Part shown: positions 1 to 42,225 of the stretch, piece after piece | Position numbering within the stretch: position 1 is the first letter of the stretch | How the letters are laid out: each line of letters starts with the position of its first letter | NCBI RefSeq assembly: GCF_902826555.1 | Contig: NZ_CADEFI010000031.1 | Location: forward strand, 1 to 42,225 | Direction of reading: 5' to 3' | Length of the DNA: 42,225 nt | From: an uncultured Hyphomicrobium sp. | Lineage (GTDB): Bacteria; Pseudomonadota; Alphaproteobacteria; Rhizobiales; Hyphomicrobiaceae | Program-made: the position numbers and the translations under genes | The notes under the pieces: generated by a model | The model's database searches: none | What the model saw: the letters and a program-made list of their open reading frames with translations, nothing else | What the model was told of the DNA's origin: nothing

Positions 1-157
1 GGCCGAGGTCGAGGCAATCGCATCCTGGTCAGGGTTTGTGGACCTCGAATATGGAAGCGACTGGGCGAGGTTTTCGCGTGCCGCGAGCAAATCGGTCAAA
101 TGTGAAGAAGCTGGAAGTGGGTGGGGATGCGCCGTCGAAGCCCGACCCTGCAAATAG
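1..157 (+). CDS. C-terminal end of an unidentified protein (partial)
   Basis: Frame 2 is open from the window edge to a TAG at 155-157 and gives 51 residues. They look like a real protein end: two tryptophans in an acidic/aromatic stretch, then a cysteine-spaced tail (KCEE, GWGCAV and a final ARPCK). A tail with W, C and a terminal PC resembles small secreted alphaproteobacterial proteins held by disulfides, but that is an impression, not a family match. The cytochrome gene starts 23 bases after the stop on the same strand, so the two may be co-transcribed. The gene starts outside the window and its function is unknown. It could still be a chance open frame. Confidence 0.5.
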   Translation, partial: AEVEAIASWSGFVDLEYGSDWARFSRAASKSVKCEEAGSGWGCAVEARPCK

Positions 158-180
158 TTGCAGACCTCTCGCCAGTTGTA

Positions 181-633
181 ATGCCGACGGGCCGGTGCGC
201 CGTGATCATGCTCGCGACGAGTTTTGTCCTGGGAGCCTGCGGCAATCAACTCAATAGCTCTCTTCGTGGTTCCGAGGAGCGCGTCGCCATCCGGCTCTCC
301 GTTAAGGAGAGCGAGCATCTGCGTCAGGGCATGCAGCGCTATCTCGCAAGCGTTCAAGGGATCGTCGAAGCATTGCACCACAACAAGCGTGTCGCCGTAT
401 CAGAGAGCGCAAAAAACGGTGGGGTGGGGATGTTGAGCGGGGTCCCAGCTTCAGTTGCGGTTCGTCTGCCGCCAGAGTTCCTTATGCTCAGTATGGACAC
501 GCATCAGAAATTCGATGCTCTGTCCCGCTCTGCCGCAGCGGGCGAATCCAAATCTCAAATGTTGAAGCAGCTCGGCGATATCCTCGCCAACTGCACAGCG
601 TGCCATGCCAAATATAAACTTACGCCGAATTAG
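181..633 (+). CDS. Class II (c'-type) monoheme cytochrome c, putative lipoprotein
   Basis: The start at 181 gives a 150-residue product with a short hydrophobic leader ending in the lipobox LGAC (Cys20), so it is probably a lipid-anchored protein facing the periplasm. An upstream ATG at 121 would add 20 residues and spoil the leader. The only heme motif, CTACH (Cys138, Cys141, His142), lies eight residues from the C terminus. This placement is typical of class II cytochromes c (c', c-556), which are four-helix bundles, and the middle of the protein is predicted helical and charged. The expected role is electron transfer or small-ligand binding; the partner is not evident. The next gene, a membrane protein, begins 125 bases downstream on the same strand. 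Confidence 0.75.
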   Translation: MPTGRCAVIMLATSFVLGACGNQLNSSLRGSEERVAIRLSVKESEHLRQGMQRYLASVQGIVEALHHNKRVAVSESAKNGGVGMLSGVPASVAVRLPPEFLMLSMDTHQKFDALSRSAAAGESKSQMLKQLGDILANCTACHAKYKLTPN

Positions 634-758
634 GCTGATCTGGCAGCCAGATATCTGGCTAATGCCGTAGGGCTGACCTGACATTGGTCAATATTGGCGG
701 GGCAGTTCCATGCGTCATCTATGGGGGAAGTGATCCGTTATTCGACCGGGCCTAAAAA

Positions 759-1232
759 ATGGACGACCTTACCGTCGCGCGCGCCTTCCACGTTCTTGCC
801 ATCGTCCATTGGATTGGCGGCGTGGCCATGGTGACCACTGTTATCCTTCCCGCCATCGATCGCCTGGCTGAGGCTTCCGAGCGTCTGCGGATGTTCGAGG
901 TCATTGAGGGCCGCTTCGGCCGGCAGGCGCGAATCTCGACGGCCGTTGCCGGCCTTACAGGTTTCTACATGACGTGGCGGCTTTCTGCATTTGACCGCTT
1001 TCTCGATCCGGCCTTCTGGTGGATGCATGCCATGGTCGGGATCTGGGTGATTTTCACTTTCGTCTTGTTTATCGCCGAGCCTCTTTTTCTGCACCGCTGG
1101 CTCCGCAAGCGCGCGGCAATCGATCCCGACGGCACATTTCGCCTCGTGGTGCGGCTTCATTGGTTTCTCCTCTCGCTCAGCCTCGCGACACTGGCAGGGG
1201 CCGTTCTGGGTGCACATGGTGCCCTTGCATAA
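759..1232 (+). CDS. CopD-like four-helix integral membrane protein
   Basis: 157 residues with about four hydrophobic segments (roughly residues 6-32, 58-76, 86-108 and 128-152). Histidines lie in or next to the first segment (His11 in FHVLAIVHW, His17), the third (WMHAM) and the fourth (RLHWF). This matches small CopD-family or related membrane proteins in which paired histidines may bind heme b or copper. Together with the preceding c-type cytochrome this suggests a small membrane electron-transfer or metal-handling pair, which is inference from position only. No clear Shine-Dalgarno sequence precedes the ATG. A generic DUF membrane protein is equally possible. Confidence 0.55.
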   Translation: MDDLTVARAFHVLAIVHWIGGVAMVTTVILPAIDRLAEASERLRMFEVIEGRFGRQARISTAVAGLTGFYMTWRLSAFDRFLDPAFWWMHAMVGIWVIFTFVLFIAEPLFLHRWLRKRAAIDPDGTFRLVVRLHWFLLSLSLATLAGAVLGAHGALA

Positions 1233-1356
1233 GGCCGTGGGTGAGACATGGAGACTGCACTTTCTCTGCGAGCGGCTTGATGTTTGTTAAGTGCCGAGTG
1301 ACCCTTTGGCTCCTCCTATAGAGCGGAATAATTGGTGATCTCTTGGGAGAAGCCCT

Positions 1357-2394
1357 ATGTCTTGCTCGTTTTGGGACGACATCCAAACCGGGGGGCAGCT
1401 CGATCTCGGCAGTGTAGATGTCTCGCAGAATGACATCGTCCGTTTCGCCTCCGAGTTCGACGCTCAGCCGTTCCACACCGATGAGGAGGCTGCGCGTGCG
1501 ACGCTGCTCGGCGGGTTGTCGGCGTCCGGATGGCATACATGCACGCTCATCATGCGTCTGCTCGAGGAGGCGATCGCTCGTCACTCGGGCGTTTTGGAAA
1601 CTGCGGGTCTCGATGACATCATCTGGCTGAAGCCCGTGCGTCCGGGCGACGTATTGAGCGGCAGGATCCGCTGGTCCCGGGAGGCCGCCTGTTCCTGTGG
1701 TAGCGGAGCGAGGGTCAGGGGAGCAGACATCGGGGTGCGCAATCAGCACGGGGAGGTCGTGATGCAGTGGCGGATGAGCTGTCTGATCGCGCCGCCCACA
1801 GATCCCCGTCGCGAGATTCCGAAAGACTGCCCAATACGCAAAGGGCGGGCAGCGCGCGTGCTCCCTCGACCGGGCGATCACGCTATCAAGTACTTTGAGG
1901 ATGTTGCACCGGGGGACGAGATCGCGCTTGGCGAGTACGCCTTCACGATGGATAGGATCGCCGATTTCCGCGCACGTTACGGGCCTGGAAGTGCGTATGA
2001 CGAGACCATCCATCCGGGCATGACATACGGTGGCAATGAGACAGCGCTCGCGTGGCATGTGACAGCAGTATGGATGCACTGCATCGTGCGCTACTACGAG
2101 CATCAGGCCGCACGACTTCGACGGCAGGCCAAGCCGGTGCCTCTGCTCGGACCCGCCGTGGGAGTGAAGCACCTGCGGTGGCACTTGCCTGTTGGCATGG
2201 GCGAGACGATTACGTTTCGTGCCTGGGCCGAGCGCAAGATCGAGACCTCACGCCCGGACTGGGGTCTCCTTGTTGTCGGAGCGGTGGGAGAGAACCGGCG
2301 GGGCGACACTGTCGTCTCATTCTACCCTCAGATGCTCCTTGAGCGTCGCACGGGGCGGTGTTGCGGAGAGGCCTCCGACAAGCCGTTCCAATAA
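1357..2394 (+). CDS. Double-hotdog MaoC-like dehydratase family protein
   Basis: 345 residues, preceded by a good ribosome site (GGGAGAA, five bases before ATG). The N-terminal half carries the MaoC hydratase signature: FASEFDAQPFHTDEEAA (about residues 29-46), where Asp and His would be the catalytic pair of R-specific enoyl-CoA hydratases, followed by GLSASGWHT for the substrate pocket. The C-terminal half (about 165-330) looks like a second hotdog domain, starting at KYFEDVAPGDEI, with HPGMTYGG where the second signature would be, so the protein is a fused pair of hotdogs. Expected chemistry is hydration/dehydration of an acyl-CoA; the substrate is unknown. The short basic C-terminal tail is not part of either domain. 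Confidence 0.8.
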   Translation: MSCSFWDDIQTGGQLDLGSVDVSQNDIVRFASEFDAQPFHTDEEAARATLLGGLSASGWHTCTLIMRLLEEAIARHSGVLETAGLDDIIWLKPVRPGDVLSGRIRWSREAACSCGSGARVRGADIGVRNQHGEVVMQWRMSCLIAPPTDPRREIPKDCPIRKGRAARVLPRPGDHAIKYFEDVAPGDEIALGEYAFTMDRIADFRARYGPGSAYDETIHPGMTYGGNETALAWHVTAVWMHCIVRYYEHQAARLRRQAKPVPLLGPAVGVKHLRWHLPVGMGETITFRAWAERKIETSRPDWGLLVVGAVGENRRGDTVVSFYPQMLLERRTGRCCGEASDKPFQ

Positions 2395-3092
2395 TCGGCA
2401 CCTGAGCGAATGGGCAGAAGTCGCCTCTGATGACGTGCGAAGCTCTTCGTTCCGCAATCTGCTTGCGTTAACCTAGTTGAGATCGAATGTCCTCGCAGAG
2501 GGGCCAAGGCGCGAAGGCGAGGCATGCGCTTGCTCTTGCGGGCCAGATCAAGGTGGCGGTTGTTCGTCTCCTGCCCTGGCCCGTTGCCTTGGTTCGTCCC
2601 TCCCCGGCCTCACGTCCCTTCGGCATTAAAAGTGTGGCAGTCCTTCGCCGTCCATTGGCGTCCCACGCGGACAGAGAGCCTATTCCCTTATGCTGCAACA
2701 TCTCCGGGGCTGGACGGCTTCGACGCCTATTCCGAGCCGTTTGGCTTGTGCTGACCTGCGGATAGGTTTTCTCTCGTCCTCGCGTCCAGAGGTGCGCTCC
2801 CATCTAATCCGAGCTGGCGTGACGATCCCTGCTTTCGTGTCCGCTCAGCCACCCCCGCCCCTTGTCGTGCAAACTACGGCCGGCGGCGCCCTGGGAGAAA
2901 ACCCTCGCGCTCTCGGTTTTTGTTCCCCGCCGCTCTGCCGATCGGCTCCTCGCGCCGCTTCCGCTGCAAAAAAACCTTGGGCTCGGGTCCTCCCGCTCCG
3001 GCCAAGATGGTTCCTCGGGCTTGAGCCGGCCGCTGGGTCCTGCACGCCGGCGGGAGATGGTCTCTCGCCGGACAATAGAAAGGACCAGTCAC
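2395..3092 (+). other. Gene-free 0.7-kb leader upstream of DUF736
   Basis: No frame on either strand has protein-like composition; the open frames present are rich in Arg, Pro and Ser. The stretch is pyrimidine-rich on the plus strand from about 2770 to 3010 and contains a run of seven A at about 2969. It ends in a strong hairpin and a ribosome site for the DUF736 gene. Either it contains the DUF736 promoter and a long structured 5' leader, or it is decayed island DNA. Confidence 0.5.
3047..3071 (+). promoter_or_regulatory. Leader hairpin just upstream of the DUF736 ribosome site
   Basis: The arms 3047-3057 and 3061-3071 pair over 11 bp (one G.U) around a three-base loop. The hairpin ends seven bases before the Shine-Dalgarno GAAAGGA (3078-3084) and 21 bases before the ATG. 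No T-run follows, so it is not an obvious terminator. A 5' mRNA stabiliser, a protein-binding site or a translational control element are all possible. Confidence 0.5.
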
Positions 3093-3416
3093 ATGGCTAC
3101 CATCGGATCTGTCACGAAGCGCGAAGATGGCCGCTTTGAAGGCGAGCTCAGAACCCTGTCGATCCGCGCCGAGATCGCACTCCTGCCGGTCTCGGACAAG
3201 TCGTCGCCGAACCAGCCCGACTATCGGGTGATGTCGCAAGGCATCGAGATCGGCGCCGGGTGGATCCGCAAGGGTCAAACCTCCGGCAAGGAGTACGTCG
3301 CGCTTTCGATTGCCGCTCCGGAGTTCGGGTCGAGGACGCTCTACGCGAACCTCGGCCGGGCGGCAGGCCAGGACGATGACAGCGTCTATGCGCTGATCTG
3401 GAACCCGCAAGAGTAA
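3093..3416 (+). CDS. DUF736 family protein
   Basis: 107 residues beginning MATIGSVTKREDGRFEGEL, with LSIRAEI, the central IGAGWIRKGQTSGKEYVALSI and the late YANLGRA, matching the compact all-beta DUF736 family throughout its length. The start is fixed by GAAAGGA eight bases upstream. The family's biochemical function is unknown. It is frequent on plasmids, integrative conjugative elements and symbiosis islands of Rhizobiales, usually beside replication or transfer genes. Here it stands alone with no recognisable transfer gene nearby, which suggests a remnant or a minimal element. Its own terminator follows. Confidence 0.85.
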   Translation: MATIGSVTKREDGRFEGELRTLSIRAEIALLPVSDKSSPNQPDYRVMSQGIEIGAGWIRKGQTSGKEYVALSIAAPEFGSRTLYANLGRAAGQDDDSVYALIWNPQE

Positions 3417-3436
3417 GAGCTCACGCTCTCCCCTTC

Positions 3437-3467
3437 GCCCTCGTGCCCTCCCGGCACGAGGGCTTTT
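3437..3467 (+). terminator. Rho-independent terminator of the DUF736 gene
   Basis: A perfect 11-bp stem (3437-3447 with 3453-3463) around a five-base loop is followed directly by TTTT. It lies 20 bases after the DUF736 stop codon. Confidence 0.9.
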
Positions 3468-3957
3468 GCTTAACTTGAGAGCAGGGTGTGCTGACCCCCG
3501 ATCCGTCTCTCACGCCGGGCCGCGCACTCGAGACTATGGACAGTGCGTGTGCGCTCCCGGAATGAGTTCGCGTGATGACGCGTGAACATGAACTCGCATG
3601 CACTTGCATGAAGGAATTGGTGACAGGCAGAGCGTAGGGACTGAGATCAGGATAAAGGACTGACGTCATTCGAGCGTCAAGGCTCACAACGACGGGCACT
3701 TGGCAGACGTCAGCAAAGTGCCGATGACGCTACCGCTCAAAATTCCTGTTCGCGGTCTGTGTGCTGTTTGACGCCGACTTGAATTTGTCGTCCCCAACGC
3801 CATCTCGTCACGCCGTCGCGCACAAGCGAAATGCAAAGCAAGGTGCAAAGCTCTCAATAGGGGGCGCCGCGCCCTAATCCGTTGGCTGTGTGGAAGCGCT
3901 AGACCAGTATGCGCTGCCCTTTAGGCGGCTCCCTCCCGTTGGTCGGGTCACGCCCTA

Positions 3958-3977
3958 TCGCGCGCCCCGGCGCGCGA
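3958..3977. repeat. GC-rich palindrome
   Basis: A 9-bp arm (3958-3966) is exactly complementary to 3969-3977 with a two-base centre. It can form a cruciform or a tight hairpin, or bind a dimeric protein. No T-run follows. Confidence 0.6.
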
Positions 3978-4035
3978 CCGAGCCCGCAAGCGGTCTCGGC
4001 CCATGCGGGTTGCGGTCGTTTCCGCAAGTGAAGTG

Positions 4036-4082
4036 CAGAGCAGAGCAGAGCAGAGCAGAGCAGAGCAGAGCAGAGCAGAGAG
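4036..4082 (+). repeat. Pentanucleotide tandem array (CAGAG)9
   Basis: Nine perfect CAGAG units (4036-4080) followed by AG. A five-base unit shifts frame with each unit gained or lost, as in phase-variable loci, but no credible gene runs through it. If functional it would more likely act through spacing or DNA structure. It sits between two inverted-repeat elements. Confidence 0.95.
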
Positions 4083-4132
4083 GTCAATACGGTCTTGTGC
4101 GCAGCGGCGCGCTCTGGCTCACCAAGGGGATG

Positions 4133-4192
4133 CCCCTCTCCGCCGCCGCCGCTCGCCGGTCGGGGCAAGCGAGCGACGGCGGCTCCGAGGGG
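4133..4192. repeat. 60-nt imperfect hairpin element
   Basis: An outer 6-bp stem (4133-4138 with 4187-4192) and an inner 15-bp stem (4142-4156 with 4169-4183, one mismatch) are separated by a small internal loop and close on a 12-base loop. There is no terminal T-run. The size and precision exceed what random GC-rich DNA usually gives. It may be a folded RNA or a single-strand DNA structure such as an origin element. Confidence 0.6.
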
Positions 4193-4609
4193 ATCTGAGG
4201 GATCCTGTACCAAGGCGTGAGAGGCGCGGATCATTGTTGCTCAGAAGGGCACCGCTGGTTGGCTCCGCCTCATGAGCACGCGTTTACCCGCTTATCCCAA
4301 TTGAGGTCGTGGGGGGAAGCCTCAAGAATGGGTCTCATGCGCTTGAGGCAAAAGAAGGAGGCGAGGCATGAGTGTGGTTCTGATGAAAGAAGAACGTCGC
4401 TCCGAGCGAGAACTGAGCGGCGGGAGCAGACCAGAGCGACCTTGAGCGACACCAGGAGTGATTGCGCGCTTCCCTAGCGCAATACCTCATCATGGCTGAG
4501 AGCCAGAACGCGAAGAGCGAGCTTTATCCCATGGGTCATCACTCGCCTTATCAATCGCGCCTTCTGCCGCGTCTCATCCGCTTTCGTCACGCGCCCTGCT
4601 ACCCACGGC

Positions 4610-4795
4610 ATGGAGGCGCTTGCTGCCGATGCCCTCGACCCGTTTGGCACGGACGCGACGGAAGCGACGCGCAAGCTCTCCTTACTCAAATCCGGTCCCG
4701 AGAAGGACATCTACAACCGGTACGGCAAACGCTGGCATCGCCCTACGCCCTACTTGCTCAATACGGATGCAATGTGCTCGCCTTCGGACAGTTGA
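4610..4795 (+). CDS. Possible small protein or gene remnant
   Basis: 61 codons from an ATG at 4610; the frame is open upstream to about 4487. Residues 2-42 have balanced, protein-like composition, including KSGPEKDIYNRYGKRW, unlike the Arg/Pro-rich noise around it. The last 46 bases overlap the 3' end of the convergent integrase gene and are probably not constrained. There is no clear ribosome site and I do not recognise the family. It may be the surviving piece of a longer island gene. A minus-strand frame over 4474-4710 is an alternative I rate lower. Confidence 0.25.
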   Translation: MEALAADALDPFGTDATEATRKLSLLKSGPEKDIYNRYGKRWHRPTPYLLNTDAMCSPSDS

Positions 4796-5844
4796 GCCTG
4801 CTTCTGTAGGCGGTGCAGATCCTCTGGCTTGAGGTTGGTGTAGCGACGTAACATTCGCCAATCCTTGTGACCTGTGACCAGCGCGACCCTCTCAATCGAT
4901 AGGCCTACCTCAAACAGACGGCTTGTCCCTTCGTGGCGGAGGTCATGAAAGTGTAGATCCTCGATCTCTAATTCTCGGCAAGCTCTGCGGAACGCGGTTC
5001 CGACTGACTTCCCGTTGTGGGGAAAGACGCGGCCAACGCCACGGGTGACAATTTTCTGCTCGAGCAGGATGGTCCAAGCGTCAAAGCCGGTGAGATTCAA
5101 GAGAGGCACTTTTTGGTGGTTGCCGTCCTTACGGCGCGGGTCCTTGCGATCCTTTACCGTGACAGTCTTTCTCTGTAGGTCGACATCGGTCCATTCGATG
5201 CGGCACAATTCGTCCTGGCGCATGGCGGTTGCTATGGCGAAGCGGATGATCCGCCCCATCGGAATCAATTGTCGGGAGTTGCTCTCAAAGTAGGTGATGA
5301 GCGCCTCGATCTCGTCATCGGTCGGCCGCCGATCCCGCTCGTTGCCCTTTCCAATAAGGCCAAGTCGGCTGAGCGCGACGCGGGCAAGACGCACTTCCTC
5401 TGCGGATACCTTCACACCGTGCAAGGCAGCGGCATGGGTCAGGATGGTCCGGATATAGGAAAAGTCGATGGACAGAGTTACGGGACCCGCTCCTTGCTTG
5501 AAGCGCCGGCGGCCATACTCGATCAACCGCTCACGCGTCAGATCTTTCAGGCGGGTATTGCCAAGGGTCTCTTTCAATGCGGCCAGCACAGCCGCTTTCG
5601 ATCGGCGGATCGCCTTGCCGACCTCTTGAAGGTCGCTCTCGTGGATGCGGATCAAGTCTCCGAAGGTCATCGGCGCCTTCGTGGATTTGGTCGGCGTGGT
5701 CTGGCCGAGATCTATCGCGCGCTCGACCTCGAGCGACCAGGTCTCAGCATCCCGACGGCGGAGAAATGTGTCGGACGCATAGCGCCCCTTGCGACGAACT
5801 TGGGCACGCCAGTGTCCGGACTTCAGTCTTGCGAAGGTGGCCAT
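4750..5844 (-). CDS. Tyrosine recombinase, dusA-associated island integrase
   Basis: 364 residues from the ATG at 5844 (a GTG three codons upstream is possible). It has an N-terminal SAM-like/arm-binding region (about 1-60), a core-binding domain (about 60-160) and a catalytic domain (about 175-350). All active-site residues are visible: Arg209 in TAMRQDELCRIEW, Lys near 234 in KDRKDPRRKDG, His300-x-x-Arg303 in HFHDLRHEG, His326 in VTGHKDW and nucleophile Tyr335 in LRRYTNL. The gene is therefore intact. It is transcribed away from dusA, with its start about 130 bases from the alternative dusA start, as in the integrase family that inserts islands at the 5' end of dusA. Repeats overlapping its start may allow autoregulation. 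Confidence 0.92.
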   Translation of the reverse strand: MATFARLKSGHWRAQVRRKGRYASDTFLRRRDAETWSLEVERAIDLGQTTPTKSTKAPMTFGDLIRIHESDLQEVGKAIRRSKAAVLAALKETLGNTRLKDLTRERLIEYGRRRFKQGAGPVTLSIDFSYIRTILTHAAALHGVKVSAEEVRLARVALSRLGLIGKGNERDRRPTDDEIEALITYFESNSRQLIPMGRIIRFAIATAMRQDELCRIEWTDVDLQRKTVTVKDRKDPRRKDGNHQKVPLLNLTGFDAWTILLEQKIVTRGVGRVFPHNGKSVGTAFRRACRELEIEDLHFHDLRHEGTSRLFEVGLSIERVALVTGHKDWRMLRRYTNLKPEDLHRLQKQAQLSEGEHIASVLSK

Positions 5845-5845
5845 C

Positions 5846-5941
5846 GTGTGCACTCACTCGCCGCGTGTGCGAATCCTGTGCAGTGACGCGCAGAATTCGC
5901 GGGACGTTCCGTGAAAACGAGTGCACACGCGAGTGCACACG
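5846..5941. promoter_or_regulatory. Repeat cluster between int and dusA: putative integrase arm sites or operator
   Basis: The 12-bp unit CGAGTGCACACG occurs twice in perfect tandem (5918-5929, 5930-5941). Its 10-bp core also lies in inverted orientation at 5846-5855, directly against the integrase start codon. A related GTGTGC lies at about 5865. Multiple directly and inversely repeated short sites beside a tyrosine recombinase gene are what arm-type binding sites look like, and occupancy of the 5846 copy would cover the int ribosome site. Function is inferred from position. Confidence 0.6.
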
Positions 5942-5976
5942 TTCACTCTTTGCCCTTTGAGACTGCGTCAAAATAC

Positions 5977-6987
5977 GTGAGAAATCAAGATCATAGGTTC
6001 TGCGTCGCCCCGATGATGGATTGGACGGACCGGCACTGCCGCTTCTTCCACCGCATCATGAGCAAGGGCGCGCGGCTCTACACGGAGATGGTGACGGCGG
6101 ATGCCGTTATTCATGGCGACCGTGCGCGGCTCATGGGGTTCAGCGCGGCGGAGCGGCCGCTGGCGCTGCAGCTCGGCGGTTCGAATCCGGTGAAGCTCGC
6201 TGAGGCGGCGGCCGTTGGCGAAGCCTTCGGCTACGACGAGATCAATCTCAATATCGGCTGTCCCTCTTCGCGCGTGCAGGAGGGCCGGTTCGGTGCATGT
6301 CTGATGGCCGAGCCGGATCTCGTGGCGGCGTGCGTGCGCGCCATGGGAGATCGCGTGCGCGTGCCGGTGACCGTGAAATGCCGGATCGGCATCGACGACC
6401 AGGACAGCGAGGCAGATCTTTCACGCTTCATCGCAACGGTCGCCGACGCCGGCGTGACGACGTTCATCGTGCATGCCCGCAAGGCGTGGCTCGATGGTCT
6501 TTCGCCAAAGGAGAACCGTGAGATTCCGCCGCTCGACTACGCCCGTGTCTACCGGCTCAAGGCGGCGCGGCCCGATCTCAAAATCGTCATCAACGGCGGC
6601 ATCGAAACGCTGGAGGCTGCTGCTGAGCACCTCGCGCACGTCGATGGCGTGATGCTGGGGCGTGCGGCCTATCAGACTCCTTACGTGCTTGCCGGTGTGG
6701 ATCAGGCATTTTTCGGCGTGACCTCGCCGCCGCTCGCCCGTGGCGAGGTGCTCGATCAGCTCGTGCCCTATGTGCACGCGCATCTGGTAGACGGCGGCCG
6801 GCTCAATTCCGTCTCGCGGCACATCCTCGGGCTCTATCACGGACAGCCGCGGGCACGGCAGTTCCGCCGCCATCTCTCCGAACACGGCGTTGGCGAGGGG
6901 CCCGGGCTCGATGTTCTGGTCGAGGCGATCGCGCTCGTCGAGGGACGTGGTTGTGCGATCGCGGCCGATGCCATGGCTGCCGGGTAG
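5977..6987 (+). CDS. dusA: tRNA-dihydrouridine synthase A
   Basis: FMN-dependent reduction of uridines in the tRNA D-loop. The hallmarks are FCVAPMMDWTDRHCRFFHR at the N terminus, LQLGG, NIGCPSSRVQEGRFGACLM with the catalytic Cys of GCPS, VKCRIGIDD, FIVHARKAWLDGLSPKENR, INGGI and the phosphate-binding VMLGRAAY. The GTG at 5977 gives 336 residues, near the family length. A GTG at 5911 would add 22 atypical residues encoded by the integrase-side repeats. Neither start has a strong ribosome site. The 5' end and promoter were probably supplied by the inserted island. The exporter gene follows after 11 bases. Confidence 0.93.
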   Translation: MRNQDHRFCVAPMMDWTDRHCRFFHRIMSKGARLYTEMVTADAVIHGDRARLMGFSAAERPLALQLGGSNPVKLAEAAAVGEAFGYDEINLNIGCPSSRVQEGRFGACLMAEPDLVAACVRAMGDRVRVPVTVKCRIGIDDQDSEADLSRFIATVADAGVTTFIVHARKAWLDGLSPKENREIPPLDYARVYRLKAARPDLKIVINGGIETLEAAAEHLAHVDGVMLGRAAYQTPYVLAGVDQAFFGVTSPPLARGEVLDQLVPYVHAHLVDGGRLNSVSRHILGLYHGQPRARQFRRHLSEHGVGEGPGLDVLVEAIALVEGRGCAIAADAMAAG

Positions 6988-6998
6988 GGAGCGGCGCC

Positions 6999-7826
6999 GT
7001 GGATCCCTGGCTGGCCAACGGTGATCTGGCGTGGCTCGTCCTCGCCCTTCTCGCCGGCGGGCTGGCGGCCGGCTTCCTCGCAGGACTTCTCGGTGTCGGC
7101 GGCGGCGGCATTCTGGTGCCGGTGCTGTTCGAGGTTTTCACACTTCTCGGTGTGCCGGACAGCATCCGCATGCACTTGGCGCTCGGGACGTCGTTCGCCG
7201 TCATCGTTCCGACGGCGATCTTGTCGTTTCGCGGACATCTCGAACGCGGCGCGGTCGATACCGCCGTGCTCAAGCGGTTGGCCCCGTTCGTCGTTCTGGG
7301 TGTCGTGATCGGGATCGCGCTCGTTTCCTCCGTCTCCGGCACGGCGCTGAAGTGGGTGTGGATCGTGTTCGGCGGATTGTTCGCTCTCAAGATGGCGCTG
7401 GGCCGGGATGACTGGCGTCTTGCGGACGACGTGCCGGACAGCGGATTGATTCGTCTTGCCGCGTTTGCGGTCGGCCTCATCTCGACGCTGATGAGCATCG
7501 GCGGCGGGATGTTTCTGGTATCGCTGTTTACGCTTTGCGGCTGGCCCATTCTCAAGGCTGTCGCCACGTCGAGCGGTTTCGGACCGTTTATCGCGATCCC
7601 CGGGCTGATCGGCTACATGTGGGCGGGATGGGGCAACCCCGAGCTGCCGCCCGTCTCGCTCGGGTTCGTCAGCGTGCTCGGCGCGGCGATCATCATTCCG
7701 ATGAGCGTTGTCGCCGCGCCCCTCGGGGTGCGCGTTGCGCATGGTCTGTCGCGGCGCAAGCTCGAGCTGGCGTTCGCGGCCCTTCTCGCCGCCGTGGCGC
7801 TCAGGCTCTTCCTTTCGACGCTTTAG
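6999..7826 (+). CDS. Sulfite exporter TauE/SafE family membrane protein
   Basis: 275 residues from a GTG at 6999, preceded by GGGAGCGG. It has about eight hydrophobic segments in two related halves. The glycine-rich LAGLLGVGGGGILVPVL of the first half is echoed by LISTLMSIGGGMFLVSL in the second, the duplicated TauE/SafE signature. The family exports or imports small sulfur-containing or organic anions; the substrate here is unknown. It starts 11 bases after dusA and is probably co-transcribed. It converges on the phosphomannomutase gene with a 38-base gap. Confidence 0.88.
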   Translation: MDPWLANGDLAWLVLALLAGGLAAGFLAGLLGVGGGGILVPVLFEVFTLLGVPDSIRMHLALGTSFAVIVPTAILSFRGHLERGAVDTAVLKRLAPFVVLGVVIGIALVSSVSGTALKWVWIVFGGLFALKMALGRDDWRLADDVPDSGLIRLAAFAVGLISTLMSIGGGMFLVSLFTLCGWPILKAVATSSGFGPFIAIPGLIGYMWAGWGNPELPPVSLGFVSVLGAAIIIPMSVVAAPLGVRVAHGLSRRKLELAFAALLAAVALRLFLSTL

Positions 7827-7864
7827 GGTTCCGGTCGGCGTCGAACGTCGGCGTGATAGCGCGG

Positions 7865-9364
7865 TCAGATTTTCTGATTGTACTCGCCGACCTCGGGGAA
7901 CTTGGCGAGGCGGGCTTCGATGTCGCGGAAGATGGCGATCTTATTCTCTTCCGAAACGGGGCTCTCGACGACGATGACGAGCTCCGGCTTGTTGGAGGAG
8001 GCGCGCACGAGCCCCCAGGTGCCGTCTTCAAGCGTTACGCGCACGCCATTGACGGTGACCAGGTCGCGGATCTTCTGGCCGGCCACGGTGCCGCCGCTCC
8101 TGGCGATGCCTTCGTAGTCGGCCACCACCTTCTCGACGATGCCGTACTTCTTCTCATCGTCGCAGTGCGGCGACATGGTCGGCGACTGATAGGTCTTGGG
8201 CAGCGCGCGGCGCAGATCAGCGATGGTCTTGCCCTCGGCTCGGTCGAGCATGTCGCAAACGGCGATGGCGGCGACGAGGCCGTCGTCGTAACCGCGGCCG
8301 AGTGGCGGCTGAAAGAAGAAGTGTCCGCTCTTCTCGAAGCCAGCAAGCGCCTTCTGCTCGAAGGTGTAGCGCTTCATGTAGGAGTGACCGGTCTTCCAAT
8401 AGAGCGCCTTGGCGCCGGCGGCCTGGAGAACGGGGTCGGTCATGAAGAGGCCGGTGGATTTCACGTCTGCGACAAAGACCGGATTTTTATGCAGTTGCGA
8501 CAGGTCGCGGGCCAGCATGACGCCAACCGTGTCGGCGAAGATCTCGTGACCCTCGTTGTCGACGACGCCGCAGCGGTCGCCGTCACCATCGAAGCCGAGA
8601 CCGACGTCCGCCTTGTGGGCCACCACCGCCTCGGCGATGGCATGCAGCATCTTCATGTCCTCGGGGTTGGGATTGTAGCGCGGGAAGCTGTGGTCGAGCT
8701 CGGCGTCGAGCGGCACCACCTCAATTCCCAGGGCCTCGAGAATTTTCGGTGCGAAGGCGCCGGCCGTGCCGTTGCCGCATGCGGCGATCACCTTGAGGGG
8801 GCGCTTTATCTTCGCCCGGCTGGTCAGCGCTTTTGCATAGCGCTCGGCAAGGTCGGGCACGAATTTGTAGATGCCGCCGGACCGCGGTTTGACCGCGCCC
8901 GAAAGCACGATCTCCTTCAGGCGGCTCATCTCGTCGGGGCCGAACGTCAGCGGGCGGGCAAGGCCCATCTTGATTCCGGTCCAGCCGTTGTCGTTGTGGG
9001 AGGCGGTGACCATGGCCACGCCTTCGACGTCGAGCTCGAACTGGGCGAAGTAGGCCATGGGCGAGAGCGCGAGGCCGATGTCGTGCACCTCGAAGCCGCC
9101 GGCGAGAAGGCCGGTGATCAGCGCCTGCTTCACGGACGCCGAATACCAGCGATAGTCGTGGCCGACGACGATGCGCTTCGGGACACCGCGCTCGTCGAAG
9201 AGAGCGGCCATGCCGAGCCCCACGGCATTGAGGCCCATCAGATTGATTTCCTGCGGGAACAGCCAGCGTGCGTCGTACTCGCGAAAGCCGGTGGGCTTGA
9301 CGAGCGGCAGGCGCTCGAAGTCAGCGGTGTTGGGCTTGAGGTCGGCGCGGGGCTTGGGGAACAT
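7865..9364 (-). CDS. Phosphomannomutase/phosphoglucomutase
   Basis: 499 residues from the ATG at 9364, chosen because AAAGG lies about seven bases upstream and the N terminus then matches the family (FREYDARW). Upstream in-frame starts (9424, 9508) add low-complexity residues. Key motifs: phosphoserine loop VTASHNDNGWTGIKMG (Ser122), Mg-binding GFDGDGDRCG, sugar-binding FEKSGHFFF, and the C-terminal phosphate loop RASSNKPELV. It interconverts hexose 1- and 6-phosphates for lipopolysaccharide, exopolysaccharide or GDP-mannose synthesis. The 240-base gap behind it suggests its own promoter. Confidence 0.92.
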   Translation of the reverse strand: MFPKPRADLKPNTADFERLPLVKPTGFREYDARWLFPQEINLMGLNAVGLGMAALFDERGVPKRIVVGHDYRWYSASVKQALITGLLAGGFEVHDIGLALSPMAYFAQFELDVEGVAMVTASHNDNGWTGIKMGLARPLTFGPDEMSRLKEIVLSGAVKPRSGGIYKFVPDLAERYAKALTSRAKIKRPLKVIAACGNGTAGAFAPKILEALGIEVVPLDAELDHSFPRYNPNPEDMKMLHAIAEAVVAHKADVGLGFDGDGDRCGVVDNEGHEIFADTVGVMLARDLSQLHKNPVFVADVKSTGLFMTDPVLQAAGAKALYWKTGHSYMKRYTFEQKALAGFEKSGHFFFQPPLGRGYDDGLVAAIAVCDMLDRAEGKTIADLRRALPKTYQSPTMSPHCDDEKKYGIVEKVVADYEGIARSGGTVAGQKIRDLVTVNGVRVTLEDGTWGLVRASSNKPELVIVVESPVSEENKIAIFRDIEARLAKFPEVGEYNQKI

Positions 9365-9473
9365 CGACGGGCCTTTGTCTCTGGGTGCCGAATGTGTGCT
9401 GCGGGGAACGGGCGGCGCGGTCATGCAAATGGATTGCGGCGAAAAGCGGTGCGGCCCTCGTAAGTTCGTGTAC

Positions 9474-9488
9474 GCGCAGTTTATGCGC
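9474..9488. promoter_or_regulatory. Short inverted repeat upstream of phosphomannomutase
   Basis: GCGCA and TGCGC flank a five-base AT-rich spacer (GTTTA), in the 240-base gap upstream of the phosphomannomutase gene. It may be an operator. The short arms make chance occurrence possible. Confidence 0.2.
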
Positions 9489-9603
9489 ACTCCGGGGTCC
9501 CCGTCCAAGCTCGGACGGCGCGCTCTTTTGTCATACGCTTTTATGGGTAAACGCCTGGCCGGCTTGAACGTTCAGGAGTGCGGATGGTCGGGCCGCGGGG
9601 ATG

Positions 9604-10170
9604 TCATTCGACCAGGAGCAGGCGGCCTGCGCTAATGTCCACGCGCTCGAGCCGGGATAGAAAGCTCATGCCAAGCAGGGTTTTATCCATGCGGCCGCGC
9701 TCGGTGACGGCGGCGTGCACATTGCGGACGGTGATGCGCCCGATGCTCACGCGGTCCAGGGTGACGGGCGCGACTGCGGCATAGCCGTTGGCCGTCGAGA
9801 CGCGGGCGGTGAAATCGGACGGGCGAAGTCTCAAGCCGGCGCGCTCGGCGTCCTCGTATGTCAATGCAACCATAGAGGCTCCGGTGTCGACCATGACGTC
9901 GAGGGAGCGGCCGTTGATCTCGGCGCGGGCGTAGTAGTGGCCATCGGCGTGCGCCTTAAGCTCCTCGCTGCCGCTTGCGCTGGGCGGCGTGGCGGGGCGC
10001 GCCTCGATTGCCGCTTTATCGCTGACCGGAGCCTGGTCCACGCCTACGGCCGCGACCAGCGTCGAGCGCAACGTGTCGTAGTGAACGATGCCGGCAACGA
10101 GAATGGCAGCCGCGGCGGTCCAGCTCGCCAGCTCGCCGAGCAGGGAGCGCGTGCCGGGGGAAAGGGCCAT
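9604..10170 (-). CDS. Retropepsin-like aspartic protease (TIGR02281 type), copy 1
   Basis: 188 residues: one N-terminal transmembrane segment (about 14-32), a short linker, then a single retropepsin-like domain (about 75-188). The catalytic motif is VDTGASMV (Asp95), followed by RVSTANG and the terminal LLGMSFLSRLERVDI flap/core signature of the TIGR02281 family. A single Asp-Thr-Gly per chain means the active form must be a homodimer or a heterodimer. It is expected to be membrane-anchored with a periplasmic domain. The related gene lies 27 bases upstream on the same strand, so this is a tandem pair. Substrates are unknown. Confidence 0.85.
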   Translation of the reverse strand: MALSPGTRSLLGELASWTAAAAILVAGIVHYDTLRSTLVAAVGVDQAPVSDKAAIEARPATPPSASGSEELKAHADGHYYARAEINGRSLDVMVDTGASMVALTYEDAERAGLRLRPSDFTARVSTANGYAAVAPVTLDRVSIGRITVRNVHAAVTERGRMDKTLLGMSFLSRLERVDISAGRLLLVE

Positions 10171-10197
10171 GTCGCGGGCTCTCCAAATGGTGGCGCT

Positions 10198-10905
10198 TCA
10201 ACCCCGGAGGGTCAGGAAATCGCCGGAAAACTCATAGGAGCGCAAACGCTTTAAGAAACTCATACCGAGCAGGTTCTCGGTCAATGCGCCCGGCTGGGCG
10301 ACCAAGGCCTCGACGTCGCGCACCTCGAGGGGGCCGACCGAGACCGATTTCAAGCGGACAGGGGCCGCATATGTGGTGCCGTTGGCCGTCGACACCGGAG
10401 TGGTGAACGACAGGGCTTTGATGTCGATGCCGGCGCGCTCGGCGTCGGCGGGCTTCAGGACGACGGTCGAGGCGCCGGTGTCAACGAGGAGGGACATGCC
10501 GACGCCATTGGTGGTGCCGCGTGCCACGAAGTGGCCGTTCTCCTGGCGGCGCAGGCGCACGGCCTGCTCGCCCGTCGGTGCGGTTTCGACGAGGAGGGTG
10601 TGTCCCGGGGGAAGAACCTCGCCGGCAACGCGATACGCGACCGTCCTCAGCTCTTCGCGATAGGCGTAGCCGACGATCAGTGCGAGGCCCACCGCCAGCC
10701 AGATGAGGGCGTGACGGATGGCGTCGCGCGCGCGGCCCTGGTAGTCGCCGGCGGAAAAGACGAGATAAAGACCGCCCAGAGCCAGCAGGCCGATGATGTA
10801 TCCGGCGTGATCGCCGGCGATGGCCGTCAGGCGATCCGTGTCACCGCTGAGCGACAGGAACAGCACCACGAGTCCGACGAGGACGGCGAACAGGATTGCA
10901 AGCAT
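10198..10905 (-). CDS. Retropepsin-like aspartic protease (TIGR02281 type), copy 2
   Basis: 235 residues with about three N-terminal hydrophobic segments (about 2-20, 34-52, 65-82) and a C-terminal retropepsin-like domain with LVDTGASTV (Asp142), PVSTANG and LLGMSFLKRL. The protease domain resembles the downstream copy, but the membrane part is different and larger, so the pair is related by domain duplication rather than by simple gene duplication. The start ATG overlaps the DUF1289 stop by one base (TGATG), implying translational coupling. Confidence 0.85.
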   Translation of the reverse strand: MLAILFAVLVGLVVLFLSLSGDTDRLTAIAGDHAGYIIGLLALGGLYLVFSAGDYQGRARDAIRHALIWLAVGLALIVGYAYREELRTVAYRVAGEVLPPGHTLLVETAPTGEQAVRLRRQENGHFVARGTTNGVGMSLLVDTGASTVVLKPADAERAGIDIKALSFTTPVSTANGTTYAAPVRLKSVSVGPLEVRDVEALVAQPGALTENLLGMSFLKRLRSYEFSGDFLTLRG

Positions 10906-11084
10906 CAGGGAGCTTTCCGAACCTTGGCGCCGGGCTGGCGGCTTTTGAGCTCCACCATGATCCTGCGGCGCTCGGCGTCGGTATAGGAGCTCCAGCAGGC
11001 GATCTCATGGCGCGAGCGGCGGCAGCCTTCGCAGAGGCCGCTCGCGGGATCGATAACGCAGACCTTGATGCAGGGTGTTTCCAT
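10905..11084 (-). CDS. DUF1289 family small cysteine-rich protein
   Basis: 59 residues starting METPCIKVCVIDP. The conserved cysteine pattern C-x3-C-x8-C-x2-C (CIKVC...LCEGC) and the following RSRHEIACWSSYTDAER are the DUF1289 signature; four cysteines suggest metal binding. An 18-residue upstream extension from 11138 looks spurious. The stop overlaps the retropepsin start. The family's function is unknown, and coupling to a protease gene is the only clue here. Confidence 0.85.
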   Translation of the reverse strand: METPCIKVCVIDPASGLCEGCRRSRHEIACWSSYTDAERRRIMVELKSRQPGAKVRKAP

Positions 11085-11309
11085 CGGCGGCAATCTAGGC
11101 AGTCCGGGGCGGGTGCTCAATGGGGAGTGGCGCGGCAAACGGGCTCGCAGGGTACTTCCGATGCTCCGTCATTCGGGAACGTGGCCTGTGCGCCCCTCTC
11201 CCTGGCCCTCTCCCAAAAGTGTGAGGGAATCGTGGCTCCCTCCGCCGCCGCGTGCCCCCTCTATTGCTTCTGCTTCTCCACTTGGGGTCCGGAAGCGAGG
11301 GGCATGGCT

Positions 11310-12926
11310 TCAAGCGACGCGCGGCGGGCGCGAGGTGGGTGTGGTCGGATTCGGCGCAACGCGCAGGCGCGGCTGGCGGTTCGACGCGGGCGGCTGGCGA
11401 TGGCGTTCGGCCCCGAGGGGCTGGAGCGGGGCGACTTTTGCCAGGACGCGCTGGGGCGGAAGGGTGACGCTGACCTCTGTCCCTTTGCGCAGCTCGGATT
11501 TGAGATCGAACGTGCCGCCATGCAGCTCGATCAGGCTCTGGACGATCGGCAGGCCGAGGCCGGTGCCGCCTTCGGCCGTTTCGTGGGCGAGCGAGCCCTG
11601 ACCGAAGGCCTGCAGCACCTTCGGGATTTCGTCTGCCGGAATGCCGGGACCGGTGTCGCGGACAATGAGGGTCTGGCCGCCGTCCGCGGTCTGGACCACC
11701 GTGATGGCGACCGAGCCGCCCTTGGGAGTGAACTTGATCGCGTTCGACAGCAGGTTGAGGCAGATCTGGCGCATGGCGCGGACATCGATCCAGACCTGAG
11801 GCAGATCCGGGGCGACGGCGAGGTGAACCTGCAGTCCTTTGCCGGTGGCTCTCAGCATCAGGAGGCGCTGGCAATCCTGTGCGATGTCGCCCAGGTGGGC
11901 ACGCTCTTCGACAAGCTCGTAGCGGCCGGCCTCGATGCGCGACAGATCCAGGATCTCGTTGATGAGCTGAAGCAGATGGCGGCCGCTCTCGTATATGTCG
12001 TTCGAATACTCGCGGTAGATGGGTGCCGTGTGCTCGCCGAACATTTCATCCTTCATGACCTCGGAAAAGCCCATGATAGCGTTGAGCGGCGTTCTGAGCT
12101 CATGGCTCATCGTGGCGAGGAAGCGCGACTTGGCCTTGCTGCCGGCCTCGGCACGCTTGCGCGCTTCGTCGCTCACCAGTCTTTCCTCGTCGAGCTCGGC
12201 GATAAGGATGTCCTTCTGCGCGCGGAAGGCCAGCATCTGCAGCGTCGTCTGCTGCAGGCCTTTGGCGAGAAACACGAAGTAGACGTGGACGCCGACCGCC
12301 ATGGTCGCGAGTGCGTAATAGAACGGCTCGTGCAGCATGATGAGGCGTGCGGAGACGGCGAGCGTCATCGGCACGGTGCCGACGTAGAGCAGGCTCATCA
12401 TCGTCGACGTGAAGGTCATGCGGACTGCAAGCAGCACGATCAGCGACGCGAAGATGAAGACGTGCGAGGAAAATACCGCCGACTGGACGACCTGATCCGG
12501 CGAGTTGATGCCGACGAGCGCGAATGCCGCCCATACAAATCCCGAGAACAGCTCGGCCAAGAAGAACTTGCGACGCCAGGGACGAAGGTCGTCGTCGATC
12601 TTGGCCTGAGCGACGAAGCGGCGGCAAAGCTCGAGCAGGACGACCTTCGAGGCGATCACGAGCAGGAGCCACAAGCAGCCCTCCGCCCACGGTGCCCAGA
12701 ACATGGAGGCCAAGGCGAAGATGGCCGCGAGCGCCCAGATCGTGACGGCGGCGGAAAGCTCGTTTCTGGCAAAGATGCCCATGAGCTCGAACTCGAACTC
12801 GGGCTTGATGTCGCTGCCGCGCATGAGGCGGTCGCGCGCGGCCTTCACGTCCTCGCCAGCGCGTTTGCGGGCTGCGTGACGCGTTCTCAAATCGGCGAGA
12901 ATTTTGGCTCTGGTTTCTTTGTCCAT
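11310..12926 (-). CDS. Membrane-bound hybrid-less sensor histidine kinase (PleC/DivJ/PdhS-like)
   Basis: 538 residues. Residues about 57-225 contain roughly six transmembrane segments without a large periplasmic loop. A coiled linker (about 226-265) leads to the HisKA domain, FLATMSHELRTPLNAIMGFSE (His275), and the helix with ESGRHLLQLINEILDLSRIEAG. The HATPase domain shows NLLSNAIKF, DTGPGIP and GTGLGLPI. The HisKA region resembles alphaproteobacterial cell-cycle kinases of the PleC/DivJ/PdhS group, which would signal to DivK, but no receiver domain or partner regulator is encoded nearby. The last 40 residues are Pro/Arg-rich and probably disordered. Confidence 0.9.
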   Translation of the reverse strand: MDKETRAKILADLRTRHAARKRAGEDVKAARDRLMRGSDIKPEFEFELMGIFARNELSAAVTIWALAAIFALASMFWAPWAEGCLWLLLVIASKVVLLELCRRFVAQAKIDDDLRPWRRKFFLAELFSGFVWAAFALVGINSPDQVVQSAVFSSHVFIFASLIVLLAVRMTFTSTMMSLLYVGTVPMTLAVSARLIMLHEPFYYALATMAVGVHVYFVFLAKGLQQTTLQMLAFRAQKDILIAELDEERLVSDEARKRAEAGSKAKSRFLATMSHELRTPLNAIMGFSEVMKDEMFGEHTAPIYREYSNDIYESGRHLLQLINEILDLSRIEAGRYELVEERAHLGDIAQDCQRLLMLRATGKGLQVHLAVAPDLPQVWIDVRAMRQICLNLLSNAIKFTPKGGSVAITVVQTADGGQTLIVRDTGPGIPADEIPKVLQAFGQGSLAHETAEGGTGLGLPIVQSLIELHGGTFDLKSELRKGTEVSVTLPPQRVLAKVAPLQPLGAERHRQPPASNRQPRLRVAPNPTTPTSRPPRVA

Positions 12927-13174
12927 TCCGTCCGCCGTGCAGATCTCACGACGGCCAATTCATCTCGCAACCGGCGGCACGAGGGCTTGTGGCACGGCAT
13001 GCGAGAATGATAGGTCGTTGGCTCTGCCCAGGGGCTACTCTCCCCAGAATTCGCTAACGATGGGTTTACCCGAGACAATCCGGGCGGCCTGGCCTGTTCC
13101 CTTGGGAACAGTCGGACGGCGCGCAGCGCTGCAGGGTGAAGCAAAAAAGGCGGCGAAGCGCGCGGGAAGCCGAC

Positions 13175-13918
13175 ATGAAAGTCACAATCGTTGGATCAAG
13201 CGACGCCTTCGGTTCCGGGGGCCGGCTGCAGACCTGCTTTCACATCACGTGGAGCGGGGGCCAGTTCCTGATCGACTGCGGGGCCACGTCCCTGACGGGC
13301 ATTTTCCGCCAAGGCATTGATCCAAATTCGGTATCTACAATCTTCGTGTCGCATCTCCACGGCGATCACTTCGGTGGGCTGGTGTGGTGGCTGATCCACG
13401 CCGTGCATGTGGCGGGGCGTACCGCCCCGCTCACCGTGGTCGGCCCGGCCGGCATCGAAGAGCGCTTCACGACAGCGGCCGAGGCACTTTTCCCCGGCTC
13501 GACACGCTCTGAACGGCGTTTCAACCTCACGTTCCGCACCTATCGCGATTTCGAACGGCTCGACGAGGCGGGTGTCGCGGCGACGCCGTTCGTGGTCAGC
13601 CATCCGTCGGGCGCGACCTCGTATGCGCTGAGGTTCGAGGTGGACGGCAAGGTACTGGCGTTTTCAGGCGACACGGAATGGGTGGACACCCTGGTGCCGA
13701 CGGCGCAGGGGGCCGATCTCTTCATCTGCGAATGCTTCGCCTTCGAGCGGGAGGCCCGCTATCATCTCAACTGGCGAACGATCGAAACCAATCTTCCGAA
13801 GCTCGGGGCCAGGCGGGTGCTGCTGACCCATCTCGGTCCGGAAGCGCTCGCCAACCGGGATGCCATGCGCCATCCTCAGGTGAACCTCGCCGAGGACGGC
13901 CTGCAACTGGAGCTCTAA
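13175..13918 (+). CDS. MBL-fold metallo-hydrolase (RNase Z-like)
   Basis: 247 residues from the ATG at 13175, chosen for GGGAAG five bases upstream and the typical MKVTIVGSSDAFGSGGR start. Metal ligands: HLHGDHFGG (His60, His62, Asp64, His65), a later VVSHPSG histidine, FSGDTEW (Asp) and LLTHLG (His). The layout resembles the RNase Z/arylsulfatase-like branch of the metallo-beta-lactamase fold, but the long exosite arm of true tRNase Z is not apparent. The substrate is unknown. The DNA glycosylase-family gene follows 32 bases downstream. Confidence 0.85.
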   Translation: MKVTIVGSSDAFGSGGRLQTCFHITWSGGQFLIDCGATSLTGIFRQGIDPNSVSTIFVSHLHGDHFGGLVWWLIHAVHVAGRTAPLTVVGPAGIEERFTTAAEALFPGSTRSERRFNLTFRTYRDFERLDEAGVAATPFVVSHPSGATSYALRFEVDGKVLAFSGDTEWVDTLVPTAQGADLFICECFAFEREARYHLNWRTIETNLPKLGARRVLLTHLGPEALANRDAMRHPQVNLAEDGLQLEL

Positions 13919-13950
13919 GGGCTCGGGGATCCAAGGGAAGACCTTTTCGC

Positions 13951-14622
13951 GTGACGCGTGTGCTCGACCGCCTCGTAGGCGAGATCCGGCGGTGCCGGCG
14001 GTGCGTGGAGGCGCCCACCGGCGCGCCGCTTCCGCATGAGCCGCGTCCGGTTCTGCGCGTGTCCGGGACGGCGCGGCTGGCCGTTGTCGGGCAGGCGCCG
14101 GGAACCCGCGTGCATGCCTCGGGCTTGCCCTTCACCGATCCGTCCGGCGTTCGTCTCAGGTCCTGGATGGGGATCGGCGAGGACGTGTTTTATGACACGG
14201 AGCGCGTCGCCATCGTGCCCATGGGGTTCTGTTTTCCGGGTTTGAATGCGAAGGGCGGCGATCTGCCGCCCAGGCGGGAATGTGCGCCGCTGTGGCGGCC
14301 TCGGCTGTTCCGGATGCTTCCGCAACTCGATCTCGTGCTGCTGGTCGGCATCTATGCGCAACGCTGGCATCTGGCGGAGCAGTGCGGTGCGAGCCTTGGC
14401 GAAACGGTGCGCGATTTTCGGCGCGTTCTCGCGCTTCCCGGCCGCCCGCGGTTCTTTCCGCTGCCTCATCCGTCCTGGCGCAACAACGCCTGGCTCACCC
14501 GTAATCCGTGGTTCGAGGACGAGCTGTTGCCGGTGCTGCGGCGGGAAGTTGCGGGGCTTACCCAACGTGCAGGCAAAAATAAACCGAGCAAATCGCTTGA
14601 CCCGGATGGGCGAACAAACTGA
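13951..14622 (+). CDS. Uracil-DNA glycosylase family protein
   Basis: 223 residues from a GTG at 13951, with AAGGGAAG about ten bases upstream. The N terminus has a CRRC pair, then VVGQAPGTRVHASGLPFTDPSG, the uracil-DNA glycosylase motif 1 loop, and near the C terminus LPHPSWRNN, the HPS motif that contacts the DNA minor groove. It belongs to the broad UDG-like group rather than to classical Ung. Acid residues expected right after GQAPG in families 4/5 are absent, so activity or substrate range may differ. Four or five cysteines are present, but an Fe-S cluster is uncertain. Confidence 0.8.
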   Translation: MTRVLDRLVGEIRRCRRCVEAPTGAPLPHEPRPVLRVSGTARLAVVGQAPGTRVHASGLPFTDPSGVRLRSWMGIGEDVFYDTERVAIVPMGFCFPGLNAKGGDLPPRRECAPLWRPRLFRMLPQLDLVLLVGIYAQRWHLAEQCGASLGETVRDFRRVLALPGRPRFFPLPHPSWRNNAWLTRNPWFEDELLPVLRREVAGLTQRAGKNKPSKSLDPDGRTN

Positions 14623-14633
14623 TGTTACGGAAG

Positions 14634-14646
14634 CCCGAATATCGGG
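14634..14646. promoter_or_regulatory. Palindrome upstream of the Lrp/AsnC gene
   Basis: CCCGA-ATA-TCGGG is a perfect 13-base dyad, 28 bases before the Lrp/AsnC start and 12 bases after the preceding stop. Lrp-type regulators commonly control their own genes, so it could be an autoregulatory operator. That is inference. Confidence 0.35.
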
Positions 14647-14673
14647 AATTCCATTTCAACCGTGCGGTTCCTT

Positions 14674-15165
14674 ATGCTCGACGACATGGACGTCAAAATT
14701 CTCGCGATCCTGCAGGAGGATTGCACGCGGCCGGTGGCGGAGATCGGCAAGGAGGTCGGGCTTTCGACGACGCCCTGCTGGCGGCGCATTCAGAAGCTCG
14801 AGGAACTCGGAGTCATCAAGCGGCGGGTGGCAGTTCTGGATCCGATGAAGGTGAACGCGGGCGTCACCGTTTTCATCTCGATCAAGACCGACCAGCACAG
14901 TCTGGCCTGGCTCGAGCGCTTTCATCGGGCGGTCGCGGAGTTTCCCGAGGTGGTCGAGTTCTACCGCATGTCGGGCGACGTGGATTATCTCTTGCGCGTG
15001 GCGGTGCCCGACATTCACGCCTACGACATCTTCTACAAAAAGCTCATCTCCAACATCGAGATCGCAAAGGTATCGTCGGCCTTCGCGATGGAGGAGATCA
15101 AGCATACGACGGCGCTGCCGCTGACCTTTGCGCGGCCAGTGTCGGACAAGCGCAAGAGCGGTTGA
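14674..15165 (+). CDS. Lrp/AsnC family transcriptional regulator
   Basis: 163 residues from the ATG at 14674 (a GTG four codons upstream is possible). An N-terminal winged helix-turn-helix (MDVKILAILQEDCTRPVAEI, then VGLSTTPCWRRIQKLEELGVI) is followed by the RAM/ACT-like effector domain (about 65-150), with GDVDYLLRVAVPD, the conserved effector-pocket segment. Such proteins form octamers that sense amino acids. Nearby candidates for control are the gene itself and the threonine ammonia-lyase further on, although neither link can be shown here. Its stop abuts the stop of the convergent MAPEG gene. Confidence 0.9.
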   Translation: MLDDMDVKILAILQEDCTRPVAEIGKEVGLSTTPCWRRIQKLEELGVIKRRVAVLDPMKVNAGVTVFISIKTDQHSLAWLERFHRAVAEFPEVVEFYRMSGDVDYLLRVAVPDIHAYDIFYKKLISNIEIAKVSSAFAMEEIKHTTALPLTFARPVSDKRKSG

Positions 15166-15561
15166 TCAGACGATCAGGTTGATCCCGCCGTAGACGAAGC
15201 ACAGGAACGCTGCGAGCCCGATTACGGTCAACGTCAGCATCATGCCGAGGCTCCGCCATTTGAGGATGTGCGGGGTTTGCGACAGCCCGTAGGCGTGGAT
15301 GATGCGTCCTGCGACGAGGCCGACCGCCAAAAGATGCATGACGATTGACGGCGCTTTCAGGTTCTCCGCGAAGGCGAGCAGCAGGAGTGCCATGGGGACA
15401 TACTCGGCGAAGTTTGCATGAACGCGCGTACGTCTCAGAAGCTCCGCGCTCTCGCCGGTGCCGATCTCGATGCGGGCCTCGCGACGCTGCGTGATCACGC
15501 GCGCCGAGAGCAGCAGGTACAGGAATGCCAACAGCGATGCGTAGAATGCCGTAATGGGCAT
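15166..15561 (-). CDS. MAPEG family membrane protein
   Basis: 131 residues with four hydrophobic segments (about 1-20, 54-72, 76-92, 103-128). The polar signature RRTRVHANFAEYVPMALLLL after the first helix and GRIIHAYG before the last segment are typical of bacterial MAPEG proteins, which are related to microsomal glutathione transferases. Catalysis is unproven for this bacterial branch. The gene is tail-to-tail with the Lrp gene, without any spacer. Confidence 0.85.
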   Translation of the reverse strand: MPITAFYASLLAFLYLLLSARVITQRREARIEIGTGESAELLRRTRVHANFAEYVPMALLLLAFAENLKAPSIVMHLLAVGLVAGRIIHAYGLSQTPHILKWRSLGMMLTLTVIGLAAFLCFVYGGINLIV

Positions 15562-15618
15562 GTCTTCTCCTCCCGATTGCCTCGGTCGTTGGGACCCGAG
15601 TCTCAGAAGGATATCAGA

Positions 15619-16530
15619 TCATTTTGCATGCGGATCGCGCTTGGCGCCTTGGATAGCCGGGGAGGGCAGCAAGGTGATGAGGCTCGAAGTGTCCCAGCGG
15701 CCGCCGCCGTTGTCCTGGACCTCGGCATAAAGGCCGTCGACGGTTGTGGCGATCGGGAGCGCCGAGCCGTTGCGGCGCGCTTCCGCGAGGCAGATGCCGA
15801 GGTCCTTGCGCATCCAGTCGACGGCGAACCCGAAATCGAAGCGGCGTGCGTGCATCGTCTCCCAGCGGTTCACCATCTGCCAGGACTGGGCGGCGCCCTT
15901 CGAGATGGTGTCGATGACGGCCGGCACGTCGAGGCCCGCGTTCTCGGCGAAGGCGATGGCCTCTGAGAGGCCCTGCACGAGCCCTGCGATGGCGATCTGG
16001 TTCACCATCTTCGTCAGCTGCCCGCTGCCCGCGGGGCCCATCAGCCGCGCCGCCTTGGCAAAGGTGAGGATCAGCGGCTCTGCGTCGCGGTACACGGTGG
16101 GGTCGCCACCGCACATGACGGTGAGCTGGCCTGCTTCGGCGCCGGCCTGGCCGCCCGACACGGGCGCATCGATGAAGCCGAGGCCACGCTCCGCGGCAGC
16201 GGCGGAGAGCTCGCGCGCCACGTCGGCCGAGGCGGTGGTGTGGTCGATGAAGATGGCGCCGCGCCGCATGGCCGAGAAGGCGCCGTCGGGGCCGAGTGTC
16301 ACTTGCCGCAGGTCGTCATCGTTGCCGACGCAGGCGAAGACGAAGTCGGCATTTTTCGCCGCGTCCGCCGGAGTGGCGTGATGGGTGCCCGTGCCGTGTG
16401 CCGTGACCCAGGCCTCGGCTTTGGCGCGCGTGCGATTGTAAACCGCCAGCTCGTGGGCGCCCTTGGCAAGCAAATGCCCCGCCATAGGGTATCCCATGAC
16501 GCCCAAGCCGATCCATGCAACCTTTGCCAT
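15619..16530 (-). CDS. NAD(P)-dependent 3-hydroxyisobutyrate dehydrogenase-like oxidoreductase
   Basis: 303 residues starting MAKVAWIGLGVMGYPMAGHL, the Rossmann dinucleotide loop of the beta-hydroxyacid dehydrogenase family. Other signatures are NRTRAKAEAW (basic residues after the second strand, suggesting possible NADP preference), DAPVSGGQAGAEAGQLTVM (substrate loop) and GSGQLTKMVNQI with the catalytic Lys. The C-terminal helical domain is complete. The exact substrate (3-hydroxyisobutyrate, tartronate semialdehyde or succinic semialdehyde) cannot be read from the sequence. It is divergent from the threonine ammonia-lyase gene across about 150 bases. Confidence 0.88.
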   Translation of the reverse strand: MAKVAWIGLGVMGYPMAGHLLAKGAHELAVYNRTRAKAEAWVTAHGTGTHHATPADAAKNADFVFACVGNDDDLRQVTLGPDGAFSAMRRGAIFIDHTTASADVARELSAAAAERGLGFIDAPVSGGQAGAEAGQLTVMCGGDPTVYRDAEPLILTFAKAARLMGPAGSGQLTKMVNQIAIAGLVQGLSEAIAFAENAGLDVPAVIDTISKGAAQSWQMVNRWETMHARRFDFGFAVDWMRKDLGICLAEARRNGSALPIATTVDGLYAEVQDNGGGRWDTSSLITLLPSPAIQGAKRDPHAK

Positions 16531-16684
16531 TCTGCCAGCCCTGTTTTTCGTTCGGCGGCCGTTGTATCGAATTCCGACCCCGAGCGCGATTGGTTTTGAT
16601 GCATAAGGAGTGCGCCGCGGGGCCTGAGCGATCATGGCCGCGGCTCAGCTCTCAAACCCGACGCTCCACGCAAGGCAAGGACAT

Positions 16685-17926
16685 ATGGCCGATAGAACGC
16701 AGGCTGCCGATGTCACGTTCGAGGACGTGAAGCGCGCGGCGAAAGTCATCGAAGGGGCGGTGGTGCGGACGCCGTGCGATCTAAGCTTCACCTTGAGCCA
16801 CGATCTCGGCGCGGACATCTGTCTCAAGTTCGAGAACCTGCAGTTCACGTCGGCCTACAAGGAGCGTGGCGCCCTCGTGCGGCTCTCCGCGCTCTCGGAC
16901 GCCGAACGCAAGCGCGGCGTCATCGCCATGTCGGCGGGCAATCATGCGCAGGGCGTCTCCTATCATGCGGGGCGGCTCGGCATTCCGGCGACGATCGTGA
17001 TGCCGGAGGGGACGCCCGCGGTCAAAGCCGAGAACACGAAGCGCTGGGGCGCGCATGTGATCCTCGAAGGCAAGACGCTCGAGGACTCGGCGCGTTTCGC
17101 GCGGGGGTACTGCGAGCAGCATGGGCTCGTGTTCGTGCATCCATTCGATGATCCGCTCGTCATCGCCGGGCAAGGGACGGTTGCGATCGAGATGCTCGAG
17201 GCGATGGCGGACCTCGATGTGCTTGTCGTGCCGGTGGGAGGTGGCGGCCTCGTTGCCGGCATGGCGGTGGCGGCGAAGGCGATCAAACCCGGCATCGAAG
17301 TGATCGGCGTCGAAGCGGCGCTCTATCCATCGATCTACAACAAGATCAAGGGCACGAATCTGCCGACGCGCGGCGATACACTTGCCGAGGGCATCGCGGT
17401 TGCCAATCCTGGCGTGCTGACGACGGAGATCATCTCCCGCTTGGTGGACGACATCGTGCTCGTCAGCGAGACGGACCTCGAGCGGGCGACGTTCGCACTG
17501 CTGATGATCGAGAAGACCGTGGTCGAAGGTGCGGGTGCGGCCGGGCTTGCCGCCGTGATGGCCGACCGCCAGCGTTGGAAGGGGCGCAAGCTCGGGTTGC
17601 CTCTCACCGGCGGCAACATCGATCCGCGGCTGCTTGCCAGCGTGTTGACGCGGGAGCTGGCGCGCGAAGGACGGCTGTCGCGGCTCACGATCGACATCCC
17701 GGACCGGCCGGGAGAGCTGTCGCGCGTGTCGGCGGTGCTCGGCCAAGCCGGCGCCAACATCGTAGAGGTCTATCATCAGCGCGTGTTCACGGATCTTCCG
17801 GCGCGCGGCACGGAGCTCAACCTCGTCATCGAGACGCGCGACCGTTCGCATCTCGAAGGCGTGCTGGCGCAGCTCGAAGCCAAGGGCTACCGCGTCATCG
17901 TCAAGACCGGGCAGGCCGCGGGCTAA
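16685..17926 (+). CDS. Threonine ammonia-lyase (PLP-dependent, ACT domain)
   Basis: 413 residues from the ATG at 16685, with AAGGA close upstream; an ATG at 16634 is the alternative. The PLP lysine is in SAYKERGAL (Lys59), followed by MSAGNHAQGVSYHA, the phosphate-cradling VPVGGGGLVAGM and TGGNID. A single C-terminal ACT domain (about 330-410, from LTIDIPDRPGEL) suggests amino-acid allostery. It deaminates threonine to 2-oxobutanoate, either for isoleucine synthesis or for catabolism; the size and single ACT domain fit the TdcB-like group rather than the two-domain IlvA. The stop codon overlaps that of the convergent gene. Confidence 0.9.
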   Translation: MADRTQAADVTFEDVKRAAKVIEGAVVRTPCDLSFTLSHDLGADICLKFENLQFTSAYKERGALVRLSALSDAERKRGVIAMSAGNHAQGVSYHAGRLGIPATIVMPEGTPAVKAENTKRWGAHVILEGKTLEDSARFARGYCEQHGLVFVHPFDDPLVIAGQGTVAIEMLEAMADLDVLVVPVGGGGLVAGMAVAAKAIKPGIEVIGVEAALYPSIYNKIKGTNLPTRGDTLAEGIAVANPGVLTTEIISRLVDDIVLVSETDLERATFALLMIEKTVVEGAGAAGLAAVMADRQRWKGRKLGLPLTGGNIDPRLLASVLTRELAREGRLSRLTIDIPDRPGELSRVSAVLGQAGANIVEVYHQRVFTDLPARGTELNLVIETRDRSHLEGVLAQLEAKGYRVIVKTGQAAG

Positions 17927-20043
17927 CGCCCTTCGCGCCACCAGGCGGTGGCCATGAGGGCCAGGAGCGCGGCAAGCGCGAGGAGGCCTGTAAACATCGG
18001 CGTCAGCTTGACGCCCTTGGTGACGTAGGCTTCGCGGTCACGCAGGCCCATCCAGCCGGAACCCGCCAGGACGCGAGCGCCGGACATCAGCGAGACGCGC
18101 GGCAACGTCACGGCGTTGCCGTCGCTGGCAGCATTGGTGCGGGTCCAGAAGAGGCCGCCCCCGGTTTGCTCGATGAGCGGCTTCAGTTTCTGGTCGGTCG
18201 CCACCACCTCGCTCATCTCGCGCGGATCCTCGATGCCGGCATGGGCGACGGCGGTGAGCTGTCCCGATGGCGCCTGCGTCTCGGCTTTGTAGAGGCCGGG
18301 CAGCTTGACATCGATGGTCGATTTCCAGACGCCGGGCCGCTCCTGCTCGAGCGTCACGTCGTTGCGCTCGCCGCCGGGTGCGGAGATGGTCACAGGCGCC
18401 ACCTGATCCTCGAGCGTGCGCCGCTCGATGGTGAGCTTCAGTCCGCGGGCGGAGGCGATCAGGCGCTCCTCCTCGAGGTCCGGTTCCTTCATCAGCCAGT
18501 GCGAGAGGCGGCGCAGCAGGTCGGTGTGCGGGCCGCCGCCTTCGTAGCCCCGCGCCCAGAGCCAGGCGTGATCGGAGGTGAGGAGCGCGACGCGGCCCTT
18601 GCCCATGCGATCGAGGACGAGCAACGGCTGGTTCTCGGCGCCTTCCATGACGACGCGTCCGCGGCTCGGGCGCACCTCGGCCTGACGGAACCAGTGCCCC
18701 CAGGTGGCGGCGTGGTCGGGGCCGGTGGCGTTGGCTCCGGGAAGCCCCTGCGTGACCGGATGGCGGAAGCCCTCGTCGGTGATCTTGGCGCGGAACGGCT
18801 CTTCCAGCACGCGGCCCGTGGGAGCGGCTGGAAGTATGGGTGAGAGCGGCGTGCGATAGAGGCTCGTCATGCCGGCGTAGTCGTCACCGGCGGCGATCAG
18901 CACCGCGCCGCCGTGTCCCTCCACGTAGCGCGCGATGTTGTCGTAATAGGCGAGCTGCAAGATGCCGCGATGCTCGTAGCGGTCGAAGATGATCAGGTCG
19001 AAGTCGCGGATCTTGTCGGAGAAGAGCTCCTTGGTCGGGAAGGCGATCAGCGAAAGCTGGTTGATGGCGGTGCCGTCCTGCTTCTCCGGCGGGCGCAGAA
19101 TGGTGAAGTGGACGAGGTCGACGGCGGCATCGGATTTCAGCAGGTTGCGCCAGGTGCGCTCGCCGGCGTGGGGCTTGCCCGAGACGAGGAGCACGCGCAG
19201 GTTCTCGCGGACGCCCTCGGCGACAATGACAACGCGGTTGTTGGCCGGCGTCAGCTCGCCCTCAGCGGGCTCGAGCTCGACCTCGAGAATGTTGGTGCCG
19301 GCGTGCGGGAAGGGCATCTCGATTGCGACATGCTCGTCGATGGCGGCGGTGCGGACCTCGTCGGGGCGTCCTTCGCGGCGGACGCGCAACTGCACGGGGG
19401 TTCCGCTTCCGGCGCCGCGGCCCGACTCGCGCACGGCGATCTGGATGTCGCGCGATTGACCGACGAGCCCGTAGCGCGGGGCCTCGATGGTCTCGATGCG
19501 GCGGTCGAACTCGTGCGGCGTACCGGTGAGGAGCGCGTGCACCGGTGCGTCGAAGCCGAGGGCGGCGGCGGATTTCGGGATGTCGTGGACCTGTCCATCG
19601 GTGATCAGAACGACACCGGCGATGCGATCGGGCGGCGTCGAGGTCAGGGCCGAATTGAGGGCCGAGAAGAGTTGCGTGCCTTGTCCGGTGGCGGTTTCGC
19701 TCTTGGCGGACGTCACCCATTTGATCTCGAGGTTCTTGATCTTGCCAAGGCGCGCCTCGAGCTCGGTGCGGATCGCCGCCTTCTGCTCCGGCCGCTTGTC
19801 GAGCGCCTGGCTGGTGCTCTCGTCGACGACCACGAGGGCGATGTTGGCGAGGCTTTCGCGCTCCTCCTCACGCAGGGTCGGGTTCATGAGTGCGGCGATG
19901 AGGGCGGCAAGCGCCAATCCGCGCCAGAGCGCGCCGCGGCTCTTGCGGAACAGCAGCACGACGACGAGCAATGCCGCAACGATGCCGGCGGCCCACAAGA
20001 GGGGGACCGGGACCAACGGCGCAAACTCGATCGACCAGCTCAT
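17923..20043 (-). CDS. Large membrane protein with VWA-like and glutamine-amidotransferase-like regions
   Basis: 706 residues. Two transmembrane segments (about 13-31, 40-55) and a C-terminal one (about 680-698) bracket a large extracytoplasmic portion. Residues about 66-150 resemble a degenerate VWA fold (NIALVVVDEST, GVVLITDGQ). The stretch about 285-500 has class-I glutamine-amidotransferase-like features (LRVLLVSGKPHAGE, DLIIFDRYEHRG, GGAVLIAAGDDY) but no clear catalytic Cys. It is the last gene of the MoxR-DUF58-DUF4159 operon, where such proteins usually occur. Its function is unknown; a role in envelope assembly with the MoxR ATPase is plausible. Confidence 0.75.
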   Translation of the reverse strand: MSWSIEFAPLVPVPLLWAAGIVAALLVVVLLFRKSRGALWRGLALAALIAALMNPTLREEERESLANIALVVVDESTSQALDKRPEQKAAIRTELEARLGKIKNLEIKWVTSAKSETATGQGTQLFSALNSALTSTPPDRIAGVVLITDGQVHDIPKSAAALGFDAPVHALLTGTPHEFDRRIETIEAPRYGLVGQSRDIQIAVRESGRGAGSGTPVQLRVRREGRPDEVRTAAIDEHVAIEMPFPHAGTNILEVELEPAEGELTPANNRVVIVAEGVRENLRVLLVSGKPHAGERTWRNLLKSDAAVDLVHFTILRPPEKQDGTAINQLSLIAFPTKELFSDKIRDFDLIIFDRYEHRGILQLAYYDNIARYVEGHGGAVLIAAGDDYAGMTSLYRTPLSPILPAAPTGRVLEEPFRAKITDEGFRHPVTQGLPGANATGPDHAATWGHWFRQAEVRPSRGRVVMEGAENQPLLVLDRMGKGRVALLTSDHAWLWARGYEGGGPHTDLLRRLSHWLMKEPDLEEERLIASARGLKLTIERRTLEDQVAPVTISAPGGERNDVTLEQERPGVWKSTIDVKLPGLYKAETQAPSGQLTAVAHAGIEDPREMSEVVATDQKLKPLIEQTGGGLFWTRTNAASDGNAVTLPRVSLMSGARVLAGSGWMGLRDREAYVTKGVKLTPMFTGLLALAALLALMATAWWREGR

Positions 20044-20089
20044 TCCGTTCTCCTCACGCGGCGCTCATCGCGAGCGTCCGGCGCGATTG

Positions 20090-22990
20090 TTATTGCCCGA
20101 GGCGCTCCAGCAGAGCGGGGACGTGCACCTGATCAGCCTTGTAGTTGCCGGTCAGCGCATGCATGACGATGTTGATGCCCGTGCGCAGCGACATCTCGCG
20201 CTGGTTCTCGCCGCCGGGCACCACCGGATAAAGCGGGCGCCCGGATGCATCGAGCGCCCAGGCGGATGCGAAATCGTTCGATGTGATCATGATCGAGGTC
20301 ACACCGTCGGCGCGGCGCGCCCTGCGGTTGTCGCCATCGCTGTCGGATGTGGCCTCGACCCAGAGCTGGCCACCGTCCCAGCGTCCCGGGAACGCGCGCA
20401 GGAGATAGAAGGATTTGGTCAGCACGTGGTCCTCGGGCACCGGCTCGAGGCGCGGCACGTCGAGCGAGCCCAGCACGCGCTTCAGCGCCATGCCGTTGCG
20501 TCCCTCCAGCGTCGAGCCGGTGGGCATACCGGTACCGAAGTCGCGGGTATCGAAGATGATCATGCCGCCCTGCTTCATGTAGGCGTCGATCTTGGCGAGG
20601 GCCGGCGGGGGCAGTGCGCTCGCGCTTTCGATGACCGGCCAGTACAGGACCGGGAAGAACGAGATCTCGTCCTTCACGATGTCGACGGCAATAGGGTCTC
20701 CCGGCTCGACGGCGGTGCGGAGCGCGAGAACGCGCGAGAGCCCTTCGAGCCCGGCTTTGCTGGTGGCATCCGCGCTCGCGTCGCCGGTCAGAACATAGCC
20801 GAGGGTAACGTTGTCGGTGGCCTTCTGGGCGGTCATGCCGCCGGGCAACTGCGAAATGTCGTCGGCAGGGGTCTGCGCACGAGCGGGTTGGGGGAGCAAC
20901 GCAGAGACCGAGATCGACACCGCGAGGATCAGGGCGCCGGCGCCAGCGGCGGTGCGCGTGCGCGCCCTGCTCCAGGAGGCGATGGCTCCGAGGGCCCCCA
21001 TCAGTGCCAGCACGGCGATGATGTCGGCGAAGAGAAGGGCGAGGGCGGTCGTGAGCAGCGCGGGTGCGAGCGGTGTCGAAGGCTGGGTCTCATAGAGCAT
21101 GCGCGCGGCTCCCGTCGGGCGGGGAAGCGGCGCGAGAACGCTCTTCGAATCGAGGACGTTCAACGCCCGCGGACTCCCCTGGGCTCCATAGTACCCTGGC
21201 GGATGCACAAGGCTAGCCTTCACCTTGACGATCTCGGCTGCGGGAATGGCCTCGGCGGTTGGAGGCGGTGGGCGGAGAATGCCGAACCCGTCCAAGGTCT
21301 GGACCGGAGCGAATGCGGCTGCGGGCGGGGCTGCTGCAACGGCGTTGCCCGATGCGACCGTTTCAGCCGTCTCCTCGGTGCCCTGGGGGGCGAGGCTGCC
21401 GAGTGCCGTGATCCGCCGCAGCATTTCGACGAAGAGGCCGGACATGGGCAGGTTCGACCAATCGGAGTTGGCCGTGATGTGGAAGAGCACGATCTGCCCA
21501 GTGCCGAGCGTCGTGGCGGTGACGAGAGGCGTGCCGTCGCCGAGGCGGGCCCAGACCTTCACCTCGGGGGTCAGCAACGCGGGATCGGCCAGGACCTGGC
21601 GCTTGACCGCCACGTCTTTGGGAACGGTGAGGCCGGCGAAGATGCTGGTATCGTCGAAGTCGGCCAGTGGTTGCGGGGTCGACCACGAGAGCGCCCCGCC
21701 CAGGGTGCGTCCGCCGATGCGCAGCGACACCGGCAGCAGGTCGTCGCCGCCGCTTTCGAGGCGGGGACCGGCGAAGCGCACGAGAACGCCGCCGCGCTCG
21801 ACCCACTGCTTCACCTGCTCCTTCACCTCGCCGGACAAGGTGCCGATGTCGGCCAGCACGAGCACGCTCGCCTTCTGTTTCAGGACCGCGTCGATGCCCT
21901 GGGCGAGGTTGTGATCTTTGGGGCGCACGATCTCGGCATAGGGCTGGACGGCTTTCTCCAGGTAGTAGAGCGGCGCGAGCAGAGGCTGGGCTTGCTCCTG
22001 GCTTTCGCCCGAGATCATGCCGACGCGCTGCCATTGGGAGCGTCCGTCGAGGAGGCTTACGGCGCCTGCCGAGTGCTCTGAAGTGAGTTCGAGGCGGGTG
22101 ACCTGGTTTCTGAGCTCGAGCGGGAGCTCGAAGGCTACGTCCGCTTTGGTGGCGCCACTTGTCAGCGTGAAAGGCGCTTCTCCGAGCCGCTGGCCGCGGG
22201 CCGAGAAGGCATCGATGCGTCCCGAGCGTGCGGGGCCACCGGTGCGGAGCACGGTTGCCATCAGTTTTCCGTCGGGCCCTACTCCGGCCGTGATGCCGAG
22301 GGGTTCGTCGCCGCCCGCGTCCTCCACCAAGGCGAACGTGCCATGGCCGGCTGCTTTCTCAAGGCCCGCGGCGAAGGACGCCGCTTCGCTGTCGTGATCG
22401 ATGCCGTCGGCGAGCCAGAGGACATTGGCGGTGGCGGTGTTGGTCTGTGCGAGTACGGCGGTCAGCGCCGCGAGAGTGCCTTTACGATCGGGCGCATGAG
22501 GCCGCGGCTCGAGCGCGGTCAGCGTGGAGCGGGCCTCGCCTGGCGTTTGCAGCGTCAGTGTTCTCGATTTCGTTGCCGGCGCGGTCTCGGCCACGATCGC
22601 GGGCCTGTTCTGCCGCTGGGCCTCGGCGAGCATCTCCTCGGCGAGCGCCGTGCGGCGCGACCACCCTGAAGCGGCAGCCCAGCCATTGTCGATGACGATG
22701 ACGACCGGGCCGGTGCCGGTCATCGCACGATCGCGCGCCGGATTGAGGACGGGCTCGGCGAGGGCAAGAATGACGAGAGCGGCGGCGGCGAGGCGGATCA
22801 GCAGCAGCCACCATGGCGTCTTTGCGGGTGTCTTTTCCTCGTTCTCGAGGCCGACGAGAATGCGCGTTGCCGGAAACTCGACCTGCTTCGGTCGCGGGGG
22901 GACGGTTTTGAGGAGCCAGTAAATGAGCGGCAGCGTGGCGAGGCCCGCCAGCAGCCAAGGATTGAGGAACGCGAGCGCGCCGAGGGTCAT
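20090..22990 (-). CDS. DUF4159 domain membrane protein with BatA-like N terminus
   Basis: 966 residues. The N terminus has the BatA/aerotolerance-type signature: LNPWLLAGLATLPLIYWLL, then PPRPKQVEFPATRIL and a second membrane helix at about 60-80 (LLLIRLAAAALVILALAEP). A VWA-like region (VVIVIDNGW) lacks the usual MIDAS DxSxS. A central extracytoplasmic part is followed by two helices (about 645-690). The C-terminal DUF4159 domain (about 720-960) contains GGMIIFDTRD and SFYLLRAFPGRW. The start overlaps the upstream DUF58 stop (ATGA), implying coupling. It probably works with the MoxR chaperone on envelope substrates; the mechanism is unknown. Confidence 0.85.
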   Translation of the reverse strand: MTLGALAFLNPWLLAGLATLPLIYWLLKTVPPRPKQVEFPATRILVGLENEEKTPAKTPWWLLLIRLAAAALVILALAEPVLNPARDRAMTGTGPVVIVIDNGWAAASGWSRRTALAEEMLAEAQRQNRPAIVAETAPATKSRTLTLQTPGEARSTLTALEPRPHAPDRKGTLAALTAVLAQTNTATANVLWLADGIDHDSEAASFAAGLEKAAGHGTFALVEDAGGDEPLGITAGVGPDGKLMATVLRTGGPARSGRIDAFSARGQRLGEAPFTLTSGATKADVAFELPLELRNQVTRLELTSEHSAGAVSLLDGRSQWQRVGMISGESQEQAQPLLAPLYYLEKAVQPYAEIVRPKDHNLAQGIDAVLKQKASVLVLADIGTLSGEVKEQVKQWVERGGVLVRFAGPRLESGGDDLLPVSLRIGGRTLGGALSWSTPQPLADFDDTSIFAGLTVPKDVAVKRQVLADPALLTPEVKVWARLGDGTPLVTATTLGTGQIVLFHITANSDWSNLPMSGLFVEMLRRITALGSLAPQGTEETAETVASGNAVAAAPPAAAFAPVQTLDGFGILRPPPPTAEAIPAAEIVKVKASLVHPPGYYGAQGSPRALNVLDSKSVLAPLPRPTGAARMLYETQPSTPLAPALLTTALALLFADIIAVLALMGALGAIASWSRARTRTAAGAGALILAVSISVSALLPQPARAQTPADDISQLPGGMTAQKATDNVTLGYVLTGDASADATSKAGLEGLSRVLALRTAVEPGDPIAVDIVKDEISFFPVLYWPVIESASALPPPALAKIDAYMKQGGMIIFDTRDFGTGMPTGSTLEGRNGMALKRVLGSLDVPRLEPVPEDHVLTKSFYLLRAFPGRWDGGQLWVEATSDSDGDNRRARRADGVTSIMITSNDFASAWALDASGRPLYPVVPGGENQREMSLRTGINIVMHALTGNYKADQVHVPALLERLGQ

Positions 22991-23970
22991 GATGCGCCTC
23001 CGGCTTCCTGTGTGCCCCCTGTGGCGGCCGGAGCCTGCCAGCGGTAGCCGTGGTCGCGCCCTTCGAGGCGCATGACGAGCGTGAGCAGCGGCTCCGTCGG
23101 CGGTCGGTCGGTGTGATGAACCATGAACGACCAGCCGAGGCGCACGGCCAGCTCCTGCAGCGCGTCGCGGTGCGCCTTGAGGCGAGACTGATAGCGGGTG
23201 CGCAGGCTTTCCGCACGGTCCGCGATCCAGGTCGCTCCGCCTTCGGACGCGAGGAATTCGGTGCGGCCTTCGTAGGGCAGCGTCTCTTCGGCCGGATCCA
23301 GGATCTGCACAAGGTGCCCCGAGGCTCCTCCCGCGGCCAGCAGCTCGACGCTTTCGCGGACCTCATCGATGGGGTCGAGGAAGTCGCTCATGAGAATGAC
23401 GCCGGAGTAGCGGCTGATCCGCGTCGGCGACGGCCTGCCGGAAGCGAGCTGCGGCGAAGAGGCGTGAGAGGCGATGGCCTCGGCGAGGCGCGTCGAGGCG
23501 CGCCGGCTGCTGGTGGGCTGGGTGAGGCCCAGCAGGCCCACGCGTTCGCCGCCGCGCACGAGAAGCTCGGCCGCGGCCAGCATCAGCACCAGGGCGCGGT
23601 CGCGCTTCGTGACCTGTGCGAGGTGGCTCCTGAAGGCCATCGACGGAGAGAGGTCGGGCCAGAGCCAGAGCGTGTGGGCAGCTTCCCATTCGCGCTCGCG
23701 CACGTAGAGATGATCGGAGCTCGCGGAGCGCCGCCAGTCAATGAGCTGGGCGGCGTCCTGGGATTCATAGGTGCGGAATTGCCAGAACGTTTCGCCCGGC
23801 CCGGCCCGGCGGCGGCCGTGAATGCCGTGCGCGACCGTTTGAGCGATGCGGTCGGCTTCGAGCAGCAGGTCCGGGAGCTTGTCGGCGAGCGCATGGGCAT
23901 CGCGCTCGAGCGTGAACACCCGCGCGTCGCTGGTCCCGGACGATTGGAGGTGCCCGCGGGGCGCCGCCAT
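22987..23970 (-). CDS. DUF58 domain protein
   Basis: 327 residues from the ATG at 23970, with GGAG in the end of the MoxR gene; a GTG at 23979 overlapping the MoxR stop is the alternative. The DUF58 hallmark QFRTYESQDAAQLIDWRRSASSDHLYVREREWE region is present (about residues 63-95), within a VWA-like fold (LWLWPDLSPSM, then VILMSDFLDP). DUF58 proteins almost always follow a MoxR AAA+ ATPase and are thought to be its partner or substrate adaptor. The stop overlaps the start of the DUF4159 gene. Confidence 0.88.
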   Translation of the reverse strand: MAAPRGHLQSSGTSDARVFTLERDAHALADKLPDLLLEADRIAQTVAHGIHGRRRAGPGETFWQFRTYESQDAAQLIDWRRSASSDHLYVREREWEAAHTLWLWPDLSPSMAFRSHLAQVTKRDRALVLMLAAAELLVRGGERVGLLGLTQPTSSRRASTRLAEAIASHASSPQLASGRPSPTRISRYSGVILMSDFLDPIDEVRESVELLAAGGASGHLVQILDPAEETLPYEGRTEFLASEGGATWIADRAESLRTRYQSRLKAHRDALQELAVRLGWSFMVHHTDRPPTEPLLTLVMRLEGRDHGYRWQAPAATGGTQEAGGAS

Positions 23971-23975
23971 GCCCG

Positions 23976-24974
23976 TCACTCCACCGCGTGGGCGAGGCGG
24001 GAAATCAGCGACGCCAAGTCCTGGCCCTCGGCGCGGGCCGCAAACGAGAGCGCCATGCGGTGTTTCAGGACCGGTTCGGCCAGCTCGATCACGTCGTCGA
24101 TCGATGGCGCGAGGCGGCCGTCGATGAGTGCCTTGGCGCGAACCGCCAGCGTCAACGCCTGGCTCGCGCGCGGGCCGGGGCCCCAAGCGACGAAGCGATC
24201 GGTCTCGGTGCTCGCGCCGGTGCCCGGGCGGGCGGAGCGGACGAGCTTCAGGATGGCTTCGACAACCTTGTCGGGAACGGGGATCTGGCGCACGAGGCGC
24301 TGGATGCTCGTGAGCTCGGCGGCGGTGAGCACGCTCTCGACGTTGCGCTCGTCGGTGCCGGTGGTGGCGTAGAGCATGCGCCGCTCGGCGGCGAGATCCG
24401 GGTAAGTGACGTCGATCTCGAGCAGGAAGCGGTCGAGCTGCGCCTCGGGAAGCGGGTAGGTGCCTTCCTGCTCAAGCGGGTTCTGGGTCGCGAGCACGTG
24501 GAACGGCTGGGGGACGTCGTGGCGCGTGCCGGCGACCGTGACGTGATGCTCCTGCATGGCCTGGAGGAGGGCCGATTGCGTCTTGGGTGACGCGCGGTTG
24601 ATCTCGTCCGCCATCAGAAGCTGGGTGAAAATGGGACCCTTGATGAAGCGGAACGTGCGGCGCTGGCCGGGGACATCCTCCAAAACTTCGGAGCCGATGA
24701 TGTCGGACGGCATGAGGTCGGGGGTGAACTGAATGCGCTTGGCGTCGAGGCCGAGCACGCGGCCGAGTGTTTCGACGAGCAGTGTCTTGGCGAGTCCGGG
24801 AACGCCGATCAGAAGCGCGTGTCCACCGGAGAGGATGGTGATCAGGGTCCGCTCGATGACGACGTCCTGTCCGAAGATCACGGATCCGGCCGCCTTGTGG
24901 GCGCGCTTGACGCGCTCGGCAGCGGCTTCAAGCTTCGGCACGATGGCTTCGTCGGTCTGGATCACGGTGCTCAT
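23976..24974 (-). CDS. MoxR family AAA+ ATPase
   Basis: 332 residues. Walker A is GVPGLAKTLL, Walker B is LLMADEINRASPKTQ, sensor 1 is VLATQNPLEQEGTYPLPEAQLDRF, the latter being diagnostic for MoxR, and the C-terminal lid carries GPGPRASQAL (sensor 2 region). MoxR ATPases act as chaperones that mature or insert cofactors or metals into protein complexes, working with VWA proteins. It is the first gene of a four-gene minus-strand operon with overlapping junctions. A 306-base divergent intergenic region lies upstream. Confidence 0.93.
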   Translation of the reverse strand: MSTVIQTDEAIVPKLEAAAERVKRAHKAAGSVIFGQDVVIERTLITILSGGHALLIGVPGLAKTLLVETLGRVLGLDAKRIQFTPDLMPSDIIGSEVLEDVPGQRRTFRFIKGPIFTQLLMADEINRASPKTQSALLQAMQEHHVTVAGTRHDVPQPFHVLATQNPLEQEGTYPLPEAQLDRFLLEIDVTYPDLAAERRMLYATTGTDERNVESVLTAAELTSIQRLVRQIPVPDKVVEAILKLVRSARPGTGASTETDRFVAWGPGPRASQALTLAVRAKALIDGRLAPSIDDVIELAEPVLKHRMALSFAARAEGQDLASLISRLAHAVE

Positions 24975-25280
24975 GGATTGCGCGGCTCTCAGCTTTTCCT
25001 GGGGTTACGGCTTTCCTGGGATTGCGGCGTCGGCGAGGACGGGACGCGCATATCCTGCGAATGTGACTGGCTCAGCGGGGCTCCGGTCAAGTTAAACCTC
25101 GGTAAGACGCCCCCGGGGGCCGACCATATAAGTTGATATGAGCGTTTGTGAGCCGAAAACCAAAGCGGCTTTGGTCTGTCGGCTTGGGCGGGACCGGCTG
25201 GAGATACGTCCGTGTCGGCATTAATGTCATGTTCCAGAACGTGAATTCGCGGGAACGGTGAGGGGTCGCAGCACACGCGC
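24975..25280. promoter_or_regulatory. Divergent intergenic region between moxR and DUF1285
   Basis: This region must hold both promoters. Two dyads are visible: a perfect 12-base GC palindrome at 25109-25120 and CATAT/ATATG arms around six bases at 25125-25140. The AT-rich second dyad is the more likely promoter or operator region. No open frame here looks coding. Confidence 0.4.
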
Positions 25281-25817
25281 ATGGACAAACTCGAAGATCT
25301 CCTGAAACAGGCCGCTGTCAAGGGAAGCGCTCCCGTCGAACGCTGGGATCCGCCCTACTGCGGTGACATCGGCCTTTCGATCACCGGTGACGGGCAATGG
25401 CACTATCAAGGGAGCGTGATCGCGCGGCCGGGGTTGGTGCGCCTGTTCGCGCGCGTTTTGCGGCGCGATGAGGACGGGCGCTACTATCTCGTGACGCCGG
25501 TCGAGAAAGTGGACGTTGCCATCGCCGATGCGCCGTTTCTGGCAGTGGAGATGCAGGTGACGGGGGTGGCGCAAGCGCAGGCGCTGCTGTTCCGAACCAA
25601 CGTCGACGATGTGGTCAAGTGCGGTGCGGATCATCCGCTCAGGTTCGTCGAGGGCGATCCCGATCACGGGCTCAAGCCGTACCTGCACGTGCGCGGCAGG
25701 CTCGAGGCGCTGGTGACGCGGGCGCTCGTCTACGATCTCGTCGAGCTGGCTGCGCCTGGCCCCGACGGCGCATTAGGGCTTTGGAGCGACGGCACGTTCT
25801 TTCCGCTGCCGGCTTAG
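25281..25817 (+). CDS. DUF1285 family protein
   Basis: 178 residues with the DUF1285 landmarks PPYCGDIGLSI, the GQWHYQGS segment, RRDEDGRYYLVTPVEK and APFLAV, and a C-terminal WSDGTFFPL. There is no signal peptide or membrane segment, so it is probably cytoplasmic. The family's function is unknown; it is commonly encoded divergently from moxR in this group, suggesting a link to that operon. It converges on the next gene with a five-base gap. Confidence 0.85.
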   Translation: MDKLEDLLKQAAVKGSAPVERWDPPYCGDIGLSITGDGQWHYQGSVIARPGLVRLFARVLRRDEDGRYYLVTPVEKVDVAIADAPFLAVEMQVTGVAQAQALLFRTNVDDVVKCGADHPLRFVEGDPDHGLKPYLHVRGRLEALVTRALVYDLVELAAPGPDGALGLWSDGTFFPLPA

Positions 25818-25822
25818 TGCCG

Positions 25823-26611
25823 TCAGGGCGTGGTGGCCGTGGCCTTGGCGGGCTTCTCGGGCTTCTTGACCTCGGCGTCCTTGCCGGGCGGCTTCACAGG
25901 ATCCTTGGAGGCTTCGGTCTTTGCGGGTTTGCCCGCGGCGAGTTTCTTCTCCTCTTTGGCTTTTGCCTTCGCCTCGGCGCCCGGCCCATAGCGCTGCGCG
26001 CATTGCTTCAAGAGGAACTTGTTGATCGACTTGATCATGGGGCGGTGAAAAATGCCGAGCGTGTCCTCGAGTTGAGCCGCGGTCCAGACAGTGGATTTGA
26101 CGTCCTCGGGTCCCTCGATGTCCTCGAGGTTGATCCAGACCTTGTCGGCCTTGCCGTTCTTGAACTCGAGCTTCGGTGCGACGCGGGCCGTCAAGGGCTT
26201 CAGCGCGCCGTCGCGCTCGATGACGCATTTGACCTGATGAGCCGGGACGAACACCTTGTGCGAAGGTTTGGTCAGCGCCGCCACAATGTCGCTGCGCTGA
26301 AGCTTCAGATCAACCGTGCAGCGGGCGTCGCCGAAGCCCCAGGACACGCCTTTGCTCTTGCCGCCCTCGAGCGAGGATTTGGCCCAGGTCTTCTGGATGT
26401 CGCAGGTGAGGTCGTCGCCCACGGGCTTCTTCTCGAGCACCATGGTACAGAGGCGCTTCTCGCATGCCTTGAGGGCCGGTAGCTCGTCAGGCGGCTCCTC
26501 CAGCGCCGCGACGGGCGCGGCAGCGGCCAGCGCAAAGCAGGTGGCAGAGAAGGCGATGCGCCATCTTCTCGCGTTCGGCCGGAACATGCGGTCGCACATC
26601 TCTCCGCTCAT
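25823..26611 (-). CDS. Unrecognised secreted protein with Lys/Ala/Pro-rich tail
   Basis: About 262 residues if started at 26611; ATGs at 26599 and 26587 would also keep the leader. A basic N terminus and the hydrophobic stretch FSATCFALAAAAPVAALEEP look like a Sec signal peptide with cleavage after VAA or ALE. The mature part has about five cysteines, two in ACEKRLC and others in LTCD, ARCTV and VKCVI, suggesting disulfides in the periplasm. The last 55 residues are Lys/Ala/Pro-rich and likely disordered. I do not recognise a family. The low-complexity tail could bind polyanions or cell wall, but this is speculation. Confidence 0.7.
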   Translation of the reverse strand: MSGEMCDRMFRPNARRWRIAFSATCFALAAAAPVAALEEPPDELPALKACEKRLCTMVLEKKPVGDDLTCDIQKTWAKSSLEGGKSKGVSWGFGDARCTVDLKLQRSDIVAALTKPSHKVFVPAHQVKCVIERDGALKPLTARVAPKLEFKNGKADKVWINLEDIEGPEDVKSTVWTAAQLEDTLGIFHRPMIKSINKFLLKQCAQRYGPGAEAKAKAKEEKKLAAGKPAKTEASKDPVKPPGKDAEVKKPEKPAKATATTP

Positions 26612-26817
26612 GCTGTCCGTCCCGTCCTTAAGGGTCCGTGTTGGGACAAGGCCGCTTCGCCTTTGGTCGGTCGGGACGGGTACTGACACCCGATTGGGCC
26701 CAGATTTAGGCTCGGCAGCTTGAAAACCGGCCGGCGTGGGGTGTCCCTCGGGCTTGATGCGCCGCAAAGCTTGGGCTACCAAGCAGGTGACAACGAAGCA
26801 CAACACGGGAGGAACTA

Positions 26818-26961
26818 ATGGGGGTCAACACTTCGGGCGGTCATCCGGCCATGGACTACGCCGAGCATAACCGCACGTATCAGAACTTCCTCGCCTGGAC
26901 CAAGACCGGCATCATCTTCCTGGTCGTTCTGCTGTCGGGCATGGCGTACTTCCTCACCTGA
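26818..26961 (+). CDS. aa3-type cytochrome c oxidase subunit IV (47 residues)
   Basis: A 47-residue protein with a textbook ribosome site (GGGAGGA, four bases before ATG). The first half is polar and ends MDYAEHNRTYQNFLAWTK, followed by one membrane helix (TGIIFLVVLLSGMAYFL). This is the shape and signature of the small bacterial aa3 oxidase subunit IV (COX4_pro_2 family), a single-helix accessory subunit of the respiratory oxidase. The gene precedes the transhydrogenase operon in many Rhizobiales, as here; the spacing of 193 bases leaves room for a separate promoter. Confidence 0.88.
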   Translation: MGVNTSGGHPAMDYAEHNRTYQNFLAWTKTGIIFLVVLLSGMAYFLT

Positions 26962-27154
26962 GCCTCATCTTCTCATCTGCGTTTCCGCTATCCGGACTGC
27001 GCTGACGTTCGACCCCTGGCGCATCTCGCCGCTGCGGAAACGGGTTGTCCTCCGATAATCGGGGATTTTACCGGGCGGGCGTAGCTGTTCGCTCAGCTTG
27101 CGTGCCACTCATCGCTTGGGTTTTTCGTGTGCGAGCGTGTCAACGGATGGTCCG

Positions 27155-28285
27155 ATGGTTACCATAGCTGTGACGGCCGAAGCGCCGGATGAGCCACGCT
27201 TCGCCGTGTCGCCGGAGACGGTGAAAAAGCTCTCGGCGCTCGGCGCCAAGGTGCGGGTCGAGGCAGGTGCGGGTGGACGCTCGCGCTTTTCCGACGACGC
27301 CTTGAAGGCTGCAGGCGCGGAGATCGCCGCCGGCGCCGCGGAGGCGCTTTCGGGCGCGGACATGCTGCTCAAAGTGCGCCGCCCGTCCGCCGACGAGATC
27401 CGGCAGCTCAAGCCCGGCGCCATCGTCGCCGCGATTCTGGATCCCTACGACAAGGCCGCCATCGAGCCGCTGGCCGGGACGGGCGCAAATCTGTTCTCGA
27501 TGGAGTTCATGCCGCGCATCAGCCGTGCGCAGTCCATGGACGTGCTGTCGAGCCAGGCGAATCTCGCCGGCTACAAGGCGGTCGTCGATGCCGCGTCGCT
27601 GTTCGGGCAGGCGCTGCCGATGATGATGACGGCCGCCGGTACGGTGCCTGCGGCGAAGACCTTCATCATGGGTGTCGGCGTGGCGGGCCTGCAGGCCATC
27701 GCCACTGCGCGGCGGCTCGGGTCCATCGTCTCGGCAACCGACGTGCGTCCGGCCACCAAGGAGCAGGTGCAATCGCTCGGCGCCAAGTTCATCGCCGTCG
27801 AGGACGATGAATTCAAGCAGGCGCAGACGGCGGCCGGTTATGCCAAGCCGATGTCGGCCGAGTATCAAGCCAAGCAGGCGGCACTGGTCGCCGAGCACAT
27901 CAAGAACCAGGATATCGTCATCACGACCGCGCTCATTCCCGGGCGGCCGGCGCCGAAGCTCGTCAGCGCGGCGATGCTGGCGGCCATGAAGCCGGGCTCG
28001 GTGATCGTCGATCTTGCGGCCGAGCGTGGCGGCAATGTCGAGGGTACGGTGCCGGGGCAGACGGTCGAGGTCTCGGGCGTCAAGATCGTGGGGCCGCTCA
28101 ATCTTGCGGGCTCCGTGCCGGTCAATGCCTCGAGCCTTTACGCCAAGAACCTCTACGCGTTTCTCGAGCTCTTCTTCGACAAGAAGGAGAAGACGCTCAA
28201 GGTCAACTGGGACGACGAGATCATCAAGGGCACGCTGGTCGCGAAAGACGGCAAGATCGTGCATCCCAACCTCGCATCCGCCTGA
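27155..28285 (+). CDS. pntAA: NAD(P) transhydrogenase subunit alpha part 1 (dI, NAD(H)-binding)
   Basis: 376 residues from the ATG at 27155 ([21 protein letters not shown]), the usual start; an upstream frame from 27098 adds 19 non-conserved residues. Signatures: [20 protein letters not shown] and the NAD-binding Rossmann loop [17 protein letters not shown], then TDVRP. It forms the peripheral dI domain, which transfers hydride from NADH to NADP+ bound on PntB, driven by proton influx, so it supplies NADPH. The alpha subunit is split into two genes, as typical for alphaproteobacteria. pntAB follows after 11 bases. Confidence 0.95.
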
Positions 28286-28296
28286 GGGATCCAGCC

Positions 28297-28692
28297 ATGA
28301 AAGCGAAAGCGATTGCACTCGGCGTTCTGGCGGCACTGCTGCTGCCGTCGGCGGCCATGGCGTCGGGCGAGGGCATCGGAGGACCGGTCGATCCGTCGAT
28401 CTACCGGCTCATGGTGTTCGTGATGGCGATCTTCGTCGGCTACTACGTGGTGTGGAGCGTCACGCCAGCGCTGCATACGCCGCTGATGAGCGTCACCAAC
28501 GCCATCAGCTCGGTGATCGTCGTCGGCGCGCTGCTGGCGGTCGGCGTCGAGCTCGTCATGGAAGGCACGACGCTGGCGCGCATCTTCGGTTTCCTGGCGC
28601 TGGTCATGGCGTCGATCAACATTTTCGGCGGCTTCCTCGTCACGAGCCGCATGCTCGCCATGTACAAGAAAAAAGACAAAGCCGCGAAGTAG
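28297..28692 (+). CDS. pntAB: NAD(P) transhydrogenase subunit alpha part 2 (membrane)
   Basis: 131 residues: an N-terminal hydrophobic leader-like segment, then three membrane helices (about 30-52, 63-86, 90-108), with the conserved [26 protein letters not shown] loop region. It forms part of the dII proton channel together with the PntB membrane domain. It lies between pntAA and pntB, with spacings of 11 bases each, and has GAGGGA before its ATG. Confidence 0.94.
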
Positions 28693-28703
28693 AGGGATAG
28701 CAG

Positions 28704-30110
28704 ATGACTGCCAATATCGCCGCCTCCCTCTATCTCGTCGCCGGCGTGCTGTTCATTCTGGCACTGCGCGGGCTTTCGCATCCCGAGACGAGCCGCAAGG
28801 GCAATCTCTACGGCATGGTCGGCATGACCATCGCCATCGCGACGACGCTCGCGGTCTCGAACCCGCAGGAGGCGCTGACCTGGGGGTTGATCGCCGCCGG
28901 CCTCGGCACCGGCGCCATCATCGGCGCGGTGATCGCAAAGAAGATCCCGATGACGCAGATGCCCGAGCTGGTGGCGGCGTTCCACTCGCTCGTCGGCCTC
29001 GCGGCCGTGTTCGTCGCGGCGGCGGCGCTCTATGCGCCGGAAGCCTTCGGCATCGGACAGCCTGGCGGAATTGCACCTGCGAGCCTGGTCGAGATGGGGC
29101 TCGGCCTCGCCATCGGCGCCATCACGTTCACTGGCTCGGTGATCGCTTTCGCCAAGCTTTCGGGACGCATGTCGGGAGCGCCGATCATCCTGCCGCTGCG
29201 CCACATCGTGAACCTGTCGCTGTTCCTGCTCCTGGCGTGGCTGATCTATCAATTCTGCATCTCGGGCGGCAACGCGACGCTGTTCTGGGCCATCACGGCC
29301 GTCGCGCTCCTCTTCGGCGTGCTCATCATCATTCCGATCGGCGGCGCGGACATGCCGGTCGTGGTCTCCATGCTCAACTCCTATTCGGGCTGGGCGGCCG
29401 CGGGCATCGGCTTCACGCTCGGCAACATCGCGCTCATCATCACCGGCGCGCTGGTCGGCTCGTCGGGCGCGATCCTCAGCTACATCATGTGCAAGGGCAT
29501 GAACCGCAGCTTCATCTCGGTGATCGCGGGCGGGTTCGGCGGCGAGACGGCGGGACCCGGTGGCGGCGGCGGCGAGCAGAAGCCGGTGAAGCTCGGATCG
29601 GCTGAGGATGCGGCCTACGTGCTGAAGAACGCTTCCAAGGTCATCATCGTGCCCGGCTATGGCATGGCCGTCGCCCAGGCTCAGCATGCGCTGCGTGAAA
29701 TGGCGGATGCCATGAAGAAGGCCGGCGTCGAGGTGAAGTATGCGATCCATCCGGTCGCGGGCCGCATGCCCGGTCACATGAACGTGCTGCTCGCGGAAGC
29801 CAATGTTCCGTACGACGAGGTGTTCGAGCTCGAGGACATCAACTCGGAATTCTCGCAGGCGGATGCCGTCTACGTCATCGGCGCCAACGACGTCGTGAAT
29901 CCCGCCGCCGAGGACGACAAGACTTCGCCGATCTACGGCATGCCGGTGCTGCAGGTGTGGAAGGCCGCAACGGTGTTCTTCAACAAGCGGTCGCTCGCGT
30001 CGGGCTATGCCGGCATCGACAATCCCGTGTTCTATCGCGACAACACGGTCATGGTTCTCGGCGATGCCAAGAAGATGACCGAGGAGATCGCGAAGGCGAT
30101 GGCGCACTAA
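28704..30110 (+). CDS. pntB: NAD(P) transhydrogenase subunit beta
   Basis: 468 residues. The first about 270 form nine or so membrane helices (dII), including AFHSLVGLAAVFVA and the helix GGADMPVVVSMLNSYSGWAAA. The C-terminal dIII domain binds NADP(H), with IVPGYGMAVAQAQHALREM, IHPVAGRMPGHMNVLLAEANVPYD and GANDVVNPAA. The His in AFHS is the conserved proton-path residue. The ribosome site GAGGGATAG precedes the ATG. No convincing hairpin terminator is seen after the stop. Confidence 0.95.
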   Translation: MTANIAASLYLVAGVLFILALRGLSHPETSRKGNLYGMVGMTIAIATTLAVSNPQEALTWGLIAAGLGTGAIIGAVIAKKIPMTQMPELVAAFHSLVGLAAVFVAAAALYAPEAFGIGQPGGIAPASLVEMGLGLAIGAITFTGSVIAFAKLSGRMSGAPIILPLRHIVNLSLFLLLAWLIYQFCISGGNATLFWAITAVALLFGVLIIIPIGGADMPVVVSMLNSYSGWAAAGIGFTLGNIALIITGALVGSSGAILSYIMCKGMNRSFISVIAGGFGGETAGPGGGGGEQKPVKLGSAEDAAYVLKNASKVIIVPGYGMAVAQAQHALREMADAMKKAGVEVKYAIHPVAGRMPGHMNVLLAEANVPYDEVFELEDINSEFSQADAVYVIGANDVVNPAAEDDKTSPIYGMPVLQVWKAATVFFNKRSLASGYAGIDNPVFYRDNTVMVLGDAKKMTEEIAKAMAH

Positions 30111-30198
30111 GGGGCGGGCACTGGCCTCGCGTAGACGCTGTGATCCGGATGCCGCCTTGATGCGTTGTCGCAAGAGGTCGCTGCGTCGGGAGGATCGG

Positions 30199-30606
30199 AT
30201 GGCTACGAAAGCTTCAATTCTGTGTGCGTTACCATGCGCCGCTCTGGTGGCGGTGATTGCAGCGCTTGCTCCCTCATCGATGGTCTACGCCGGGACGGCG
30301 ACATCCGGAGCCGCCAGCGACGGCGCCCGCTACGGACAGGCCGCAGGCGCCGCGCTCGTCTGCTACGGCCTCGCGACCACGCCGCTCGCCGCTACGTTGA
30401 GGGACAGATACCACGACGCCGAGCTGGCCGTTTTCGACGCTCAGGCGGGCAAGGTTCTGGAGGCGTGGAAGGCGACGCAACGGTGTGAAAATGCCGGCGG
30501 CCCCAATCCCTGCAAGCTTTCCCATGTCTGGAGCTGCCAGGAGGCGCTCAAGGAAATTGGGCCCCAAGGCACGGCGGTTCCCGGGCTTGTGGTGCAAAAG
30601 GAGTAG
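30199..30606 (+). CDS. Unrecognised small secreted cysteine-containing protein
   Basis: 135 residues from the ATG at 30199, with GGGAGGA upstream. A signal peptide (MATKASILCALPCAALVAVIAALAP...YAG) covers about the first 32 residues. The mature part is Ala-rich and helical (GARYGQAAGAALVCYGLATTPLAATLRDRYH) with four cysteines; three are clustered in CENAGGPNPC and WSC near the C terminus, so two disulfides are possible. I do not recognise a family. It follows pntB by 88 bases and could be read through from that operon, but has no evident link to it. Confidence 0.7.
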   Translation: MATKASILCALPCAALVAVIAALAPSSMVYAGTATSGAASDGARYGQAAGAALVCYGLATTPLAATLRDRYHDAELAVFDAQAGKVLEAWKATQRCENAGGPNPCKLSHVWSCQEALKEIGPQGTAVPGLVVQKE

Positions 30607-30767
30607 TCCGGATTTCGGCTCGCTCGTTCGGCCCTTTGCGTCGGCCGAGCGGCGTTTCCGATCGGGGTGCGGCGAAGTTATCCCCTTGCGTCAGAGATCG
30701 GGAAGACTCTAGCCTTCGTATCAGTGGTCACGACTTCAGGGCACCATCTCATCCGAAAGGGCTGCGC

Positions 30768-31316
30768 ATGAGGGCCTCGGCACTCCTCATCGGCTTTCTG
30801 ATGCTCGCGCTCGGCGGAGGGGCTGCCTCTGCCCAGGGGCTCGAGCTCGAGCCTGTGATCGGCGGCAACCCCATGCGCTGCTACGACTTCCGCGGCGCCG
30901 TCGTGCGGACGCTGCAAACGACGGAGCTCGGCGACGTCGGACGCGCGTCGATCATTGCGCGCATGCCAATCATCTCGCTCGATCCTGACCGCATGCGGGC
31001 CCTGCCGCCCAAGCTGCAGATCTTCTTCTTCATGCACGAATGCGCTCATCACGTGCTCGGGCACGTGATCAAGCCGACACTGCAGAGCGAGCGCGACGCG
31101 GATTGCTGGTCGGCCAACTATGGCCGGTGGGCAGGCCTGTTCGTGCGCAAAGACGTCGAGGAGTGGGCGCCGTACTTCGCGAGGAGCAACGGGTCGAAGT
31201 TCGGGCATCTGCCTGGGCCGGAGCGCCAGGCCTATATCCTCAACTGCTTCGACAGGCCGGAATCCGAGCCCGTTGCGGCGGCGCTCGGCGTCCCGGCCCG
31301 AAAGCTTCAGCGGTAG
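30768..31316 (+). CDS. Secreted HExxH zinc metalloprotease-like protein
   Basis: 182 residues from the ATG at 30768 (AAAGGG upstream). A signal peptide ends about ASAQ (residue 23). The core has FFFMHECAHHVLGHV (His90, Glu91, His94) and, 14 residues later, a Glu in SERDADCWSA (Glu108), a gluzincin arrangement similar to M48-type peptidases. A short conserved-looking domain surrounds it, and C38 and C113 might pair. It is small for a protease, and the fold cannot be confirmed by eye. The last ten bases overlap the 3' end of the convergent LysM gene. Confidence 0.7.
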   Translation: MRASALLIGFLMLALGGGAASAQGLELEPVIGGNPMRCYDFRGAVVRTLQTTELGDVGRASIIARMPIISLDPDRMRALPPKLQIFFFMHECAHHVLGHVIKPTLQSERDADCWSANYGRWAGLFVRKDVEEWAPYFARSNGSKFGHLPGPERQAYILNCFDRPESEPVAAALGVPARKLQR

Positions 31317-31897
31317 CGCGTCGGAATGACGAGACGCTGGCCGATGGTGATGCGCTCGCTCGACAGTCGGTTGGCGGTGATCAGATCGCCCATCGGCACA
31401 TTGTAGCGGCGCGACAGCGAATAGAGCGTGTCACCTTCGGCAACCTCTACGACATAAGGTGCGTTGCCAGGGTAGCGCGAGCCGTATGCGGGGCCGGTGG
31501 AGCCGGTCGTGATGCCGGAAGCGGGCTGCTGCCAGCGTGCATTCGGATCATGTTGGCGCGGGCCGAGGCTGGCGGTTTGGATGGTCTTCGGCGGTCCGAG
31601 CCGGCCATGGCCGCTGTCGTAGGCGGCGACTTCGCGCGGGGTGGGCTCGCCGGGATCGATGTAGCGGCGCGGGGCCTCGGCATAGGGGCGGCCTGAGGTG
31701 CCATTCGTGTAGTAGCCGCCGTTCGTCGAGCCGTCGGGATAGCGACGCTGTGCGTTCCCGTAGACGCCTTGCTCGGGACGGAGGCTGGTGCTGGCGAGGG
31801 TGTCCTGGGAGCCGCCGGAGCTGCAACCGGCGAGGATGGCGGCAAGAGAGGCGAGGATCAGCGCTTGGACGCCGATCGCGCGGTGACGGGAACGCAT
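31307..31897 (-). CDS. LysM domain lipoprotein
   Basis: 196 residues from the ATG at 31897. The signal peptide ends in the lipobox LAGC, then SSGG, giving a lipid-anchored protein. A Gly/Tyr/Pro-rich linker of about 100 residues leads to one LysM domain at the C terminus (about 148-195): YVVEVAEGDTLYSLSRRYNVPMGDLI and ITIGQRLVIP. LysM binds peptidoglycan. There is no M23 peptidase domain, so this is a wall-binding lipoprotein only, as in the N-terminal half of NlpD-type proteins. Confidence 0.88.
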   Translation of the reverse strand: MRSRHRAIGVQALILASLAAILAGCSSGGSQDTLASTSLRPEQGVYGNAQRRYPDGSTNGGYYTNGTSGRPYAEAPRRYIDPGEPTPREVAAYDSGHGRLGPPKTIQTASLGPRQHDPNARWQQPASGITTGSTGPAYGSRYPGNAPYVVEVAEGDTLYSLSRRYNVPMGDLITANRLSSERITIGQRLVIPTRYR

Positions 31898-32025
31898 GAC
31901 AAATACTCCGCTAACGCATATGCGTTTAGGAAGCACAGCTTTTGGTTAACCGAGCCTTAAGGTACGCGGTGTGACGGCCTGTGGTAGGCTCGTCCCGCAG
32001 TTCAAAACAGTGCGGCGGAGCGGGC

Positions 32026-32853
32026 TTGAGGCTGATCCTCAAAACGGCGGCAGGAGTGGCGTTGGCGATGGGACTGCTGGCTTTGATCGTGCCGACCCTT
32101 CAACGCCATCTCATGTATTTCCCCGACACGACCTACACCAAGCCGGCTCAAGCCGGGCTCTCGAATGTCGCCGAGCAGGTGCTCGAGACGCCGGATGGCG
32201 CGCGCGTCATCGCGTGGTACGCCAAGGCCAAGCCGGGACGGCCGACGATCCTCTATTTTCACGGCAATGCCGGGTCGCTCGAAACGCGGAGCGAGCGCAT
32301 CAGGAAGTACATGGCGCAGGGGCTCGGCGTCTTCATGATGACGTATCGCGGCTTTGGCGGCAGCACGGGCGAACCCTCGGAAGCGGCGAATGTCGCCGAC
32401 GCAAAACAGGCCTTCAACACGCTGACGGCCTCGGTCGATCCGCTCGATGTGATCATCTACGGAGAGTCGCTCGGCACGGGCGTCGCGGTGCAGGTGGCGG
32501 CCGAGAAGCGCGTGAGGGGCGTCGTTCTCGATGCGCCCTATACGTCGATGGTGGACCTGGCGCGGCTCCATCATCCCTTCATTCCCGGCCGCTGGTTCAT
32601 GACCGACCGCTACGAGACGCGCCGGCACATTGCGAAAGTCGCCGCGCCGCTGCTGGTAATCCACGGCGAGAAGGATCATATCGTGCCGATCGAAATGGGC
32701 CGCGAGATCCATGCGCTCGCGCAGTCGCCGAAGACGCTCAGAACGTTTCCGGCTGCGGGGCACGACGATCACTACAAGTATGGGTCGTACGATGCGCTCT
32801 ACGCGTGGATCGAGACGCTCGGCGGCGAGGGGCGGCGGGCAAGCCAGGGCTAG
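32026..32853 (+). CDS. Membrane-anchored alpha/beta hydrolase (ABHD13/Bem46-like)
   Basis: About 275 residues if started at the TTG at 32026 (GGAG six bases upstream); a GTG at 31981 would add 15 residues. An N-terminal membrane helix (about 3-26) is followed by an alpha/beta hydrolase: oxyanion region LYFHGNAGSLE, TYRGFGGSTG, nucleophile elbow IYGESLGTG (Ser), catalytic Asp in HGEKDHIVP and His in AAGHDDHY. This matches the Bem46/ABHD13 family of serine hydrolases. The substrate is unknown. It is divergent from the LysM lipoprotein gene and convergent with the M48 protease gene. Confidence 0.85.
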   Translation: MRLILKTAAGVALAMGLLALIVPTLQRHLMYFPDTTYTKPAQAGLSNVAEQVLETPDGARVIAWYAKAKPGRPTILYFHGNAGSLETRSERIRKYMAQGLGVFMMTYRGFGGSTGEPSEAANVADAKQAFNTLTASVDPLDVIIYGESLGTGVAVQVAAEKRVRGVVLDAPYTSMVDLARLHHPFIPGRWFMTDRYETRRHIAKVAAPLLVIHGEKDHIVPIEMGREIHALAQSPKTLRTFPAAGHDDHYKYGSYDALYAWIETLGGEGRRASQG

Positions 32854-32879
32854 AGCCCCACGGTCGTCGCGCGTCCGCT

Positions 32880-34514
32880 CTAGAGCGTCGAGCCCTCGAA
32901 GGTGGCGATGCCGATCAAGGCCAGGACAGCGAAGACCAACAGCGGGAAGAGCACGCCGGCGAGATAGGGATAGGCCTTGAGGGTGCCGGCGCTGGACTTG
33001 AGCTCGCTCAGGATCACGTAGCCGCCCATGCTGCGGCGGAACCATCCGGTGACCTCGCCTTTGGCGCCGATGTGCGGCTTGACGCGGCGCCAGCCCGTCC
33101 AGAGATCGCCGATGGGACCCAGCAGCGAACGGAAGTCGACGGCCATGCGGCCGGTCGGATCGGCAAACATCGTGTCCTCGCCGACGATGGATCCGGCATC
33201 GACGCGGCCGATCACCTCGCCCTTGAGGCGAACGGGACGGCCGACGATGGGCGAGGCGGCGACGTCTCCCATCAGCGCTACGACATCGGTGTCGACCGGC
33301 TGGGAAATCGGGTAGGTGATCGGGATCAGCGCCGCCCAGGCCAGCACGGACGCCGGAATGGCCAGAAGCGCGAGGGCCGGAAGATTCGAAGTGGCGCCGA
33401 GCCAGCCGCCGACGATCAGGATCAAAGTCGGGATCGCGATCAGGGTGAGCTCGCGCACGAACTTGCTCCACAGCGCGGCCGGATCGACCTTGGCGCGCGT
33501 TGCGGCTTTCTCGATGTCGATGTCCGCGAACGACTGGCGCTTCTCGCCGGCGATGGCGGCGAGCGCGTGGATGCGCTTGCCGGTGAGCGGGTGGGTGGAA
33601 TTCAACTCCACGAGCTTGGCCCATGGATTGTAGATGTCGAACAGCATCGCGTTCGCGGTGGCATCGGGATTGATCTTGGCGGCTTCCACGACCAGCCCCA
33701 GGTGGCTCGCGCCCTTGAAGTCGACGACGCCCATATGGCGCGTCGATGCGAGCAGCTCGCGCGTCTCGTCGGTGTCCGCGGTCTCGGCGATGCCGTAGGC
33801 GATCTTGACCAGGGCGTTCGACAGATGCCGCGCTTCGACGCGCTCGGCGGCGAAGGCATCGGCGAGATATTCGCGCGTGCGGGAAAGGTAGAGCAAGATA
33901 TAGGTGCCCAGCAGATACATCGCGTAGGCCGCAAAACCGACGATGGCGAGGTTGCCCTTGCCTTTCGAGTTCGAACTGCCGGACGAGCGGCGGGTCAGGC
34001 TTGAGTAGATGACGTACAGCATCTGCACGAGAGTGCCGGCGACGGTCATGACGAGGAAGTCGCGGTGAACGATGTGGCCGAGCTCATGGGCGACGACGGC
34101 GCGCGTCTCGTCCTCGTTCAAGAACTCGAAGATGCCGTCGGTGAGGACGATGCGAGCGTTGGAGCGGAAGAGGCCGTAGGTGAAGGCGGTCGGATTGCGA
34201 TCGGGGATGATGCCGACGGACGGCGCGGTAAAGCCGTACTCGCGCGCAACATCATGCACGATGGCATGGACGTGCGGATGACGCGCCTTGAGATCGTCGT
34301 CGTCGAGATAGACGAGCTTGTTCACCCACCGCAGCATCAGATCCGTGAGCCACGGGCTGATGAAGAAGATCACCGTGTTGATGATCAGCACCATCACCAT
34401 TGCCGGGCCGACCTCGAGGCTTCCGGCCGCGACGAGGGCTGCAATCACCACTCCTGTCACCATGGCGGTCAGGAGCGAGAGGGTGACGAGGGAGGCGAAG
34501 AAGAGCTTTGTCAT
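32880..34514 (-). CDS. M48 family membrane metalloprotease with C-terminal extension
   Basis: 544 residues. Two N-terminal helices (about 7-30, 37-56), then the M48 core: VVAHELGHIVH (His143, Glu144, His147) and REYLADAFA (zinc ligand Glu215), with two further helices between and the HPLTGKRI segment. Zinc ligands are complete, so it should be active in membrane protein quality control, as in HtpX. The family is usually about 290-350 residues; here about 200 extra residues carry two more helices, a soluble SH3/NfeD-like stretch (VVGRPVRLKGEVIGRV...) and a final helix. The extension is unusual for HtpX. Confidence 0.87.
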   Translation of the reverse strand: MTKLFFASLVTLSLLTAMVTGVVIAALVAAGSLEVGPAMVMVLIINTVIFFISPWLTDLMLRWVNKLVYLDDDDLKARHPHVHAIVHDVAREYGFTAPSVGIIPDRNPTAFTYGLFRSNARIVLTDGIFEFLNEDETRAVVAHELGHIVHRDFLVMTVAGTLVQMLYVIYSSLTRRSSGSSNSKGKGNLAIVGFAAYAMYLLGTYILLYLSRTREYLADAFAAERVEARHLSNALVKIAYGIAETADTDETRELLASTRHMGVVDFKGASHLGLVVEAAKINPDATANAMLFDIYNPWAKLVELNSTHPLTGKRIHALAAIAGEKRQSFADIDIEKAATRAKVDPAALWSKFVRELTLIAIPTLILIVGGWLGATSNLPALALLAIPASVLAWAALIPITYPISQPVDTDVVALMGDVAASPIVGRPVRLKGEVIGRVDAGSIVGEDTMFADPTGRMAVDFRSLLGPIGDLWTGWRRVKPHIGAKGEVTGWFRRSMGGYVILSELKSSAGTLKAYPYLAGVLFPLLVFAVLALIGIATFEGSTL

Positions 34515-34570
34515 GCGCGAACGTTAGACGAGGCTGGCGCGCGCAGCCAGAAGGCGGACGTGTTGCAGAC

Positions 34571-34607
34571 AAAAAAATTCGCCGCCGGACGATCAGCCGA
34601 CGGCGAA
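34571..34607 (-). terminator. Rho-independent terminator of the S21 gene
   Basis: Read on the minus strand, a stem of 7 bp plus 3 bp (arms 34601-34607 with 34578-34584, one mismatch, then 3 bp) is followed by seven T (34577-34571). It lies about 25 bases after the S21 stop. Confidence 0.9.
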
Positions 34608-34632
34608 CATTGATCTCTGAGCCGTGGCGCGA

Positions 34633-34983
34633 TCAGCGGCTGCCGAAGCCGCCACCGCTGCCGTTGCTGCTGCCGCCGCCAAAGCCGCCGCCGCCCGGGC
34701 CACGGCTGCCGCCGGGGCCGCCACGGCCTGCGCCCTTGGCGCCGGGGCCGCCACGCGTCGTTGCTGCGGGCTTGCCGGGCAGGAGGCCTTCGCGCTGGAG
34801 CTTCTTGCGTGCGAGCTTGCGGGCGCGGCGCACGGCCTCCGCCTTCTCGCGGGCTTTCTTCTCGGAGGGCTTCTCGAAGTAGTTCCGGAGCTTCATCTCA
34901 CGGAAAATACCCTCGCGCTGCATCTTCTTCTTGAGCGCCTTGAGGGCCTGGTCGACGTTGTTGTCGCGAACGAGTACCTGCAA
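34633..34983 (-). CDS. rpsU: 30S ribosomal protein S21 with long Gly-rich tail
   Basis: The first about 65 residues are canonical S21 ([41 protein letters not shown]). The start codon is TTG at 34983, fixed by homology to the usual MQVLV start and by AGAGGT six bases upstream; no ATG fits. Residues 70-116 are a Gly/Arg/Ser-rich tail with repeated RGG/GGP/GGG blocks, common in alphaproteobacterial S21 but of variable length; it is probably disordered and may bind RNA. The gene has its own terminator and probably its own promoter. Confidence 0.92.
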
Positions 34984-35034
34984 GCGGTGACCTCTGGTAT
35001 CTGAATTGATTGAAAATAAACACGCCCCAAAGCC

Positions 35035-35051
35035 CCGGCGGTGGCCGCCGG
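35035..35051 (-). terminator. Candidate terminator hairpin after purK
   Basis: A 7-bp GC stem (35035-35041 with 35045-35051) with a three-base loop, followed on the minus strand by GGCTTTGGGG. The T-run is weak, so termination may be partial. It lies about 90 bases after the purK stop. Confidence 0.35.
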
Positions 35052-35143
35052 CACTCCGAGCGCGAATGATTTGGCTGGCTTCTATCAAACGCCGCAGCGC
35101 TTGTCCACGGGCTCCGCTTAAGGATTTCGCGCTTTTTCTTGGG

Positions 35144-36220
35144 TTATGACCGCTTCCTGAGGCGGTTGACGTGGCCCATCTTGCGGCCGGGGCGGGGTTC
35201 CGGCTTGCCATAGAGGTGGACTGCGGCATTCGGCTCGGCCGCAAAGGCGTGCCAGCGGGCCGCATCGTCGCCGATCAGGTTGGTCATGGTGACGTCGGCG
35301 TGGCGGCCGGTCGGACCCAGGGGCCAATCGGCCACAGCCCGGATGTGGTTTTCGAACTGGCTCACGAGGCAGGCGTCCATGGTCCAGTGCCCGGAGTTGT
35401 GCACGCGGGGCGCGATCTCGTTTACGACCAGGGGTTCCGGCGCGTCGGGCAGATAGAACATTTCCACGCCCAGCACACCCACGTAGTCGAGCGCGGCGGC
35501 GATGGCGCCGGCGATGTCCGTGGCGCGGGTCGCGTGGGCTGCCGGCAGCGGCGAGGGGACGGTCGAGGTGTCGAGGATGCCATCCTTATGGGTGTTCAGC
35601 GGGATGTCGTAGAAGCGGACCTCACCCGAGACGGCGCGTACGACCAGAACCGACACCTCGTAGGCGAAGGGGACGAGGCCTTCGAGCACGGAGGGCGCGC
35701 GCTGCAAAGCGTCGAAGGCGGGGGCGAGCTCGGCGGCGCTCCGGATGCGGACCTGGCCTTTGCCGTCATAGCCGAGGCGGCGGGTCTTCAGGATGCCCGC
35801 GTGGCCGATGGTGGCGAGCGCGGTCTCGAACGCGGAGCTGCTGTCGACGGCGGCAAAGGGGGCAACGGGAATGCCGAGCGCGCTGATGAAGGTCTTCTCC
35901 TCGAGCCGGTCCTGGGCGACGGCGAGGGCTTTCGGTCCCGGACGGACCGGAGCGACCGCTTCGGCTGCTGCCGCAGCCTGCAAAGGCACGTTCTCGAACT
36001 CATAGGTGACGACATCGACGGAGGCGGCAAAAGCGCGGACTTTGTCGACATCCTCGTAGGGGCCGATGGTCGATGCGGCGGCCACGTCGCAGGCGCCACC
36101 GGGCACATCGGAATAGATATGGCATTTGAGGCCGAGCTGGGCGGCGGCCAGCGAGAGCATGCGGCCCAACTGGCCGCCGCCCATGATGCCGATGGTCGAT
36201 CCGGGCGCGAGAGCTGTCAT
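35144..36220 (-). CDS. purK: N5-carboxyaminoimidazole ribonucleotide synthase
   Basis: 358 residues, ATP-grasp fold. Motifs: [17 protein letters not shown] at the N terminus, [22 protein letters not shown] (ATP-binding Lys loop), GVLGVEMFY and [15 protein letters not shown] (metal-binding region), TMTNLIG. It adds bicarbonate to AIR in purine synthesis and hands N5-CAIR to PurE. The ATG overlaps the purE stop by four bases (ATGA), implying coupled translation. Confidence 0.95.
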
Positions 36221-36711
36221 TCGGATTTCGGATTTTCCGCGACGGCGGCGGTCTGTTTCTCGCGATGGGCGGCGATGCGGGCGGCGAGACCGGGATCCGC
36301 TAGAGCCAGAATTTGCGCAGCGAGCAGCCCGGCATTGGTCGCGCCGGCGTCGCCGATGGCCAGGGTGCCGACCGGAATGCCTGCCGGCATCTGCACGATC
36401 GAGTAGAGGCTGTCGATGCCTTTGAGGCCCTTGGTCTGGATCGGAACGCCGAGCACGGGAAGCTGCGTCATGGAGGCGGTCATGCCAGGAAGGTGCGCGG
36501 CGCCTCCGGCTCCGGCGATGATCACCTTGAGGCCGCGCTCTTTTGCCGAGCGGGCATAGGAGACGAGGCGGTCGGGCGTGCGATGGGCGGAGACGATCCT
36601 GGTCTCGTATGCGACGCCGAGCTCGTCAAGGATGGCGGCCGCCTGCTTCATGGTCGGCCAGTCGGACTGGCTGCCCATGATGATCCCTACTTCCGCTCCG
36701 CGCTTGGTCAT
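36217..36711 (-). CDS. purE: N5-carboxyaminoimidazole ribonucleotide mutase
   Basis: 164 residues from the ATG at 36711 (a GTG eight codons upstream is possible). Class I PurE signatures: [24 protein letters not shown] with the catalytic His, [13 protein letters not shown] and [22 protein letters not shown]. It converts N5-CAIR to CAIR. The presence of purK confirms the bacterial two-step route. Confidence 0.96.
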
Positions 36712-37010
36712 CGGCTTATCCGTCGAGGGGGCCACTCACGGCGGCCCCGTGCGAAAACGGGCGATGTAGAGGAGGTCGGGCCGGGTTGCAAGGCGGAAAA
36801 GCCCGATTTGCCGAGGGAACCCACGGCTGTTTGCGGCACGGTTTCCGCTGGGGTTCGCAAAACCCAATGCAGACACAACTTTGGGCTACCCGTAGGTTGG
36901 GGTCATTCACATGGCGACGGGCGCGAACCGTTGGGGTTGGGGACGGCCGGATCGCGGACCGGGCCGAATCGCCTAGTGTTTTAAGTAACAAGAGCTTTCG
37001 GAGACCCGCG
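36712..37010. promoter_or_regulatory. Divergent intergenic region between purE and the L,D-transpeptidase gene
   Basis: About 300 bases without a credible gene. It must contain promoters in both directions. I see no riboswitch-like fold or clear operator. Confidence 0.4.
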
Positions 37011-38681
37011 ATGGGCCGCTTCCCGCTACCAGCGCTGATTTTGGCTCTGCTCATCGGCTCGTCGTGGCCGGCCCAGGCGGAAACCGGCCTGCCGGCAGCG
37101 GCGCAGCCTGCTGCATCATCGATGGCGCCCGAAAGCGATGCGACGCCGCCAGCCGAGCCGGCGGGGGGCGCGGAGGCCGAGCCCAAAGCGGATGCCGGCT
37201 CCGCACCTGTTGCGGCCGCGCCGTCGCCGGTACCGGACACCCCGGTTGGCCTCGCGATCAAGGCGCGCCTCGCGTCGATCCCCGACACCGGTGCCGAGCA
37301 GGACAAGAAGGAGCGCGAAGCGTTGATCGCGTTCTATGGCATGAGGGCGGGGGCGCCGCTCTGGGTCGATGCCAAGGGGCTCAATGCCGACGCCAACGCG
37401 GTCGCGGTCGAGTTTGGCAAGGCCGGCGACTGGGGGCTCGATCCTGTGGATTTTCCGTCACCGAAACTCGAGACCGCGAGCGCCGATCTCTCGCCCGAGG
37501 CTCAGGCGGCGGCAGAGGTGGAGATGGCGCAGACGGTCTTGAAATATGCGCGCTATGCGCGCGGCGGGCGCATCATGGATCCGGCCGGTCAGCTCAACTC
37601 CAATCTCGACCGCAAGCCGCAGCTGCTCGACCCGGGCAAAGTCCTCGACGGGCTTGGCGCGGCAGCGGACAAGGCTGCGTACCTTGTCGGCACGCATCCG
37701 CAGCATCCGCAGTTCCAGCGCTTGCGGGAAAGGTACGTGGAGGCGATCGGAAAGACCGGCGGCAAGCCCAACGCGGCGGCAAAGAGGATCCTCGCCAACA
37801 TGGAGATGTGGCGCTGGATGCACGACGACCTCGGCGAGGTGCACCTCTTCGCCAACGTGCCGAGCTACATGATCGACGTGGTCAAGGACGGCAAGTCGAT
37901 CCATTCGGAGCGCATCGTCGTCGGCGAGATCGGCAAGCAAAGCTCCATCTTCACGCGGCCGCTCAAGAGCATCACGTTCCGGCCCATGTGGCGCGTGCCG
38001 GAGAGCATCAAGGTCAACGAGCTCTGGCCCAGCCTGTTGCGCGGCGGCGGCTTGATGCGCCAGTACGGACTCGAGGTGGAGACCAAAGACGGGCGCCGGC
38101 TCGACTGGCGGACCATGGATTGGAAGACGCTCGACATCCGTGAGTACGAGGTCGTGCAGCCGGCGGGGCGCGAGAGCGTCATGGGCTACGTGAAGTTTTC
38201 GTTTCCGAGCCAGCACACGATCTTCATGCACGACACGCCTGACAAGTGGATGTTCAATTCAAAGCAGCGGACGCTCAGTCACGGCTGCCTGAGGCTGCGT
38301 AATCCGCTCGAAGTGGCAAAGATCATTCTTGCCGAGGACAAGGGCTGGGACGCCGCCAAGATCGACGATCTGGCGAAGATCGGGCCGATGAACAACGAGA
38401 TCGCGATGGACAAGAAGATCAAGATGCACATCGCTTACTTCACGGCGTGGGTGGACGATACCGGTGCGCTCAAGACCTTCAGCGACATCTACGGACACGA
38501 GAAGCGTGTGATCCAGGCGCTCGACGGCCAATGGCAGAAGATTGCCAAGGGGCGCGATCATCTGGCGCCGGTGGTGCCCGATCAGGCCCATCTCGCGGAA
38601 AAGCCCGTGAAGCAGGCTTCCCGCGGACAGACCAGCGCCAACGACGATTTTCTGAGCTCGTTCTTCGGCGGCGGCTACTAG
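37011..38681 (+). CDS. Murein L,D-transpeptidase (YcbB/LdtD-like)
   Basis: 556 residues from the ATG at 37011, with GGAG upstream. A signal peptide ends AQAE (about residue 24), followed by a Pro/Ala-rich linker to about residue 80. A helical region with an embedded peptidoglycan-binding-like part leads to the YkuD domain (about 270-460) with FMHDTPDKWMF and SHGCLRLRNP (His424, Cys426 nucleophile). It makes 3-3 cross-links in peptidoglycan and is expected in the periplasm. The last 60 residues are a basic tail. The gene is convergent with the DUF4846 gene across ten bases. Confidence 0.92.
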   Translation: MGRFPLPALILALLIGSSWPAQAETGLPAAAQPAASSMAPESDATPPAEPAGGAEAEPKADAGSAPVAAAPSPVPDTPVGLAIKARLASIPDTGAEQDKKEREALIAFYGMRAGAPLWVDAKGLNADANAVAVEFGKAGDWGLDPVDFPSPKLETASADLSPEAQAAAEVEMAQTVLKYARYARGGRIMDPAGQLNSNLDRKPQLLDPGKVLDGLGAAADKAAYLVGTHPQHPQFQRLRERYVEAIGKTGGKPNAAAKRILANMEMWRWMHDDLGEVHLFANVPSYMIDVVKDGKSIHSERIVVGEIGKQSSIFTRPLKSITFRPMWRVPESIKVNELWPSLLRGGGLMRQYGLEVETKDGRRLDWRTMDWKTLDIREYEVVQPAGRESVMGYVKFSFPSQHTIFMHDTPDKWMFNSKQRTLSHGCLRLRNPLEVAKIILAEDKGWDAAKIDDLAKIGPMNNEIAMDKKIKMHIAYFTAWVDDTGALKTFSDIYGHEKRVIQALDGQWQKIAKGRDHLAPVVPDQAHLAEKPVKQASRGQTSANDDFLSSFFGGGY

Positions 38682-38691
38682 GCGTCGTCGG

Positions 38692-39474
38692 TCAGCGCTC
38701 GGGCCAGCGGCGCAGCGCGGTGCGGAGGAACACCCATTCCGGAGTCGTGAGCTGCTCGCCGATGGGCGTCGCGTACCAGGGCGAGCCGTCGGCCGCGGCC
38801 GGGTTCTTCAGGACGTGAATGCTCTGAGCTGGCATGTAGCTCTGCAAAAGCAGGAAGCGCTTCTCGCCCGTTGCCTTGTTCTCGACCATGTCGGCGACGA
38901 GCACGGCGTGGCCCGGGAATCCACCCTTGATGAACACGTCGCCGATGGCGATGGTCTCCGGGGCGACCTTCTCCAGCTCGTGCTCTAGGGAGTAGGTGCC
39001 GGCGTAGGCGAACACGAGGTCCATGTATTTGCGCAGGCCCGTGTGGTCCTTGCGGCTATAGGCCGAGAAGCGGCGGCGCTTGCCGTCGGTATCGTTAAAA
39101 GCGATGTCGCGGTCGCGTCCGAGGCTGAAGAGCCATTCGGCGCGCAGGCGCATGACGGCGTCGGCACACTGCTGCAGATCGCGCTTGCCGATGTCGATAT
39201 CGACGACGGCGACGTGCACGTCCTGACGCCACTTGGGCTTGCCGGTGTAGGTCAGTACGGGCGCGCCGTCGGGGAGCATGGGAAGGCCGCGCAGCCAGGC
39301 GGCGAACGAGCCGTCCGCAGCCGGCACCCGCTCGAAGCCCGCAGGCGGGGCGATGCGGCCGGCGAGGGTTGCCGCGGGAGCGGCGCTGGGGGCGAGCCAG
39401 CCGTAAGGTGCGCGCGCGAGCGCGTTGCTGGAGAATGCGAGAGCTGCGGTCAGGAGGATCAGAGCGAGGCGCAT
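38692..39474 (-). CDS. DUF4846 family secreted protein
   Basis: 260 residues from the ATG at 39474, with a signal peptide ending NALA-RAP. Landmarks are SFAAWLRGLPMLP, VVDIDIGKRDLQQCADAVMRLRAEW, a DVFIKGGFPGHAVLVADM segment in which Gly-His resembles a papain-like or transglutaminase-like core, and the late LQSYMPAQSIHVLKNP. This fits DUF4846. The enzymatic activity is unproven. It is next to an L,D-transpeptidase, so a role in the envelope is plausible. Confidence 0.8.
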   Translation of the reverse strand: MRLALILLTAALAFSSNALARAPYGWLAPSAAPAATLAGRIAPPAGFERVPAADGSFAAWLRGLPMLPDGAPVLTYTGKPKWRQDVHVAVVDIDIGKRDLQQCADAVMRLRAEWLFSLGRDRDIAFNDTDGKRRRFSAYSRKDHTGLRKYMDLVFAYAGTYSLEHELEKVAPETIAIGDVFIKGGFPGHAVLVADMVENKATGEKRFLLLQSYMPAQSIHVLKNPAAADGSPWYATPIGEQLTTPEWVFLRTALRRWPER

Positions 39475-39542
39475 GACAGCACCTCGCTCGCATTCAATCA
39501 TGGCGGCTCAACGACATATACTCGTCGTGGGCGTGTCTCCGT

Positions 39543-39920
39543 TCACTTCGCGCATTGGGATTTGACGTAGGCGAGCAGGTTGGCGCGGTCGGTCTCATCC
39601 TTCACCCCTGCCGGAAAGATCATTTTTGTTCCCGGCACGAGCTTCTTGTTGTTTTCGACCCATTGCAGGAAGTGCTCGTCGTCCCAGGTTGTGAAGGCAG
39701 CCTTCTTGAGCCCCTCGGAATACTGGAAGCCTTCGACGGACGCGACCTTGCGGCCGATCACACAGGTGAGCTCGGGTCCGAGGGCGTTCTTCGCGGTCGG
39801 GCCGATCTGATGACATGCGGCGCATTTTTTGAAGATCGAAGCGCCTGCCTCAACGTCTTGGGCTGCCGCTGCAGTCGGAATGACTGCTACGAGAGCCGCC
39901 GCCATCGTCCACTTCCTCAT
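39543..39920 (-). CDS. Class I soluble cytochrome c (c2/c-550 type)
   Basis: 125 residues from the ATG at 39920 (GGAG upstream), with a signal peptide ending AAAA-QD. The heme motif CAACH (Cys33, Cys36, His37) and the Met ligand in GTKMIF (Met100) identify a class I, high-potential periplasmic cytochrome that typically carries electrons from the bc1 complex to an oxidase. Two extra cysteines occur: Cys53 in GPELTCVIGR, where Gly is usual, and Cys123 near the C terminus; both could pair. Confidence 0.92.
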   Translation of the reverse strand: MRKWTMAAALVAVIPTAAAAQDVEAGASIFKKCAACHQIGPTAKNALGPELTCVIGRKVASVEGFQYSEGLKKAAFTTWDDEHFLQWVENNKKLVPGTKMIFPAGVKDETDRANLLAYVKSQCAK

Positions 39921-40100
39921 TTCAAAAGCTCCATCGGTGAAAATCCAGCCGGATCCCGGCATGGTACGTACGTATAATTACTTCCGTAATTCAAATCCAG
40001 GACGTGCGACGGCTGGCAGGAGCGATCGGTTCGCCCGCGCAGCAATTTTGCGTGGGGACCGACGTCCGGGGAGTCTCGGGAGCTGGGGGAACGCAAAATG

Positions 40101-40139
40101 CGCGAGCCCGCCGGCGGAGGGGTCCGAAGCGGGCTCGCG
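40101..40139. repeat. Strong 11-bp hairpin in the 40-kb gap
   Basis: Arms 40101-40111 and 40129-40139 are perfectly complementary around a 17-base loop. On the minus strand it is followed by CATTTTGCG, so it could end a minus-strand transcript; on the plus strand no T-run follows. Confidence 0.5.
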
Positions 40140-40609
40140 AGATCACGGTCAAGGATCAGCGCACTATGCTGTCGGCGGGGTCCCGTGCCTTCGGGGTCGC
40201 GAGGCTCTGCCTCTCCGATGCTCGGGACTGGTCCGCCTTTCTGTTGTCCTAGCCGTCGATCTTTTATTCGTGGATCCCCGGCGCTCCGCAGGCTTCCCTG
40301 CCCGGTCGGTCAGCTCTCGAGGCTGGTGCCAGGGTCGCTCGCGCGCCCGCACCGCTCTGACCCTCGATCTCGTCCGGCGACCGATCTCTGGTTCCGCCGG
40401 TGTTCGTCGAGATCCTTTTTCGCTGATGCATTCGAGCCGTGCTGGGCTCGGGCTGATCAGGATCCAGGGCCGAGTCAAAAACCTCACTGCCGCGAACGAA
40501 GAAATCCGCAGCTCGTCCAAGCATCCACGTCAAATGTTCGGGTTTTCTGTTCGTGCTGCTCGCCGATTTCCCGGCGGTCTCGACTATGGGAGCCCGTGGC
40601 TCATGCGTC

Positions 40610-40640
40610 AGATCATAAGGATCTATGATCTATAGGATCT
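40610..40640. promoter_or_regulatory. GATCT repeat/dyad cluster
   Basis: AGATCAT (40610-40616) and ATGATCT (40625-40631) form a 7-bp dyad around AAGGATCT. Another GATCT lies at 40636-40640. Three GATCT in 31 bases suggest a protein-binding site. The target gene is not obvious; the next start is about 290 bases away. Confidence 0.3.
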
Positions 40641-40925
40641 GGCGCGGCCACGGCCCGCGAGCGACGGGATCAAGACGCAAGCAGCTTATTCTGATCCGGT
40701 GGCCACATTTTCTTAGACCTCCTTTCAGGAAGTTCTCAAAGTCTGCGCCTGGCCAAGGGGCGAGTCAATTCACGAAGTATGTGCAAGTCCACCGTGCGGT
40801 TAACCGGACATTGAAGAGGTCGGCGTATTTTCGATTGATCTCCGCATGCGGCCGAGCGGATTTTTCAAGCTCGGTCCTTCGAGCACTGCACACCGCGGCG
40901 TCCCTCGACGCTTCGTGAGGCTTTC

Positions 40926-41234
40926 ATGAGATCGGCAATTGGATTCCTGTCGCTTCTCGCCTTCGGATTTCTCGCCGCGGGCGTTCTAACCGTGGTCGGC
41001 ACGGGCTCGACGCGCGAGTTTTCGCTCGACGCGGCCATGGGCGTGACGCAAACCGGCGTGCACCTCGGCTCGCTTCTCGTCGGCATGGTCCTCGGCGTTG
41101 TGCTGTCGGGGTTGGCGCGGGTGTCGTGGGCGGAGCTGCCGCACCGCTTCGCCGGCTGGCTGCTGCAGCATGAGCGCGGCTTCTACCGGCTGACGCTTGC
41201 GGGCGTCTTCATCGGTATCCTGCTGTTCTATTGA
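40926..41234 (+). CDS. Small two- to three-helix membrane protein, unrecognised
   Basis: 102 residues; GTGAGG lies five bases before the ATG. Hydrophobic segments cover about 4-25, 45-63 and 85-101. An acidic/polar stretch (REFSLDAAMGVTQTG) lies between the first two and LPHRFAGWLLQHERGFYR between the last two. I do not recognise a family. It is followed by a strong hairpin terminator. Confidence 0.65.
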   Translation: MRSAIGFLSLLAFGFLAAGVLTVVGTGSTREFSLDAAMGVTQTGVHLGSLLVGMVLGVVLSGLARVSWAELPHRFAGWLLQHERGFYRLTLAGVFIGILLFY

Positions 41235-41244
41235 TCAGGCGAAA

Positions 41245-41282
41245 CAAGAAGAGGCCCGGCATTGCTGCCGGGCCTCTTCTTG
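41245..41282. terminator. Bidirectional terminator between membrane protein gene and glnA
   Basis: A perfect 17-bp stem (41245-41261 with 41266-41282) closed by a four-base loop. The minus-strand read ends in TTCTTGTTTC, which serves glnA; the plus-strand read ends in TCTTCTTGCG, which may serve the small membrane protein gene. Confidence 0.85.
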
Positions 41283-41408
41283 CGCGACCGATGATCCACG
41301 TTGGAGCCTCGGCGGCTCGGAATGATCATGGTCTAGCTCCCCTCGCGAGATCCTTGCGAGACCGGCGATCGGCGCCCCAGACCGATTGAGCCCGGGGCGT
41401 CGCGGTCT

Positions 41409-42225
41409 TTAGACCGAGTAGTACATGTCGAACTCGATCGGATGCGGTGTCATCTCGTAGCGCATGTTCTCGGACATGCGCAGCTCGATGTAGGCGTCGA
41501 TCATGTCGTCCGTCATCACGCCGCCGGCCTTCAGGAAGCCGCGGTCCTTGTCGAGCGAGGCGAGCGCCTCGCGCAGGCTGCCCGCCACGGTCGGAATCTT
41601 GGAAAGCTCGGCCGGCGGCAGGTCGTAGAGGTTCTTGTCCATCGGGTCGCCCGGATGGATCTTGTTCTGGATGCCGTCGAGGCCGGCCATCAGCATGGCG
41701 GTGAAGGCGAGGTACGGGTTGGCGCCGGGATCCGGGAAGCGGATCTCGATGCGCTTCGCTTTCGGGCTGGTCACGACCGGGATGCGGCACGAGGCCGAGC
41801 GGTTGCGGGCCGAGTAGGCCAGCAGCACCGGGGCCTCGTAGCCGGGGACCAGGCGCTTGTAGGAGTTGGTCAGCGGGTTCGTGAAGGCGTTGATGGCCTT
41901 GGCGTGCTTCAGGATGCCGCCGATGTAAAACAGGCACATGTCCGAGAGGTCGGCGTACTTGTTGCCGGCGAACATCGGCTCGCTGCCCTTCCAGATCGAC
42001 TGGTGGACGTGCATGCCGGAGCCGTTGTCACCGAAGATCGGCTTCGGCATGAAGGTCGCTGTCTTGCCGTAGGCCTGCGAAACCTGGTGCACGACATATT
42101 TGTAGATCTGCAAGTGGTCGGCCATGGTGATCATGGGGCCGAACTTGATGCCGAGCTCGTGCTGAGCGGAGGCGACCTCGTGGTGGTGCTTCTCGACCGC
42201 GACGCCCATCTCCGACATCACGGAG
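41409..42225 (-). CDS. glnA: Glutamine synthetase type I, C-terminal part
   Basis: 272 residues to the stop; the 5' end is beyond the window. Visible motifs: [15 protein letters not shown] (metal-binding Glu/His region), [44 protein letters not shown] (glutamate flap and ATP-binding Arg), [17 protein letters not shown], and NLYDLPP with the adenylylation Tyr, which shows GSI-beta type regulated by GlnE. It makes glutamine from glutamate and ammonia in the cytoplasm. Upstream glnB, usual in this group, would be outside the window. Confidence 0.97.

Follow-up and report, generated by a model that had tools for sequence, protein, structure and literature searches.

The window analysed here, a stretch of 42,225 bases that makes up the whole of contig C31 in an 81-contig draft assembly (G000; 99.9% completeness) of an uncultured Hyphomicrobium sp., very probably contains the attR end of a genomic island inserted into dusA by a dusA-associated integrase (DAI), the left end of which would lie on contig C51 together with a nar operon. 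One intact DAI, the remnant of another and two attachment (att) sites were detected in this genome, and its dusA gene has an island-type start. To the initial annotation, which had described the right end of a dusA-integrated island, these analyses add a probable left end on another contig, a probable nar cargo and the probable wreck of an older island beside the C51 site.

The integrase gene occupies positions 4750 to 5844 of the minus strand and encodes 364 amino acids. Its open reading frame begins at a GTG codon (4750-5853(-)), and the ATG at 5844 was chosen as the start. The protein matched the Pfam Phage_integrase family (E = 3.6e-23), and alignment located the catalytic residues of a tyrosine recombinase at R209, K239, H300, R303, H326 and Y335, as numbered from this ATG. 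The R, H, R, H and Y residues were invariant in a 53-row alignment of integrases, and the K was present in 50 of the 53 rows. The gene reads away from the 5′ end of dusA, which lies on the plus strand. An intact recombinase with this orientation and these residue numbers had been proposed in the initial annotation and was confirmed in each respect. A sequence search of the PDB returned nothing at an E value of ≤0.01, and scans of the window with Rfam (at gathering scores) and for tRNA genes detected none.

A search of one genome per species yielded 58 relatives of this integrase, the nearest of which are Hyphomicrobiales. dusA was present in a head-on position beside 43 of these relatives, at distances of 83 to 408 bases, and was absent beside 13, for which at least 1.9 kb of flank was covered; the other two loci were cut by a contig edge. 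For relatives whose best segment had at least 55% identity (n = 18), a head-on dusA was found in 14, at 130 to 164 bases, the exceptions being L048, which is cut by a contig edge, and L051, L089 and L092, beside which there is no dusA. A tree was constructed with 53 rows, consisting of 47 from these loci plus mEp460, H66, Rci, lambda, P2 and XerD; L063, L077 and L082 (open frames of <300 amino acids), matches with <280 aligned residues and the C51, G005, G007 and G014 fragments were omitted. The window integrase was located within a 17-row clade in which every row is dusA adjacent (support, 100/98), and the DAI rows plus Rci were separated from lambda, P2 and XerD (97/87); the integrase hence groups with dusA-adjacent integrases, and Rci is nearer to it than the phage or Xer recombinases. 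PA7 and phages H66 and mEp460, which are named as DAI carriers in PMC4482086 (Farrugia et al. 2015), occupy another branch. The 41 dusA-adjacent rows do not form one clade against the outgroups (two changes are needed), several rows are long-branched, and one dusA-adjacent row, from Billgrantia, is unplaced near the base. On the evidence of its sequence and position in the tree, the window integrase belongs to the published DAI family, in agreement with its initial placement. Two other DAI loci are recorded here. A DAI beside a partial dusA (L073) was found in a metagenome-assembled genome labelled Opitutales (Verrucomicrobiota), which lies beyond the Proteobacteria, the range stated in PMC4482086; misbinning is likely, as the contig is only 6.5 kb. 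Another relative, with 63.8% identity (L202, 6001-7029), is encoded by a Variovorax replicon of 1.3 Mb that is recorded as a plasmid.

The dusA gene extends from 5977 to 6987 on the plus strand. Its open frame runs from a first GTG at 5911 to 6987, and comparison with relatives led us to choose the GTG at 5977 as the start; 132 bases separate the chosen starts of the integrase and dusA. The resulting protein scored 511.9 bits against the DusA equivalog PRK11815 (cut-off, 269). The frame from 5977 reads GTG AGA AAT CAA GAT CAT AGG, followed by a conserved TTC TGC. Comparison with relatives, two of which have an unrelated ATG start (G001 and G004), indicated that the gene opens with some seven codons of island type (counting the GTG) and is chromosomal thereafter, the crossover being placed approximately; the new 5′ end of dusA would, on this comparison, have been supplied by the island. 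The attR core (5989 to 6025, plus strand) overlaps the dusA codons. Between this core and the integrase lies the P arm of the right attachment site (5845 to 5988; 144 bases; no strand assigned), which contains four copies of TGTGCA/TGCACA, a count reached in 0 of 2,000 shuffles, and a perfect 12-base tandem repeat, CGAGTGCACACG, at 5918 to 5941. These repeats are probably arm sites for the integrase. A promoter scan of 5700 to 6100 detected no sigma-70-type site, and the two terminator-like sites found in this interval were the arm repeats themselves.

The dusA loci of seven genus-mates (G001 to G007) were compared with that of the window. In G001 and G004, dusA has its own ATG start, no integrase match (E ≤ 1e-5) was detected in ∼12 kb upstream, and the genes to the right of dusA (TauE and phosphoglucomutase) are conserved, indicating from the sequence comparison that these dusA sites are empty; relatives with an empty dusA, the comparison originally suggested, were thus available. 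Other DAIs are present in G002 (51% identity) and G006 (49%), and in these better-assembled genomes the att pairs are 36.6 kb and 12.2 kb apart, respectively. The sister species, G005, has a 98-amino-acid DAI fragment at a contig edge that is 93% identical to the window integrase. G007 has an island-type dusA start next to an integrase of the window type, of which just the N-terminal 47 residues are left. G003 also has an island-type dusA start; in the 1.4 kb upstream of it, up to the edge of the contig, no DAI was detected. The complete 12.2-kb dusA island of G006 (L141; G006:C1:2505001-2520000) is probably mobilisable, as it contains int, a ParA-type ATPase gene and a MobA/VirD2-like relaxase gene.

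A 33-base att pattern was searched for with up to three mismatches. Two sites, with zero and two mismatches, were detected in the G000 genome, while a reversed control pattern gave no site in any of 40 genomes. The second copy of the core is located at G000:C51:7871-7907(-). As the window is a whole contig, this copy sits on another contig, and the second repeat anticipated in the initial annotation does exist. The island would be flanked by these two imperfect repeats, the pairing of the C51 copy with the window being an indirect one because it lies on the other contig. Read in the dusA direction, the C51 core is followed by left-end arm sequence and not by dusA. Ungapped identities of this arm over 70 bases were 54 for G005, 44 for a Bradyrhizobium canariense locus (L051), 36 for G006 and 30 for G002, values reached in 0, 0, 0 and 3 of 2,000 shuffles, respectively. 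The arm of another orphan site, L048, did not align with it (16/70). Integrase identities to the window were 93% for G005 (over 98 amino acids only), 61 to 66% for L051, 49% for G006 and 51% for G002; the arm ranking hence follows the integrase ranking with only G006 and G002 swapped, and the arm closest to that of C51 is from the genome with the closest integrase. TGTGCA was enriched in the P′ arm of G000 (two copies; 6/2,000 shuffles); the count in the G005 P′ arm was not unusual (308/2,000), and matching of sites between the P and P′ arms was not significant (28/300).

Because the C51 arm resembles the arm of G005, and the G005 integrase fragment shares 93% identity with the window integrase, we infer an island running from C51 through an assembly gap to C31, with the C51 site most likely its left end. 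Searches for contig ends overlapping positions 1 to 400 of the window found none, the best other match being 46 bases at 80% inside contig C19, and a similar search with C51 1-400, in which 40 of 81 candidates were scored, also found no overlapping contig end. The GC content is 0.617 on the nar side of C51, 0.605 for window positions 1 to 5850 and 0.655 for 6001 to 42225; GC content cannot separate island from flank at C51, as the outer part of that contig has a value of 0.616. The orthologue of the neighbourhood upstream in G001 maps to contig C67.

Directly inside the C51 arm are an 89-amino-acid open reading frame and a gene for a PPIC-type PPIase, followed by narI, narJ, narH and narG, each assigned to its TIGR family above the cut-off. 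This narGHJI operon, the clearest putative cargo, lies outside the window. narG is cut by the contig start at C51:3; the N terminus of G001 narG matched C51 from base 3 and elsewhere gave two weak places with E values of 0.3 or worse. At E ≤ 1e-100, narH was detected in three of the seven genus-mates (G001, G003 and G004) and not in G002, G005, G006 or G007. The NarH proteins of the three positive genomes cluster with a support of 92/95, just under the strong-support mark of the tool, and a tree in which G000 NarH was constrained to group with its genus-mates was rejected, modestly (p-AU = 0.038). In the NarH tree, for which the bootstrap had not settled, G000 had no supported placement elsewhere; in a joined NarG/H/I tree, which is unrooted and has some partial rows, G000 grouped with G047, a member of another family, at 98. 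The operon looks foreign from these comparisons, in line with acquisition by way of the island and also with transfer by another route. Its genes would presumably be used by the G000 organism. No nar genes were found beside a DAI within the fetched flanks of the 58 integrase loci, and no DAI match (E ≤ 1e-3) was found in the 35 kb surrounding the nar genes of G047. No report of a dusA island with nitrate reductase was found in the literature searched, which yielded a study of a Shewanella prophage, and the main text of PMC4482086, supplement excluded, does not contain the word nitrate. A narK match on contig C20 was considered as a part of the island and rejected: it is adjoined by NirB (above cut-off) and a NasC-like reductase (below cut-off), indicating an assimilatory cluster.

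Within the window, the probable or possible island genes lie to the left of the integrase, all on the plus strand. A DUF736 protein is encoded at 3093 to 3416 (PF05284; E = 1.7e-27), as first described, and 1,050 of 72,556 plasmid records contain a segment spanning 80% or more of this gene. A MaoC-like dehydratase (1357 to 2394; Pfam) is probable cargo, a CopD-like membrane protein (759 to 1232) and a cytochrome c′-like protein (121 to 633) possible cargo. The latter two names are weak because their Pfam scores are below the gathering scores (21.8 versus 32.1 bits and 23.4 versus 26.5 bits, respectively). The proposal that these three genes are cargo is plausible; for the MaoC-like gene, no match (E ≤ 1e-30) was found in any of the seven genus-mates. 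None of 18 further open reading frames between 36 and 4832 had a Pfam match above its gathering score, which bears out the description of this flank as gene-poor, and these frames and the named window proteins included no recognisable transfer gene or prtN/rdfN-type gene. The flank also contains a perfect pentanucleotide array (GCAGA, 9.2 copies; 4035 to 4080) between the DUF736 gene and int, a GC-rich segment (4111 to 4194) with 77 to 80% identity to unannotated DNA of two Bradyrhizobium plasmids and a long hairpin predicted for the minus strand of 4100 to 4210 (z = -2.86, 0/200 shuffles; plus strand, z = -0.42).

Remains of a second DAI, consisting of N-terminal pieces in two frames, were detected at approximately C51:7994-8228, on the outer side of the core and opposite to nar; the best match was the integrase fragment of G014. 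As the remains of the second DAI lie on the outer side, dusA has probably been hit at least twice, and we read the layout of C51 as old island, core and then left end of the window's island. In B. canariense L051 (7830-9105), a frame-broken DAI likewise has an att site that runs into a left-end arm, and no dusA is present within the 17 kb covered. As judged from its sequence, this locus is a second example, after C51, in which a later island was inserted next to the broken integrase of an earlier one. Adjacent to the broken DAI on C51 (L003, 8799-10928), genes of the MbnB/TglH/ChrH family, DUF2063 and DoxX are present in a row that looks like a RiPP-type cluster.

These observations can be accommodated by a single series of events. 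The integrase would act between a short core carried by the circularised island and the matching bases within the 5′ portion of dusA. This would sever the gene from its native start, which would give way to an island-carried start codon and about six further codons, leaving the frame open. The order of the integrated island would be C51 (nar), an unassembled gap and then C31 (cytochrome c′-like, CopD-like, MaoC, DUF736 and int). Its insertion would have taken place beside an earlier dusA island, now represented outside the C51 core by an attachment arm and a frame-broken N-terminal piece of another DAI.

Other explanations differ considerably in their merit. Integrases can outlast their cargo at insertion sites, and a resident chromosomal integrase might by chance adjoin dusA with no island involved; this is scarcely credible for the window, since the same int-dusA pair is not present in all relatives, dusA is empty in G001 and G004 and beside different DAIs in G002 and G006, the att sites are paired and the GC content falls from 0.655 to 0.605 to the left of the site. 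An unlikely alternative, of more substance, is that the C51 site derives from a different, second dusA-type island and that narGHJI is not cargo of the island of the window integrase. The contig-end searches found nothing that bridges C51 and C31, which are separate in the assembly, and the DAI remnant implies that more than one island has been present at the C51 site. This remnant is, however, across the core from nar, the nar-side arm is closest to that of G005 (54/70), with its 93% identical integrase fragment, and the genome was found to contain a single intact DAI and two att sites. C51 and C31 are, on this balance, better interpreted as the ends of one island.

A stronger competitor, to which we attach appreciable weight while considering it less probable than not, is that the integrase end no longer works, being what is left of a decayed island that has lost its mobility and merely kept int and the arms. 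No gene was recognised between 3.4 and 4.7 kb of the window, no transfer or rdfN gene was seen, and G007 demonstrates decay of the same int type to 47 N-terminal residues with persistence of the island-type dusA start. Against this, the frame and catalytic residues of the G000 integrase are intact and the P and P′ arms are both recognisable. The island of the window may still be able to excise.

With the linkage of C51 and C31, a further dusA island would have both of its probable ends located in a draft genome; if true, the linkage would mean that an anaerobic respiration operon has travelled on such an island. It is the island-side arm, rather than the short core, that points to the integrase of an orphan end. 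On balance, we favour a broader proposal, with less assurance than the island itself: that a dusA island was the vehicle for the only respiratory nitrate reductase (narGHJI) of this species and settled atop an earlier broken island, that dusA is a serially reused dock at which each arrival swaps the start, and that left arms vary with the integrase, such that orphan ends can be matched across contigs.

The element shares with the dusA-specific islands of PMC4482086 the integrase family, the location at the 5′ end of dusA, the orientation, the imperfect att repeats and the replaced dusA 5′ end; it differs in host genus and, as far as the main text of that study goes, in cargo. A prtN/rdfN-type directionality factor was reported for 60 of 94 of those islands. 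With the dusA-specific SGI1-like elements of Vibrio, such as IMEVchUSA3 (PMC8409611), it has in common the target, the att logic and a new DusA N terminus; the SGI1-like mobilisation genes and the rdfN gene of the Vibrio elements had no recognised counterpart in the C31 and C51 parts. Excision of the Vibrio element requires Int and RdfN, and a lacZ fusion indicated that dusA is still expressed, though less, after the start swap (PMC8409611); by analogy, expression of dusA would be expected to continue in G000. A tandem pair of islands at dusA has also been reported (PMC8409611). The shufflon recombinase Rci, the nearest characterised recombinase among those in the tree, shares the catalytic residues and ∼37% identity over the matched part; Rci acts on shufflon segments (PMC4482086), whereas the window integrase is found at a dusA attachment site. 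The element and its mechanism are of a kind known from PMC4482086 and PMC8409611, and the probable nar cargo and layered insertion are its less ordinary parts.
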